The position numbers and the translations under genes were made by a program. Positions 1 through 64,000 of a stretch of 64,000 nucleotides of DNA are shown in pieces (the first letter of the stretch is position 1; the number at the start of each line of letters is the position of its first letter). Source of the DNA: Pseudofrankia inefficax (GTDB lineage: Bacteria; Actinomycetota; Actinomycetes; Frankiales; Frankiaceae); contig NC_014666.1 of NCBI RefSeq assembly GCF_000166135.1, positions 7,564,001 to 7,628,000 of the forward strand. Direction: 5' to 3'. Under the pieces are notes generated by a model. It was given only the letters and a program-made list of their open reading frames with translations, ran no database searches and was not told the DNA's origin.

Positions 1-2
1 TC

Positions 3-1991
3 GTCGTCGGCCTGGCGGCGCTGTCGATCGGCTGTGCGGTCGGCGCGGTTCTCCTGCACCGCTACGTCACGGCGCGGACCGACCAGCCGGTCACGCTCGA
101 TCCGGCGGACCTGGTCCTCGCCGCCGCGTTCCCGCCGGTCGCGGCGCTGGTGCTGCTCTACCAGCCGCGCAACCTGGTCGGCTGGCTGCTTCTCACGACC
201 GCCCTGACCGGCCCGTACCTGCTGGCCACGCAGTACGCCGCCGTCGCGCTGCTGCCCGGGAAGAGCGGGTTGCCGGGGCAGGAGGCCGCCACCTGGTTCG
301 CGGTCTGGGGATACGTGCCGTACCTGGCCCTCTGGGGCCTGGTGCCCTCGACGTTCCCGGACGGCCGGTTGCCCTCCGGGCGCTGGCGCGTGCCCTTCAC
401 CGCCACGGCGGTGGTGATCGGCTGTCACCTGGTCGCCCGGATGATCTGCCCGACATCGCTCGACGTGTCGAGCGAACTGCTGAATCCGTACGGCCTGCGA
501 TCGGCGCCCTGGCTGCGGTACGTCACCCTGGCCACCTCGGAGGCCGTCGTCTTCGGCGGCGGGCTGCTCGGGCTCGCCGCGGTGCTGACCAGGCTGCGGC
601 GGTCGCGCGGCGTGGAGCGGGCCAAACTGCAGTGGCTCGTCCTCGGGGTCGCCAGCCTCGTCGGGGCGAGCCTGATCGGCCTGATCCTGCAGGGCCCGCA
701 CGATCTGGCGGCCGGCATGGGCGTCGGGATGGTGCTGCTGGTGGCCGCGATCGGGGTCGGCGCGGTCCGCCACCGGCTGTTCGACATCGGGACGGCGCTC
801 AGCCGCACGCTCGTCTACGGGCTGCTCACCGCGTTCCTGCTGCTCGCCTACGCCTGCGCCGTGGCCGGAGCGGGTGCGCTGGCCCCCGGGCGGCGGGTGG
901 CCTACGGGGTGCTCGCCGTGGCGGCGCTGGTCGCCGCGGCGGCCCGCGACCAGGTGCAGCGGCTCGTCGACCGGGTGCTGTTCGGCGTGGCCCGTGACCC
1001 CTACGCGGTCCTCGCGGTCCTGCACGGCCGGCTCGATCTCGCGACCGGGCCGATGGACGCCCTTTCGCAGCTCGCCGACGGAGTACGAGAGGCGCTCAAG
1101 GTGCCCTACGTGGCCGTCGAGAGCGCGGACGATCGGCTCACGACCATCGAGTCGGGCCGGCCTGTCGGCTGGCTGGAGCGACTGCCCGCACCGACCCGCG
1201 CGGGAAGTGTCGCCGGCACGCTCCTGGTGGGCCGGCGCCACCGAGCCGACCAGTTCACCGTGGCGGAACGGGCGATGTTCACCGACATCGCCAGGCGGGC
1301 CGGGGATCTGCTGGACGCAGCGGCGACCCAGCACGACCTGCGGCGCAGCAGGGAGCGCGTCGTCGCCGCGCGGGAGGAGGAACGACGCCGGCTGCGCCGC
1401 GACCTGCACGACGGCGTCGGGCCCCAGCTGGCCGCGATGGCCATGCAGCTCGACAGCATCGCGGACGGCCTGGCAGAACGATCGGACCCGGCCGCGGAGC
1501 GCGCCGCCCTGGTGCGGGACCGCCTGCGGGCGACAGTCCGTGATATCCGTCACATCGTGGAGGACCTGCGGCCGCCGGCTCTTGACGAGGGCGGGCTGTC
1601 CGTCGCGCTGGCGCAGGTCATCGCGCCCTTCGCGCCCACCGTGACGCTGGACGCACCAGGCGACCTGGCCGAGCTCGGGCTGCCGGCCGCGACCGAGGTG
1701 GCGGCGTTCCGGATCGTCGCCGAGGCGGTGACGAACGCGGTCCGCCACTCGCGGTGCGACACCTGCGTGGTGCGGGTTCGCGCCGAACCGCCCTGGCTGG
1801 TGGTGGAGGTGGCGGACGACGGCGCCGGCCTGGCCGGCGACGCCGTCGCGGGGATAGGCCTGCGCAGCATCCGCGAACGAGCCAGCGAGGTCGGCGGACG
1901 GCTGGAGGTTCTCAGTTCGAGCGACGGCGCCGCCGGCGGCGGCACGCTGGTACGGGCTCGGCTGCCACTGGAGGAAGGGAGCACGCCGTGA
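3..1991 (+). CDS. Sensor histidine kinase, NarL/DesK type (5' end outside window)
   Basis: Membrane sensor kinase that would autophosphorylate and pass phosphate to the response regulator encoded directly downstream. The reading frame is open from base 3, so the start lies outside the window; the GTG at 150 is internal to a hydrophobic region and is not a convincing start. The first ~300 residues hold several membrane helices, followed by a GAF-like segment (about 990-1330). A HisKA_3 box RRDLHDGVGPQL has its His codon at 1407. A HATPase_c domain follows, with N-box (AEAVTNAVRHS), G1 (DDGAGL) and G2 (GIGLRSIRERA). It overlaps the regulator by 4 bp (GTGA), implying translational coupling. The signal sensed is unknown. 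Confidence 0.9.
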   Translation, partial: VVGLAALSIGCAVGAVLLHRYVTARTDQPVTLDPADLVLAAAFPPVAALVLLYQPRNLVGWLLLTTALTGPYLLATQYAAVALLPGKSGLPGQEAATWFAVWGYVPYLALWGLVPSTFPDGRLPSGRWRVPFTATAVVIGCHLVARMICPTSLDVSSELLNPYGLRSAPWLRYVTLATSEAVVFGGGLLGLAAVLTRLRRSRGVERAKLQWLVLGVASLVGASLIGLILQGPHDLAAGMGVGMVLLVAAIGVGAVRHRLFDIGTALSRTLVYGLLTAFLLLAYACAVAGAGALAPGRRVAYGVLAVAALVAAAARDQVQRLVDRVLFGVARDPYAVLAVLHGRLDLATGPMDALSQLADGVREALKVPYVAVESADDRLTTIESGRPVGWLERLPAPTRAGSVAGTLLVGRRHRADQFTVAERAMFTDIARRAGDLLDAAATQHDLRRSRERVVAAREEERRRLRRDLHDGVGPQLAAMAMQLDSIADGLAERSDPAAERAALVRDRLRATVRDIRHIVEDLRPPALDEGGLSVALAQVIAPFAPTVTLDAPGDLAELGLPAATEVAAFRIVAEAVTNAVRHSRCDTCVVRVRAEPPWLVVEVADDGAGLAGDAVAGIGLRSIRERASEVGGRLEVLSSSDGAAGGGTLVRARLPLEEGSTP

Positions 1992-2632
1992 ACCCCCTGC
2001 GCATCGTGATCGCCGATGACCACGAGCTGTTCCGCGACGGGTTGCGCGGCCTGCTGGTCGAGCTGGGCGCGACGGTCGTGGCCGAGGCCGCGGACGGCAA
2101 CGCGGCCCTGGCCGCGACGCTGCGCCACGCCCCAGACGTGGTGTTCATGGACCTGCGCATGCCGGGCCTGAGCGGCATCGAGGCGACCGCGCGCATCGGC
2201 GAGGTGGCGCCCCAGACCGCCATCCTGGTGCTGACGATGAGCGAGGACACCGCCTCCCTGCAGGCGGCCCTACAGGCGGGCGCGCGGGGCTACCTGCTCA
2301 AGGAGTCCTCGAAGAAGGACGTGGCACGGGCGCTGGAGGCAGTCACCCGAGGCGAGCTCGTCATCGGCCCCGGGATCGCGGACAAGGTACGCCACGCCGT
2401 CGGCGGGCTGTCGCCGGGCGTGTTCCCCCAGTTGACCGAGGCGGAGGTGCGCATGCTGGAGCTGCTCGCGGACGGACTGGCCAACGGGCAGCTCGCCGCT
2501 CGGCTGTACCTCTCCGAGAAGACGGTCCGCAACCGGGTCTCCACGATCCTCGCGAAACTGGGCGCCGGGAGCCGCGCGGAGGCGGTCGCTCGAGCCCGCG
2601 ACGCGGGCTTCGGCTCCGCCTCAGCCGGCTGA
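1988..2632 (+). CDS. LuxR/NarL-family response regulator
   Basis: DNA-binding partner of the upstream histidine kinase; the GTG start overlaps the kinase stop by 4 bp. The 214-residue protein has a receiver domain with acidic pair D10/D11, phospho-acceptor D55 (in VVFMDLRMPG), T83 and K105. A LuxR-type helix-turn-helix spans about residues 149-205 (LTEAEVRMLELLADG, SEKTVRNRVSTILAKLG). Length and order are standard for NarL regulators. Target genes cannot be read from the window. Its 3' end overlaps the convergent tag gene by 12 bp. Confidence 0.95.
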   Translation: MNPLRIVIADDHELFRDGLRGLLVELGATVVAEAADGNAALAATLRHAPDVVFMDLRMPGLSGIEATARIGEVAPQTAILVLTMSEDTASLQAALQAGARGYLLKESSKKDVARALEAVTRGELVIGPGIADKVRHAVGGLSPGVFPQLTEAEVRMLELLADGLANGQLAARLYLSEKTVRNRVSTILAKLGAGSRAEAVARARDAGFGSASAG

Positions 2633-3286
2633 CGGGCCCGCCACCGCCTCCCGGGCGACGCAGTCGGCCAGGTGGTCGTTGACGAGCCCGCAGGCCTGCA
2701 TCATCGCGTACGCCGTGGTCGGGCCGATGAAGACGAGGCCACGCTTGCGCAGCGCCTTCGACAGGGCGACGGACTCCGGCGTCGTCGGGGTGAGGTCGGA
2801 CATTGCGCGGGGCGCGGGGCGGGCGGCCAGGTCCGGCTGGAAGGACCAGACCACGTCCTCCAGTGGCTCGTCGAGCGCCAGGATCGCGCGGGCGTTGACG
2901 ATCGTGGCCTCGATCTTGCGACGGTTGCGGACGATCGAGGCGTCGGTGAGCAGCCGCTCGGCGTCGGCGGGGCCGAACGCGGCGACCGTGGCCGGGTCGA
3001 AGCCCGCGAACGCCCGCCGGAACCCCTCGCGCTTACGCAGGATCGTCAGCCACGACAGGCCCGACTGGAACGCCTCCAGGCTGAGCCGTTCGAACAGCCC
3101 GACGGTGTCCCGGACCGGCCGCCCCCACTCCTCGTCGTGGTAGGCGAGGTAGTCGGGCGTCGACACCCCCCACGGGCAGCGCATCAGACCGTCCGGCCCG
3201 GCCACCGGCCCGCCGGGTCCAAGCGGCCCACCCGAGCCCGTCGCCCGTCCGTCGGCGACCGCCGGCGTCGGCAGCGTCTCCGTCAT
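2621..3286 (-). CDS. tag: DNA-3-methyladenine glycosylase I
   Basis: Base-excision repair enzyme that removes 3-methyladenine from alkylated DNA. The core begins at MRCPWG (residue 35) and matches E. coli Tag throughout. The zinc ligands are C37, H50 (YHDEEWG), H205 and C209 (LVNDHLADC), and the catalytic Glu is at E71 with W79 in the base pocket. The chosen ATG has an AAGGTG ribosome-binding site and gives a 34-residue Gly/Pro-rich N-terminal extension. Starting at M35 would give the more usual length. The gene converges on the response regulator with a 12-bp overlap, so the two transcripts share antisense 3' ends. Confidence 0.93.
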   Translation of the reverse strand: MTETLPTPAVADGRATGSGGPLGPGGPVAGPDGLMRCPWGVSTPDYLAYHDEEWGRPVRDTVGLFERLSLEAFQSGLSWLTILRKREGFRRAFAGFDPATVAAFGPADAERLLTDASIVRNRRKIEATIVNARAILALDEPLEDVVWSFQPDLAARPAPRAMSDLTPTTPESVALSKALRKRGLVFIGPTTAYAMMQACGLVNDHLADCVAREAVAGPSAG

Positions 3287-3330
3287 CGCGTCACCTTTTC
3301 GCTAGCCAGTCGCGGGTACCGGGGCGCCGG

Positions 3331-4416
3331 TCAGGCACCGGGCGCGCTCGCGGCCAGCGCGTCGAAACCGGGCTTGATGACGTCGTCGATCAGGTCGAGG
3401 CGCTGGTCGAACGGGAGGAACGCCGACTTCATCGCGTTGAGCGTGAACCAGCGGATGTCCGACCAGCCGTAGCCGAACGTCTCCACGAGCGTCGCGAACT
3501 CGCTGGAGAGGGTGACATCGCTCATCAGCCGGTTGTCGGTGTTCACCGTGACGCGGAAGCGCAGGTCGCGCAGCAGGCCGATCGGGTGCGTCGCGATGCT
3601 GCGGGCCGCGCCGGTGTGGACGTTCGACGACGGGCACATCTCCAGCGGGACCCGGGTGTCGCGGACGTAGTTCGCCAGCGGGCCCAGCGACGCCTGGCCC
3701 TCCACGTCGACGGAGATGTCATCGACGATGCGGACCCCGTGACCGAGGCGGTCCGCATTGCACCACTGCACGGCCTCCCAGATCGACGGCAGGCCGAACG
3801 CCTCGCCGGCATGGATCGTGAAGTGGCCGTTGGCGCGCTGCAGGTACTGGAAGGCGTCAAGATGACGGGTGGGCGGGTTGCCCGCCTCGGCACCGGCGAT
3901 GTCGAAGCCGACGACCCCCTGGTCACGCCAGCGGACCGCGAGCTCCGCGATCTCCAGCGAGCGGGCCTGGTGGCGCATCGCGGTGCACAGCACCCGGGCG
4001 TGCAGGCCGGTGCCCTCGGAGCCCGCGCGCAGCCCGTCGAGCACCGCCTCGACGATCGCGTCCAGCGACAGCCCGTTCTCGGTGTGCAGCTCGGGGGCGA
4101 ACCGGATCTCGGCGTAGACGATGCCGTCGGCCGCCAGGTCCTCGGCGCACTCGCGAGCGACCCGGGCCAGCGCCTCGGGCGTCTGCATCACCGCGACGGT
4201 GTGGCTGAACGTCTCCAGGTAGCGCACGAGGGAACCGCTGTGTGCGCCGCCGCGGAACCAGCCGCCGAGCTTGGTGACGTCGGTCGTCGGCAATGCCGTG
4301 TAGCCGCACTCGTCGGCCAGCTCCACCACCGTCGCCGGACGCAGCCCGCCGTCCAGGTGATCATGAAGAAGCACCTTCGGCGCGAGCCGGATCTGGTCCA
4401 ACGTCAGCGATGCCAT
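3331..4416 (-). CDS. add: Adenosine deaminase
   Basis: Hydrolyses adenosine or deoxyadenosine to inosine plus ammonia in purine salvage (361 residues). Metal ligands are H18 and H20 ([11 protein letters not shown]), H202 (IHAGEA, catalytic E205) and D294 (VNTDNRLMS); H226 lies in DRLGHG. Asn follows the metal Asp where animal enzymes have Asp, a variant I associate with actinobacterial Add (recall, not checked). The ATG at 4416 follows GGGAGGTGGCG, a strong ribosome-binding site. The frame stays open further upstream, but that stretch is Arg-rich and not protein-like. It is divergent from the Ser/Thr kinase at 4656. Confidence 0.95.
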
Positions 4417-4655
4417 CGCCACCTCCCCATCCCCCCGTCGCCGTCGGTTCGAGGCTAGGGCACGGGACCGACAATCCGAGCGGCCGATCCGCCGACGCGC
4501 CCGGTGCGCGACAGTCGGACAATCAGGACGGCGTACGGCCGCGGCCGGGGAGCACAACCTCACCGGACGCCGGGTGATCAGGCTCGACCGAGTGGGCACG
4601 CAGGACCGGCCCGCTCGCGCGTTGGCCGGGGGACGAACGAGAGAGGTACCACGAG
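4417..4655. promoter_or_regulatory. Divergent intergenic region, add / Ser-Thr kinase
   Basis: This 239-bp gap separates two genes transcribed outward, so both promoters should lie here. No hexamer pair stands out clearly, and no riboswitch-like fold was recognised. Confidence 0.4.
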
Positions 4656-6971
4656 ATGGCAGGCGAAGGCCGGTCAGCAATGGGATCTGGCCTGCCAGCG
4701 GGCTCCTCGGGGCACGCCCCCGGAACGGTCGTCGGCCGGCGCTACCGGCTCGACGGGGTCATCGGCGTGGGCGGCATGGGCGTGGTGCACCGCGCCACGG
4801 ACCAGATCATGCGGCGGACCGTCGCGGTCAAGGAAGTGCGGATGCCGACCGGCAGCCCGGCCGCGAACGCGGACGCCCGGGAGCGGGTGCTGCGCGAGGC
4901 GCGGTCCGCCGGCCGGATCCACCACCCGGGCGCCGTCGGCGTGCTGGACGTCATCGACGACGGCGAGCTGCCGTGGATCGTGATGGAGCTCGTCGAGGGC
5001 GAGCCCCTGTCGGCCAGGGTCGAGCGCGAGGGCGGCCTGCCGGTCGAGGAGGTCGCCCAGATCGGGATCTCACTGGCCTACGCGCTGGACGCGGCACACC
5101 GCCTCGGCGTCGTGCACCGCGACGTCAAGCCCAGCAACGTCCTGCTCACCCAGGACGGGCAGGCCAGGCTCACCGACTTCGGGATCGCCGTGAGCAACGG
5201 CGACCCACGGCTGACCAGGACGGGCGAGGTCGTCGGCTCGCCCGCCTACCTGGCCCCGGAGCGCGCGCACGGCGAGCCGGGCGGACCGGAGTGCGACGTC
5301 TGGGGGCTCGGCGCCACGCTGTACGCGGCCGTCGAGGGCGAGCCGCCGTTCGGTGGCGCGACCCCGCTGGACATCCTGACCTCCGTGGTCGAGGGCCTGA
5401 TCCGCCCGCCTCGGCACGCGGGCAGGCTCGGCCCCCTCCTGGACGGGATGCTGTCCCAGCGGGAGCTGGACCGCCCGACGCTCACCAGCGTGCGGACCCG
5501 GCTGCGCGACCTGGCCGGCGAGACGCCGGGGCGCCCGTCGGTGGCCGGCCAGACCAGGACCACGACCCGCCCGACCGGCCCGCCCCCCAGGCGGCCAGCG
5601 ACGTCGTCACCCGGCCGCGCCCCGGCCGCACCGCCGTCGACGCCAGGGCCGGCGAACCCCCGGCCGGCGACAGCCCGGGCGGCCACACCGGCGACCCCTC
5701 GCCCGGCCGCGCCCAGCCCGGCCGCGCCGGTCACCCCACTGCCGGTCGAGCCGACCGCCGCCGAGCCCGTCACGGCATCGGCGGCCGGGGCCGGGCCGGC
5801 GGCGGACGGTACGGCGGCCGCCAGCGGCACGGCGCTGGCCGGACCGACCCGGGTGCTCGCCGAGGCACCCGTCAGCGAGGGGTCCCCGGACCTCCAGCCG
5901 GCCGAGGTGCCGAGCGCCGAGCAGGAAGCCGCGCCGGCCACCAGCGGAGCCGACGAGGCCCGGGTCCCGACCACGGTGATCATGAAGGACGTCCTGGCCG
6001 ACGAGACGGTCACGGACGGGCGCGACCCGCGCACGGACGAGGCTCAGCCAACCAGCACTTTGGTGGGTGGCCCGTCAGTCAACCAGCCGACGCCGGACGC
6101 GACCGAGGTCCTCCAGCCGCGCGGCGACGCTGGCGAGCTCGACGACCTCGCCCGCTACTGGGCCTCGGGGTCCGCCTGGACGTCCAGCAGGCCGGCCGGC
6201 CCGCCCGACGACGGCCCGGCCAGCGAAGACGCGTCCGGCCCGGTGGAGGACCCGCCCAGGCCACCCCGCCCGAAGCGCCCCGGCGAGGAGACCCCACCCC
6301 GGTCCCAGGCGGAACGCCGCGCGGTGATCGTCCTGGCCGTTCTCGTCGTGGTGCTCGCGCTCGCACTGGTCGCGGTCCGGCTGTCCGCCGACGACGGCAA
6401 GGACAACCGGCCCGCGAGTGCCCCCGCCGCGGCCACCTCCGACCTCGGCCCGAGCGCCCCCGCGAGCGCCGTCCCGGACGGCCCGCTGGCGGCCGCCACG
6501 ACCACCGTGACCCCGCCACGCGGCTGGGTTTCCTACGTCGACGCGGCCGGCTGGTCGCTCGCGTACCCGTCGAGCTGGAAGCGCTCGGCGGGCGTCGGCG
6601 GCACCGGAACGGTCGACTTCACCAATCCGGCCACTGGTACGGTTTTGCGCGTCGGAAGCGCGGGCCAGGCACCGGCCTCGATCCTGCGGGACTGGCTCAC
6701 GAACTTCGACACCGCATCACAGGGCGGGCCGATGGGGCTGACGGACTACCAGCGGCTACGGCTCGCGCCGGTCGGCACCGGCGACGGATCCACCGAAGCC
6801 GACTGGGAGTACACGTACAGCAAGGACGGAGGCAAGGTCCATGTGCTCTCCCGCGGCGCCGACCGGGGCGGCCACGGCTACCTGCTCTCCTGGCAGACCG
6901 AGGACAAGCAGTGGGCCAGCGACCAGGGACTGAGGCGGCAGCTGTTCGCGACCTTCCGCCCGGCGCCGTGA
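4656..6971 (+). CDS. PknB-like Ser/Thr protein kinase with exported C-terminal domain
   Basis: Receptor-like kinase of 771 residues. The kinase domain (about 28-290) has a Gly-rich loop (GVGGMGVV), ATP Lys K59, catalytic HRDVKPSN with D156 and DFG at D174. A Pro/Ala/Thr-rich linker of roughly 260 residues follows, then one membrane helix at about 555-577. A C-terminal exported domain of ~190 residues starts near [21 protein letters not shown]. It has no PASTA repeats; the [11 protein letters not shown] segment resembles lipoprotein-like sensor domains seen behind other actinobacterial kinases (inference). GAGAGG lies upstream of the ATG. The next gene is a second kinase in the same direction, 57 bp away. 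Confidence 0.93.
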
Positions 6972-7028
6972 CGGCCACCGGGGCGCCCAGCGCGCACGTC
7001 GGCCGCCCGATCTGTCAGACTTGACTCG

Positions 7029-8567
7029 ATGGCCAGATCGGCGAGTGTGCCGCCGGAGACTTCCCGGAACGGCACCCCAAGCATCGTCGCCGGACGATAC
7101 CGCCTCGACGCACCGATCGGTCGAGGCGGCGCCGGCGTCGTCTGGAGCGGTGAGGACGAGGTCCTCCAGCGTCGCGTTGCGATCAAGGAGATACTCGTCC
7201 CGCTCGCGGGCGCCCAGAACGAGCGGGACGCGCTGCGCGCGCGGGTGCTGCGAGAGGCGCGAGCGCTCGCGCGGCTGAACAGCCCCTCCATCGTCGCCGT
7301 CCACGACGTGGTGGAGGAGTCCGAGCGGCACTGGATCATCATGGAGCTCGTCGACGCGGAGAGCCTCGGCGACGTCATCCGCACCAACGGCCCGCTGCCG
7401 CCCGACCAGGTCGCGGCGATCGGGCTGGAGCTCATCCACGCGCTCGGGGCCGCCCATCAGAAGGGCGTGCTGCACCGGGACGTGAAGCCCGGCAACGTGC
7501 TGCTGGGACGGGACGGCCGGGTCCGGCTGACCGACTTCGGCATCGCGGCGACCGAGGGCGACATGACCCTCACCGGCACCGGGGCGCTCGTCGGCTCGCC
7601 GGCCTACATCGCGCCGGAGCGGATCCGCGGCTCGTCCGGCACACCGTCCAGCGACCTGTGGGGCCTGGCCGCGACGCTGTACTCGGCCGTGGAGGGAACC
7701 CCGCCCTACGAGGGCCCGGAGACGTACGCCGTGCTCTCCGCGGTCGTCGAGGGCCGCCGGCGGGCCTTCCGCAACGCGGGGCCGCTGCGCAGCCTGCTCG
7801 GTGACCTTCTCGACAAGCCGGCCGAAGAGCGGCCGGACGCCGACGAGGTCCGGCAGCGGCTGACGCCGATCGCCCGCGGCAGCGAGCCGGTCCCCCTCTT
7901 CGTGATCAACGGCCCCGGCGTCGACGGCGCCACAGCGGTCGACGACGGCCTGGAGAAGGTCAGCGACGGTTCCGGCTTCCCGGCCCCCGACGCCGACGGG
8001 GACGCTGACTCCCCGTTCGCCAAGGCCGCCGCGCTGCGGGCCGTCGAGGACGAGATCTCCAGCACCAGCTCCGACGAGCTGTCCGGGCTGGAGGCGGTCT
8101 CCAGCGGCCCGTTCCCGCGGCCGCGCCAGCCGGCCCGGCGGCAGTCCGATCGGCGGCCGTTGGTGTTCGCGGCGCTCGCCGCCCTGGTCGTCGTGGGAGC
8201 GGCGGTCGCGGTCAGCCTGCTGCTGACCCACCGCGGCAGCGGGAACAACCAGCAGCCGACCTCGGTGACCGGCTCGCCGTCCGCGGCGACCGCCTCGGCC
8301 GGGACGCCGGGCGGCCTGCAGCCCATCGAGTTCCCCACCTCGGAGGTGCCGGCGACCGAGCCGTCGCACCATCCGTCCCTGTCACGCACGTCGGCGCCGG
8401 TGCAGGTCACGACGCCGCCGGCGATCACCTCGACGCCGACGCCACCACCCGCGACGACCCCGCCGGCGACCACGCCGCCGCCGTCCAAGACACCTCCGCC
8501 CACCAAGACAGCGCCGCCTACCGGCAGCGCGAGCCCGACCTGTTTCTTCACGCCCTGCCACACCTGA
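7029..8567 (+). CDS. Ser/Thr protein kinase with Pro/Thr-rich exported tail
   Basis: Second kinase of the tandem pair, 512 residues. The kinase domain (about 20-285) carries K53, HRDVKPGN with D151, and DFG at D169. One membrane helix lies at about 375-397. The outer part is a low-complexity Thr/Pro/Ser stalk ending in CFFTPCHT, with no folded sensor domain visible, so it may be wall-spanning. CAGACT lies 7 bases before the ATG and no good ribosome-binding site is seen, so the transcript may be leaderless. A long hairpin at 8622-8679 ends the unit. The catalytic domain is close to that of its neighbour, suggesting duplication followed by exchange of the outer part. Confidence 0.93.
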   Translation: MARSASVPPETSRNGTPSIVAGRYRLDAPIGRGGAGVVWSGEDEVLQRRVAIKEILVPLAGAQNERDALRARVLREARALARLNSPSIVAVHDVVEESERHWIIMELVDAESLGDVIRTNGPLPPDQVAAIGLELIHALGAAHQKGVLHRDVKPGNVLLGRDGRVRLTDFGIAATEGDMTLTGTGALVGSPAYIAPERIRGSSGTPSSDLWGLAATLYSAVEGTPPYEGPETYAVLSAVVEGRRRAFRNAGPLRSLLGDLLDKPAEERPDADEVRQRLTPIARGSEPVPLFVINGPGVDGATAVDDGLEKVSDGSGFPAPDADGDADSPFAKAAALRAVEDEISSTSSDELSGLEAVSSGPFPRPRQPARRQSDRRPLVFAALAALVVVGAAVAVSLLLTHRGSGNNQQPTSVTGSPSAATASAGTPGGLQPIEFPTSEVPATEPSHHPSLSRTSAPVQVTTPPAITSTPTPPPATTPPATTPPPSKTPPPTKTAPPTGSASPTCFFTPCHT

Positions 8568-8621
8568 CGCCGGGCCTCTGACGTCGCGGGCCGGTCTCGC
8601 GGTGAGGTCGGGCCAGGAGAA

Positions 8622-8679
8622 AGACCTGAGCCCTCTAGGACAGGCCCCTTGCGTGGGCTGTCCTAGAGGGCTCAGGTCT
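8622..8679 (+). terminator. Long perfect hairpin after the kinase pair
   Basis: The arm beginning AGACCTGAGCCCTCTAGGAC (8622) is complementary to the arm ending at 8679 over 22 consecutive bases, plus GCC/GGC pairing towards a short loop. No T-tract follows. Its position 54 bases after the kinase stop makes a terminator likely. The next gene on the far side is on the other strand, so it may act in both directions. Confidence 0.75.
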
Positions 8680-8735
8680 GTGGTGCCCAGGTCTGGTGCT
8701 CAGGGTCTGTGATGCTCAGGGTCTGTGGTGCTCAG
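8671..8735. repeat. Short tandem repeat, CTCAGGGTCTGTGGTG unit
   Basis: Four successive copies of a 13-16 base unit (CTCAGGTCTGTGGTG, CCCAGGTCTGGTG, CTCAGGGTCTGTGATG, CTCAGGGTCTGTGGTG) overlap the right arm of the hairpin. They look like slippage copies grown from the hairpin arm. Confidence 0.75.
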
Positions 8736-8783
8736 CTCCAGGGTGCGCGGGTCGTCCGGTGGGCCTGGCCTGGCGGCAGGTGG

Positions 8784-9152
8784 TCAGCTGGCGCGAGGCA
8801 TCAGATCCGTGGCGCGCAGCACGCGCAGCAGGTCCTCGGGGTCGACGATCAGGCGGCCGGTCGGCGGGTGGGTCGAGTCGGCCTCGTCGTACTGGAGGTC
8901 GGCTGGCAGGCTGTAGAAGTCGGCGAGGTGGCGACACAGCTCCCACAGCCGACGCTCGGCCGCCTTCTGGTCCCGCCAGCGGCGCTCGGCGTCGACGTCG
9001 GTCTCCGCGCTGCCTTCTCGCTCAAGCCGATGCGAGCGGCATAGTCCCTGAGGGTCGCCGGCCAACGCCTTCTTGCTGCATCGGTGCGCGACATACCCTC
9101 GACCACCGCCCATGACCATCGCCGTGCAGCGGTCGTCCTCTTCCCACACCAT
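8784..9152 (-). CDS. Small hypothetical protein with Cys/His zinc-knuckle pattern
   Basis: A 122-residue protein of unknown function. The N-terminal half has Cys and His spaced C9-x15-C25-x12-C38-x2-H41 (RCTAMV, HRCSKKA, GLCRSH), a pattern reminiscent of small phage-associated zinc proteins that mark C-x-H ends. The C-terminal half is charged and helical with a VDPEDLLRVLRATDL segment. It stands alone between a terminator and a lower-GC gap. The ATG at 9152 has only a weak GGCCGGG upstream. Overlapping frames on the opposite strand are less protein-like. I am moderately sure it is real. Confidence 0.6.
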   Translation of the reverse strand: MVWEEDDRCTAMVMGGGRGYVAHRCSKKALAGDPQGLCRSHRLEREGSAETDVDAERRWRDQKAAERRLWELCRHLADFYSLPADLQYDEADSTHPPTGRLIVDPEDLLRVLRATDLMPRAS

Positions 9153-9647
9153 CCCGGCCCGTCACCGCCTTCGCTGTTCGCCAGTCAGAAGAAGCCGTGT
9201 AACCAGGCTAGGGGCTTTCAGCCAGATGTCCATGGTTCCGGCATTGAGTTCACAACGCCGATACACAAGACGGCCGACGTGACGACGCTGGTCACGAACT
9301 TGCTGCCACACAAAGGAATCCAGCTAGCCGACAGCAGGCAGTCGGGTACGCTCGGCACCGAATCGCGGACCAGAAGGTGACAACGTCGGGACCATTCTCC
9401 GACCCCGCCCCGGTGATCGCGTCAACCGCACATGATGAACGCCACCCAAAGAATGTGACGCGCACCACTTGGGTGCAGGCCATCCAGAAATAGTCGCGAC
9501 CTTGTCTCCGAGAAAGGCATATAGCCCTCCACGGACGACCCTCTTCAAGCGGCATAGTTATAGCGCGCAGAAAGGCCGAGCCGCGCGAACCACCCGGGGC
9601 GGGCCGAGATGATCCCGGCAATTCGTGACCCAGCGTGACATTCGAGG
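9153..9647. other. Gene-free, lower-GC stretch
   Basis: About 495 bases with visibly more A+T than the surroundings (for example around 9405-9570). Short open frames exist on both strands, but none has a ribosome-binding site, normal codon use or a recognisable product. It may be decayed foreign DNA. Confidence 0.5.
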
Positions 9648-10148
9648 TCAGAGGAACCGGTGCATGATGTGCATGTCGACCTCGCCGTGGACGGCGTGCC
9701 GGAACCCGCGCGGCACCGTCCCGACGATGATGAAGCCGAGCGATCGCCACAGGTTGAGTGACGCGACGTTGGTGGTCACCACCGCGTTGAACTGCATCGC
9801 CCGGTAGCCGAGGTCCCTGGCGGCGGCCAGGCAGTGCAGGCCGAGCTGGCGCCCGACCCCCAGGCCCCTGGCCTCCGGCGCCACCATGAAGCCGGCGTTC
9901 GCGACGTGGTCGCCGAGCGTGAGCTGGTTCGGCTTGACCTGATAGGTGCCGACGATCCGGCCGTCCGGATCGAGCGCGACCCAGGTCCAGGCCGGCGGCG
10001 GCGCGAGCCACATCGCCTTCCCGGCGTCGCTCGACGTGGCCGGGTCGTACGGGTAGGTCTCGCCGGCCGCGATGACCGTGTGCCACAGCGGCCAGAGCCC
10101 GGCCCAGTCGTCGTCCACCGCCGGCCGGATCAGCACCTCGACACCCAT
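9648..10148 (-). CDS. GNAT-family N-acetyltransferase
   Basis: Acetyl-CoA-dependent acyltransferase of 166 residues; the substrate is not predictable. The fold signature is clear: IRPAVDDDWAGLWPLW at the N-terminus, the acetyl-CoA loop ARGLGVGRQLG and the C-terminal LNLWRSLGFIIVGTVP. The ATG at 10148 follows a GTG codon and a GGGG run, so the start is uncertain by one codon. It lies 32 bp downstream of the RecQ-like gene in the same direction and may be co-transcribed with it. Confidence 0.88.
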   Translation of the reverse strand: MGVEVLIRPAVDDDWAGLWPLWHTVIAAGETYPYDPATSSDAGKAMWLAPPPAWTWVALDPDGRIVGTYQVKPNQLTLGDHVANAGFMVAPEARGLGVGRQLGLHCLAAARDLGYRAMQFNAVVTTNVASLNLWRSLGFIIVGTVPRGFRHAVHGEVDMHIMHRFL

Positions 10149-10180
10149 CACCCCATTGTTCCGCTTTGGCCGGGCTTGGC

Positions 10181-12691
10181 TCAGCCGGTCTCGACGGCCA
10201 GCGCGAACGGGAGGACGGCCGGGGCTCCGGCCTCACGCAGCAGGCGCGCGGCGACCGTCATCGTCCAGCCCGTCGCGACCACGTCGTCGACCAGCAGAAC
10301 CGGCCCGTCGGCCCGCGCGATCCCGGTGGCGACCGCCGGTGGGACGGTGAACGCGCTGACGAGGCCGGCGAGCCGGTAGGCACTGTTGTGCGAGGCGCCG
10401 GCGGACGGCCCGTCGGCGACCCGGTCGAGCGCGCCCAGCAGCGGCAGCCGGCCGATCGCGGCGATCCGGCCGGCGACGCTCTCGACCAGCCGCGGCCGGG
10501 ACCGCGACGGCAGCGCCACGACCGCCGCCGGGCGCCGCTTCCAGTCCCACGCCTTCAGCGTCTCGACGATCGCCTGGACCAGATCATCCGGTATCGGCTG
10601 GTCCGGGGCTCCCGGAGCGAGCATCGGGCGTAGCCGGTTCCCCCAGCCCACGTCGTTGAGCCTGGCGAGCACCCGGCCCGGCTCGGCCCCGGCGCCGGCC
10701 GGAATCCGTCCAGACAGGCTCACCCCGAGGGTCTTCATCCCGGTCGGCCACATCTTGCGCGGCTCCAGGACGACGCCGGGGCGGCGCAGCTCGGTCCTGG
10801 CCCGTTCCCGGGCCGCGTCCGAGACGTCCGCGTCCCAGCTCTGTCCGGTGCACCGGTCGCAGCGGCCACAGGCGGCCGCGTACGGGTCGTCGAGCTGGCG
10901 GCGCAGGAACTCCATCCGGCAGTCACCGGTGGCCAGGTAGTCGAGCATCGCCTGCTGCTCGGCGGCCCGCGCCGCGGCGAGCCGCGCGTACCGCTCGGCG
11001 TCGTAGTACCACGGCCGGCCGGTCGACTCCCAGCCGCCGCGGACCCGGCGGACCGCGCCGTCGACGTCGAGCACCTTGAGCATCGACTCCAGCCGGCCCG
11101 AGCCGACGTTGACCGCCGCCAGCAGGGCCTGCGTCGACAGGGCTCGCCCGGAGCCGGCCAAGGCGGCGAGGACGTCACGGACGATCGCCTCGGGCGGGAA
11201 GGACGTGTCCGCGAAGTACTTCCAGATGTCCCGGTCCTCGGCGGCCGGGAGCAGCACCACCTCGGCCCGTTCGACGCCACGGCCGGCGCGGCCGATCTGC
11301 TGGTAGTAGCTGATCGGCGAGCTGGGCGCGCCGACGTGGACGACGAAGCCCAGGTCCGGCTTGTCGAAGCCCATGCCGAGCGCCGAGGTCGCGACCAGCG
11401 CCTTCACCCGGTTCGCGAGCAGGTCCTCCTCGGCGGCGATGCGCTCCGCCGGCTCGGTGCCACCGTGGTACACGGCGACGGTGTGTCCCTGCGCCCGCAG
11501 GAAGCCCGTCAGCTCCTCGGCGGCCGGCTTGGTGAGCGTGTAGACGATGCCCGACCCGGGCAGCCGGTCGAGATGCTCGGCGAGCCAGCCGAACCTCGCC
11601 TCGGCCGACGGCAGCGTGACGACGGCCAGGCGCAGGCTTTCCCGGTCCAGGGCGCCGCGCAGCACCAACGTCCCGGCCGCCTCCCCCGTTCCGTCGCCGA
11701 GTGCGCTCCCGCCGGCGCCCCTGGCAGCGCCCAGGGTGACGCCGTCGTGGCCGCCGGCTCCGAGCTGCTCCGCGACGTCGTCGACGACCCTGCTGTTCGC
11801 GGTCGCCGTGGTGGCGAGCACCGGGACATCCGGGCCGAGACCGGCGACCAGCGTGCGCAGCCGGCGGTAGTCGGGCCGGAAGTCATGGCCCCAGTCGGAG
11901 ATGCAGTGCGCCTCGTCGATCACGAGCAGGCCGGTCGAGGCGGCCAGCTCCGGCAGGTAGTCGTCCCGGAAGGCGGGGTTGTTCAGCCGCTCCGGCCCGA
12001 CGAGGAGCACGTCCAGGTCGCCGGACCGCAGCGCCGCGTAGACCTCGTCCCACTCGGTGACGTTGCCCGAGTGGATCTCCCCGGCCCGGATGCCCAGCCG
12101 GGCCGCGGCCTGGGCCTGGTTGCGGATCAGCGCGAGCAGGGGCGAGACGATGACGGTCGGGCCGACCTTGTTGCGCGCCGCGGCGTTCCACCCGGGCCGG
12201 CCGGGCGGCGGCACGCCGGGCTCGGCCCAGCCGGCGGCAAGGTCCTCGGGCGCCTGCGGCACGGACGACGCGTCGTAGTCCGGCGGCTCGAACCGGTCGT
12301 CCTCGGGCTCGTGGCCAAAGTCCGCGTAGCCGTCCTCGTCGTCCGGCGGCTCCACCGGCCACGGCTCGTCGTTCCAGGCACCCGTGGCCACGGCCGCCCC
12401 GGCGGCGCCGGTCGCGGCGGCCGGCAGGGCGCCGCGCTCGCGCAACAGGGCGGTCGCCAGGAAGTAGACGGCCGACTTGCCCCAGCCCGTCCGCTGCACC
12501 AGCAGCACCCGGCGCCGTCGGTTGACCAGCGCGTCGATCGCCTGCCACTGATCCTCACGCAGCCGGGCATGCGGCCCGGCCAGCTGCCGCAGCAGCTGCT
12601 GCGCCCGCTCGCGGGTGTCCAGGGCCGCCACCTCGACGGAACCCGTGGCGGCGGCCACCTCCGGCGCCAGCCTGCTCGCGTCCACCGCCAT
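10181..12691 (-). CDS. RecQ-family ATP-dependent DNA helicase with phosphoribosyltransferase-like C-terminus
   Basis: Likely 3'-5' DNA helicase in recombinational repair (836 residues). Walker A is RTGWGKS (about 67-73), the DEAH box is IDEAHCISDWGHDFRPDYRRL-like near residue 258, and motif VI is QQIGRAGRG. The Cys-rich RecQ zinc region (CRMEFLRRQ..CGRCDRC) is present. Two oddities stand out. An acidic, low-complexity insert of ~90 residues sits between motif I and the next helicase motif (VSPLLALIRNQ). The C-terminal ~130 residues end in VLLVDDVVATGWTMTVA, a PRPP-binding loop as in ComFC-type phosphoribosyltransferases. ATG 12691 is chosen; ATG 12760 is possible, and neither has a strong ribosome-binding site. 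Confidence 0.9.
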   Translation of the reverse strand: MAVDASRLAPEVAAATGSVEVAALDTRERAQQLLRQLAGPHARLREDQWQAIDALVNRRRRVLLVQRTGWGKSAVYFLATALLRERGALPAAATGAAGAAVATGAWNDEPWPVEPPDDEDGYADFGHEPEDDRFEPPDYDASSVPQAPEDLAAGWAEPGVPPPGRPGWNAAARNKVGPTVIVSPLLALIRNQAQAAARLGIRAGEIHSGNVTEWDEVYAALRSGDLDVLLVGPERLNNPAFRDDYLPELAASTGLLVIDEAHCISDWGHDFRPDYRRLRTLVAGLGPDVPVLATTATANSRVVDDVAEQLGAGGHDGVTLGAARGAGGSALGDGTGEAAGTLVLRGALDRESLRLAVVTLPSAEARFGWLAEHLDRLPGSGIVYTLTKPAAEELTGFLRAQGHTVAVYHGGTEPAERIAAEEDLLANRVKALVATSALGMGFDKPDLGFVVHVGAPSSPISYYQQIGRAGRGVERAEVVLLPAAEDRDIWKYFADTSFPPEAIVRDVLAALAGSGRALSTQALLAAVNVGSGRLESMLKVLDVDGAVRRVRGGWESTGRPWYYDAERYARLAAARAAEQQAMLDYLATGDCRMEFLRRQLDDPYAAACGRCDRCTGQSWDADVSDAARERARTELRRPGVVLEPRKMWPTGMKTLGVSLSGRIPAGAGAEPGRVLARLNDVGWGNRLRPMLAPGAPDQPIPDDLVQAIVETLKAWDWKRRPAAVVALPSRSRPRLVESVAGRIAAIGRLPLLGALDRVADGPSAGASHNSAYRLAGLVSAFTVPPAVATGIARADGPVLLVDDVVATGWTMTVAARLLREAGAPAVLPFALAVETG

Positions 12692-12833
12692 CACCCGTCC
12701 GCACTCGTCCGAAGGAGCTGTGTCCGAGGAGCGGTGCGCGCACGTGCCGTCCGCCGCCATCGCCCGTCGCCGCCCTGTCTATCCCACGCGTGCGACAGTC
12801 CACGACCGGGCCCGGCGGCCGGCCGGGCGCTCG

Positions 12834-13118
12834 CTAGCGGGTGGAGTCGACCAGGTCGCGATCCGGCTCACCGGTCGATTCCGGGCCACGAGCATCCGCT
12901 CGGGCGCGCAGCAGGCCACGGGCGCCGAGCCAGGCGACGGCGGTGCCGATCGCCAGCGAGACGACGGTCAGAACCAGGTGGACCAGGAAGAACCCGGTCG
13001 GGCCGTCGTGCCAGGCGCGGGGGTCCTTCCAGATGTTGCGCAGGAAGGTAGGCCAGATCACCCACGACCAGACGCCCACCAGCACCAGGAACCAGGCGGC
13101 CCGTTTCGACAGAGTCAC
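12834..13118 (-). CDS. SCO4848-family small membrane protein
   Basis: A 94-residue protein with two membrane helices: AAWFLVLVGVWSWVIWPTF (about 7-25) and FLVHLVLTVVSLAIGTAVAWLG (about 43-64). A charged cytoplasmic tail follows. The LSKRAAWFLVLVGVWSWVIW start matches, from memory, the Streptomyces SCO4848 family, whose function is unknown. The GTG start aligns with that family's N-terminus. A GGAGG lies unusually close to it (2-3 bases). Confidence 0.8.
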   Translation of the reverse strand: MTLSKRAAWFLVLVGVWSWVIWPTFLRNIWKDPRAWHDGPTGFFLVHLVLTVVSLAIGTAVAWLGARGLLRARADARGPESTGEPDRDLVDSTR

Positions 13119-13212
13119 CCCTCCACCATCGCAGCCGGTCCACCCGGACGGCCAAGGCGCCCGCGTCACACCGGGCCAGCGGCGGCGCCGCTCAGGCCCG
13201 GAGTGAGCGGCG

Positions 13213-14538
13213 TCACCGCCCGCGGGGGCCGGATCCAGAGAGGTCCCGCTGGCGCCGACGGCGGTGCGGGCCGGTGCCGCGCCGCTGCGGTGGGAGGGGC
13301 CGCGCCGTCGCCAGATGCCGCGCCCGGGCACGTTGCGCGTCGCGGCGCGCGCGCACCCGCTTCCGCCGGTGCCCGGCGGCCGTCAACAGACCGGCGAGAA
13401 CCGTGGCGCCGAGCGCGAGCCAGGTGATCCAGCCGGGACCGGAGCCGCCGTGGTGCCGGCCGGCGCCAGACGCGGAGGCCGGACCGCCGGCGAGCCCGCC
13501 GATCCCGGCGCCGGTAGGCGGTACCTCGTCCCCCACCGTGGGGGCGGGCGGCGGCGCGGGCAGCATGCCGACCGGCGCCGCCACGCCGTCGTTCGCGAAC
13601 CCCCAGTCGAGCAGCGCCCGGGCGTCCGCGGCGTAGTTGGGCGCGGCCCGCAGCAGCGCCACGACCAGCGTCCGCCCGCCCCGGCGCGCGGCACCGACGT
13701 ACGTGGCGTCGGCCGCCACGGTGTAGCCGTTCTTCACCCCGAGGGTGCCCGGATACCTGCCCAGCAGCAGGTTGTGGTTCTGGATCTCGAAGGAGCCGCC
13801 GTTCGGGGTGGGCAGGACGGCCCGCGGGATGGTCAGGTACCGGCTGATGACGGGCTGCGCGATCGCGGCCCGGCCGAGGATCGCCAGATCACGCACGGAG
13901 GACAGCTGCCCGGGTGCGTCCAGGCCGGTCGGGTCGACCGCGTGGGTGTCCGTGGCCCCGAGCGAGGCCGCCAGCGCGTTCATCCGCGCGACCACGGCGT
14001 CCCGGCCGCCGACGGCGTCGACGAGGGCGACGGTCGCGTCGTTCCCGCTGGCGATCAGCATCGCCGTCGCGAGGTCGCGCACCAGGTAGCTCTGGCCCGG
14101 GACCAGCCCGACCTTCGTGCCGTCGACGGTGACGGCGTCCCGGCCGACCGTCACCCGCCGGTCCGGTGCCAGCCCCGGCAGGACGACGAGCGCGGTGAGG
14201 ATCTTCATGGTGCTCGCGGGCAGGTCGCGGGTGTCGGCACCCTTGGCCGCCAGGATCTGGCCGGTGTCCGCGTCGGCGACCAGCCAGCCCGCCGACGTCA
14301 GCTGCCCGGGCAGGCTGGTGGCGCCCGCGCCGACCGCCAGCGCCGCGGGTGGCACAGGTCCGGCGGGTGACTCGGCCCGCGGCGGGCCGGCGCTGGCCGG
14401 CCCGGCCGGCGCGGCCGCGGCCGGTTCGCCCGCCAGCGGGAGAACGACCGGGGCGAGCAGCGCCAGGACGACGGTGACGAGGACCCTGGCGAGCCGAACC
14501 CGTCCCGCCACACCCACCGCGGCCATCGGCGGGCTCAC
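13213..14538 (-). CDS. D-alanyl-D-alanine carboxypeptidase (peptidase S11)
   Basis: Trims the terminal D-Ala of peptidoglycan stem peptides outside the membrane. A signal peptide lies at about 15-43 (VLVTVVLALLAPVVLPLA). Active-site motifs are S109-x-x-K112 (STMK), S164-G-N166 and K269-N-G271, the last replacing the usual KTG. A Gly/Pro-rich linker and a C-terminal helix (about 375-395, ITWLALGATVLAGLL) plus a basic tail anchor it. Starts at TTG 14541, GTG 14538 and ATG 14526 all remain possible; GTG is chosen. The protein is 441 residues, normal for DacC-type enzymes with an anchor. Confidence 0.9.
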   Translation of the reverse strand: MSPPMAAVGVAGRVRLARVLVTVVLALLAPVVLPLAGEPAAAAPAGPASAGPPRAESPAGPVPPAALAVGAGATSLPGQLTSAGWLVADADTGQILAAKGADTRDLPASTMKILTALVVLPGLAPDRRVTVGRDAVTVDGTKVGLVPGQSYLVRDLATAMLIASGNDATVALVDAVGGRDAVVARMNALAASLGATDTHAVDPTGLDAPGQLSSVRDLAILGRAAIAQPVISRYLTIPRAVLPTPNGGSFEIQNHNLLLGRYPGTLGVKNGYTVAADATYVGAARRGGRTLVVALLRAAPNYAADARALLDWGFANDGVAAPVGMLPAPPPAPTVGDEVPPTGAGIGGLAGGPASASGAGRHHGGSGPGWITWLALGATVLAGLLTAAGHRRKRVRARRDAQRARARHLATARPLPPQRRGTGPHRRRRQRDLSGSGPRGR

Positions 14539-14670
14539 CAAACGTGAGGGGTCGAGCCAGCAGCGTTCACGGTGTCACCGTACGTGGTAACGCCAACACG
14601 GTGCGACACGGGTGGCGGGAGGGACTCGGCCGTCAGGACCTCTGGCCCGGTGGCGCTGGTGGGGCGCCGC

Positions 14671-15492
14671 CTAGCCGGACTGGTCGCCCAGAAGGTCCGG
14701 GCTGCGACGACAGTCGGGCGAAAGAAGCGCGGACGCGGTGCTGGCGGCCGGGCCCGACGCCGCGCGGCGTCGCTCGCCGCCGGTCCGGTGCCCTCCGGTC
14801 GAGCGGGTCGCCGCCGACCGGCTCGCGCGCCGGCCGCCGACCCCGTTCGGGGCCGGGTCGACGTCGGTCGAGGTCTCGCCGCCGGCCACCGCCCGTGCGC
14901 CGACACCCGCGGCCACCGGCAGGACCACGGAGCCGGGGCCCTGCGCCGCGGCCTGGGTGTCACGCACGGCGTCGAGCACCATCAGCCGCAGGTCGTCACG
15001 CAGCGAGTCCAGCTGGTGGGCGAGCTCGCCGCGCAGGTACTGCCGCGTCGCCGCGTCGCTCTGGGCCAGGCGCAGCGCCGCGACCTCACGGGCGAGGAAC
15101 TCGGCGTCATCCCGGATCCGCAGCGCCGCGGCGCGGTCCTCCGCGACGGTGGCCCGGTCCCGGTCGTCCTGCCGGTTCTGCGCCAGCAGGATCAACGGCG
15201 CCGCGTACGCGGCCTGGGTCGAGAAGGCCAGGTTGAGCAGGATGAACGGGTACGGGTCCCAACGCATCAGCGGGATGGCCACGTTCAGGCCGATCCACAC
15301 CACGACCAGCACGGTCTGGATGGCGAGGTAGCGCCCGGTGCCGAGAAAACGGGCGATGCGCTCCGCGCCGCGGCTGAACGCCTCGCGGTTCACCCCGCGC
15401 GGCAGGAGCATGGTCCGGCCGGGCGCCGGGACGTCGAGGCGCTCCGCGGCTCGCCGGGACACGACCCGGCTGGCGGTGGTCGTGATGCTCAT
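14671..15492 (-). CDS. DUF1003 membrane protein
   Basis: A 273-residue member of the DUF1003 family, known as predicted membrane proteins of unknown role. Two helices lie in the middle: YLAIQTVLVVVWIGLNVAIP and the FILLNLAFSTQAAYAAPLIL region with NRQDDRDR directly after, which is the family's hallmark. A helical, likely coiled-coil, segment follows. The last ~90 residues are Arg/Ala/Gly-rich and not conserved-looking. The ATG at 15492 has GGGGAA upstream. Confidence 0.88.
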   Translation of the reverse strand: MSITTTASRVVSRRAAERLDVPAPGRTMLLPRGVNREAFSRGAERIARFLGTGRYLAIQTVLVVVWIGLNVAIPLMRWDPYPFILLNLAFSTQAAYAAPLILLAQNRQDDRDRATVAEDRAAALRIRDDAEFLAREVAALRLAQSDAATRQYLRGELAHQLDSLRDDLRLMVLDAVRDTQAAAQGPGSVVLPVAAGVGARAVAGGETSTDVDPAPNGVGGRRASRSAATRSTGGHRTGGERRRAASGPAASTASALLSPDCRRSPDLLGDQSG

Positions 15493-15998
15493 GGAGGTTC
15501 CCCGTTCCGCGCGCCTGGCCGCCGGAGCAGAGCCGTCGAGTCGCGGCGCACACGTTAGAGCAGGCCGCATGACGGCGGCCCGGGCCGAGCTTTGACAAGA
15601 TCGGCCAACCCCACCCAGGGAAGGACACAGGACGGCTGCCGGGCGCGATGGCGCTGGGCAGCACGGCGCGGGCGCGTGAACGCGCCCAGGGAACTCAATC
15701 CCGCCGAGCCAGCTCGCCCACGGCGAACCGGCTCCTGGCTAGCTACGCCGCGTTACCTTCCGTCGAGCGTCAGGTGGAGGTGGCCGTAACTAGAGCACCC
15801 GCCAGGACTCACAGCGGCCACCTCCTCGCGGTCGTCCTCGCTAGAGGATCCGATAGGTTCTTGTCAAGGATAACGGCCGGTTCCGCTACGCCCCACCTGG
15901 GGCTGCCGTGATATTGGTCCTTTGCCCGACGCCGCAGCGGATGCCGGCCCACGCGATGTCCAGCCCGAGGGTCTCGGCCCGAGGCCGGCCGAGCCGGG
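15493..15998. other. Intergenic stretch with inverted repeat, possible decayed insertion
   Basis: About 506 bases without a credible gene and with more A+T than its flanks. It contains an 11-bp perfect inverted repeat, GGAGGTGGCCG at 15776-15786 and CGGCCACCTCC at 15815-15825. Near 15850-15900 there is a segment (GGTTCTTGTCAAGGATAAC) that could be an insertion-sequence end. No transposase frame remains. Confidence 0.4.
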
Positions 15999-16721
15999 CT
16001 ACCAGCGTTCGCGTGCCACGGCGTCAGGAGCGCCGTCCCGAGCGGCGCCACCAGCGCGCTCGACGCCCGTGAGGACCTGCGTCATCCGCAGCCAGCGGCG
16101 CTCGTCGCCTGGATCGCCCGACGGTTCACCGTCGACGGCGAACCCATGGCGCTCGTAGAGCCGCCGCGCGGCCGCGTTGTCCAGGTTGACCCACAGGGTG
16201 ACCTCCCGCGCGCCGACCTCGCGGGACCAGGCGACCGCGGCCTCGACGAGCGCGTCACCGGCACCGATGCCACGCGCCCACGGCGCGATCCACATCGCGG
16301 CCAGCTCCCGCCGGTAAGCCTCCGTCGCGGGCGCGTAGGCCCTCGCCAGGCCGCACGGGGTGCCGTACCGGCTCACGATCGCCACGTAGTCGTCCTGGCG
16401 AGTCGCGCAGTCGATCGCCCTGCGGTCCCAGCCACTGGCCGGAACCGTCAGCTCGTCGCCGACGCAGCCGGAGAAGGCGCGCGGCGCGTCCGTCAGCGCC
16501 AGCAGCCGCAGTGACCGCAGCAGCAGCGCCTCGTCCGCCCGGATCCGGCGGGTCTCGACCTCGATGGGTCCCTGCTCGACCGTCGTCAGGTCGACCGACG
16601 CGGGCTCACTCGCGGCGTCGGCGGGGCGCGCCGCATCCAGCGACGCGACGTATCCGCCAGGCGCGGCGATGGCCGCGGGCGCCGACGCTACCGCGCCGAC
16701 GTTCGTCCCCGTCGCGTTCAT
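15999..16721 (-). CDS. GNAT-family N-acetyltransferase
   Basis: Acetyltransferase of 240 residues with an Ala-rich N-terminal extension of ~50 residues before the domain. The domain runs from VETRRIRADEALLLRSLRL through AMWIAPWARGIGAGDALVE (acetyl-CoA loop) to NLDNAAARRLYERHGFAVDG. Such proteins acetylate small amines or protein N-termini; the target is unknown. A strong GAGAGGAG lies 3 bases before the ATG, fixing the start. The gene stands alone. Confidence 0.88.
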   Translation of the reverse strand: MNATGTNVGAVASAPAAIAAPGGYVASLDAARPADAASEPASVDLTTVEQGPIEVETRRIRADEALLLRSLRLLALTDAPRAFSGCVGDELTVPASGWDRRAIDCATRQDDYVAIVSRYGTPCGLARAYAPATEAYRRELAAMWIAPWARGIGAGDALVEAAVAWSREVGAREVTLWVNLDNAAARRLYERHGFAVDGEPSGDPGDERRWLRMTQVLTGVERAGGAARDGAPDAVARERW

Positions 16722-16991
16722 CGGCTCCTCTCAGGACAGTGGCAGGCGCGGTGCGGCAGTGCCGCGAGATGTCGCTCGGGCGCGCGGTGCCACGGGCAAA
16801 AGGCTAGGACCATGTGCTCGGCTGCGAGCGATCAGGTTCGCACATTCCGGGCCCTCACGTCCGAGGGTGGCACGAAGGCCACGGAACGCGGACCCCTCGG
16901 CGCGGCCCCGAAACCGGACGTGACCAGCACCGACGCCGGCCCGCCGCGGCCGCGCCACCGCGGTTGCTGACCGCCCTCGGGCGCCCGCCGC

Positions 16992-18260
16992 TCAGCGGCC
17001 CAGCCGCAGCGCTCGGCGGGCCACGATCCGGGCCAGCGAGGCGGCCGGGATCGTGCCCCGACCGAGGCCGATCTCGACCAGGGTGTCGTACAGCTCCGTA
17101 CGTCTGCTGGCCGCGTGGACGGCGGCGTCCATCAGCGCGCGGTGCCGGCCGGCGAGGCCGGCCAGCAGGGTCGTGTGCCGCAGATGGCGGCCCAGCTCGC
17201 CGGCGAGCGCACGCCGGTAGGCGCCGCCGGCCCGCTCCGGCCGGCCGGCGGCGACGGCGGTCATCGCCGCGTCGCCGGCGAGGGCGCCGGACAGCAGCGC
17301 GTAGTAGATCCCCTCGCCGGTCAGGGGGTTGATCAGCGAGGCGGCGTCCCCGGCGAGCAGCACCTGGCCGTCCGGCTGGCGTGGCCGCGCGGTGGACATC
17401 GGCAGGTGGTGGGCCCGCAGCGTCCCCGGGTAGGCCGGCTGGTCGGGCAGGATCGCCGCCAGCGTGCCGTGCAGCACCGCACGGCCGGACCGCTCGTCGG
17501 CGCCAGCGGCGCCGCGGGCCGCGGCCGTGGCGTTCAGCTGGGAGCGCAGCATCCCGAAGCCGATGTTCGCCCGGCCGTCGCCGATCGGGAACGACCAGGC
17601 GTAGGCCGGCCAGCCCTCGTCCGTCATCTCGATGTACTGCTCGGGCGGGATGTCAGCCTTGGGCGCGTCCGCGTAGGCGCGAACCGCGATCGCGAGCGAG
17701 TCCGGCGGGTTCACCGCGATGCCCAGCGCCCGGCGCACCGCGGAGTTCGCGCCGTCCGCGCCGACGACGACCCGGGCGGCCAGCGCGCCGCCGTCCACGA
17801 CGACCGCCGGGCCACCGTCAGCCTCGGTGACCGCGAGCTCGCGGACCCGGTGGCGCACGACCCGGGCGCCGCGAGCCTGGGCCGCCGCGAGGAGGCGCGC
17901 GTCGAACACCATCCGGGGGATGACGTGGGTGGCCCGGGTCGACGGGGTGGCGACCTCGGCGCCGCCGGGGGTGCGCAGCCGCATCCGGTCGACCGGCCGG
18001 AATCCGGCGGCGGCGTCCGGCACGCCCAGCTCGCGCAGCACGTCGAGCCCGTGCGGGGCGATGCCGTCGCCGCAGGTCTTGTCCCGCGGGAAGGTGGCCA
18101 GGTCCGCGATCACCACGGTCGCGTCCGGCCGGTGGCGCAGCGCCGCGAGGGCTGCGGCGGCACCGGCCGGGCCGCCGCCGACGACGAGCACGTCGGCGAC
18201 CCGGCCACGCAGCTCGGCCGGATCGGTGACCGGCACCGCCGGCGGCTCCAGGAGGCGCAT
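16992..18260 (-). CDS. Geranylgeranyl reductase-family FAD-dependent oxidoreductase
   Basis: Flavoprotein of 422 residues likely to reduce isoprenoid double bonds (menaquinone or lipid side chains) or a similar hydrophobic substrate. The dinucleotide-binding loop is VLVVGGGPAGAAAALAAL (about 25-42). Family signatures follow: FPRDKTCGDGIAPHGL, VVGADGANSAVRRALGI and LLAGDAASLINPLTGEGIYYAL (second FAD motif). The ATG at 18260 is followed at once by the domain; the ribosome-binding site is weak. It is divergent from the serine hydrolase at 18508. The exact substrate is not readable. Confidence 0.88.
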   Translation of the reverse strand: MRLLEPPAVPVTDPAELRGRVADVLVVGGGPAGAAAALAALRHRPDATVVIADLATFPRDKTCGDGIAPHGLDVLRELGVPDAAAGFRPVDRMRLRTPGGAEVATPSTRATHVIPRMVFDARLLAAAQARGARVVRHRVRELAVTEADGGPAVVVDGGALAARVVVGADGANSAVRRALGIAVNPPDSLAIAVRAYADAPKADIPPEQYIEMTDEGWPAYAWSFPIGDGRANIGFGMLRSQLNATAAARGAAGADERSGRAVLHGTLAAILPDQPAYPGTLRAHHLPMSTARPRQPDGQVLLAGDAASLINPLTGEGIYYALLSGALAGDAAMTAVAAGRPERAGGAYRRALAGELGRHLRHTTLLAGLAGRHRALMDAAVHAASRRTELYDTLVEIGLGRGTIPAASLARIVARRALRLGR

Positions 18261-18494
18261 CGCCCCAGTTTCGCAGCCGGCGCCCCTGGCGGCTGCCGCC
18301 GGTCCCCACCAACCGTCCCCGGGCCCTTCCCACCAGACTCCCGAGACGGCCCACGGGACCCCCTGACCGGACCCACCAGACTGGCCGGCCCGGCCCAGAC
18401 CTACGTCGCGGCGGTCCCGAGGGCGCGGTCGTGGCCACGGCGTATGAGTGATCACACCTGGCTGGCGCCGGGGGGCTCGGGTGGGGGGTGTTCG

Positions 18495-18500
18495 TAGAGT
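18495..18500 (+). promoter_or_regulatory. Putative -10 hexamer TAGAGT, leaderless start
   Basis: TAGAGT lies 7 bases before the GTG of the serine hydrolase. That spacing would place the transcript start at the start codon. Confidence 0.45.
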
Positions 18501-18507
18501 TCGGGGG

Positions 18508-19359
18508 GTGGAGGCGCTCAAGCAGGTGGCCGACTGGCCGGTTCCGTCCGTCGCGGCGGTGGTGCTCGCCCGCGCCGCCGACGGCTCCGTACGCAGGGTC
18601 GGCGAGATCGGCGACCAGGCGGCGACGTTCCGGCTGGCGAGCGTCTCCAAGACGATGTCGGCCTACGCGGCCCTGCTCGCCGTCGAAGAGGGCGCGTTCG
18701 GGCTCGCGGACCCGGCCGGGCCGCCTGGGGCCACCGTCGCGCACCTGCTGGCTCACGCCTCGGGGCTGGCGTTCTCCGGGCAGCGCGTCCTGGCCCGCCC
18801 CGGCACCCGGCGGATCTACTCCAACACCGGCATCGAGGAGCTCGGCCGGGTGCTGGAGGGCGCGACCGGGATCGCGTTCGCCGACTACCTGGCCGAGGCC
18901 GTCTTCGCCCCGCTCGGCATGACGGCCAGCCGGCTGGTGTCGTCGCCGGCGCACGGCGTCGAGGCGACGGCCGCCGACGTGGCCACGTTCGCCGCCGAGC
19001 TGCTGCGCCCGACGCTGCTGGCGCCCGAGACATACGTCACGGCGACGGCGGTCGCCTTCCCCGGGCTGGACGGGGTGCTGCCGGGCTTCGGCATGCAGCG
19101 GCCGAACGACTGGGGACTGGGCTTCGAGCTGCGCGGCACCAAGGCCCCGCACTGGACCGGGTCGGCCAACTCGCCGGCGACGTTCGGGCACTTCGGCCGG
19201 TCGGGGACGTTCCTGTGGGTGGACCCGGTCGCCGGGGTGGCCTGCGTCGCCCTCACCGACCGGGATTTCGACCAGTGGGCGGCCGACGCCTGGCCGGTGT
19301 TCTCCGACGCGGTCCTGGCCGAGGCCGCCGCGCTCGACATCCAGCACCTCGACGCCTAG
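18508..19359 (+). CDS. Beta-lactamase-family serine hydrolase
   Basis: Class C/DD-peptidase-like serine hydrolase of 283 residues. The catalytic motifs are S45-V-S-K48 (FRLASVSKTM), Y104-S-N106 (RRIYSNTG) and a late GHFGRSG corresponding to the third (HxG/KTG) box. There is no signal peptide, so it is probably cytoplasmic. Most such proteins act as esterases or peptidases rather than true beta-lactamases. GTG 18508 is chosen because the conserved region begins there and a TAGAGT hexamer sits at leaderless spacing. Confidence 0.88.
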   Translation: MEALKQVADWPVPSVAAVVLARAADGSVRRVGEIGDQAATFRLASVSKTMSAYAALLAVEEGAFGLADPAGPPGATVAHLLAHASGLAFSGQRVLARPGTRRIYSNTGIEELGRVLEGATGIAFADYLAEAVFAPLGMTASRLVSSPAHGVEATAADVATFAAELLRPTLLAPETYVTATAVAFPGLDGVLPGFGMQRPNDWGLGFELRGTKAPHWTGSANSPATFGHFGRSGTFLWVDPVAGVACVALTDRDFDQWAADAWPVFSDAVLAEAAALDIQHLDA

Positions 19360-19426
19360 CACAGCGCGGTCGCCCGGGCTGTCGCGGACTGAACGCCGAC
19401 GGCGCGGCGGGGGTGATTCCGCAGGC

Positions 19427-20785
19427 GTGCCAGGGGGTATCCCGCCTGTCGTGGACGGCATCCGCGGCACCTTCGACACGGCCCGCCGAGGGGTCTCCGG
19501 CGGTGTCTCGACGACCCGCCGATCGCTTCCACCGCTCGACCACACGATCCGCGCCTACGCGCGCTACGGAGCGAACGGCGGCGACCGGCTCGCGGCCTCG
19601 ACGACCTACTACGTGTTCCTGTCGTTCTTCCCGCTCGTGGCGCTGCTGTTCGCCGCGGCGGGCTTCGTCGTCGACTCGTACCCGGATCTGAAGGACGACA
19701 TGGTTCGGCAGATCAACGGCTACCTGCCTGGGCTGGCCGACAAGCTGAACATCAGCAGCCTGGGCACGCTCAAGGTCGGAATCGGCGTGCTCGGCCTCGT
19801 GGGCCTGTTGCTGGCCGGGTTGGCGTTCGTCTCGGCGCTGCGGGACGCGATACGGCTGATGTGGCACCAGAACACCGATGCCGGCAACCTGATCACTCGA
19901 CGGCTGCGGGACATCCGGGTGCTCGCCGGGCTCGGGCTGCTGGTGGTGATCTCGCTGGCGCTGACGAGCCTCGCGACGTCCGCGAACGGGGTCCTGCTGC
20001 GCGCGACCGGGATGGCGGGCAGTTCGCTGGCCTCCTGGTCGGCCAGAGGCCTGGGCGTGCTGCTGGCCCTGATCGCCGACCTGATGGTGTTTCTGTACCT
20101 GTTCTGGCGGCTGCCTCGGCAGACGAGTCGACGAGCGGTCGCCCGGGCCGCCCTGCTCGGGGCGGTCGGGATCGAGGTGTTCAAGCTGGTCGGCACCTGG
20201 CTGGTCGGCAAGACCACCGACAACCCGATGTACGGCACCTTCGCGGTGCTCGTCGGTCTGCTGATCTGGATCAACATCGTGATGCGCTGGACGCTGTTCG
20301 CCGCCGCCTGGGCGGTGACCGCGCCAGGCAACTCGGACGTCTTCCCGTCCGGCACCGCGGACCAGCAGGCATCGGAGACCGACACCGCGGCGGACGAGCC
20401 GACACAGGAAGGGGCGGCACAAGAAGGGCCGACACAGGAGGCGGACCCGGCGCGGGAGATCCCGGCCGCCACCGGAGCGGCCGGCGTCGCGGACGAGTCG
20501 TCGCCAGCCAGTCCGCCGGCGCCGGCCGACGCGGGCGACCCATCGCCCGACCGGCACTGGCTCGCCGACCGGTTCCGCGGGGTCGTCCTGCGACGGCACC
20601 CAAACGCGCCACGGCACCCCGCGGCCGCCCTGCGGCCCACGACGGCGCAGGGCCCCGCGGCCGGACCGACAGCGCCCACCCGACCTGCGCCGGACCCGCC
20701 GTCAGCGAGGACGGCGCCGCGCGACGAGGCGACGACGGCCGCCCCCGCCCCAGCGCGGGGCGAGGACGGCCGAAGCAGCCGCTAG
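19427..20785 (+). CDS. YihY/BrkB-family inner membrane protein
   Basis: A 452-residue integral membrane protein of the YihY/virulence factor BrkB family. The family is often mislabelled ribonuclease BN; its true role is unclear. Six hydrophobic segments lie between about residues 60 and 305, starting in [20 protein letters not shown] and ending in [19 protein letters not shown]. The last ~145 residues are a Glu/Ala/Pro/Thr-rich, probably disordered, tail. The GTG start is weakly supported; a GTG eight codons later is possible. Its stop overlaps the convergent icd stop by 4 bp. Confidence 0.85.
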
Positions 20786-23007
20786 CCCGCGTTCAGCGTG
20801 GCGATCGCCTCGTTGAAGGTCGCGGACGGGCGCATGACGGCGCTCGCCTTGACCGGGTCGGGCTGGTAGTAGCCGCCGATGTCGGTCGGGGAGCCCTGCA
20901 CGGCCAGGAGCTCACCGGTGATCGTCGTCTCCTGGTCGGCGAGCGACTTGGCGAGCTCGGCGAACGCGGAGGCCAGCTGCTCGTCGGCGGTCTGCGCGGC
21001 GAGCTCCTGGGCCCAGTAGAGGGCCAGGTAGAAGTGGCTGCCGCGGTTGTCGATCCCGCCGACGCGCCGGGCCGGCGACTTGTTCTCGTTGAGGAACGTG
21101 CCGGTCGCCCGGTCGAGCGTCTCACCCAGGATCTTGGCGCTGGCGTTGCCGGTTACCTGGGCGAACTGCTCGAAGCTGACCGCCAGCGCCAGGAACTCGC
21201 CGAGGCTGTCCCACCGCAGGTAGTTCTCCTTGACCAGCTGCTGGACGTGCTTCGGCGCCGAGCCACCGGCACCGGTCTCGAACAGGCCGCCACCGGCCAT
21301 CAGCGGCACGACCGACAGCATCTTGGCGCTGGTGCCCAGCTCCAGGATCGGGAACAGGTCGGTCAGGTAGTCGCGCAGCACGTTGCCGGTGACCGAGATG
21401 GTGTTCTGGCCCTTGCGGATCCGCTCCAGCGAGTAGGCCGTCGCCGCGACCGGCGAGAGGATCTCGATGGTCAGGCCCGTCGTGTCGTACTCGGGCAGGT
21501 AGGCCTTCACCTTGGCGATCAGCTGGGCGTCGTGGGCGCGGTTCTCGTCGAGCCAGAACACCGCCGGGTCGCCGGTCGCCCGGGCGCGGGTGACGGCGAG
21601 CTTCACCCAGTCGCGGATCGGGGCGTCCTTGGTCTGGCACATCCGGAAGATGTCGCCCGCCGCGACCGGCTGCTCCAGAACCACCGTGCCGGCGTCGTCG
21701 ACGACCCGCACGACGCCGTCCGCCGCGATCTCGAAGGTCTTGTCGTGGGAGCCGTACTCCTCGGCCTTCTGGGCCATCAGACCGACGTTGGGCACCGAGC
21801 CCATCGTCGCCGGGTCGTAGGCGCCGTGCGCCCGGCAGTCGTCGAGGACGACCTGGTAGACGCCCGCGTAGCTGCTGTCCGGCAGCACGGCGAGGGTGTC
21901 GGCCTCGCTGCCGTCCGGGCCCCACATGTGGCCCGAGGTGCGGATCATAGCCGGCATCGAGGCGTCGACGATGATGTCGCTCGGCACGTGCAGGTTGGTG
22001 ATGCCGCGGTCGGAGTCGACCATCGCCAGCGCCGGGCCGGCGGCGATCTCCGCCTCGAAGGATGCCTTGATCGCGTCACCTTCGGGCAGCGCGGCCAGGC
22101 CCGCGAGGATCGCGCCCAAGCCGTCGTTCGGGGTGAGGCCGGCGGCGGCGATCGTCTCGCCGTAGGCGGCGAATGTCGACGGGAAGAACGCGCGCACCAC
22201 GTGGCCGAAGATGATCGGGTCGGAGACCTTCATCATCGTGGCCTTCAGGTGCACCGAGAACAGCACGTCCTCGGCCTTGGCCCGGGCGATCTGGGCGGTG
22301 AGGAACTCGCGCAGCGGGCCGACCCGCAGCACGGACGCGTCGACGACCTCACCGGCGAGGACCTTGACCGAGCCCTTGAGGACGGTGGTCGTGCCGTCGG
22401 CCGCGGCCAGCTCGATGCGCAGCGCGCCGCCCGCGCCGATGACCGCCGACTTCTCGGTGCTGGCGAAGTCGTTCTGGCCCATCGTCGCGACGTTCGTCTT
22501 CGAGTCGGCGCTCCAGGCACCCATCTTGTGCGGGTGGTTGCGGGCGTAGTTCTTCACCGAGGCGGGGGCGCGCCGGTCGGAGTTGCCCTCCCGCAGCACC
22601 GGGTTCACGGCGCTGCCCTTGACCGAGTCGTACCTGGCGCGGACCGCGCGCTCCTCGTCGGTCTTCGGCTCGTCCGGGTAGTCCGGCAGCGCGTAGCCCT
22701 TGCCCTGCAGCTCGGCGACCGCGGCCTTCAGCTGCGGGATCGAGGCCGAGATGTTCGGCAGCTTGATGATGTTCGCCTCGGGCCGCAGGGCCAGCTCGCC
22801 GAGCTCGGCGAGCGCGTCGCCGATCCGCTGCGACTCGTCGAGGTACTCCGAGAAGGTCGCGATGATGCGGCCGGCGAGCGAGATGTCGCGGCTGTCGACG
22901 GGTACGCCCGCGGCCGCGGCGTACGCCTGGATCACCGGCAGGAACGAGTACGTGGCCAGGGCCGGCGCCTCGTCGGTGAACGTATAGATGATCGTCGAAT
23001 CAGTCAC
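20782..23007 (-). CDS. icd: NADP-dependent isocitrate dehydrogenase, monomeric type
   Basis: Oxidatively decarboxylates isocitrate to 2-oxoglutarate with NADP+ in the TCA cycle. The length of 741 residues is characteristic of the monomeric (IDH-II) class rather than the ~400-residue dimeric class. Recognisable segments are [19 protein letters not shown] at the start, [48 protein letters not shown] and [18 protein letters not shown] near the end. The GTG at 23007 has GGAG 7 bases upstream and starts exactly at the conserved N-terminus. It converges on the BrkB-like gene with 4 bp overlap. Confidence 0.96.
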
Positions 23008-23333
23008 CGCTACTCCGCTTCGCGTTCGCTGCATCTCGCGAGCAGGACGTGGGTCCCGCTCAGTCGAACCTATGTCCCGCTCATCCCGTCTTCGCCGGCC
23101 CGCGGGAGCCGATGACGGGTCACGGCACCGGAGAGGGCGTCGAAGAGCCGGCGAGCGTCACGCGCGGCGGCCTGGCGACGGGTCAGCGAGGTGATCGCGT
23201 CTCCAGGCGGCATGGGCGGCGCCCGCGAGGCTACCCCGCGCAGGGGGTGGCCGGTGGCGCTGTGTGCGCGAGATTGCAGCCGACACCCGCCGATCGGGCG
23301 GCGCCGGGTCCGCCGCGCCATCCGCGTGCGCGG
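23008..23333. other. Intergenic region upstream of icd
   Basis: About 326 bases between DUF3017 and icd, both on the minus strand. It should carry the icd promoter. An 83-codon minus-strand frame exists here but is Arg-rich, without a ribosome-binding site or any recognisable motif, so no gene is called. Confidence 0.4.
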
Positions 23334-23819
23334 CTAGGCGACCGCGATCGGGAGCGGGACCGTCAGGGTCAGGCCGATCACGGCAGCGCCGAGCACGGTC
23401 AGCAGGACGGTGTCGAACAGGCGGCCCCGCACCGCGAGCAGGCCCATCCGGTGGGCCGGCAGGACCAGCCGCGCCGCAGCCAGCACCAGGAGCACGGTGC
23501 CGATCCCGAACAGCCCGACCCGCCACCGGTTCTGCGCGACGACCAGGATCATTCCCACGACGACGCCGGCCAGGGCCGCCGTCAGGGCGAACTCGCGCAC
23601 GAACCAGGGCCCGCCACGGCGTCGCTCGGCGGCTCGCTGCGCCTTCGCCCGGGCTCGCGAACCGGCCCTGGCCCCGACCGGCGGGGGCTCGTTGTAGCCG
23701 GAGCGGCCTTCGCCAGCCGTGGTGACGGCGCCCGGACGCGGCAGACCCACCGGCCCCTGAGGTCGTAGCGGCTGCTGGTGCACCGCGTCATGCACGGGCC
23801 GCGGCTGTCGCGCGCTCAC
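23334..23819 (-). CDS. DUF3017 membrane protein
   Basis: A 161-residue protein. A basic, Arg/Ala/Gln-rich cytoplasmic N-terminus (about 1-75) precedes three hydrophobic helices, beginning at FALTAALAGVVVGMILVVAQ and ending at LLTVLGAAVIGLTLTVPLPI. The NRWRVGLFGIGTVLLVLAAARLVLP-type middle is typical of DUF3017, a family of unknown function usually found near folD, purH and mdh in actinobacteria. The GTG at 23819 is the best start, although no clear ribosome-binding site precedes it. Confidence 0.82.
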   Translation of the reverse strand: MSARQPRPVHDAVHQQPLRPQGPVGLPRPGAVTTAGEGRSGYNEPPPVGARAGSRARAKAQRAAERRRGGPWFVREFALTAALAGVVVGMILVVAQNRWRVGLFGIGTVLLVLAAARLVLPAHRMGLLAVRGRLFDTVLLTVLGAAVIGLTLTVPLPIAVA

Positions 23820-23973
23820 GGTGCTACGCCCAGTCCGGCCACGCCCGCAGTGTAAGGAGCCAGCTGACTCCCCAGCACACCCACCCACTCGTGGCAAGCA
23901 CCCCCCACCGCACAGCACTCACGCGGACTAGGGCAGACTGCCCCGTCAGGTCCCACAGCAGGAGGAGCGTGAC

Positions 23974-24321
23974 GTGGCAGACGAGTCGCCACACAGCAAG
24001 AAGCTTCAGGAGCTGATGTTCCGGGCGTGGGAGACCTTCGGGGACGCCCGCCATCTCGACAGCGACGACCGCGTGTTCGTCCAGGCCCTGGCGCGCCAGA
24101 CCGCGGACCGTATCTCGGTCCTCTACGGCGCTTCCTGGCGCGAGGCGCTCGACTGGGTCTCGCAGCGTTACGTGCCGAACAGCGACGCGCCGGGCGGCCC
24201 GGCCACCGCCGCGACCGCCACCGCCACTCCGGCGACCGGCACCAGCTCGGCCACGACGACGACCAGCGCCACCGGCGCGGCCCGCCGGGGCACCACCGCC
24301 GCGGAGTCGACGAGCGTCTGA
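23974..24321 (+). CDS. Conserved-looking hypothetical protein with Thr/Ala-rich tail
   Basis: A 115-residue soluble protein I do not recognise. Residues 1-70 look folded and helical (KKLQELMFRAWETFGDARHL, FVQALARQTADRISVLYG, WREALDWVSQRYVP). The rest is an Ala/Thr/Ser repeat-like tail. GGAGGAG lies 7 bases before the GTG, so translation is well supported. It is the only plus-strand gene in a minus-strand block (DUF3017, purH, purN). No function is proposed. Confidence 0.75.
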   Translation: MADESPHSKKLQELMFRAWETFGDARHLDSDDRVFVQALARQTADRISVLYGASWREALDWVSQRYVPNSDAPGGPATAATATATPATGTSSATTTTSATGAARRGTTAAESTSV

Positions 24322-24693
24322 AGCGCTGGCGCCGGCCAGCGGCCGCCCCCTGCCGCCCCTGAGGGCTCAGCGGGACCAGGCGTGCCGCCGGCTGGCGCCA
24401 CCGACCAGCACGCAACACCCGCTCTGCCACCGCGCCCGGAAGTCAGCCGGGCCGGCGACGAGCACGGCCAGCCCGCGGACCCGCGCACGCGGCGGGAACG
24501 CCGGGCCGGTGGTCGTCGCGACCCCAATCGGCGCCACGACCCGGGCCGAGGCGGTCCGGGTGGTGCCGGCCGCCGCGGCTGATCAGCCCGGCGGGCGCTG
24601 AGGCCTCCGGCAGGCGCCGTCCGACGGCTGTCGGTCGGCGGCCCGCGTCGTCCCGGCCCGGCCAGCGGGCCAGGACGACGCTTGGCGCCTCGT
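24322..24693. other. Intergenic region between convergent genes
   Basis: About 372 bases between the small plus-strand gene and the purH stop. Apart from the hairpin at 24646-24680 I see no gene or signal. Confidence 0.4.
24646..24680 (-). terminator. Hairpin after purH
   Basis: CGTCGTCC (24646-24653) pairs with GGACGACG (24673-24680), and inside it GGCCCG pairs with CGGGCC. This gives a nearly continuous 15-bp stem with one mismatch and a 5-base loop, 14 bases past the purH stop. No T-tract is present. Confidence 0.6.
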
Positions 24694-26367
24694 CTAGTGG
24701 GCGAAGTGGCGCACGCCGGTGAAGTAGAGGGTCACGCCGGCCTCCCGCGCGGCTATGACCACCTCTTCGTCACGGACCGAGCCACCCGGCTCGACGACGG
24801 CGCGCACGCCGGCGTCGGCGAGCACCTGGAAGCCGTCCGCGAACGGGAAGAACGCGTCGCTCGCGGCGACCGCGCCCTTCGTCCGGTCACCGGCGCGGTT
24901 GACCGCGAGCTTGGCGGCGTCGACCCGGTTCACCTGGCCCATGCCGACCCCGACCGTCGCTCCGGCCGAGGCGATCAGGATCGCGTTGGACTTCACCGCC
25001 CGGATCGCGCGCCAGGCGAAGTGCAGGTCGGCCAGGGTCTCCTCGTCCGCGGGGGTGCCGGCCTCCAGCGTCCACGTCGACGGCTCGTCACCGGCCGCGT
25101 CCAGCGCGTCCCTGGACTGCAGCAGCAGCCCGCCGGAGACCTGGCGCAGCTCGACGCCGCGCGGATGCGGCGGCGGCGCGCACTGCAACAGCCGGATGGA
25201 AGGCTTGCGGGCCAGCACCTCGACCGCGCCCGGCTCGTAGCCCGGCGCGGCCACGACCTCGGTGAAGATCTCGGCGATCTGCTCGGCCAGCTCGACCGTG
25301 ACCGGCCGGTTGGTCGCGATCACGCCGCCGAACGCCGACACCGGGTCGCAGGCGTGCGCCTTGCGATGCGCGGTCGCGATGTCCGCCGCGACGGCGATCC
25401 CGCACGGGTTGGCGTGCTTGATGATCGCCACCGCCGGCTCGGCGAAGTCGTAGACGGCGCGGCGGGCCGCGTCGGTGTCGGTGTAGTTGTTGTAGGACAT
25501 CTGCTTGCCGTGCAGCTGCTTCGCGGTCGCGAGCCCAGGCGTCGGGTCGTCGGCCGCGACGTAGAGGGCGGCTCGCTGGTGCGGGTTCTCGCCGTAGCGC
25601 AGCACGTCCGAGCGGTGCCACTGGGCGGTGAGCACGTCCGGCCACCCGGTCTCGGTCGCGGTCTCGTCCGGGGCGACGACGCTGGCGAACCAGGACGCGA
25701 CCGCCGCGTCGTAGCCGGCGGTGTGCGCGAACGCCCGCGCCGCGAGCCGGCGGCGGGCGGGCAGGTCGAAGCCGGGGCCGCGCACCGCTTCGATCAGCGC
25801 CGGGTAGTCACCCGGCTCGACCACGACGGCGACCGAGGGGTGGTTCTTCGCCGCGGCCCGGATCATCGCCGGGCCGCCGATGTCGATCTGCTCGACGGCC
25901 TCGTCCTCGGTCGCGCCCGAGGCGACGGTCTCCCGGAACGGGTAGAGGTTCACGACGACCAGGTCGAACGGCTCGATGTCCAGCTCGGCCAGCGTCTCGG
26001 CGTGCTCCGTCAGGCGCAGGTCGGCCAGCAGGCCGGCGTGCACCCGCGGGTGCAGCGTCTTGACCCTGCCGTCGAGCACCTCGGGAAAGCCGGTGAGGGT
26101 GCTGACCGGGGTGACGGCCAGACCGTGGCGGGCCAGCACCTGGGCGGTGGAGCCGGTGGAGACGACCTCCACGCCGGCGGCCAGGAACGCCTCGGCCAGC
26201 TCACCGAGCCCGGACTTGTCGTAGACGCTCACCAGCGCGCGGCGCAGCCGGCGCCGCCCGGTGGCGACCACCTCGGTGCCGGCGGTGGCCGTGGAATCGC
26301 CCGCCGACGACCGTGCCGCCGGGCCGTCGCCGGACGGGACCGCCGTCGCGTCCTGCGGCTTCGTCAT
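24694..26367 (-). CDS. purH: Bifunctional AICAR formyltransferase / IMP cyclohydrolase
   Basis: Catalyses the last two steps of IMP synthesis: formylation of AICAR by 10-formyl-THF, then ring closure. The 557-residue protein has the cyclohydrolase (MGS-like) part at about 45-200 ([26 protein letters not shown]) and the transformylase part after that, with the catalytic pair K317-H318 in [12 protein letters not shown]. The C-terminus [11 protein letters not shown] is the family ending. A 40-residue Ala/Thr/Ser-rich N-terminal extension is unusual. AAGGAGG upstream of ATG 26367 fixes the start. purN lies directly upstream, 147 bp away, in the same direction. Confidence 0.96.
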
Positions 26368-26514
26368 GCTTCCTCCTTGTCGGCTCGCCGGCGCAGTCCG
26401 CCGGCGGGGCGTCGGTGCCCAGGCCTCTCACCGGCCCGGGGCGGTTCGCCCCGGCGCCCGGTCACGCGCGCGCACCCGCCGTCACCGGCACACGGCGGTC
26501 TCCCGCCGGCACCT

Positions 26515-27108
26515 TCAGGCGTTGCCACGCACGATCTTGCCGATCGTTGCGACGTACAGCCCGCGTTCGACCGCCTGGATTCGGTCGCGCAGGTCGTCCT
26601 CGGTGTCGCCCGGTCGGACGTCGACCGCCGCCTGGGCGATGATCGGGCCGGTGTCGACGCCCTCGTCCACCCAGTGAACGGTGACCCCACTGACCTTCAC
26701 GCCATGCGCCAACGCCTCCCGGATCGCGTGCGCGCCGGGGAAGGACGGCAGCAGCGACGGATGCGTGTTGACCGTGCGGAACCGCCCGATGACCTGCTTG
26801 TCCAGGATCTTCATATACCCGGCGAGCACCAGGAGGTCGGGGCGCGCGGCGGCGATCCGCTCGGCGGTGGCGGCGTTGAACGCGTCCCGGTCGGCGTGGT
26901 CGCCCAGCTGGACGGTGAAAACCGGCACGCCGAGGTCGGCCGCCCGTCGTTCGGCGCCGGTGTCGGGCCGGTCGGTTCCCACCGCGATGACGCGCGCGCC
27001 GAAGGCCGGGTCCTGGCAGGCGTCCAGGATCGCCTGCAGGGTGGTACCCGCGCCGGACGCGAGCACGACCAGGCGAGCGGGGTCGGTCTGCGAAGGCAGC
27101 AGGCTCAT
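26515..27108 (-). CDS. purN: Phosphoribosylglycinamide formyltransferase
   Basis: Transfers a formyl group from 10-formyl-THF to GAR in purine synthesis. The 197-residue length is normal. The GAR-binding loop is VVLASGAGTTLQAIL; catalytic residues are N114 and H116 (VNTHPSLLPSFPGAHA) and D152 (WVDEGVDTGPII). GGGAG directly precedes the ATG at 27108, unusually close. The order purN-purH matches other actinobacteria. Confidence 0.96.
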   Translation of the reverse strand: MSLLPSQTDPARLVVLASGAGTTLQAILDACQDPAFGARVIAVGTDRPDTGAERRAADLGVPVFTVQLGDHADRDAFNAATAERIAAARPDLLVLAGYMKILDKQVIGRFRTVNTHPSLLPSFPGAHAIREALAHGVKVSGVTVHWVDEGVDTGPIIAQAAVDVRPGDTEDDLRDRIQAVERGLYVATIGKIVRGNA

Positions 27109-27251
27109 CTCCCAGGTCTTTCCCAGGCTCGGCGACGCGAGTCGGGAGGCCCTCCCCCGGCCGGGCAGCCGGGGACGGACGAAAGCGGCCGCCGGATACG
27201 CCCGGAACCGTGACCGCCCTGACGGCCGGCTCAGCCCGTGGCCGAGGCGGC

Positions 27252-27932
27252 CTACAACGACCTTCGACTGTACTGACTGGCGGCCCGCGACGCGCCGGAG
27301 CAGGCGAGCCGCCCGGCCTCGTCGTCCGGGTGCCAGAACTCCTGCCCGAAGCCGAGGCCCAGGTCGAGCTCGAAGTCCGGGTCGGGCGGGCGGCCGGGAA
27401 CCGGGCTCGGGCACCCCCCGGCGGCCCCGCCCGGCCCCCTGGCGTCGCGGACCGCCCCGGCGCGGCCCATGGACTCGGCCGGACCACCGACGACGGGATC
27501 GAGGGCGCTGTAGTCGAACCCGTCGAGAAGGTCACCGGGCCGGCACAGGTACAGCTCGGCCAGCCGCCGCAACGTGTCCGGGGAGGGCGCCCGGCCGCCG
27601 CGGGCCGGCCAGCTCTCCCAGTAGCTGAACGCCTTGTCGTTCTTCGGGTCAGCCGGCCAGCGCGCGGTCCACTGGCGAGCGGCCTGGTCCTGGGTCCAGC
27701 CGTGCGCGAGCCGGAAGGCCAGCCTGGCGTTCAGCCGGTAGGCGCGCTGCCAGTGGAGGGCGATCCGCCGGTAGGTCCAGCCCAGCACCCGCAGCGCGGC
27801 GGCCTGAGCCCGCAGCTGAGCCGCCGTCGGACGGTGGACCACCGCGACCGGGTGCCCGGCGGCCAGGCGCCGCGCGGGCAAGGGCGGCGCGGACAGAGAC
27901 GGCGCTGGTGGGGACGGTGCTGGCAGGGTCAC
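27252..27932 (-). CDS. Putative helix-turn-helix (XRE-like) regulator
   Basis: A 226-residue protein I recognise only by fold. Residues ~45-140 resemble an actinobacterial XRE-type helix-turn-helix: LGWTYRRIALHWQRAYRLNA, RLAHGWTQDQAARQWTARWP, then TLRRLAELYLCRPGDLLDG. That last pattern is common in Streptomyces/Frankia regulators. The N-terminus is Pro-rich and the C-terminus (about 150-226) low in structure. The GTG start has GGGAGGAG 8 bases upstream. It lies between DUF6350 and purN and may be in their transcription unit. The binding site is unknown. Confidence 0.7.
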   Translation of the reverse strand: MTLPAPSPPAPSLSAPPLPARRLAAGHPVAVVHRPTAAQLRAQAAALRVLGWTYRRIALHWQRAYRLNARLAFRLAHGWTQDQAARQWTARWPADPKNDKAFSYWESWPARGGRAPSPDTLRRLAELYLCRPGDLLDGFDYSALDPVVGGPAESMGRAGAVRDARGPGGAAGGCPSPVPGRPPDPDFELDLGLGFGQEFWHPDDEAGRLACSGASRAASQYSRRSL

Positions 27933-28025
27933 GGCGGGCTCCTCCCGGCGCGTGGCCGCTCGTCACGGCCACCCGGACGCGCTCACCGTAGTCACCAGCT
28001 CCGACACGTGGCGGGCCAGTCCGGG

Positions 28026-29396
28026 TCAGCGTCGGCGGACCAGCTCGGCGACGCTGGTGACCAGGGCCCCGGCCATCCCCACCTCGACGAACGTGGCGAG
28101 CATCGCCCACCCTGACGCCGGCCCGAGCCGGGCCGCGACTCCCGCGCCGATCCCTCCGCCGGAAACGGCGGCCAGCAGACCGACCAGCAGGGTGCAGACG
28201 ACCGTCCCGGCGCAGACCATGCTCAGCCGGCCGCCGAACGCGGCGCCCGGGCTCCCGCGCCGGACCGTGAGCGCCAGCGCCACGCCGGCGGCGAGCGGCG
28301 CGACCGCCAGAACCAGCCAGGCCCAGCCCGGCAAGGGCGCCGTCGGCAGCAGCCGCAGTACCGGCAGGTCGGGCAGGCTGCTCGGGGCGGCGGTGGTGGG
28401 GGTCAGGGTCAGCTCGGGCCCGGCCGCGAAGCCGACCCCCAAGGCGTAGCAGACCCCCCAGACGACCAGGTTGGGCAGCACCGCGACCTGCCCGGCGAAC
28501 AGGCCGAAACCGCCGACCACCCCGGGGCCGAGACCGTTCGCCGCGGCGGCCACGCTGCCGGCCCGCACGATCAGCAGGACGGACAGGCCGAGCGCGCCGA
28601 CGGCGGCGAGGGCGGCCGTCGCCGCGCAGCCCGCGGCCAGCGGCACCCGAAGCACCGCCGGCACCAGCCGCCACGCCGAGCGGACCCGGCGGTGGCCGGC
28701 CAGCACACCGGCGGTCGCCCCGAGGCCGCTCAGCACGATGGCGCCAGCCACCGCCGAGCCCACGGCCGGCCGCGCGGCCGGCGCCGAGGCGGCCAGGCAG
28801 ACCGCGAGTACCAGGGCGGTCTGCGCGACCACGACCGCGACCACATCCAGGGCCGCGGCGCGACGCGAGACCCGGCTGGGTGCGCTCGCGGCTGCCTTCG
28901 CCCCGGTTGGTCTCACGGCGCCGGCGGCCAGCGTGGCCCCTGGCCGGATCGGGAGCCTCAGCCGGCCGGCCATCGCGCGTTGCAGGAGCGAGTGCTGCTC
29001 GGCGCGCGCCGCCGCCAGCCGGTACCCCGCGGACGCGGCGACCAGCAGGGGCATCACGACAAGCCCCAGCGGATGAAAGTGGACGGCGCCGGCGGGCAGC
29101 CGCAGGGAGGCGCCATGCGCGAGCAGCCACAGGTCGGCGCCGACCCGCAGCGCCGAACCGGCACCGGCCTGGGCCCTGGTGTCCGCGCCCCAGGCCATCA
29201 GGACGAGCAGCTCGACCGCGACCAGACCGGCGGCGCCGGCCGCGACCGGACCGGGCAGGGACACCCCGAACGCGTAGGTGAGCCGGGCGGCCCGGCTGCG
29301 CCGGACCACCGCGCTACCGCGGGACGCGACGGGGTGGGCCACGGGGACGACGCTCGCATGTCCCCGCCGGCTGGTCGTTCCAACACGCCGGGTCAT
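28026..29396 (-). CDS. DUF6350 (PerM-like) multi-spanning membrane protein
   Basis: A 456-residue integral membrane protein with about ten hydrophobic helices and little else. A basic N-terminus (about 1-37) precedes LTYAFGVSLPGPVAAGAAGL and a conserved-looking FHPLGLVVMPLLVAASAGYRLA. From memory, actinobacterial proteins of this type next to purN are DUF6350, sometimes labelled cell division protein PerM; the function is not established. It sits between the Pro/Tyr-rich membrane protein and the putative regulator, all on the minus strand. Confidence 0.8.
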   Translation of the reverse strand: MTRRVGTTSRRGHASVVPVAHPVASRGSAVVRRSRAARLTYAFGVSLPGPVAAGAAGLVAVELLVLMAWGADTRAQAGAGSALRVGADLWLLAHGASLRLPAGAVHFHPLGLVVMPLLVAASAGYRLAAARAEQHSLLQRAMAGRLRLPIRPGATLAAGAVRPTGAKAAASAPSRVSRRAAALDVVAVVVAQTALVLAVCLAASAPAARPAVGSAVAGAIVLSGLGATAGVLAGHRRVRSAWRLVPAVLRVPLAAGCAATAALAAVGALGLSVLLIVRAGSVAAAANGLGPGVVGGFGLFAGQVAVLPNLVVWGVCYALGVGFAAGPELTLTPTTAAPSSLPDLPVLRLLPTAPLPGWAWLVLAVAPLAAGVALALTVRRGSPGAAFGGRLSMVCAGTVVCTLLVGLLAAVSGGGIGAGVAARLGPASGWAMLATFVEVGMAGALVTSVAELVRRR

Positions 29397-29456
29397 CGCC
29401 CGGAAATCGGCCCGATCCAGCAGAAATCGCCGCCGATACCGCGTCGGCGGGGCAGG

Positions 29457-30299
29457 TTAGCCGGGCTGCTGCCCGTAGGGCTGGCCACCGGGCGCCGGCG
29501 GCTGCTGGGACGCGGGGTCGTAGCCCGGCGCCGGGGTTCCGTGGCCGGGCGCCGACGGCTGGCCGTACCCGGGAGGCGGCGGCTGCTGGCCGTAGGGCGC
29601 CGGCTGGGACGCCGGCTGGCCGTAGGGCGAATATGGCGCCGCGGGAGGCTGCTGGCCGTAGGGCGCCGGCTGGGGCGACTGCCCGTAGCCAGGGGCCGGA
29701 GTCGGCTGGCCATAGCCGGGCGCGGGCGTCGGCTGGCTGCCGTAGGGAGCATTCGGCTGCTGTCCGTACGGGGCGCCAGGCGGCTGCTGGTAGGCGTACG
29801 GCTGGCCGTACGGCGGCTGGGCGTACGGCGGCGGCGCGCCGAAGGGGGCCGCCGGGGGCCGGGGGCCGCGGCCGGGAATCGACTCGCCGCTCGACAGCAG
29901 TCCCATCACGGCGAAGGCGGTGAGGACAGCCGCGCCGATGAGACCGAAATAGAGCCCGATACCCGGGTCATACGGGCTGACGCTCACGAGACGGATGAGG
30001 ACGAACAACGTCGCCACGCCGCCGAGGATCACATTGAGCAGCGCGGGGCCCACCGGGCCGAGCTGCGGGACTCGCACGCCGCCGAAGCTCCGTGCGGCGA
30101 CAAGCCCGGCCACACCGACCGAGAGCAGAATCGCGACAACGGGAAAGAATCCGCAGGCCCAGCCCGCGTGACTGGCGCCGCGGTAGTAGTAGTAATCGAC
30201 CCGCATCCAGGGCAGGAAGCCGGCAATGAACACGACCGCGCCGGCGGCGACCATGCCGACGTCACTGGTTGCGACATCGCGACCAGCGATCTTGACCAT
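29457..30299 (-). CDS. Four-helix membrane protein with Pro/Tyr/Gln-rich tail (DUF5336-like)
   Basis: A 280-residue protein. Residues 1-145 hold four membrane helices (GMVAAGAVVFIAGFLPWMRV, FFPVVAILLSVGVAGLVAA, VGPALLNVILGGVATLFVLI, GLIGAAVLTAFAVMGLL). The rest is a low-complexity tail of PYGQ/PGYGQ/PAPYGQQPP repeats. This layout matches DUF5336-type proteins of unknown function. ATG 30299 begins at the domain; ATG 30341 would add 14 residues. Neither has a strong ribosome-binding site. It is downstream of sucCD, separated by a hairpin and a tandem duplication. Confidence 0.75.
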   Translation of the reverse strand: MVKIAGRDVATSDVGMVAAGAVVFIAGFLPWMRVDYYYYRGASHAGWACGFFPVVAILLSVGVAGLVAARSFGGVRVPQLGPVGPALLNVILGGVATLFVLIRLVSVSPYDPGIGLYFGLIGAAVLTAFAVMGLLSSGESIPGRGPRPPAAPFGAPPPYAQPPYGQPYAYQQPPGAPYGQQPNAPYGSQPTPAPGYGQPTPAPGYGQSPQPAPYGQQPPAAPYSPYGQPASQPAPYGQQPPPPGYGQPSAPGHGTPAPGYDPASQQPPAPGGQPYGQQPG

Positions 30300-30358
30300 T
30301 GGGACCAACCCCGCTCTGTCCAGCGTCACGGCATCCGGCATCGCCGCGGCGCGGCCTC

Positions 30359-30394
30359 TGGTTCAGCAAGCATCGCTGGTTCAGCAAGCATCGC
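30359..30394. repeat. Perfect 18-bp tandem duplication
   Basis: TGGTTCAGCAAGCATCGC occurs twice back to back (30359-30376 and 30377-30394), about 60 bases upstream of the chosen start of the four-helix membrane protein. It could be a doubled operator or a recent slippage event. Confidence 0.85.
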
Positions 30395-30574
30395 CGCGAA
30401 AGTCCTACCGTATTATCCCGGATTCGCGCCGGGGCCGGTCAGGACCATGACAGCCATCCCTGATGGCGACGCGGACCAGCCTCCCGCCGAACCGTGATGC
30501 CGAGGCGCCGCACCTGACGAAGCCTGCCACCCGGCCGAGCCACGGGCTATCTGTGCGCCCGGGCCCGACGGTCA

Positions 30575-30607
30575 CCCCGGTGTGGCCAGGTCACGGCCAC
30601 ACCGGGG
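30575..30607 (-). terminator. Hairpin after sucCD
   Basis: CCCCGGTGTGGCC and GGCCACACCGGGG form a 13-bp perfect stem with a 7-base loop, 7 bases past the sucD stop. This is probably the end of the sucC-sucD transcript. Confidence 0.7.
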
Positions 30608-30614
30608 TCGTTGG

Positions 30615-31487
30615 TCAGAGCGAGCGCATGATGTCGGCCATCAGACGCGCGGTCTCGGACGGCGTCTTGCCGACCCGGACCCCGGCCTTCTCCAGCGCTT
30701 CCTTCTTGGCCTGCGCCGTACCGGACGAACCGGAGACGATCGCGCCGGCGTGACCCATCGTCTTGCCCTCGGGAGCGGTGAAGCCCGCGACATAGCCGAC
30801 GACCGGCTTGGTGATGTGCGCCTCGATGTGCGCGGCGGCACGCTCCTCGGCGTCACCACCGATCTCACCGATCATCACGATCGCGTCGGTCTCCGGGTCC
30901 GCCTCGAAGGCGTCCAGGGCGTCGATGTGGATCGTGCCGATGACCGGGTCGCCACCGATGCCGACGCCGGTCGAGAAGCCGAAGTCGCGCAGCTCGTACA
31001 TCATCTGGTAGGTCAGCGTGCCGCTCTTGCTGACCAGGCCGATCCGCCCGGGCGGGGTGATGCTGGCCGGGATGATGCCGGCGTTCGACTTGCCGGGGCT
31101 GATGATGCCCGGGCAGTTCGGCCCGATGATCCGGGTCTTGCCCTTCGCCTGCGCCGTCGCGAAGAACGAGGTCGTGTCGTGCACCGGCACGCCCTCGGTG
31201 ATGACGACGGCGAGCGGGATCTCGGCGTCGATCGCCTCGAGCGCCGCGTCCTTGGTGAACTTCGGCGGGACGAAGATGACCGAGACGTCGGCGCCGGTCT
31301 GCTCCATCGCCTCGGCGACGGACGCGAACACCGGTACGCCGTCCTGGGACTGGCCGGCCTTACGGGCGTTCACCCCGGCGACGATTTTCGCGCCAGATGC
31401 CGCCATACGCTTCGCGTGCTTGCTGCCTTCCGAACCGGTGATGCCCTGCACCACGATCCGGCTGTTCTCGTCGAGCCAGATGGCCAT
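30615..31487 (-). CDS. sucD: Succinyl-CoA synthetase alpha subunit
   Basis: Pairs with SucC to convert succinyl-CoA to succinate with NTP formation in the TCA cycle. The 290-residue length is normal. CoA-binding segment [30 protein letters not shown], and the phosphohistidine H246 in [12 protein letters not shown] are all present. It starts 23 bp after the sucC stop, forming a two-gene operon ended by the hairpin at 30575-30607. Confidence 0.97.
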
Positions 31488-31510
31488 AGTGAGCTGTATT
31501 CCTTCTCGAC

Positions 31511-32677
31511 TCAGGCCGCGGCGGCGGCGAGCTCGGCGGCGAGCTTGGCCGCGCCATCCATGGTGTCGACCGGCTTCACAACCGGGAGATTGGCCTCGGC
31601 GAGGATGCGTCGGCCTTCCTCGGCGTTGTTGCCGTCCAGGCGAACGACCAGCGGGGTGGTGATGTCGCCCACCAGCTCGAGCGCCTTGATGATGCCGTTG
31701 GCGACCGCGTCACAGGCGGTGATACCGCCGAAGATGTTGACGAAGACGCTCTTCACCGACGGGTCGGAAAGAATGATCGAAAGGCCGTTCGCCATGACTT
31801 CGGCCGAGGCGCCGCCGCCGATGTCGAGGAAGTTCGCCGGGCGCTTCCCGCCGAACTCCTCACCGGCGTAGGTGACGACGTCCAGGGTCGACATGACCAG
31901 GCCGGCGCCGTTGCCGATGATGCCGACCTCACCGGTCAGCTTGACGTAGTTGAGGCCCTTTTCCTTCGCCTTCTGCTCCAGCGGGTCGACCGCGGAGTTG
32001 TCGACGAGCGCCTCGTTCTCCGGGTGCCGGAAGTCGGCGTTCTCGTCCAGCGAGACCTTGCCGTCGAGGGCGACGACCGTGCCCTCGCCGGTCAGGATCA
32101 GCGGGTTGACCTCGACCAGGGTGGCGTCCGCCTGGACGAACACCTCCCAGAGCTTGGTGAGCAGCTCGGCGGCGCCGTCGAGGGCGGCCTCGGGGAGCTT
32201 GGCGGCGACGGCGATCTCACGGGCCTTCGCCAGGTCGACGCCGGCCAGTGGGTCGATGTGGATACGGGCGAGCGCCTCGGGCTTGGTGGCGGCGACCTCC
32301 TCGATCTCCATGCCACCTTCGCGGGACGCCATCGCCAGGAAGGTACGGTTCGCGCGGTCCAGCAGGAACGACGCGTAGTACTCCTCCGCGATGTTGCTGG
32401 CCTGCTCGACGAGCACCGAGTGCACGGTGTGGCCCTTGATGTCCATCCCGAGGATGGCGCTGGCCTTCTCGAAGGCGTCGTCCGGCCCGTCGGCGACCTT
32501 CACGCCGCCGGCCTTGCCGCGGCCACCGGCCTTCACCTGGGCCTTGACGACGACCTTGCCGCCTAGCTCCGCGGCGATCGCGCGGGCTTCTTCCGGGGTG
32601 GCGGCGGTCTTGCCGGTGGGCACCGGGACGCCATGTTCGGCGAAGAGGGCCTTCGCCTGGTATTCGAAGAGATCCAC
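31511..32677 (-). CDS. sucC: Succinyl-CoA synthetase beta subunit
   Basis: The nucleotide- and succinate-binding subunit (388 residues). It starts [20 protein letters not shown], has the ATP-grasp segment [17 protein letters not shown], metal-binding VEVNPLI and C-terminal [20 protein letters not shown]. The GTG at 32677 is chosen because it begins the conserved MDLFEYQ N-terminus; the ribosome-binding site is only a weak GGACGG. First gene of the sucCD operon. Confidence 0.97.
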
Positions 32678-33091
32678 GGTCCGTCCAGTGGGGTGCGGTC
32701 GGTCAGGGGATGCACGGAACGGATGCGAGCCTATCGACGCACCCGCCGTGACGCGCGCCTGCGCGGTCCAGGCCACGGACGGCACCACCGCTTCACAGCG
32801 GTACCGATTGTGACCCACACCGCGCCGTCTGGGCGGCCCGCGGCCGGCATCGACGTAACCGTCTGACACACCGACACGGCCGCACCGCCCATGCACGCGC
32901 GGCAGAACCGTACAAAATGCCTGGCCGCACCCGGATGTCGGTGGTATCGAGCTCACCTGGCGGGTTACCCGGCGGCGAACGACAACTGGCTCAACCGGAA
33001 CAGAACCGACGTCGGCGTATGTCCGATCTCACATCACGCGACTCTCCGAAATCGCCGGCCGGCGCGGGACGTTTCGGCACTGAATACCCGG
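32678..33091. other. Intergenic region upstream of sucC
   Basis: About 414 bases between sucC and the end of the third kinase gene, both on the minus strand. It should contain the sucCD promoter. I see no gene, repeat or convincing promoter pair. Confidence 0.4.
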
Positions 33092-35095
33092 TCAGCCCCG
33101 GCCGGCGGCCACCCCGAGGAAGATCATCGCAAGGATGATCCCGGGCCAGCCGAGCATGATGCCGACCGCCGCCAGGCGATCGGCCCGCCGGGCCGCGGAC
33201 CGGGCGGCGAGCCGGGCCCGGTAGCCGAGATACACGCCGGCCACACTGCCGAGCCCGAACAGCCAGCACACGGAGAGTACGGCCGACAGCACCGCCGGCA
33301 CGTTCCAGGCCGCCGCAACGCCGGTGGGAGCCGGCCTCCCGCCGTCGGCGAGCTCGTCACCACGACCGGGACCTCTCCCGGCCGCCGCGTCACCAGAAGG
33401 TCGCCCGGCCGCCGCCGGCTGGGGCCGCCTCGGATCGGCGGGCGCACCCGCCGGCGGCGGGTAGGGCGTTCCCGGGCCTGAGACGTCCGATCCCGCCGGC
33501 GGTAGCGCCGGCCGGTACCCGCCACCCGCCGGCAGCGCCGGCCGGTACCCGCCACCCGCCGGCGGCATGGGCCGATGCGGATCGGGCGGGGGCACCGCGG
33601 GCCGATACGAGTCCGGCGGGGGCAGCGCCGGCCGGTAGGGCGCGACAGGCGGTACCGGCCGGTACCCGCTACCAGCAGGATCCGGACGGTAGGACTCCGG
33701 CGGCGGCGGGGCCGGCCGGTACGCGTCGGCCGGCGGCGGGACACCCAGCGAGCCGGCCCGCGCCGAGCGCCAGTCCGGGTCCTGGGCGGGACGGGGGTAC
33801 TGGTCGGGACGGGGGTACTGGGCGGGACGGGGGTACTGGTCGGGCGCGTCCGCCTGCCGCGGCGGCCAGGGCCGGGGAGGCTCGGCCCGCGCCGGGCCGG
33901 CGGGGTACCCACCCGGCCACGGCTGCCGGGGCGGCTGGACGCTGGGCGGCCCAGACGGATACCCGTCGGGCAGCCGCTGGCCGAGCGGATACGCGCCGGT
34001 CTGGCGCGGGGCGTCGGGACGTCGTCCGGCCGGTGGGATGTCGCCCGGGCGCGGCTGGCCCAGTGCCGCGGCCGCCGGCCGGGCCCCCGGAGCGGGGGCC
34101 GGATCTGGCCGCCAGGTCGCCGGCACGGGCCTCGAGATCGGCCCGGCCGGCGCCGGTAAGGCCCCATCGTGGCGGGCGGCGAGCCTCGGGTCGGGATCCG
34201 GGCGCCGAGCCGGCCGGCCGGGCAGCTGACCGGTCCAGTCCCGCTCCAGCACGGTCTCGGTCGCCCGATGCGCCTCACTCATGGTGCGCACCGGGTGGCC
34301 GCTCAGGTTGGCGAGCAGCCCGGCGGCCGACGGTCGTAGGCCGGGTTCCTTCTCCAGTGCCGGGATGACCGTCGCGAGCAGGTAGTCGGGCAGGTGGTCG
34401 AGGTCCGGCCCCTCCCGCTGGATGCGGAAGGCCAGCACCTCGGCGCGGTCGGCGTGGAACGGATGCCGGCCGGTCGCCGCGTAGGCGACGCAGCAGCCCC
34501 AGGAGAAGATGTCGGCCGGCGGCCCGGCCTGCTCACCGCGCATCTGCTCGGGCGCCATCCACGCGAGCGTGCCGACGACGTGGCCCGTGCGGGTGAGCGT
34601 GGCGTTCCCGTCCAGCTGGGCGATCCCGAAATCGATCACCCGGGGGCCGTCCCAGGCCAGCAGGATGTTCGACGGCTTCAGGTCGCGATGGACCACGCCG
34701 GCCTCGTGGATCGCCACGAGGGCGTCGGCGAGGCCGGCCGCGAGGCCGCGCACCAGCCGCTCGGTCAGCGGCCCGCGCTGGCGTACCGCGTCGGCCAGGC
34801 TGATGCCCTCGACGTACTCGGTGACCATCCAGGGCCGTTCGGACTGGGTGTCGGCGTCGAGCACGGCGGCGACCGCGCCTCCGCGGACCCGCTGCGCGGC
34901 CCGCACCTCGCGCTGGAACCGGCGGCGGAACTCCACGTCCTCGGCGAGCTCCGCCGAGGCGACCTTCACCGCGACAGGCTCGCGTCGCTCGGTGAACGCC
35001 AGATAGACGGTGCCCATCCCGCCCTCGCCGATCCGGTTCTGCAGCCGGTATGGGCCGATGGCGGTGGGATCGTCGTCGGTGAGCGGTGTGAGCAT
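33092..35095 (-). CDS. Ser/Thr protein kinase with repetitive linker and DUF4190 membrane domain
   Basis: A 667-residue kinase. The catalytic domain (about 14-270) has GEGGMGTV, K44, HRDLKPSN with D138, and DFG at D155. A ~320-residue Pro/Tyr/Arg-rich linker follows, containing repeats such as QYPRPAQYPRPDQYPRP and GGGYRPALPAGGGYRPALPP. The C-terminal ~75 residues (AAWNVPAVLSAVLSVCWLFG to GIILAMIFLGVAAGRG) form a two-helix DUF4190-type domain, with no sensor outside. ATG 35095 has AGGGGGG 2-8 bases upstream and is preferred to GTG 35155. The membrane part acts as an anchor, which differs from the two kinases at 4.6-8.6 kb. Confidence 0.92.
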   Translation of the reverse strand: MLTPLTDDDPTAIGPYRLQNRIGEGGMGTVYLAFTERREPVAVKVASAELAEDVEFRRRFQREVRAAQRVRGGAVAAVLDADTQSERPWMVTEYVEGISLADAVRQRGPLTERLVRGLAAGLADALVAIHEAGVVHRDLKPSNILLAWDGPRVIDFGIAQLDGNATLTRTGHVVGTLAWMAPEQMRGEQAGPPADIFSWGCCVAYAATGRHPFHADRAEVLAFRIQREGPDLDHLPDYLLATVIPALEKEPGLRPSAAGLLANLSGHPVRTMSEAHRATETVLERDWTGQLPGRPARRPDPDPRLAARHDGALPAPAGPISRPVPATWRPDPAPAPGARPAAAALGQPRPGDIPPAGRRPDAPRQTGAYPLGQRLPDGYPSGPPSVQPPRQPWPGGYPAGPARAEPPRPWPPRQADAPDQYPRPAQYPRPDQYPRPAQDPDWRSARAGSLGVPPPADAYRPAPPPPESYRPDPAGSGYRPVPPVAPYRPALPPPDSYRPAVPPPDPHRPMPPAGGGYRPALPAGGGYRPALPPAGSDVSGPGTPYPPPAGAPADPRRPQPAAAGRPSGDAAAGRGPGRGDELADGGRPAPTGVAAAWNVPAVLSAVLSVCWLFGLGSVAGVYLGYRARLAARSAARRADRLAAVGIMLGWPGIILAMIFLGVAAGRG
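33496..33720. repeat. Repeats coding for YRPALP/YRPA units
   Basis: Imperfect tandem DNA copies around GCCGGCCGGTACCCGCCACC, including two nearly identical 30-base units at 33506-33565, encode the YRPALP repeats in the kinase linker. Confidence 0.7.
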
Positions 35096-35386
35096 GGCCC
35101 CCCTCGCGCTGGCCGCGCGCTGCCGACGAGCCCTGTCGACTTCGCGTTGCGTCACAAGCCGCGCATTCAGCCGCTACCGGCATGATGGTGACTTTGCACA
35201 GTATGCCAACGGCGATGCCCCCACCCCACACGCCGGGTTGTCACGTCCAAACCCATGGTGTTTCCCGACCGCCGCGAGACCGGTCGACGGCAGCAGAACG
35301 GGGCGCTGGCCAGCGGGTCCGCAGCGCGGAGTGACATTCCGCGCCGGACCGCGACACGGGCACCCGCCGGGCCTGACGATGCGGAC

Positions 35387-36883
35387 ATGACCGATCGCCA
35401 TCCGACGTCGGCCGACCTCCACGCCGAGCGGGGGGAGCAAGCACGCCCCGACCCGGCCCAGGACCGCCCTCGCGCCCCGGCCGACTGGCGCGCCCGCCTG
35501 CTCGCCGCCGTCAGTCCGCGGCCACCGGCGCCGCCGGCGCCCAACCGGATCGACTGGCCGGACTACAGCGGACGGCCCGCGGTCTGGTGGGGCGACGGGA
35601 CGGTCGCGGGAACCCACTGCGTCGTCGCGGTGTGGGAGTTCGCCGTGTACGGCGGGAGCTTCGGCGAGATCGACGCGGCCACCTTCGCCGCGGCGGCCGA
35701 GCACGCGACCGCGACGGGCCTGCCACTGTTGTCCTTCCTGCGCAGCGGCGGCACTCGGCTGCAGGAGGGCGTCGCCGGCCTGGTCGGGCTGCCACAGGCG
35801 GCGCTCGCGGCGATGCGCCTGGCCGAGGCCGGCGTGCCACACCTGGCCGTGGTCGACCAGCCGACGACCGGCGGCGTGTGGGTGACGGTCGCGTCCCGCG
35901 CCGACCTGCGCTGCGCGGTCGCGGGAGCGACGGTCGGGTTCGCCGGCCCCCGGGTCGTCACGGCGGTCACCGGCACGGCCCCCGACGCTTCCAGCCACAC
36001 CGCCGAGTCGGCGTTCGCGGCCGGGCACGTCGACGTCGTCGCCCAGCCGGACCAGGTCGAGGCCTGGTTGGCGACGGCGCTCGCCGCCGTGACGGCGAAG
36101 CCCTCCGGTTCGGGTGCCGCCGGCCCGGCAGAGGTCGGTCCCGACGACGGGATCGCCATGCGGCGCGGCTGGGAGCAGGTCCAGGCGGCTCGCGCGCCCG
36201 GGCGGACCGCCGCCGGCGCCGCGCTCGACGCGCTGGCGCCGCGCGGCGTCGAGCTCGCGGGCGGGGACCCGACGGTGCGGGCCCGGCTGGGCCTGCTCGC
36301 CGATGCCACGGGTACCGGGGTGGTCGCCGTGGCGCTGGCAGCGGTGCCGCGCGCGGCCCCCGGGCCGGCCGGCTTCCGCCTGCTGGAGCGAGCCGCTCGC
36401 CTGGCCGGCCGGCTCGGGCTCCCGCTGGTGACCTTCGTCGACACCCCCGGTGCCGACCCGAGCCCGGCGGCCGAGGCCGGCGGCGTCGCCGCGGCGATCG
36501 GTGCGGCGATGGGGGCGGTGCTGGCCTGCCCGAGCCCGACCGTCTGCGTCGTCGTCGGCGAGGGCGGTTCGGGCGGAGCGCTGGCCGCGGCCTGCGTGGA
36601 CGTCCTGCTGATGGCCCCGGACAGCTACCTGACGGCGCTCGCCCCGGAGGGGGCGGCCACGACGTTGCGCATCCCGGCCGAGCGGGCGGCCGACCTCGGT
36701 GGCCTGCGGCCCACCGACCTGCGCCGGCTCGGCTTCGCCGACGGCGTGCTCGGCTCCGGTGAGCCGGCGGCGCTCGCCGCGGCCATCGCCGCGACGCTCG
36801 GCCGTCTCCATGGCTCTGACCAGGGCGTTCGCCTCTCCGCCAGGGGCCGGAAATGGTCGACGGGGCTACCTGGACGTCTGTAA
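35387..36883 (+). CDS. Fused AccD/AccA-like carboxyltransferase
   Basis: A 498-residue biotin-dependent carboxyltransferase-like protein. The N-terminal half carries an AccD-type oxyanion loop, SGGTRLQEG (about 120-128). The C-terminal half carries the AccA-type loop GEGGSGGALA (about 391-400) and a PEGAATTLR segment. The AccD Cys4 zinc ribbon is absent; a 50-residue Ala/Arg/Pro-rich N-terminus takes its place. By family knowledge it should transfer carboxyl from biotin to acetyl-CoA or another acyl-CoA. No biotin carrier or carboxylase gene is nearby, so its partners are unknown. The ATG at 35387 has a weak ribosome-binding site. Confidence 0.82.
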   Translation: MTDRHPTSADLHAERGEQARPDPAQDRPRAPADWRARLLAAVSPRPPAPPAPNRIDWPDYSGRPAVWWGDGTVAGTHCVVAVWEFAVYGGSFGEIDAATFAAAAEHATATGLPLLSFLRSGGTRLQEGVAGLVGLPQAALAAMRLAEAGVPHLAVVDQPTTGGVWVTVASRADLRCAVAGATVGFAGPRVVTAVTGTAPDASSHTAESAFAAGHVDVVAQPDQVEAWLATALAAVTAKPSGSGAAGPAEVGPDDGIAMRRGWEQVQAARAPGRTAAGAALDALAPRGVELAGGDPTVRARLGLLADATGTGVVAVALAAVPRAAPGPAGFRLLERAARLAGRLGLPLVTFVDTPGADPSPAAEAGGVAAAIGAAMGAVLACPSPTVCVVVGEGGSGGALAAACVDVLLMAPDSYLTALAPEGAATTLRIPAERAADLGGLRPTDLRRLGFADGVLGSGEPAALAAAIAATLGRLHGSDQGVRLSARGRKWSTGLPGRL

Positions 36884-37007
36884 CCTGACGTCCCCAACCA
36901 GCACACCGGCTCCGCCCCTGGCCAGAAAGTGATCACCGGTCATCGCTACCCGACTGCGCAACCAGCTAGGGCACCTGGGCAACGCCGCCGGGAGGGCCAC
37001 CCGGGAC

Positions 37008-37934
37008 GTGGCGACCGTGCCCTTCGGCGTCGGCCGGGCAGTAACGCGGCGGGTCGGGGCGGCACCGGCGACCGTGCTGGGGCTGGTCACCGAGGCGGCC
37101 AGCCTCGCCACCCACGTGGCCTTCTACCCGGCGGGGGTCCGGGCGGGCCGCACGCCGGCCGTGGATCGCTACAGCCTGGCCGGGCTGGCGCCGCTGCAGC
37201 GCGGCCTGTTGATCGGCCATCCGGCCGCCGCCGGAATGCCGATCCTGCTGGTGCACGGGCTGGTCGACAACCGCTCGATCTTCGCCCGGCTGCAGCGCAC
37301 GCTGCGCCGCCGCGGGTTCGGCCACGTCGAGACGGTCAACCTGCCGCTGTACGCCATCGACGTGCCGACCGCCGCGCGGATGCTCGCGGTCACCGTCACC
37401 GAGATCTGCGGCCGGACCGGCTACCAGCAGGTCCACGTCGTCGCCCACTCGCTCGGCGGGCTGGTCGCCCGCTACTACGTCCAACGGCTGGCCGGCGACG
37501 AGCGCGTGCACACGCTGGTCACCCTGGGCACCCCGCACGGCGGCACCCGGCTGGCCCACCTGGTCCCCCGGGTGGTCCCGTACCGGCTGGTCGCGTCGCT
37601 GCGGCCGGGCTCGCCGCTGCTGACGGAACTAGCCGAGCCGGCGCCCAGCTGCGGCACCCGGTTCCTGGCGATCGGCGGCGGGCTGGACTCGGTCGTGCGG
37701 CCCGAGTCGGCGGCGCTGCACCATCCCGATCTCGTCGGGCTGAACGTCACGGTGCCCGGCCTCGGCCACCACTCGCTCCCCTTCAACGGCGACGTCGCGC
37801 ACGGCATCGCCACAGCCCTCGCCGACCTCGACGGTCCACTGACCTGGCTCGACCCATCCGGCAGCCACCCCGCGGCCCGGCACCCGGGTCACGACTCGCC
37901 CCCCGACCGTCGATCAGCAACGTCGAACCTCTAG
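37008..37934 (+). CDS. Alpha/beta-fold lipase-like hydrolase
   Basis: A 308-residue esterase/triacylglycerol-lipase-like protein. Oxyanion segment ILLVHGLVDNRSIF, nucleophile S148 in VVAHSLGGLVARYY, LGTPHGGTRLAHLVP, and a late His in VPGLGHHSLPFN complete the expected triad. A hydrophobic stretch near residues 20-42 may be a membrane or lid segment; there is no clean signal peptide. The frame upstream stays protein-like (LRNQLGHLGNAAGRATRDV) back to a stop at 36930 but offers no ATG, GTG or TTG, so GTG 37008 may not be the true start. A strong hairpin at 38099 follows. Confidence 0.85.
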   Translation: MATVPFGVGRAVTRRVGAAPATVLGLVTEAASLATHVAFYPAGVRAGRTPAVDRYSLAGLAPLQRGLLIGHPAAAGMPILLVHGLVDNRSIFARLQRTLRRRGFGHVETVNLPLYAIDVPTAARMLAVTVTEICGRTGYQQVHVVAHSLGGLVARYYVQRLAGDERVHTLVTLGTPHGGTRLAHLVPRVVPYRLVASLRPGSPLLTELAEPAPSCGTRFLAIGGGLDSVVRPESAALHHPDLVGLNVTVPGLGHHSLPFNGDVAHGIATALADLDGPLTWLDPSGSHPAARHPGHDSPPDRRSATSNL

Positions 37935-38098
37935 CTCAACCGGTCACCCAACCGGCGAAATCCAGACGAATCGGGAGGGCGCCCTGGCGCCCGAACCGGA
38001 CGAAACGCACCCCAGGTCCCGACCCTGGACAAGCGCCCGCCCCCGCACTCGACCCCACGGGAGAACCACGTTGGGGAGGGCGCTCAGCGCCCGAACCC

Positions 38099-38143
38099 GG
38101 CTGTGGGGCGGGCGGGCGCTCCGCGCCCGCCCGCCCCACAGCC
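38099..38143 (+). terminator. 21-bp perfect hairpin
   Basis: The arm starting GGCTGTGGGGCGGGCGGGCG pairs perfectly with 38123-38143 over 21 bases around a TCC loop. It lies between the hydrolase and the groES promoter and would insulate one from the other. Confidence 0.75.
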
Positions 38144-38162
38144 ACTGATCCGACCGGGTCGG

Positions 38163-38190
38163 TTGACGAGTGCGACACTAATGCTAAGTT
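38163..38190 (+). promoter_or_regulatory. Putative groES promoter
   Basis: TTGACG (38163-38168), 16 bases, then TAAGTT (38185-38190). The -10 element overlaps the left CIRCE arm, so repressor binding would block polymerase. Confidence 0.6.
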
Positions 38191-38215
38191 GGCACTCGGC
38201 ACGTGAGAGTGCCAG
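38189..38215. promoter_or_regulatory. CIRCE operator (HrcA site)
   Basis: TTGGCACTC-N9-GAGTGCCAG is a near-consensus CIRCE element (TTAGCACTC-N9-GAGTGCTAA), with both arms changed symmetrically so that perfect dyad symmetry is kept. By established knowledge HrcA binds here and represses groE until heat shock. Confidence 0.92.
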
Positions 38216-38295
38216 CGACATACGGCGCCTGTTCACCCGCGACGGCAGGCCGCCAGGGTCGCTCTCTCATCCAGCGTAGGAAGGGGAGGTCGATC

Positions 38296-40352
<2,057 letters not shown>

Positions 40353-40371
40353 GCAGGTACCGCGGAACGAG

Positions 40372-40409
40372 AAGAGCCCGGCCGGTGCACCAGCACCGGC
40401 CGGGCTCTT
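40372..40409 (+). terminator. Intrinsic terminator after groL
   Basis: AAGAGCCCGGCCGGTGC and GCACCGGCCGGGCTCTT form a 17-bp perfect stem with an ACCA loop, followed by a short T run (TTCGTC). It is the most classical terminator in the window. Confidence 0.9.
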
Positions 40410-40577
40410 TCGTCGCCTGGGCGACCGGGTTCGTTGCCTCGGCGACCGGCCACCCTAACCACGACTACCGAGCATTACCAGCCTCTCACCATGCGCAGCG
40501 TCCGCGCACCCATCGCGGGTGAGCCGGCCGCCGGCCCCGCGATGTCGGGCATCTGGCCACCCGCCGGCCCCGGTTCC

Positions 40578-40621
40578 CGACACCGCCGGCGCCCCGGCTC
40601 TCGACACCGCCGGCGCCCCGG
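40578..40621. repeat. 20-bp direct repeat pair
   Basis: CGACACCGCCGGCGCCCCGG occurs at 40578-40597 and 40602-40621, separated by CTCT. A degraded third copy may precede it. It lies in the 314-base gap between groL and the convergent whiB gene; nothing else is seen there except the terminator. Confidence 0.8.
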
Positions 40622-40666
40622 GTATCTGTCGCCCCGGCTCCCCGCGTCCAGCACCGCCGGGCCCCC

Positions 40667-41044
40667 TCAGGCGACGACGGGCGCCTGCCGGTAGGCGTCG
40701 GCGGCGTCGGGCGCCGGGTTCGCGACGTGCCCCACCGGCACGTTGTTCTGGCGCGCGCCGCCGCGACGGGTCCGGCCGGTCAGGATCGCCTCCCGCTCGG
40801 ACTCGCTCATCCCGCCCCAGACCCCGTAGGGCTCACGGGCGGACAACGCGTGCTCACCACATTCCTTGATCACCGAACAGCGCGCACAGATGGCCTTCGC
40901 GGCCGCCTCGCGCGCCGCCCGGGCCGGGCCACGCTCCCCCTCCGGATGGAAGAACAGCTCGGTGCTCTCCCCCCGGCAGGCGCCGTGCAACTGCCATTCC
41001 CATTTCTCCGCGCCGGGTCCAGGCAGACGTCGGACGTCGGTCAT
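40667..41044 (-). CDS. WhiB-family iron-sulfur transcriptional regulator
   Basis: A 125-residue WhiB-like protein, which binds a 4Fe-4S cluster and usually the primary sigma factor. The cluster ligands are C23, C53, C56 and C62 (GACRGE, CARCSVIKEC). The GVWGG turn and a basic tail (ILTGRTRRGGARQN) for DNA contact are present. It resembles the WhiB2/WhmD division-linked class (inference). It is convergent with groL, and the region upstream holds an AT-rich inverted repeat at 41143-41160. Confidence 0.93.
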   Translation of the reverse strand: MTDVRRLPGPGAEKWEWQLHGACRGESTELFFHPEGERGPARAAREAAAKAICARCSVIKECGEHALSAREPYGVWGGMSESEREAILTGRTRRGGARQNNVPVGHVANPAPDAADAYRQAPVVA

Positions 41045-41142
41045 CGGCTGAGCCCCCCTCGTTCGCCCTCAGCGTTCGCCCCTCGGCCGTCGAGCCGCGG
41101 CGGCGACCTGCGTCGCCCGCACACCGTAGGCCGGCCCACCCC

Positions 41143-41160
41143 TTTTTCGATCTTGAAAAA
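41143..41160. promoter_or_regulatory. AT-rich inverted repeat upstream of whiB
   Basis: TTTTTC-GATCTT-GAAAAA lies about 100 bases upstream of the whiB start in otherwise GC-dominated sequence. It could be a regulator binding site; this is inference from symmetry and base composition only. Confidence 0.5.
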
Positions 41161-41467
41161 TTCACCCGGCCGAGCCGGTCGCGCCGGGCCGGAAACCCCC
41201 GCGGACGCGGTCCAGGCGGTCGCGGTCGCGCCGTCACCCCACCGACGCGGAAGAGTCAGATGATTGGGCGCTACCCGCCGCCAGGCCGGGCAACCGGGCC
41301 CGCCGCCCGGAGTTCGCGCTGGTCGGGCCGATTTCCCGGCCTGATGGGAGGAACAACCGGACGTTGACCAGGACGCCGGAAAACGGGACGACATCTCCGG
41401 ACAGTCACCCGAAGGTTCAGGCATCCCCGGATCCACGGCCACTCCGTGGGCCGACCCGCGCTGGGCG

Positions 41468-41473
41468 TAGCGT
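41468..41473 (+). promoter_or_regulatory. Putative -10 hexamer TAGCGT before the DUF5319 gene
   Basis: TAGCGT lies 7 bases before GTG 41481. The start codon also has GGAG at ribosome-binding distance, so leaderless and leadered starts compete. Confidence 0.4.
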
Positions 41474-41480
41474 GGAGCGA

Positions 41481-41873
41481 GTGAGCGACGAGCCCATCGA
41501 CCCGTTCGCGGACGATCCGGAGGACCCGGCGTCCGAGCTCGCCCAGCTCGACCTGGGCGACGACCTGCTCGAGCCGCTCTCGCTCCACGAACGCGAGGAG
41601 GTCCTCGCGGAGCTCGGCGATCTGGACGTGTTCAGGACCCTGTTGGAACCGCGCGGCTACCGCGGGCTGGTGGTCGACTGCGAGGGCTGCGCCGAGCCGC
41701 ACTACTTCGACTGGGACCTGCTGACCGGAAACCTGCGCCATCTGCTCAACGAGGGCAGGACCCGGGTGCACGAGCCGGCGTTCGCCCCTGACCCGAGCTG
41801 CTACGTCTCCTGGGACTACGCCCGCGGCTACGCGGACGGCGTCTGCGAGGCCTCGGAGGCCTCCGAGGCCTGA
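41481..41873 (+). CDS. DUF5319 protein
   Basis: A 130-residue acidic soluble protein. From memory, it matches the DUF5319 family found just upstream of guaB in actinobacteria; the function is unknown. It starts VSDEPIDPFADDPEDPASEL and has a C67-x2-C70-x3-H74 group (VDCEGCAEPHYFDW) plus C107 and C122, which could bind metal. It ends in EASEASEA, encoded by a 22-bp palindrome at 41849-41870. GGAG lies 6 bases before the GTG. sigD/rsdA-type genes often found in this neighbourhood are absent here. Confidence 0.82.
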   Translation: MSDEPIDPFADDPEDPASELAQLDLGDDLLEPLSLHEREEVLAELGDLDVFRTLLEPRGYRGLVVDCEGCAEPHYFDWDLLTGNLRHLLNEGRTRVHEPAFAPDPSCYVSWDYARGYADGVCEASEASEA

Positions 41874-42009
41874 GCGCCTTCGCTCGTTGGTGACAACGCC
41901 CACATGGTGGGGTGGCTGACCCTTTCGACCGGCATCGTCGCCGGCACACTGTTGTTTCCAGCAGATGTCGGCCCGGGCGGTACCGGCCAGGCGGGCCGGC
42001 GCGCGATGA

Positions 42010-43758
<1,749 letters not shown>

Positions 43759-43828
43759 ATAGGTACGGCCAGGCCGTAGGTCGGGGGCGGGGTTTCCGCT
43801 TGGTGCGCTCGTGAAGGAAAGGCCAGCG

Positions 43829-44962
43829 TTGGCTGAGGTTGAGATCGGCATCGGTAAGAGTGCGCGGGTCGGGTACGACCTGGCGGCGGTCGGGATCGTC
43901 CCGTCCCGGCGGACGCGCGACCCAGCGGACGTCTCGCTCGCCTGGCAGGTGGACGCCTACCACTTCGACCTGCCGATCGTCGCGGCGGCGGCCGACGCCG
44001 TCAGCTCACCGGAGTCCGCGATCACGGTCGGCAAGCTCGGCGGCCTCGGCGTGCTGCACGTCGAGGGGCTCTGGACGCGGCACGAGGACCCGCTGCCGCT
44101 GGTCGCCGAGCTGGCCGGCCTGCCCGCCGCGACGGCCACAAGCCGGCTGCGCGAGCTGTACCGGGCGCCGATCCGCCCCGAGCTGATCGCCGAGCGGGTC
44201 GGTCAGGTCCGGGACGCGGGCCTCGTGACGGCCGCGGCGCTGCGGCCCCAGAAGGTCAAGGCGCTGAGCGCCGATCTGCTCGCCGCCCAGGTCGACCTGC
44301 TGGTCATCCACGGCCCGGCGGTCTCCGCCGAGCACCAGTCGACCCGGACCGAGCCGCTGAACCTGAAGCGGTTCATCGGTGACCTGGACATGCCGGTCCT
44401 GGTGGGTGGCTGCGCCTCGTTCTCCACCGCGCTGCACCTGATGCGCACCGGGGCCGCCGGGGTGATCGTCGGGGTCGGCACGGGGGGTGGCGACGCGAAC
44501 CGGGCCGAGCTCGGGATCGGGGTGCCGCTGGCGACCGCTATCGCCGACGCCGCCGGGGCCCGGATGCGCTACCTGGACGAGTCGGGCGGCCGGTACGTGC
44601 ATGTGATCGCGCACGGCGACCTGCGGACCGGCGGGGACATCGCCAAGGCCGTCGCCTGCGGCGCCGACGCCGTGATGGTCGACGGGGTGCTCGCCGGCGC
44701 CACCGACGCACCCGGCCAGGGCGGCATGTGGTCGATGGACGTCCTGCACTCCGACCTGCCGCGCGGCGGCTGGCAGCCGGTCGAGCAGGCCGGCACCCTC
44801 GAGCAGATCCTCGTCGGCCCGGACCAGGGCGGCGCCGCGAGCACCGTCAGCCTCGCCGGCGCGCTGCGGGCCGCGATGGCCACCACCGGCTACGCCAGCC
44901 TGAAGGAGTTCCAGAAGGCGGAGATCATGCTCTCGGCGGCGGCCGGCCAGTGGTCGCGCTGA
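43829..44962 (+). CDS. GuaB3-family IMP dehydrogenase-related protein
   Basis: A 377-residue paralogue of IMP dehydrogenase without CBS domains, conserved in actinobacteria directly after guaB; its exact reaction has long been unclear. It begins LAEVEIGIGKSARVGYDLAA and keeps barrel segments such as IVGVGTGGGDANRAELGIG, but the IMPDH active-site loop with Cys is not recognisable. TTG 43829 is chosen because AAGGAAAGG lies 6 bases upstream and the family starts at this point. GTG 43811 would place the ribosome-binding site inside the gene. Confidence 0.88.
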   Translation: MAEVEIGIGKSARVGYDLAAVGIVPSRRTRDPADVSLAWQVDAYHFDLPIVAAAADAVSSPESAITVGKLGGLGVLHVEGLWTRHEDPLPLVAELAGLPAATATSRLRELYRAPIRPELIAERVGQVRDAGLVTAAALRPQKVKALSADLLAAQVDLLVIHGPAVSAEHQSTRTEPLNLKRFIGDLDMPVLVGGCASFSTALHLMRTGAAGVIVGVGTGGGDANRAELGIGVPLATAIADAAGARMRYLDESGGRYVHVIAHGDLRTGGDIAKAVACGADAVMVDGVLAGATDAPGQGGMWSMDVLHSDLPRGGWQPVEQAGTLEQILVGPDQGGAASTVSLAGALRAAMATTGYASLKEFQKAEIMLSAAAGQWSR

Positions 44963-45187
44963 GGCTCGGCTCGGACGGCCCAGGACAGCACTAGACGTCG
45001 CGAGCCGGTCACGCCTCGTCGATCGCAAGGGTCGGGTCCCCACCTGATGGCCTGGCCCGGGCACCCTGTGGGCCAGCTGTGGGCGGCGTTGGGCTTGGTC
45101 TGAGATGGCCGGCGCGTACCCCCGGCGTCGGCGTCACGCCCTACGTGGCACCCTTGGAGCGTCCGTCTCCATCCCGAAGGATCACAA

Positions 45188-46819
45188 ATGCGCCTCGACG
45201 AGCACGGCCGCTGGGTCAGCGACGACGGCGCCTACGTGTGGGACGAGAGCGCCCAGACCTGGCAGCCGACGACGTCACGCCCCGGTGGTTCCCCAGCCGC
45301 CGGCCCGACCGGCCCCTCCGCCGCCCGCGGTGGTGGCGGGACCGGCGCCTACGGCCCCGGCGGCGGTCAGCGGCCCGCCCAGGCGGAGACCGGCGGCTAC
45401 GGGCGCCCGGGCGCCGGCCAGCAGGGCTACGAGGAGCCGCGGACCGGCAGCTTCCCGCTGTTCGGCGCGGACCCACGGGGCGGCCGCGACCGCGAGGCCT
45501 CCTGGGCCCCGGCCACCGGTCCCTACCCGCAGCCGTCCACCACCGGCCGGCCCGGATCCGGCTACGGCGCGGACCCGCCGACCGGCGCGAACCCGCTGGA
45601 CACCGGCACCAACTGGCGTGCCGGCGCGGCGCCGACCCGTGGCGGCGCCGACCGGGGCCCGGGCGCGCCCGCGGCCCCGGGCACCGGGCAGTCCCGGTCC
45701 TGGTCGGCCAGGGACCCACTGGGCACCGGCCCCTACAACCGCCCCGAACCCCTGGGCGGCGGGCAGTACGACCGTGCGGACCCGCTCGGCACCGGCCCCT
45801 ACGACCGCGCGGACCCGCTGGGCTCCGGCGGCTCCACCCGCGGCGGCTACGACCGGGCCGACCCGCTGTCGGGCCCGTTCAACCGGGCCGACCCCCTGGG
45901 TACCGGCCCGAGCACCGGCAGCTGGACGCGCGGCGGCACCGGCCCCAGCCAGAGCCGGGGCCCCGGGACCGGGCCGGCGCAGAGCCGGGCCGGCTCGGGC
46001 GGCACCGGCCCGAGCAGCGCCCGAGGGGCGGACGGTCTCGACGGCGGCCCGAGCCCCGCCATGAACCGGGCGGCGGCCCCCGTCCTGGGCGTCGACTCCA
46101 CCGGGCCGCTGCCGACGGACGCCGGCGCCCGTGGTGGCAGCGGCCGGTTCAGCACGTCCACCTTCACCAAGGCCGGCTCGGGTACCGGGCCACGGGTGGC
46201 CCGGCCCAGTGACGACCTCGACGATGACCTCGGCCGGGACGTCGACGACCTGCTCGTCGACGACGACGAGGACGACGAGGACGCCGACGAGCAGGGCGGC
46301 CTCACCGGTGCCCGCGGCAGGCTGCGTGGCCTGGCCCGGATGGGTGGCGCCGAGGCGGGTCGCCGTGGCGGCCCCGGGCACGACGAGGACGAGGACGACG
46401 ACCTGGACGAGGACGACGAGCGTGGCGGCCGGGGTAGGTCCGCCGGCGCTCTCGTCGGCAAGGTGCGGGCGTCCCGGGGCCGGATGCTCGCCGTCGGCGC
46501 GGCGGTCCTGGTCGTCGTGATCGTCGCGGTCGTGCTCGTGCTGAAGACCACCGGCGGCAGCGGCTCGTCCGGCACGGGCACCACCGCTGGCGGATCCGTC
46601 CCGGCCTCACGCCAGTACGACGCGAGCATCCGCAAGGTCTACCTCGACCAGTGCGTCCAGCAGAGCAACGGCGCGCAGGCCTACTGCAACTGCACCTTGC
46701 AGAAGCTCGAGGCCGGCTACAGCCAGGAGGACTTCCTGCGCATCAACGCCGACCCCACCTCGGCGACCGGTCAACGGGTCGTCAAGGAGATCAAGGACGC
46801 CTGCAAGTCGCTGAGATAG
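45188..46819 (+). CDS. Paralogue A: low-complexity single-pass membrane protein with SDDGAxVWD motif
   Basis: A 543-residue protein of unknown function. The N-terminus (residues 4-27, DEHGRWVSDDGAYVWDES then W25) matches that of the next gene. A Gly/Pro/Thr-rich part follows, with repeats of RADPLGTGPYDR (about 175-260). Two very acidic runs (about 338-370 and 397-414) precede one membrane helix at about 433-455. The outer C-terminal domain (about 472-543) has four Cys (DQC, YCNC, DAC) and helices, and looks folded. GAAGGA precedes the ATG. It is probably anchored with the disordered part inside the cell. Confidence 0.82.
   Translation: MRLDEHGRWVSDDGAYVWDESAQTWQPTTSRPGGSPAAGPTGPSAARGGGGTGAYGPGGGQRPAQAETGGYGRPGAGQQGYEEPRTGSFPLFGADPRGGRDREASWAPATGPYPQPSTTGRPGSGYGADPPTGANPLDTGTNWRAGAAPTRGGADRGPGAPAAPGTGQSRSWSARDPLGTGPYNRPEPLGGGQYDRADPLGTGPYDRADPLGSGGSTRGGYDRADPLSGPFNRADPLGTGPSTGSWTRGGTGPSQSRGPGTGPAQSRAGSGGTGPSSARGADGLDGGPSPAMNRAAAPVLGVDSTGPLPTDAGARGGSGRFSTSTFTKAGSGTGPRVARPSDDLDDDLGRDVDDLLVDDDEDDEDADEQGGLTGARGRLRGLARMGGAEAGRRGGPGHDEDEDDDLDEDDERGGRGRSAGALVGKVRASRGRMLAVGAAVLVVVIVAVVLVLKTTGGSGSSGTGTTAGGSVPASRQYDASIRKVYLDQCVQQSNGAQAYCNCTLQKLEAGYSQEDFLRINADPTSATGQRVVKEIKDACKSLR
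45715..45910. repeat. DPLGTG-coding repeats
   Basis: Recurring DNA units in paralogue A encode DPLGTGPYNR, ADPLGTGPYDR, ADPLGSGG, ADPLSGPFNR and ADPLGTGPST. A single DPLGTG also occurs in paralogue B. Confidence 0.75.
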
Positions 46820-47029
46820 GGCCGTCCGGGGCCGAGCAGCGGCGCCTGCCCCGGGCGGGTCCACCGAACGCCGGATGGGGCGGTCCCACCGCCTCGACGG
46901 GCAGGTCATACTGGTTGGCAACCTTTGGTCGGCTTCGTCGGGGCCTGTGGCGTCCCCGCCTCCGACCGCTCCAACCTTCACTCCACGCGCGCGGGATGCG
47001 GCGTGGCACCGGACCAGGGGTGCACAGGC

Positions 47030-49945
47030 TTGCCCACCGATGACCGCGGTCGCCTGCTGAGCGACGACGGCGCCTGGGTGTGGGACGCGGGTTCCCACCA
47101 GTGGCTGCCGCATGTTCGCCAGCCGGGCAACCCTGGGCCGTCGGTGGCCGCGAGCCGTGACGACTTCTTCGCGGTCGAGCGGGTCGACGAGGCCGCGTCG
47201 GCGCCCCGCCCGAACGGGACCACGGCCGACGCCGCCTGGGTCATCGGCGGCTCGACGACCCGGCCGCGGACAGACGGCGTGGTCGACCCGTTCGCCGTCA
47301 GCTCCAGCCACTGGGACCGCAACGGCTCGGACACCGGGCTGTCGGTCACCGGGATCGACGTCGGCCCTGCCCCGTCGGTCGCGGGCCCCACGCAGGTCAG
47401 GCCCGGCTATGGCCCCAGCGCTCAGGCTCCGGTGGCGCCGACGGCTCGGACGTGGCCCGCCCAGCCGAGCGGTGGCACGGCGGCCGAGCCCGGGCCCCAG
47501 CGCCCCAGCCCGGTCAGCGGTCCGGTCCGGTTGGGGCCGGTGACCGGCTCCGTCCGGGTTGGCGGCGACCCTCCCGTGGCCGGCCGCACCCAGCCCGCCG
47601 GCGGCGCCCCGACGGCCTGGAACCCCGGGCCGCTCCGCCAGACGCCGGGTGCCGCGTCCGGGCCCGCGGCCTCACCGCTGAGCGCTCCCGCCCCGGCCCC
47701 GGACCCGGCGGCACCCGTCAGTGCGGCGCCGAACATCTTCTTCACGCCGGCCCGGGGGCTGCCCGTCACCCAGCCGGGCGCCGGGCCGTCGTCCGGCCAG
47801 CCCGCCCCGGGGGCGACCGACGCAGGCACCCGCACGGCGAACCCGTGGGCCAGCCGCGCCGCCGAGAGCATGCGGGCCAGCCTGCCGGATGCCACGGCGT
47901 CGCCCTGGCGGACACCGACGGTGGACGGACCCAACGGACGGGCGGCTGGCTTCGACCCGTATCCCGTCGCCAGGACGTCGCCACCAGCGGCGGGCTCCCC
48001 TCCGGCCGGGAGCGCGACCCCCGGCTTCGCAGCGCCAGGCGTCCCGTCCGCGGGCAGCCAGCCGCTGAGCCCCCAGCCGTTCGGCGCGCGGCCGTCCGGG
48101 GCCCAGCCGTCCGGAGCCCAGGCGCCCGCGGTCCAAGCGCCCGCGGTCCAGACCCCCGGAGTTCGGTCACCCGGTTCCCCGGCGGCCCGCCGGGCCACCT
48201 CCGGCGAGCCGGCGCAGGCCGTCCCGGGCTTCGGCGCGGCGGCGGGCGACCCGGCGTCGAGCGACTGGCGGACGCCGGTACGGCCCACCGCGCCTCCGGG
48301 CGGCGGCGAGCCCGGGGCGAACGGACAGTGGCGCCGCCGTACGGGTAGTCCGATCATCGACCCCCGCGATCCCCTCGGCACCGGCGATCTGCCCTCGTCA
48401 CGGCCGATCACCTCGTCGCGGACCGGCCCGCCTCCCCAGCGTCCTGGCGCACCGGCGTCCCCGAGCCTCCCAGCGGCGCAGTCCCCGCTCGCGGGAACCG
48501 GCGGCCAGCAGCCAGCGGCCAGCGGCGCCGGGCTCGCGTCGGCGCCGGTCGGCCAGCCAGGCCGGCCGGCGGAACCCCGCGTCCAGGGCCCTGGACGTCG
48601 ATCCCGCCGTCACGGCCAGCCCGGCCCGGCCGCGCGCGATTCCCAGCACACGGCCGGCGACGCCGTTCACAACGGGGCATCCGCTCAGAACGGGGCCGCC
48701 GCGGCGTACGGCGAGCCGGGCCGCGGGGCGGCTCCGTTCGGCGCCGCTCCCGGCAACCACGTCGGCGCCGTTCCCGGCGCCACCGCCGGGCGCGGCCGTC
48801 GCGGCGGCGCGGAGCACGTCGGGGCCCCGCCGGCTCCGGTCGAGATGACCTCGGTGCTTTCGAGGGCGATCGGTGGCGGCCGGGCGGGCCGGGACGTGAC
48901 AGCCGACCCGAGCCGGCCTCCCGGGCCAGCCGAACAGTCGGCCGAGACTCGCGCGCGCCACGCGGACGCACCGGCGACGGACCTGCTCGATCCCGTGCGG
49001 CCGGGTGTCGGTGGCCCGGCCACGACCGGTCAGCCGGGACGGACCGGACCGCGCCGCCACACCGCGGGCCGGTCCGGAACCGGACCAGGGCCCGACCAGG
49101 GCCGGGATGAGACGCGCCGCAACGGCGGGCCGCCGGACGCCCGCGGTGGGGCGTCCGGCCCGACCGGCGGCTACCGGGGCGGCCCGGGCGAGCGTCCCGA
49201 CGACGCCCGGCCGGTCAGGGACGAGCTCGCCGACCTGCTGGAGCCGGCCATCCCGGCCGATGCCCACGAACCCGCGGCGACGGCGTCGAAGGTCGGCCCG
49301 ACCGGCACCCGGCGCAGATTCGCCACCGAGGACCTGTCCGACCTCCACGACGAGATGGCCTCGCGGCAGGCGCCGACCGCCCGGCGGGGCGCCCACGGTG
49401 ACGCGGCCGACCGGCTGACCTGGTTCCGGCACGGCTGGCTCGGGCCGCTCGCGGTGGCGGTCACCCTCGCGCTGGTCGCGCTGGGTCTCTACGTACTCGT
49501 CAGCGGCCGGGGCGGGGGCGGCCGGGGCGGCGGCAGCGTCGTCGCGACCACGCCGCCCTCCCCCGCCGGCACGAACCCGGACGCCAAGGTCGGCAAGGCG
49601 CTCGTGGACGGCACCTACATCTGCCAGGCCGGACCGTCGGCGAGCGTCTCGGCCACCGCGGGCGCCACGACGGGCGCCACCACGGTGGCGGCCGGCACGA
49701 CCAGCGTTCTGCTCGTGCCGGCGACAACCGGCACCTACACCTGGAACGGGCAGTCTGGTGCCTACGTGATCGCGACGCCGAACTACGACGACCCATCCAA
49801 CATCATCGCGTCGGTCTCGTTCTCTTCTGGACCCCTGCAGGGCGACACCGCCACCAGCATCGCCGGCTGGCCGAAGGGCGGTGGCCGAGTGACGGCGACC
49901 GTGACGCTCACCAAGGGCAACAGCATGTTCTGCAAGCTCAACTAA
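47030..49945 (+). CDS. Paralogue B: giant low-complexity single-pass membrane protein with SDDGAxVWD motif
   Basis: A 971-residue protein of unknown function. It starts LPTDDRGRLLSDDGAWVWD, aligning residue for residue with paralogue A; TTG 47030 is chosen for that reason. GTG 47003 is an alternative. About 770 residues of Pro/Ala/Gly/Ser-rich sequence follow, with one DPLGTG (DPRDPLGTGDLP). One membrane helix lies at about 804-825. The outer domain (about 840-971) is Thr/Ser/Gly-rich with beta character (TSVLLVPATTGTYTWNGQSG) and two Cys (YICQAG, MFCKLN) that could form a disulfide. Confidence 0.78.
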   Translation: MPTDDRGRLLSDDGAWVWDAGSHQWLPHVRQPGNPGPSVAASRDDFFAVERVDEAASAPRPNGTTADAAWVIGGSTTRPRTDGVVDPFAVSSSHWDRNGSDTGLSVTGIDVGPAPSVAGPTQVRPGYGPSAQAPVAPTARTWPAQPSGGTAAEPGPQRPSPVSGPVRLGPVTGSVRVGGDPPVAGRTQPAGGAPTAWNPGPLRQTPGAASGPAASPLSAPAPAPDPAAPVSAAPNIFFTPARGLPVTQPGAGPSSGQPAPGATDAGTRTANPWASRAAESMRASLPDATASPWRTPTVDGPNGRAAGFDPYPVARTSPPAAGSPPAGSATPGFAAPGVPSAGSQPLSPQPFGARPSGAQPSGAQAPAVQAPAVQTPGVRSPGSPAARRATSGEPAQAVPGFGAAAGDPASSDWRTPVRPTAPPGGGEPGANGQWRRRTGSPIIDPRDPLGTGDLPSSRPITSSRTGPPPQRPGAPASPSLPAAQSPLAGTGGQQPAASGAGLASAPVGQPGRPAEPRVQGPGRRSRRHGQPGPAARDSQHTAGDAVHNGASAQNGAAAAYGEPGRGAAPFGAAPGNHVGAVPGATAGRGRRGGAEHVGAPPAPVEMTSVLSRAIGGGRAGRDVTADPSRPPGPAEQSAETRARHADAPATDLLDPVRPGVGGPATTGQPGRTGPRRHTAGRSGTGPGPDQGRDETRRNGGPPDARGGASGPTGGYRGGPGERPDDARPVRDELADLLEPAIPADAHEPAATASKVGPTGTRRRFATEDLSDLHDEMASRQAPTARRGAHGDAADRLTWFRHGWLGPLAVAVTLALVALGLYVLVSGRGGGGRGGGSVVATTPPSPAGTNPDAKVGKALVDGTYICQAGPSASVSATAGATTGATTVAAGTTSVLLVPATTGTYTWNGQSGAYVIATPNYDDPSNIIASVSFSSGPLQGDTATSIAGWPKGGGRVTATVTLTKGNSMFCKLN

Positions 49946-50112
49946 TTTTGACGAGACGTTGCCAAACTGTCACCGAAAGGTTTCGACTGCGACCATCGGT
50001 GACCACTTCGCGCGGCCCCGGCGACCACTCGACCGGCCCCACCGGCCGCGCCGATTCGTCGTGAAGGACCCAGTCGCCGGGTTTCGAGCGGGGTGCGGCA
50101 GGATCAGGGGCC

Positions 50113-51672
50113 ATGCACAGGTCTGACCGTCTTATGGGTAAGAAGCGGCCGAACGGCACCTCTGCTGCCGGGGTCACCGCCGCCGTCGCGGACCAGCCGC
50201 AGATGGCCGACGGCGCAACGCCCATGACGACGAGCCAGGCCAGCGCAGACGCCATTCCGGCCGCTACCGGCCCGGCCGGCGCGACCGCGGCCGAGCCCGA
50301 GACCCACCGAGGCTTCCGCTTCGTCGACCGGCGGGCACTACTGCGGCTCGCCGGCACCGCGGCGGCCATCGCACCCGCGACCAGCCTCCTGGCCGCGTGT
50401 TCCGGCTCCAAGGGATCGAGCGGGGTACGGCCGGTCCGGATCGGCGTGGTCACGCCCCAGTCGGGCTCGCTCAGCGCGTTCGCCTCGACGGACCTGTTCG
50501 TCACGGACTACATGACCACCTGGTTCAAGGACCACGGTGGCATCGCGGTCGGCAACTCCACCCACCCTGTCGAGATCTTCATCCGCGACAGCCAGTCGAC
50601 CTTCGCCCGTGCCGCCAAGGCCGCGACCCAGCTGATCTACGAGGACAAGGTAGACATCGTCCTGGTCGACGCGACCTCCGACACGGTCAACCCGGTCGCG
50701 GACCAGTGCGAGGTCGCCGGCGTGCCGTGCATCTCCACGATGGCGCCCTGGGAGTCCTGGTACTTCTCGCGCGGCGGCACCATCGACCTGAAGAACCCGT
50801 TCAACTGGACCTTCCACTTCTTCGCGGGCCTCAACGACTACTACCAGGCCTATTCGTCGATGTGGGGGGACCGCGTCGCGACGAACCGGACCGTCGGGGC
50901 GTTGTGGCCGAACAGCGTCGACGGGCAGTGGTTCTCGCACCCCAAGCTGCCGTTCCGCGCGGGCCTCGACAACAACTGGAAGCTGGTCAACCCGAAGCAG
51001 CTCGACGGCAAGGGCAGCCAGCAGGACTACCTCTACACTCCGGGCACCAAGGACTTCAAGCCGCTCATCTCGGCGTTCCAGGCCGGGAACGTCCAGATCG
51101 TCACCGGCATCCTGGACGAGACGGACTTCGCGCAGTTCGAGCGAGACGCGGGTTCGAAGAGCTTCGAACCGAAGATCATCACGGTCTCCAAGGCCGCCAT
51201 GTTCGACAGCGACCTGCGCACCATCGGCGCCCAGGTCAGTAACAACCTCACGACCGAGCTGTTCTGGTCCGAAAGCAGCCCGAACCGCAGTTTCGTGACC
51301 AACCTGCCGTCCAAGGACCTCGGCCAGAAGTACCGCGCCGAGACCGGCCGCCAGACCTCGCCGCAGCAGCTCGGCGCGTCCATGGCGCTGTTCGATGTCG
51401 CCGCGCAGGCCCTCAGCGCGATCAACTCGATCGATGACCGGAAGTCGATCGCCTCCGCGCTGAAGAGCCTGACCGCGCGGACGATCCTCGGCGAGGTCAA
51501 GTTCGGCGCCCGCGAGGGCCTGCCGCAGAACGTGGCCACGATCCCGCTGAACGGCGCGCAGTGGCGGTGGCACCAGGACAGCTACACCTTCGAGCTGGTC
51601 CAGGTGAACAGCAGCGGCAACAACGCGCTACAGAACCAGGGCCAGCTCGGCCCGATCACCTACGACGCCTAG
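50113..51672 (+). CDS. Orphan ABC-type substrate-binding lipoprotein (amino acid/amide type)
   Basis: A 519-residue periplasmic-binding-protein-like lipoprotein. A twin-arginine-like segment (VDRRALLRLAG, R73-R74), hydrophobic stretch and lipobox SLLAAC put the lipid-bearing Cys at C96. A ~70-residue N-terminal region in front is unusually long, so a later start is possible (ATG 50224). The mature part begins RIGVVTPQSGSLSAFASTDL, typical of branched-chain amino acid/urea/amide binding proteins (Peripla_BP_6). No permease or ATPase gene is near, so it may serve a distant transporter or act as a sensor for the nearby conservon. Confidence 0.85.
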   Translation: MHRSDRLMGKKRPNGTSAAGVTAAVADQPQMADGATPMTTSQASADAIPAATGPAGATAAEPETHRGFRFVDRRALLRLAGTAAAIAPATSLLAACSGSKGSSGVRPVRIGVVTPQSGSLSAFASTDLFVTDYMTTWFKDHGGIAVGNSTHPVEIFIRDSQSTFARAAKAATQLIYEDKVDIVLVDATSDTVNPVADQCEVAGVPCISTMAPWESWYFSRGGTIDLKNPFNWTFHFFAGLNDYYQAYSSMWGDRVATNRTVGALWPNSVDGQWFSHPKLPFRAGLDNNWKLVNPKQLDGKGSQQDYLYTPGTKDFKPLISAFQAGNVQIVTGILDETDFAQFERDAGSKSFEPKIITVSKAAMFDSDLRTIGAQVSNNLTTELFWSESSPNRSFVTNLPSKDLGQKYRAETGRQTSPQQLGASMALFDVAAQALSAINSIDDRKSIASALKSLTARTILGEVKFGAREGLPQNVATIPLNGAQWRWHQDSYTFELVQVNSSGNNALQNQGQLGPITYDA

Positions 51673-51860
51673 CCCAGGCCGCGGCACTCAGCGCCCGCGC
51701 GGCGCTGAGACGGCCGTCACCGTCCGCGGGCCCACTTCCTTGGGACAACCGTAACGCGAGCCACAGTGAGGCCCTCAGGGCCGATTCTGGGCCATTCCGG
51801 CGCGCTCCCAGGTCGGCCCGTACGGGCCATCGCGGGGCGGCCACGGCGGAACGCAGGGCC

Positions 51861-51912
51861 CCGGACATGGATGAGGGGGAAGGCGGTCGCCTTCCCCCTC
51901 ATCCATGTCCGG
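51861..51912. terminator. 25-bp perfect hairpin, bidirectional terminator
   Basis: The arm starting CCGGACATGGATGAGGGGGA pairs without mismatch with 51888-51912, leaving only GT between the 25-base arms. It lies between two convergent genes (substrate-binding protein and conservon GTPase) and probably stops both transcripts. A smaller hairpin, CTCAGCGCC-CGCGC-GGCGCTGAG, lies at 51687-51709. Confidence 0.8.
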
Positions 51913-51962
51913 GCCGGCCGACGGCCCGCCCGGACGCGCCCGCGCGGGCGGGCGCCCTGGAG

Positions 51963-52559
51963 CTACGCGCGCAGAGCGGCGCGGGACATCGTGTGCTCGA
52001 CCACCGCGATCAGCGCGGTCTTCGTCGAGTCACGGTTACGGGCGTCGCAGGTGATGATCGGCACCGACGGGCTGATCTGCAGCGCCTCGCGGACGTCTTC
52101 GATCGAGTGCCGCAGCACCCCGTCGAAGCAGTTCAGACCGATCACGAACGGCAGCTGGCGCTGCTCGAAATAGTCCACGGCGGCGAAGCAGTCGGCCAGG
52201 CGGCGGGTGTCGGTGAGCACGATCGCGCCGATCGCGCCGCGCACGATGTCGTCCCACATGAACCAGAACCGGTACTGCCCCGGCGTGCCGAACAGGTAGA
52301 GGATCAGGTCCTCGTCGAGCGACACCCGGCCGAAGTCCATCGCCACCGTGGTCGTGGTCTTGTCGACCAGGTGGGTCAGGTCGTCGACGTGGGCGCCGGC
52401 CTCCGTCATGACGGCCTCGGTGCGCAGCGGCACGATCTCCGAGACGGAGCCCACGAAGGTGGTCTTCCCCGCACCGAAACCGCCGGCAACGACGATCTTG
52501 ACCGAGGTGGTCGCGATCGATGAGTTGACGCGTCTGTGGTCAGAGCTTTCGTAGGCCAC
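51963..52559 (-). CDS. Conservon small GTPase (CvnD-type)
   Basis: A 198-residue Ras/MglA-like GTP-binding protein, last gene of a four-gene conservon. P-loop VVAGGFGAGKTTFVGSVSE, switch-II region LFGTPGQYRFWFMWDDI and a GLNCFDG segment, where most GTPases have NKxD, are visible. By family knowledge it cycles between membrane-bound GTP and GDP states controlled by the roadblock and kinase partners. The GTG start overlaps the DUF742 gene by 20 bp, a typical conservon arrangement. No cytochrome P450 gene follows, unlike some conservons. Confidence 0.92.
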   Translation of the reverse strand: MAYESSDHRRVNSSIATTSVKIVVAGGFGAGKTTFVGSVSEIVPLRTEAVMTEAGAHVDDLTHLVDKTTTTVAMDFGRVSLDEDLILYLFGTPGQYRFWFMWDDIVRGAIGAIVLTDTRRLADCFAAVDYFEQRQLPFVIGLNCFDGVLRHSIEDVREALQISPSVPIITCDARNRDSTKTALIAVVEHTMSRAALRA

Positions 52560-52896
52560 TGAGAACCCTTTCGAGCAACGCGAGATCCGGCGCCTCGTCG
52601 CGGTCCGGCTGCTGGTGTACGCGGACGAAGCCCTCGTCCGCCATGTCGCCGACGAGCACCCTCGCGACTCCGAGGGGCACCCGCAGGCCGGCGGCGATCT
52701 CGGCCACTGAACGAACCTGGCGGCACATGGCAGCAATGGACTGCTGCTCAAGGCTGAGGCCGATCGCGCGTTCCTCGCCGTACTGGGTGGTGATGACGAG
52801 CGCCTCGATGGCGAGCTCGTAACGCGACCGGGTACGACCCCCGGTCATGGCGTACGGCCGGACGACTGGTCCCGGCGGGCCCCCCATTTCGCTCAC
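52540..52896 (-). CDS. DUF742 protein (CvnC-type)
   Basis: A 118-residue conservon component with a winged-helix-like region: VRPYAMTGGRTRSRYELAIE, QSIAAMCRQVRSVAEIAAGL, VARVLVGDMADEGFVRVH, ending LALLERVLSGLRKL. This is the DUF742 hallmark set. Its biochemical role is not established. GGGAG lies 9 bases before the GTG. It overlaps the GTPase gene by 20 bp. Confidence 0.93.
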   Translation of the reverse strand: MSEMGGPPGPVVRPYAMTGGRTRSRYELAIEALVITTQYGEERAIGLSLEQQSIAAMCRQVRSVAEIAAGLRVPLGVARVLVGDMADEGFVRVHQQPDRDEAPDLALLERVLSGLRKL

Positions 52897-52948
52897 GCTG
52901 GCATCTCCCTCACCTCGGATGGAATCACCGCGTCAGCGATACGCCCGG

Positions 52949-53374
52949 TCATCGCGGGAGCGTCCCTTGCAGCTCCTGGCGCAGCGCGGGCGTGAGGACC
53001 GCCTTGGCCCGGCTGACCAGCAGTGCCATCTCGTAGCCGACCAGGCCGATGTCACAGGACGGCGCGGCCAGCACCGCCATGCTCGCCCCATCGCTGATCG
53101 CCATGATGAACAGGAAGCCGTGTTCCATCTCGACGACCGTCTGGGTGACCATTCCGGCCTCGAAGACGCGAGCGGCACCCTGGGTGAGGCTGACCAGACC
53201 GGAGGAAACCGCGGCCAGCTGGTCGGCGCGGTCCCTCGGGAAGCCGTCGGAAACCGCCAACAGGAGTCCGTCAGCGGAGACCACGACGGTGTGCGCCACA
53301 CCCGGAACCCGGTCGACGAAATTGTTGATCAGCCAGTTCAGGTTCTGCGCCTCGGCGCTCACCACCGGTCTCAC
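52949..53374 (-). CDS. Roadblock/LC7-domain protein (CvnB-type)
   Basis: A 141-residue roadblock-fold protein thought to act as a GTPase-activating or scaffold partner of the conservon GTPase. Segments LNWLINNFVDRVPGVAHTVV, SADGLLLAVSDG and MEHGFLFIMAISDGASMAVL are typical. The GTG overlaps the histidine kinase stop by 4 bp (GTGA), so it is translated in step with the kinase. Confidence 0.94.
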   Translation of the reverse strand: MRPVVSAEAQNLNWLINNFVDRVPGVAHTVVVSADGLLLAVSDGFPRDRADQLAAVSSGLVSLTQGAARVFEAGMVTQTVVEMEHGFLFIMAISDGASMAVLAAPSCDIGLVGYEMALLVSRAKAVLTPALRQELQGTLPR

Positions 53375-56300
53375 CGTTCCTCCTGCCCGTCGCGGCGGGC
53401 GCTTCTCGTCTCGGCACCCATGTCCCGTCCCTGCCGGACACCCTGGTAGAAGCTGGCGAGCCGTCCGCCAACCGCTTCGGGGGACCTGGTCGCGGCGTCA
53501 GCTGGCCGCGGCGGGGTCTTGCGATTACTGGCCGGCTCAGCGCTGCCGGGGACTAGATGGGTCATCGGCACCCGCAGCGGCAAGCCCGCCTTGGTCGTCG
53601 AGTTCTGCTCGTCACTGGGCGGCTGCCGCAGCGCCTCAGCCGCCTGCCAACCGGCGTCGCCGGCCGACTCCCACGAGCGCGGCTCGCCGCCGCCCCGGAC
53701 GGGCAGTTGCGGATCCGTGCCCCGCACAGGCAGTGGCGGATCAGCGCCCCGTACGGGCAGTGGTGGCTCCGCGCCACGCATCGGCAGCGGCGGCTCGGCC
53801 GGGCGCGGCCCGGTCTGCTGCTCCGTGTAGGCGGCCGGCTGACGGTAGCCGCCTCCGTTGAGACCACCGGTGCTCAGGCCGCCGGTGTTCGGGCCGGTAC
53901 CGCCGCCCATCCCGTTGTCCGTGCGCAGCCCGGCGGCTGGACGCATCGGCGTTGGGGCCGGCATCGGCGCGGGCGCCGGCGTCGGTTCGGGACGCTGCAT
54001 CTGGTTGTCGCCCAACCCGCCGTTGCCCATGACCCGCATGCCCGCGGACGCGCGGGGCGCGGTGAACGCGGCCGGCGGCGGGGCGAACGCCCCCGGCGGG
54101 GTGGTCTCGACCACCGGGTCGGGACCACGCCGGGCCTCGTCGCTCGGCGAACGGCGCTGGAACCAGGCCGAGACCGAGTCGAAGATCGGAGTGGTGTCGA
54201 CGTCCTCGCCCTCGCCGACGTACAGCTCGCCGGTGTCCTCGGCCCGCGGCCGGGCGTAGCCACCGGTTGTCGGCTCCTCCCAGCGAGGCCGCGGCACGTC
54301 CACGGGCTCCGGCTCCGGCCGGTGCGCGGGGCGCGCGAACACGTTCTCCTGCGGGTCCGGCTGCGCCGGCTCGCGGTAGCCGGCGCCGTTCTGGTAGCCG
54401 GGGTCGCTCGGGTAGTCGTCGGCACCCTGGTACCCGCTGGCACCCTGGTAGCCGCTGTCGCCCTGGTAACCCCTGTCGCCCTGGTAGCCGTTGTCCGCCT
54501 GGTAGCCGCTGTCGCCCTGGTAGCCGTTGTCGGCCTGGCGGGCGCGGTCGGGCATCGGCAGCGGGCTGGTGCCCGGGCGCTGCATCGGGCCGGTGTGGTC
54601 GAGCGAGTCCGGGCTGACCGGGCGCTGCGCCGGGAACTCACCGCTCCACGACTCCCGCAGGTCGACCGGGCCAGTCCGCGGGCCACGCCGATCGTCGTCG
54701 TACCCGGGCCCGTCGAACCGGGGCTCCTCGAACTGAGGCTCGTCGTACCGCGGCTCGTCCGGCCGGGGCTCTTCGCGCTCGGGCTGGTAGCCACGCTGCT
54801 GGCTCGGGCCGGTCCCCGGCTGCATGCCCGGGAAGGGGCCGAACCGCTGGGTGTCCTCTTCGGTGTACCGCGGCTGCTCCTGAGCCGGCAGCGGCACCGG
54901 GCCGGTCCTCGGGCCGCCCTGCTGGCTGCCGGGGCCGATCGCGAGCGGCGGGGGCCCGAACCGACCGGGGTCGATGGCGGGCAGCGCGCCGCTCGGCGGG
55001 CCGAACCGCTCGTCCTGGTCCTCGTACCCGTCTGGCTGCTGCCGGCCGCGGCCGTTCTCCTGGCCGGGGCCGAACTGCTGCGGGCCGCCGAAGGCCTGGC
55101 GGACCGGGCCGGTCGCGGGGCCTCCCGACCCGGCACCCAGCTCGGGCCGGCCCGCACCGGTACCGGGGGCTCCGAAGCCCGGCCGAGACCCGGTGTCAGC
55201 GCCCGGCCGGCCGATGGCCGCCGACGCACCCGGCCGCTGCGACCCCGGGCCCGTCCCGCCGCCCACGGCGTCGCCGGTGACCAGCTTGGCTGGCAGCCGG
55301 ATCACCGCGGTGATGCCGCGGGAAGGCGACTCGCGCAGCTGGACGCGGATGCCGTGCCGGCCGGCCAGCCGACCGACCGCGAACAGGCCCATCGTCCGGG
55401 ACACCGACACGTCGACGACCGGCGGGTTCGCGAGCCGCTCGTTGACCCGCTCCAGGTCCTTGGCCGGCATGCCGATGCCCATGTCGACGATCTCGATCAT
55501 GGCGCCGGCACCGGGGCCGAGGGAGTGGCTGGTGACGACGACGTCCGTCGCCGGCGGGGAGTACGAGGTCGCGTTCTCCAGCAGCTCCGCGATCAGGTGG
55601 ACGACGTCGCTGACACCGTTACCGGCGATGGACACCGGAGCGGCGGTCGTCTGCTTGACGCGGGTGTACTGCTCGACCTCGGAGATCGCCGCGAGGACGA
55701 CCTCGTTGAGCGGGACCGGGTGGGTCCAGCGCCGAGCGGTGTCGGTACCGGCGAGAACCAGCAGGCTCTCGTTGTTCCGCCGCATTCGGGTGGCGAGGTG
55801 GTCCAGCTTGAACAGGTTGGCGAGCTGGTCCGGGTCCTGCTCGCGGTTCTCCAGGTCGTCGATGAGGCGCAGCTGGCGCTCGACGAGGCCCTGGGAGCGG
55901 CGAGACAGGTTGACGAACATCGCGTTGACGTTGTTCCGCAGCACGGCCTGCTCGGACGCCAGCCGGACGGCCTCGTGGTGAACCTGGTCGAACGCCCGGG
56001 CGACCTCGCCGATCTCCTCGTCGGTGTCGATACCGACCGTCTCGACCTCGTCGTCGATCACCTGCTCGGACGAGTCTCGCAGTCTTCGGACGGCGTCGGG
56101 CAGTCTTCGCTCGGCGATGTCGAGGGCCGCGGTTCGCAGGGCGAACAGCGGGCGGATCAGCGACTGCGCGACCACCAAGGTGATGATCAGCGCGGCGGCC
56201 AGGATCAGGACGGTGAACAGGGCGGAGAAGATCGCCTGCCGCTCGATCCCGCGCCGCAGGGTTCCGACCCGCGAGTTGATCTGATCCAGCATGCCGTTGG

Positions 56301-57360
56301 CGACGCTGTAGCTGACCGTGATCATGGCTCGGGTGTTCTGCAGCCACTTCGTGGACTCGATCTGGTCGATCTGTCCGTCGTTGAGCGGCTTGGAGACCGT
56401 CGAGTTGAGCACCCGGTCAGTGTTCTTCAGGGTGTTGAAAACGTCGTTGTTCAGGCGCGGGTCGAGTGCCTGCTCATACAGCGTCTTCTGAGCCGGCGAC
56501 GCGGACTTGTCAAACTGGTCGAGTTCGTTGTTGCGTTCGGCGTCGGTGCTCAGCACCGACCGGAACTCGTCACTGGTGAATGGCAGCTCGGACACCAGGT
56601 AGGTGTTGATCTGGGCCTGCTGCTGAGCGAGGAGGTCGGTCGCCCGGACCAGGTGCAGGGTCGCGTCGACGGAGCTGTCCAGCTGCCGGTCGTCGTTGCC
56701 CTGTGGGATCAGGCCGACGAGGTCGATCAAAGGTTCGATCATGGAGTCGTACGAGGTCATGACCGAGACCGGGTCGGTCAGCCTGCCGATGGCCGCGCGC
56801 TTGGTCGGCAGACCGTCAAGGCCGGTCGCGACCGCGTCGAGCGCCTCGTTGACCTGGGGGCTGAACGACCCGCGCTTGCCGTTGGCCACGTCCTGGTAGG
56901 CCTTGTACGAGGCGTCGACCGCTTTCTGGCGGGCCACGACCGGGTCGGAGGCTGGTGCCTGGTTGACCGCGCGCAGGGCCACATATTCAGCGGTGAAGGT
57001 GCGCTCAAGTTCGACGTTGTACGCGAGGTCGAGCGCGGAGCGGTCGATGGTGATCAGGTGCGAGACCCGGTTGATGTCCCGGGTACTCGTGAGCACCGAA
57101 CTCGCGTCGATCAGGGCGTTGACGATGATCGCAACGACCGGGATCGCGAGGATCGCGATCAGCTTGGTACGAACCCGCCAGCTCGACGGGTTGGACAGGA
57201 CGCCGCGGCCACCGCGACTCCCGCCACCTCCGTCGGGGGGTCGAGCCACAACGGGGCGCTCACCGCGGCCCCCGTCTTCCACGACGGGAGCGCCCGGCGC
57301 CGGCATCGGCATCGGGTCTGCGGCGATGCCCGTGCTGCTGGCCATCGGTTGTCTGCGCAC
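53371..57360 (-). CDS. Conservon sensor histidine kinase (CvnA-type) with giant disordered tail
   Basis: First gene of the conservon, about 1329 residues. After a Pro/Gly-rich N-terminus comes one helix (KLIAILAIPVVAIIVNALI), an outer nitrate/nitrite-sensing (NIT-like) domain (DLAYNVELERTFTAEYVALR), a second helix (LFTVLILAAALIITLVVAQ) and a HAMP-like linker. The dimer/phosphoacceptor region is around LDHLATRMRRNNESL. The HATPase domain has N-box AELLENATSYSPP near residue 593 and DMGIGMP. Some 640 residues of Pro/Gly/Gln-rich tail follow. GTG 57360 has GGAGAGG upstream; ATG 57345 and 57450 are alternatives. Confidence 0.9.
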   Translation of the reverse strand: MRRQPMASSTGIAADPMPMPAPGAPVVEDGGRGERPVVARPPDGGGGSRGGRGVLSNPSSWRVRTKLIAILAIPVVAIIVNALIDASSVLTSTRDINRVSHLITIDRSALDLAYNVELERTFTAEYVALRAVNQAPASDPVVARQKAVDASYKAYQDVANGKRGSFSPQVNEALDAVATGLDGLPTKRAAIGRLTDPVSVMTSYDSMIEPLIDLVGLIPQGNDDRQLDSSVDATLHLVRATDLLAQQQAQINTYLVSELPFTSDEFRSVLSTDAERNNELDQFDKSASPAQKTLYEQALDPRLNNDVFNTLKNTDRVLNSTVSKPLNDGQIDQIESTKWLQNTRAMITVSYSVANGMLDQINSRVGTLRRGIERQAIFSALFTVLILAAALIITLVVAQSLIRPLFALRTAALDIAERRLPDAVRRLRDSSEQVIDDEVETVGIDTDEEIGEVARAFDQVHHEAVRLASEQAVLRNNVNAMFVNLSRRSQGLVERQLRLIDDLENREQDPDQLANLFKLDHLATRMRRNNESLLVLAGTDTARRWTHPVPLNEVVLAAISEVEQYTRVKQTTAAPVSIAGNGVSDVVHLIAELLENATSYSPPATDVVVTSHSLGPGAGAMIEIVDMGIGMPAKDLERVNERLANPPVVDVSVSRTMGLFAVGRLAGRHGIRVQLRESPSRGITAVIRLPAKLVTGDAVGGGTGPGSQRPGASAAIGRPGADTGSRPGFGAPGTGAGRPELGAGSGGPATGPVRQAFGGPQQFGPGQENGRGRQQPDGYEDQDERFGPPSGALPAIDPGRFGPPPLAIGPGSQQGGPRTGPVPLPAQEQPRYTEEDTQRFGPFPGMQPGTGPSQQRGYQPEREEPRPDEPRYDEPQFEEPRFDGPGYDDDRRGPRTGPVDLRESWSGEFPAQRPVSPDSLDHTGPMQRPGTSPLPMPDRARQADNGYQGDSGYQADNGYQGDRGYQGDSGYQGASGYQGADDYPSDPGYQNGAGYREPAQPDPQENVFARPAHRPEPEPVDVPRPRWEEPTTGGYARPRAEDTGELYVGEGEDVDTTPIFDSVSAWFQRRSPSDEARRGPDPVVETTPPGAFAPPPAAFTAPRASAGMRVMGNGGLGDNQMQRPEPTPAPAPMPAPTPMRPAAGLRTDNGMGGGTGPNTGGLSTGGLNGGGYRQPAAYTEQQTGPRPAEPPLPMRGAEPPLPVRGADPPLPVRGTDPQLPVRGGGEPRSWESAGDAGWQAAEALRQPPSDEQNSTTKAGLPLRVPMTHLVPGSAEPASNRKTPPRPADAATRSPEAVGGRLASFYQGVRQGRDMGAETRSARRDGQEER
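53690..53810. repeat. PLPVRG-coding repeats in the conservon kinase tail
   Basis: Successive ~30-base units encode PPLPMRGAE, PPLPVRGAD, PPLPVRGTD and PQLPVRGGG. Confidence 0.7.
54427..54534. repeat. Six in-phase 18-bp tandem repeats
   Basis: Six consecutive units resembling CTGGTAGCCGCTGTCGCC encode GYQGDS/GYQADN hexapeptides in the kinase tail. Less regular units continue to about 54390. Confidence 0.88.
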
Positions 57361-57870
57361 GTACTTCGCAACCTCTCCGCCGGCCCCCCGGAACAGGGCG
57401 TTCTGGGGATGGCCCGGTATCGGACCCGGATGTCCCTCGGTCGGCACCATAGCGGTACCGAGTTCGCGCTCGAAAGGTGGCTACCTTACGCCACGTACTA
57501 CGAAGCTACGAGTTGTGTGCCTGATGCGCACTTCATGAGGCCCGCCCACGCCGGGTAGGTGGCACGCAGCCGTCGGAACATCACGGGTGCGACGCACGGT
57601 CGCCACCGAGGAAGACCGGAGGGATGCCGTCAGCGTCACCACCGCGACGGATCTCGATAACCGTCCGGAGTGCTTTGGAAGCCATGTGATCGAGATGGCC
57701 GACCTTCATCGGAAGATGTTTCCGAGAGTTTCAGGCCAGATACGTATTGTTAACATGCGCGCGATCTGGCAATCCGGACGCGCCACCCCGTGCCCGTCGC
57801 GGGTCCGGTGTTCCGGCGGGCGACGCGCCGGCGGCGGCCGACCGGTGGCGCTGCTCCGTAGACTTGGCAG
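57361..57870. promoter_or_regulatory. AT-richer divergent region between the conservon and guaA
   Basis: A 510-base gap separating outward-facing transcription units. The stretch at about 57690-57770 is noticeably AT-rich (contains GTATTGTTAACATG). A 95-codon plus-strand frame crosses it but has no ribosome-binding site and its codon use changes midway, so it is not called. Confidence 0.5.
57859..57864 (+). promoter_or_regulatory. Putative -10 hexamer TAGACT, leaderless guaA
   Basis: TAGACT ends 6 bases before the guaA GTG, and no ribosome-binding site is seen. Both facts fit a leaderless transcript. Confidence 0.5.
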
Positions 57871-59586
57871 GTGAGCGCACCCAACCGCCCGCCCAACCGC
57901 CCGACGGCCTCGCGATCAGGTCAGCCCGCTTCTTCTGGTCAAAACGCACAATTCGACCAGAACGCTCCGGCCGGGCAGCACGCAGCCGCAGGCCAGGGCT
58001 CCACGAGCCAGGCACAGCCGACGCACCCGGGCTACGACACGGCCCTCGTCATCGACTTCGGTGCGCAGTACGCCCAGCTGATCGCCCGACGGGTGCGCGA
58101 GTGCCATGTGTACTCGGAGATCGTGCCATGGAATACGCCGGTGGCCGAACTGCTCGCCCGCCGGCCGAGCGCGGTGATCCTTTCCGGCGGCCCCAAGTCG
58201 GTCTACTCCCCCGGCGCGCCCCAGGTGGACCCGGCGCTGTTCGACACAGGCATTCCCGTGCTCGGCATCTGCTACGGCCACCAGGTGATGGCGCAGGCGC
58301 TCGGCGGCACCGTCGACCGGACCAACACGGCCGAGTACGGCGCGACCACACTCTCGGTCACCCGGCCGGGCCTCCTGTTCGACGGCCTGCCGGTCGAGCA
58401 GCAGGTCTGGATGTCGCACGGCGACGCGGTGAGCGCGGCCCCGCCCGGCTTCTCGGTGACGGCGAACACCCGGTCCACGCCGGTCGCCGCGTTCGAGGAC
58501 CTCGGGCGGCGGTTGTTCGGCGTGCAGTTCCATCCGGAGGTGCTGCACACCGAGCACGGCATGGAGGTGCTGCGCCGGTTCCTGCTGCACGGCGCGGGTG
58601 CCCGGCCCGCGTGGACGATGGTCAACATCGTCGACGAGGCGGTCGCCGCGGTCCGCGCCCAGGTGGGCGGCGCGAGGCTGATCTGCGGGCTGTCCGGCGG
58701 CGTCGACTCGGCGGTCGCCGGGGCACTGGTGCAGCGCGCCGTCGGCGACGCGCTGACGTGCGTGTTCGTCGACCACGGCCTGCTGCGGGCCGGCGAGGCC
58801 GAGCAGGTCGAGCGGGACTTCGTCGCCTCGACCGGCGTCGAGCTGGTGCACATCAAGGCGGCGGACAGGTTCGCCGCGGCCCTCGCGGGCGTCACCGACC
58901 CGGAACAGAAGCGCAAGATCATCGGCCGGGAGTTCATCCGGGTGTTCGAGGAGGCCGCGCGCGATCTGGAGGCCCGCGCCGAGGCCGCCGGCAGCCGGAT
59001 CGAGTACCTGGTCCAGGGCACCTTGTATCCGGACGTCATCGAGTCCGGCTCCCCCGACGCCGCGAAGATCAAGTCGCATCACAACGTCGGCGGACTGCCG
59101 GACGACCTGCAGTTCGGCCTGGTCGAGCCGCTGCGGACCCTGTTCAAGGACGAGGTCCGCCGGCTCGGCGAGGAGCTCGGCCTGCCCGAGGAGATCGTCT
59201 GGCGGCAGCCGTTCCCGGGGCCAGGCCTCGCGGTGCGGATCATCGGCGAGGTCACGCCCGAACGCCTCGAGATCGTCCGGGCGGCCGACCAGATCGTGCG
59301 CGACGAGATCCGCCGCTCCGGGCTGGAACGCGAGATCTGGCAGGTGTTCGCCGTCCTGCTGGCCGACGTCCGCTCGGTCGGCGTCCAGGGCGACGAGCGC
59401 ACCTACGGCCATCCGATCGTGCTGCGCGCCGTGACCAGCGAGGACGCGATGACCGCCGACTGGGCCCGGCTGCCGGCCAACCTGCTGGAACGAATCAGCA
59501 ACCGGGTCGTCAACGAGGTGCCGCAGGTCAACCGCGTCGTCTACGACATCACCTCGAAGCCCCCGGGCACCATCGAGTGGGAATAG
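57871..59586 (+). CDS. guaA: GMP synthase (glutamine-hydrolysing)
   Basis: Aminates XMP to GMP using glutamine and ATP. The 571-residue protein has a class I amidotransferase domain with catalytic C134 ([16 protein letters not shown]) and H221 ([11 protein letters not shown]), an ATP pyrophosphatase P-loop ([15 protein letters not shown], about 272-286) and the dimerisation domain ([15 protein letters not shown] to the end KPPGTIEWE). An extra ~47 residues rich in Pro/Gln/Ala precede the domain. The GTG has no ribosome-binding site but a TAGACT hexamer 6 bases before it. A 20-bp hairpin follows the stop. Confidence 0.97.
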
Positions 59587-59587
59587 G

Positions 59588-59630
59588 GCGGAGCGGTCGC
59601 CGGGCGCTACGCGCCCGGCGACCGCTCCGC
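59588..59630 (+). terminator. 20-bp perfect hairpin after guaA
   Basis: GCGGAGCGGTCGCCGGGCGC pairs perfectly with 59611-59630 around a TAC loop, starting one base after the guaA stop. No T-tract follows. Confidence 0.8.
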
Positions 59631-60313
59631 CGGCTCGGGCGCTGAGCGCCCTCGCCAACGCTGGATCGAGGTGGGCGCGGACGATGCGGATCAGCCCGTC
59701 CAGGGTCGCGACCTCGACTAAGACGCGCGGGGAGCCCCTGCCCAGGGCCGGGGTCCTGGCCGAGGCGGGCGGAGCGTCGGTCCTACGGTGTGGTGCCGAA
59801 TGGGCCGCGATCTGAGACGGGGCGCATGAGTGAATTCAGCGGGACCACACTTGAGGTGGGCCAGTAAGGCTTCGAGCGCACAGGGCCTCTGAGGGCGTTG
59901 TCTTCTCGGCGTTCGCGCATGGTTGGTGCGATGTTCGGGGCCAAAACGACGCCAAGGCAAGATGCCGGTCCGCCCTGCGCCGACGGCAAAGGTCTCCTCA
60001 TCTGGTTAAGAAGGTCAGCTTTACCGAAGAAACGGCCACGGGACGCCCGGACCAATACCCCGCGCTCCGCACCCCGGGATCGGCCGACATTGGGTCTATT
60101 GCCAGCATTCCGGCGGTTCGTAGCGGGCCTCGGAGGCTTCCTGGAGCGTTCGCCGGATGCCCCACCCGGATTCGATCGTCCGTGCCACGACAGCAGTGCC
60201 GGGTCCGCCGCTGTGGGTGATGTCGGACCAGGCAGGCATAGTGGCGGTGAGCCGGAAACGCCGACAGCACCCCACTCCGGCGGCCGGCAACTCGAACGTA
60301 TGATCGAGGACTG
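59631..60313. other. Gene-free region upstream of pcrA
   Basis: About 680 bases with mixed base composition. It has a short palindrome (59637-59651, GGGCGCTGAGCGCCC). A minus-strand stretch near 59650-59720 reads like a protein fragment (VEVATLDGLIRIVRAHLDPA) but has no start and no family I recognise. It could hold a decayed gene. Confidence 0.45.
60299..60304 (+). promoter_or_regulatory. Putative pcrA -10 element TATGAT
   Basis: TATGAT lies 9 bases before the pcrA ATG. Transcription starting about 7 bases downstream would give a leader of only 2-3 bases. Confidence 0.5.
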
Positions 60314-62818
60314 ATGAGCACACTTTTCGACGACGAAACCGTTCCCGGCGCCGGTGGGGCATCGTCCGAGCCGCGTGACTCGTACGACCTGTTCGCCCCG
60401 GCGGTGCTGGCCGGTGCCCCCCGGTCCGGGCAGCCGGCCGCGGCGCACCAGCCGGAGCGCCGGGCGTCCCCCCGGCTCGACCCGGACGCGCTGCTGGCCG
60501 GGCTGAACCCGCAGCAGCGCGCAGCCGTGGTCCATGAGGGGTCGCCGCTGCTGATCGTCGCCGGCGCCGGGTCCGGCAAGACCCGGGTGCTCGCCCACCG
60601 GATCGCCTACCTGCTCGCCGCCCGCAACGTGCACCCCGGCGAGATCCTCGCGATCACGTTCACCAACAAGGCCGCGAACGAGATGCGGGAACGGGTCGGC
60701 GCGCTCGTCGGCGGCCGGGTGCGGGCCATGTGGGTGAGCACCTTCCACTCGGCCTGCGTGCGGATCCTGCGCAACGAGTCGAAGCGGCTCGGGTTCGGCA
60801 GCTCGTTCTCGATCTACGACGCCGCCGACGCCCAGCGGCTGATCACCCTGGTCTGCCGCGACCTCGACCTCGACTCCAAGCGCCATCCGGCCCGGGGCCT
60901 GGCCGCCCAGATCAGCACGCTGAAGAACGAGCTGGTCGACCACGAGACCGCGCAGGCCAAGGCCTCCAGCCACCCCGAGCGGACCGTCGCCGAGGTGTAC
61001 GCGCTCTACCAGCGCCGGCTGCGCGAGGCGAACGCGCTGGACTTCGACGACCTGATCATGACGACGGTGAACCTGCTGCAGGCGTTCCCGGACGTCGCCG
61101 AGCACTACCACCGCCGGTTCCGGCACGTCCTCGTCGACGAGTACCAGGACACCAACCACGCCCAGTACGTGCTCATCCGCGAGCTGGTCGGTGGCGGGGG
61201 GTCGACAGCGGGCCGGGCACCCGGCCGGCTCCTGGCCGCCGGGCCAGCGGACCCTGGGCTGCCCGGCCCGGCCGAGCTGTGCGTGGTCGGTGACGCCGAC
61301 CAGTCGATCTACGCGTTCCGCGGCGCGGACATCCGCAACATCGTCGAGTTCGAGGAGGACTTCCCGAGCGCGAAGACGGTGCTGCTGGAGCAGAACTACC
61401 GCTCCACCCAGACCATCCTGTCCGCGGCGAACGCCGTCATCGCCCGCAACACCCAGCGCAAGCCGAAGCGGCTCTGGTCCGACGCCGGCGACGGCGAGAA
61501 GATCGTCGGCTTCGTCGCCGACAACGAGCACGACGAGGCCGCGTTCGTCGCCGAGGAGGTGGACCGGCTCTCCGACGAGAAGCTCGCCCGGTACGCCGAC
61601 GTCGCCGTCTTCTACCGGACCAACGCGCAGAGCCGGGTCTTTGAGGAGATCTTCATCCGGGTCGGCCTGCCCTACAAGGTCGTCGGCGGGGTGCGCTTCT
61701 ACGAGCGCAAGGAGATCCGGGACCTGCTCGCCTACCTACGGGTGCTGGCGAACCCGTCCGACACGGTCAACCTGCGCCGCATCCTCAACACCCCCCGACG
61801 CGGCATCGGCGACCGGGCCGAGGCGATGCTCGCCGCGTTCGCCGAGCGGGAGCGGATCGGTTTCGCCGACACGCTGAGCCGGGTCGACGACGTGCCGGGC
61901 CTGGCCACCCGGTCGGCCAAGGCGATCCGTGAGTTCGCGACGCTGCTCGCCGAGCTGCGCGAGACCGCCGAGGGCGACCCCGTCGAGACGATCGAGGCCG
62001 TGCTCGAACGCACCGGCTACCTCTCCGAGCTCGTCGCGGAGGACACGATCGAGTCGCAGGGACGGGTCGAGAACCTGCAGGAGCTGGTGGAGGTCGTCCG
62101 GGAGTACACCGAGCGGTTTCCCGACGGCACGCTCGCGGGCTTCCTGGAGCAGGTCTCACTGGTCGCCGACGCGGACCAGATCCCGTCCGACGACGGCTCG
62201 GACGGCGTCGTCACGCTGATGACGCTGCACAGCGCGAAGGGTCTGGAGTTCCCGGTGGTGTTCCTCACCGGGCTGGAGGACGGCATCTTCCCGCACATGC
62301 GCACCCTGGGCGACCCGATCCAGATGGAGGAGGAACGCCGGCTCGCCTACGTCGGCGTGACCCGGGCTCGCCAGCGGCTCTACCTGACCCGCTCGGTCGT
62401 GCGCAGCGCCTGGGGCCAGCCCGCCTACAACCCGCCGTCGCGGTTCGTCACCGAGATCCCCGAGCACCTGCTCGACTGGCGGCGGCTCGCGCCGGCGCCG
62501 GCAGGCCCAGGTCCGTCCGGATCCGGTGGCTTCGGAAGCGGTGGTTTCGGGTCGGGCGGGTTCGGGTCAGGCGCGGGGCGCGGGGGTACAGCGCCGGCCG
62601 GCTCCCCCTTCGGCCAAGGCCGGGCGTCGTCCCGCCCGGCCAGTCGGCCGATTCCCGCGTTGTCCGTCGGCGACCGGGTGACCCATGACGTCTTCGGCCT
62701 CGGAGTGGTGGTCGCGACCAGTGGCATCGCCGACTCCTCCCAGGCGAAGGTCGACTTCGGCGAGGGCACCGGCACCAAGGACCTGCTCCTGCGCTACGCC
62801 CCGGTCACCAAGCTCTGA
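60314..62818 (+). CDS. pcrA: ATP-dependent DNA helicase UvrD/PcrA
   Basis: A 3'-5' superfamily 1 helicase for DNA repair and clearing stalled polymerases (834 residues). Walker A AGAGSGKTR is at about 83-91; Walker B/motif II is VLVDEYQDTN; motif III is VVGDADQSIYAFRGAD; motif VI is AYVGVTRARQRLYL. A Gly/Ala/Pro-rich insert of ~25 residues sits just before motif III (GGGGSTAGRAPGRLLAAG). A (GSGGF)n linker precedes the C-terminal RNA-polymerase-binding, Tudor-like domain (GDRVTHDVFGLGVVVATSG). The ATG at 60314 is preceded by a TATGAT element. Confidence 0.96.
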   Translation: MSTLFDDETVPGAGGASSEPRDSYDLFAPAVLAGAPRSGQPAAAHQPERRASPRLDPDALLAGLNPQQRAAVVHEGSPLLIVAGAGSGKTRVLAHRIAYLLAARNVHPGEILAITFTNKAANEMRERVGALVGGRVRAMWVSTFHSACVRILRNESKRLGFGSSFSIYDAADAQRLITLVCRDLDLDSKRHPARGLAAQISTLKNELVDHETAQAKASSHPERTVAEVYALYQRRLREANALDFDDLIMTTVNLLQAFPDVAEHYHRRFRHVLVDEYQDTNHAQYVLIRELVGGGGSTAGRAPGRLLAAGPADPGLPGPAELCVVGDADQSIYAFRGADIRNIVEFEEDFPSAKTVLLEQNYRSTQTILSAANAVIARNTQRKPKRLWSDAGDGEKIVGFVADNEHDEAAFVAEEVDRLSDEKLARYADVAVFYRTNAQSRVFEEIFIRVGLPYKVVGGVRFYERKEIRDLLAYLRVLANPSDTVNLRRILNTPRRGIGDRAEAMLAAFAERERIGFADTLSRVDDVPGLATRSAKAIREFATLLAELRETAEGDPVETIEAVLERTGYLSELVAEDTIESQGRVENLQELVEVVREYTERFPDGTLAGFLEQVSLVADADQIPSDDGSDGVVTLMTLHSAKGLEFPVVFLTGLEDGIFPHMRTLGDPIQMEEERRLAYVGVTRARQRLYLTRSVVRSAWGQPAYNPPSRFVTEIPEHLLDWRRLAPAPAGPGPSGSGGFGSGGFGSGGFGSGAGRGGTAPAGSPFGQGRASSRPASRPIPALSVGDRVTHDVFGLGVVVATSGIADSSQAKVDFGEGTGTKDLLLRYAPVTKL
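62516..62575. repeat. GSGGF-coding tandem repeat in pcrA
   Basis: Four near-copies of a 15-base unit encode SGSGGFGSGGFGSGGFGSG, a flexible linker before the C-terminal domain. Confidence 0.8.
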
Positions 62819-62824
62819 CGTCCG

Positions 62825-64000
62825 TCAGCCTCGGTCCGCTTCGGCGGCCGGGAGGTCCGAGGCTGGCTGGTCTGGGGCTGGCTGGTCTGAGGCTGGCTGG
62901 CCGGCCCCGCGCTGCCAGCGCCAGGGCAGCAGTGAGCGGTGCGCCGCCTGGGCTGGGTGCGCCCGGCCGATGAGGGCCCGGACGTGCTCGTTCACCGCAT
63001 CCGGGCGTTCCAGCGGAAGGGCGTGGCCGGCCCCCTCCTCGACGACGAGCTCCGCCTCGGGCAGCGCGTCGGCGAGCGTGCGGCTGTGCGGCAGTGGGGT
63101 CATCAGGTCGTGGTCGCCGACCATCAGCAGCGTCGGGACGTGCCGCAGCACCGCCGCTGCGGCGAGCTTGTCGTGCGCCAGCAGGGTCGGCAGGAACGAC
63201 ATGATCACCGGGATCGGCGTGGCCGCGATCTCGCCTTCCAGGAACGTCACCACCGACGGCGGTACGTCGGTGGTGCCGAAGCCGACCCGCCGGGTGATCG
63301 AGTAGGCCAGGTCGCTGCCACGCCGCCTGGCCCGCTCCAGCAGCGGCGGGGCGTGCCGCATCCCGACCGCGAGGCCCGGCAGCACTCGGCGGACCGCGCC
63401 GGACACCCCGGCCGGCAGCCCGAAGGTCACCCGGGCCAGGTCACCGGCACTCGTCGACATCAGGGCCACAGCGACGACCCGTTCCGCGAACAGCTCCGGG
63501 TGCCGCTCGGCCAGGCCGAGGATCGTCATCCCACCCATCGAATGGCCGATCAGGACGATCGGGCCGGTCGGCGCGCGCGCGGCCAGGACGGCGTGCAGGT
63601 CATCGGCCAGCTGGTCGATCGTGCACCGGGCGACCTCGGACCGCCCGGACCGGCCGTGCGCCCGCTGGTCGTAGAAGACCATGGGGCCGAGGTCGGCCAG
63701 CGCCCGCTGCTGGAAGCACCACGAGTCGGCGGTGTTGCAGAACCCGTGCACGAACACGAGGGTCGGCCGCTCGGGCAGGTCGGCTGACCCCCACCTCCAG
63801 CGCAGCCGGCCCAGGCCCGCGGGCGGGTCCGACCGGACGTCGCCGGCCGCCGCCGAGCTGACGCCGTCGGCGGAACCGTTGCCGCGGGTCTGGGTGACGA
63901 CGGCCGCGGCCGGTACGCCAGCGGCGGCGAGGTCGTCCGGGTCACTCTCGACGACGTGCAGCGGCACGCCGTCGGAGGCGATCACCGTGGTGGCCCGGCC
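62825..64000 (-). CDS. Alpha/beta-fold hydrolase (5' end probably outside window)
   Basis: A hydrolase of the alpha/beta fold with unknown substrate. Oxyanion segment LVFVHGFCNTADSW, FYDQRAHGRSGRS, nucleophile elbow VLIGHSMGGMTILG, acid residue in LMVGDHDLMTPL and His in GAGHALPLERP are visible. GTG 63985 is a possible start, but the frame stays open to the window edge with in-family-looking sequence (GRATTVIASDGVPLHV), so the N-terminus is probably beyond base 64000. The C-terminus is a repeat-derived Gln/Pro/Ala/Asp tail. It is convergent with pcrA, stops 6 bp apart. Confidence 0.85.
   Translation of the reverse strand, partial: GRATTVIASDGVPLHVVESDPDDLAAAGVPAAAVVTQTRGNGSADGVSSAAAGDVRSDPPAGLGRLRWRWGSADLPERPTLVFVHGFCNTADSWCFQQRALADLGPMVFYDQRAHGRSGRSEVARCTIDQLADDLHAVLAARAPTGPIVLIGHSMGGMTILGLAERHPELFAERVVAVALMSTSAGDLARVTFGLPAGVSGAVRRVLPGLAVGMRHAPPLLERARRRGSDLAYSITRRVGFGTTDVPPSVVTFLEGEIAATPIPVIMSFLPTLLAHDKLAAAAVLRHVPTLLMVGDHDLMTPLPHSRTLADALPEAELVVEEGAGHALPLERPDAVNEHVRALIGRAHPAQAAHRSLLPWRWQRGAGQPASDQPAPDQPASDLPAAEADRG
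62860..62904. repeat. 15-bp tandem repeat, three units
   Basis: AGGCTGGCTGGTCTG, GGGCTGGCTGGTCTG and AGGCTGGCTGGCCGG in tandem encode the DQPAS/DQPAP/GQPAS tail of the terminal hydrolase. Confidence 0.85.

Follow-up and report, generated by a model that had tools for sequence, protein, structure and literature searches.

Two adjacent membrane proteins of the Frankiaceae that share an N-terminal mini-domain

Two neighbouring genes of Pseudofrankia inefficax, here called A and B, encode proteins that open on the same short pattern and then differ in length, chain and outer domain, and the question raised by the locus is what a common N-terminus might do at the head of two otherwise dissimilar membrane proteins. 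The genes lie in the window (the whole stretch of DNA that was analysed, 64,000 nucleotides, positions 7,564,001-7,628,000 of a single 8,815,781-base contig), where their neighbourhood is one of purine genes: groEL (38709), a DUF5319 gene (41364), guaB (42037), guaB3 (43811, upstream of A) and guaA (57871, beyond the gene for a lipoprotein discussed below).

Two coding frames and the mini-domain they share

Gene A (45188..46819, plus strand) encodes a 543-residue bitopic membrane protein, predicted to have its N-terminus inside and its C-terminus outside, and starts at an ATG 3′ of a GAAGGA-like ribosome site. Gene B (47030..49945, plus strand) encodes a 971-residue bitopic membrane protein and starts at a TTG (47030) in a frame that is open from 46820; in relatives of B the codon at this site is ATG or TTG. 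The first-pass annotation of this DNA had the frames, lengths and coordinates of both genes right, and both are coding: GC3 is 0.93 in A and 0.89 in B, the frames are open across the family with conserved ends, and substitutions against near relatives are in excess at third codon positions (24/12/67 and 55/26/109 by codon position for A, 160/153/268 for B). An untranslated frame is ruled out for either gene by this substitution pattern together with the conservation. No RNA family was found in the A/B region.

The shared N-terminal pattern that had been noticed by eye is confirmed by direct comparison: A and B are 48% identical over 33 residues (BLASTP, E = 3e-7), and the common stretch reads MxxDxxGRxxSDDGAxVWDxxxxxWxP. 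BLASTP found nothing above composition noise between the remaining parts of the two proteins, so A and B share a domain and are not full paralogues; the term used in the first-pass annotation holds for the first ~28 residues, which are homologous, but not demonstrably for the disordered chains and outer domains. Searched against the whole 8.8 Mb genome, the motif of A matches itself and B (9.7e-5) and then noise, and no third copy was found there.

In A this mini-domain occupies residues 1-28 (MRLDEHGRWVSDDGAYVWDESAQTWQPT; 45188..45271, plus strand). It has three conserved aromatic positions and is folded in the AlphaFold2 (AF2) model built from a 20-sequence alignment, with pLDDT values of 94/95/88 for the successive tens of residues 1-30 and short beta strands at residues 2-3, 9-10, 16-19 and 24-27. 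No other part of A is as strongly constrained (mean pairwise identity 86% among 18 homologues). The corresponding residues 1-28 of B (MPTDDRGRLLSDDGAWVWDAGSHQWLPH; 47030..47113, plus strand) are homologous to it and are 69% identical on average among the B proteins that carry the mini-domain. Among Pfam and NCBIfam models none was found for the mini-domain, and a PDB sequence profile search with the motif gave nothing significant.

Disordered chains, single helices and outer domains

Behind the mini-domain, A continues as a disordered inner chain (residues 31-430; 45278..46477, plus strand) that is rich in Gly, Pro, Ser and Asp, lacks Cys, has pLDDT mostly below 50 up to residue 430 and is only 32% identical on average. 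Direct reading of this chain gives the DPLGTG repeats (45713..45907, plus strand): three exact copies (residues 176-181, 198-203 and 235-240) and the variants DPLGSG (209), DPLSG (225) and NPLDTG. As had been noted earlier, B has a single copy (residues 447-452; 48368..48385, plus strand, also by direct reading), and the other window ORFs of at least 100 aa have none. DPLGTG is common to A and B in the window's genus only and is missing from both elsewhere; in most members of the genera g2 and g6 (Parafrankia and Frankia cluster 1 are among them), the corresponding site of B reads DPLSGPLP. Its restriction to one genus in both proteins led us to reject DPLGTG as a family-wide docking motif.

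The chain of B has conserved islands of its own. The strongest, DDFFAVERV (residues 44-52; 47159..47185, plus strand), is kept in essentially all B proteins and has 82% mean pairwise identity in a chain that otherwise has 32%; each genome has one match, which lies in B with hardly any exception. Further islands are DPF(A/D)VS (residues 86-91; 47285..47302, plus strand; 16 B homologues), whose core is DPF(A/D)V, then DPL(G/S), VEMTSVLSR (residues 604-612; 48839..48865, plus strand; VEMTS..R across homologues) and VPADRRRTPNP, the last not in every genus. These islands look like candidate short linear docking motifs. In Frankia sp. AgB1.9 (L039 6795-10027, minus strand), B is split into two overlapping frames of 717 and 600 aa; either a frame shift or an error in the assembly lies within the disordered chain.

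A and B each have a single late hydrophobic helix, as first described (hydropathy 434-452 in A, 807-825 in B). The transmembrane helix of A spans residues 432-454 in the AF2 model (46481..46549, plus strand) and its region is 38% identical on average; that of B (residues 807-825; 49448..49504, plus strand) was located by hydropathy and AF2, in a construct that begins at residue 798 and has the helix at construct residues 7-29. In all 18 A homologues, 3-5 Lys and Arg residues precede the helix and 0-2 follow it, and these charges favour an N-inside orientation. Cysteines follow the same division, with none in 6980 inner residues of the 18 homologues against 72 in 1643 outer ones. A single helix, a positive-inside bias and cysteines outside only, the features of a bitopic N-in/C-out protein, are thus all found in A. 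B likewise has one helix and its cysteines outside (2/13925 inner residues, 32/2348 outer), with a weak charge bias around the helix. The distribution suggests that the cysteines of both proteins lie outside the cell, probably in disulphides.

The two outer domains are predicted to be quite different. That of A (46616..46816, plus strand) is made of four helices (residues 479-542, pLDDT about 90), is 50% identical on average and holds Cys 489, 500, 502 and 539, all of them invariant in the 17-20 homologues compared. That of B (49577..49942, plus strand) is modelled as an eight-stranded beta-barrel (pLDDT mostly 80-91), is 42% identical on average and holds Cys 865 and 968, both invariant across homologues. 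When A, B, the motif and the outer domains were scanned against Pfam and NCBIfam, no match was accepted; the two outer domains gave nothing significant in PDB sequence profile searches, a fold search of the PDB with full-length A gave nothing convincing, and the outer domains had no convincing fold match that would indicate a function. The C-terminal domain of the Rv0361 family (NF051431) matches weakly across the helix and outer domain of A (E = 0.0018, 4 of 20 homologues), but at 18.5 bits, against a cut-off of 37 bits, A does not belong to that family, and the match may reflect only the helix and low-complexity sequence. The four-Cys outer domain also occurs on proteins without the mini-domain (L041 9959-11101, L043 4456-4647 and L054 9923-10375, all on the minus strand), one of which has a Gly/Tyr/Gln-rich chain and a helix of its own.

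The order of mini-domain, disordered chain, helix and Cys-containing outer domain, proposed in the first-pass annotation, is well supported by AF2, the distribution of cysteines, conservation and a charge bias that is clear for A. Conservation along the chain then hints at what the inner end could do. That the innermost end of a flexible, quickly evolving chain should carry a mini-domain that hardly varies would be accounted for most simply by a conserved cytoplasmic partner, and the identity of the mini-domain (86%) and of DDFFAVERV (82%) against that of the chain (32%) is consistent with a binding surface for it. The reading that we prefer, to which we would give an even chance, is that A and B are lineage-specific single-pass tethers that dock on such a partner. 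Both mini-domains would dock on the same conserved cytoplasmic protein, the disordered chains of 400-800 residues would link them to the transmembrane helices, and the helical four-Cys domain and the beta-barrel could in this way be brought to the same site in the cell envelope. DDFFAVERV would be a second candidate cytoplasmic docking motif of B, remaining where the mini-domain has been lost. Of the two roles suggested earlier, a tethered scaffold or a receptor, the former fits best; what speaks for a receptor is only the calycin-like barrel of B and the lipoprotein encoded next to it.

A conserved locus in the Frankiaceae

The pair belongs almost entirely to one family. A search of 41 genomes found the outer domain of A in 25, with a single one of these outside the family. 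Among 394 genomes sampled across the class, 34 match the outer domain of A (32 in Frankiaceae) and 36 that of B (33 in Frankiaceae), the three B matches outside the family covering part of the profile only, at E 2.6e-4 or weaker. The A-B pair is almost wholly missing from the non-Frankiaceae actinomycetes sampled. One genome of another family (G033) encodes two complete A-type proteins, each with the motif, the helix and the four-Cys domain. A search with the motif pattern over 84,980 species gave 27 confirmed loci, all of them titled Frankia, Pseudofrankia, Parafrankia, Protofrankia or Frankiaceae. A phylum-wide profile search with the mixed motif, among the best 20 candidates per genome, recovered only the own genome of 396; that search may miss divergent copies, and a later one with a related repeat profile found more. 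A motif limited to a single strain is therefore excluded, as motif and pair run through the whole of the Frankiaceae. A role as a symbiosis factor was considered and rejected: not only nodule strains have the pair but also Pseudofrankia, which belongs to cluster 4, and cluster 4 is termed non-infective (PMC10252897).

Wherever a Frankiaceae locus has both A and B, the gene order is guaB3-A-B-lipoprotein. In a deep Frankiaceae lineage (G013; L051 2863-8025) the order is guaB3-A-guaA, with both B and the lipoprotein missing at the locus and no full B found genome-wide, which suggests that, of the two, A may have come first. B itself carries the mini-domain in the window's genus, g3 and g5 and is without it in g2 and g6, where its frame begins just 5′ of RRDDDFFAVERVGE and no mini-domain remnant was seen in the gap upstream. 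Given that B lost the mini-domain in two genera and yet stays conserved, B can do without the shared dock, a point against the tether reading, as is the weak charge bias around its helix.

The lipoprotein gene (50113..51672, plus strand) encodes a Peripla_BP_6 substrate-binding protein (Pfam E = 1.3e-32) with a twin-arginine-like signal and a lipobox (RRALLR and LAAC), and about 70 extra residues precede these. It gives rise to the main rival of the tether reading: A, B and the lipoprotein could form an envelope sensing or uptake unit in which a ligand, or the lipoprotein itself, is bound by B's barrel and the state is relayed inward through the disordered chains and mini-domains of both A and B. 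B and the lipoprotein are adjacent wherever B was found in loci covering the region, both are missing at the G013 locus, and the lipoprotein is an orphan without an adjacent ABC permease or ATPase, all of which would suit such a unit; the joint absence, however, concerns one lineage and could be one event, and neither A nor B has an enzymatic or signalling domain. The barrel cuts both ways. Like the calycin-like barrels (Cap15 receptor, avidins, lipocalins, U-Omp19; fatty-acid-binding folds are similar too), it is modelled with eight strands and matches at Z 5 to 8, but at ~10% identity and with Z in the range of common arrangements. The best VIA hit (Z 8.1) is middling and, by the tool's own note, within the range of chance arrangements, the best Foldseek hit has E 0.3, and the two terminal cysteines of B, which likely form a staple, set it apart from the calycin-like barrels. 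On balance we consider the sensing unit unlikely. Farther on, the window holds a conservon-like set (51963-57450, minus strand) with a 1359-aa nitrate-sensing histidine kinase, a Roadblock protein and an ATP_bind_1 GTPase-like protein; the ORFs scanned there did not include DUF742, a usual conservon member.

Related mini-domains and known systems

Outside the pair, the A/B motif profile aligns with a repeat of family f14, SPDGxWxWDGTAWxPV, over 24 columns (hhalign 98%, E = 2.8e-13), and the f14 repeat profile in turn finds A in its own genome and in several of the same genus (E about 4e-4). If an SPDG-W-WDG-W-P mini-domain is defined by an S-x-D-G core, W-(D/N), a second Trp 4-7 residues on and then Pro, the A/B motif is a member. 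In four genomes of family f5 a related mini-domain precedes a Pro-rich chain and a TM2 segment; in G137 one precedes DUF4190 and an exported tail and another is part of a zinc-ribbon-like membrane protein; and in G107 one stands before a single helix plus an unrelated outer region. The expectation that one motif would be joined to many outer domains is in part borne out by these TM2, DUF4190, zinc-ribbon-like and unrelated single-pass proteins, but the examples are few so far. The f14 proteins themselves (L099 1165-1959, L100 5919-6425 and L101) are small, with four to five copies and a Lys/Ala-rich tail, and no membrane helix is evident in them. One SPDG-W-WDG-W-P copy grazes DUF6087 (PF19565) below its cut-off, and a five-repeat protein had no match in plasmid and phage collections.

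These proteins also bear on whether the mini-domain is a dock at all. It could instead be a folding, oligomerisation or membrane-targeting element that A and B share since the 5′ end of B was copied from A, an origin with which the adjacency of the genes and the later loss from B in two genera would agree; the element is small and aromatic-rich, and A and B carry it nowhere but at their very N-terminus. In f14, however, four or five copies occur within one protein that has no evident membrane helix, in a G137 protein the related mini-domain lies far from the start, and near-invariance over a family exceeds what a bare fold needs. We give this alternative little probability. The docking reading can be extended, tentatively and with rather less conviction than for A and B alone: the SDDG/SPDG-W-WDG-W-P mini-domain might be an undescribed docking module that recruits unrelated membrane proteins to one cytoplasmic hub, A and B being two of its users and DDFFAVERV a B-specific second site. 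On the preferred reading, too, the A/B mini-domain belongs to a wider set that fronts diverse actinobacterial membrane modules, a usage much like that of DUF2510. If it is such a docking tag, identifying its partner would uncover a hub in the cytoplasm by which actinobacterial envelope proteins are positioned, and would offer a first handle on a pair kept beside purine genes in nearly every Frankiaceae genome examined. Regardless of docking, the analysis defines a pair that is conserved across the family and a mini-domain for which neither Pfam nor NCBIfam was found to have a model.

DUF2510 (PF10708) is the nearest known comparison. It too is a short aromatic mini-domain that actinobacterial proteins, membrane proteins among them, carry close to the N-terminus, and in actinobacteria it also fronts single-pass exported proteins. 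The mini-domain could therefore be a diverged DUF2510 and A and B ordinary DUF2510 membrane proteins: size, position and aromatic content (W...WDG..W) are similar, and DUF2510 proteins are present in the same genome. At the profile level this is disfavoured. The DUF2510 profile tested (GWYPDP..G..RWWDG..WT) and the A/B motif do not match (hhalign probability 0.5%, 7 columns aligned), Pfam scans of A, B and the motif gave no DUF2510 match, and A and B are not members; the DUF2510 proteins sampled are, moreover, mostly soluble or multi-pass. We regard this derivation as very improbable. The SPDG-W-WDG-W-P proteins are closer: like A and B, they usually have the mini-domain at the N-terminus, followed by a Pro-rich chain and membrane helices, but their core is SPDG where that of A and B is SDDG, and they continue into TM2, DUF4190, zinc-ribbon-like or other segments or carry four to five repeats. 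As far as these tools show, the pair itself is undescribed, and its architecture is a variant of a known actinobacterial habit, in which a mini-domain is followed by a Pro-rich chain, a helix and an outer domain.
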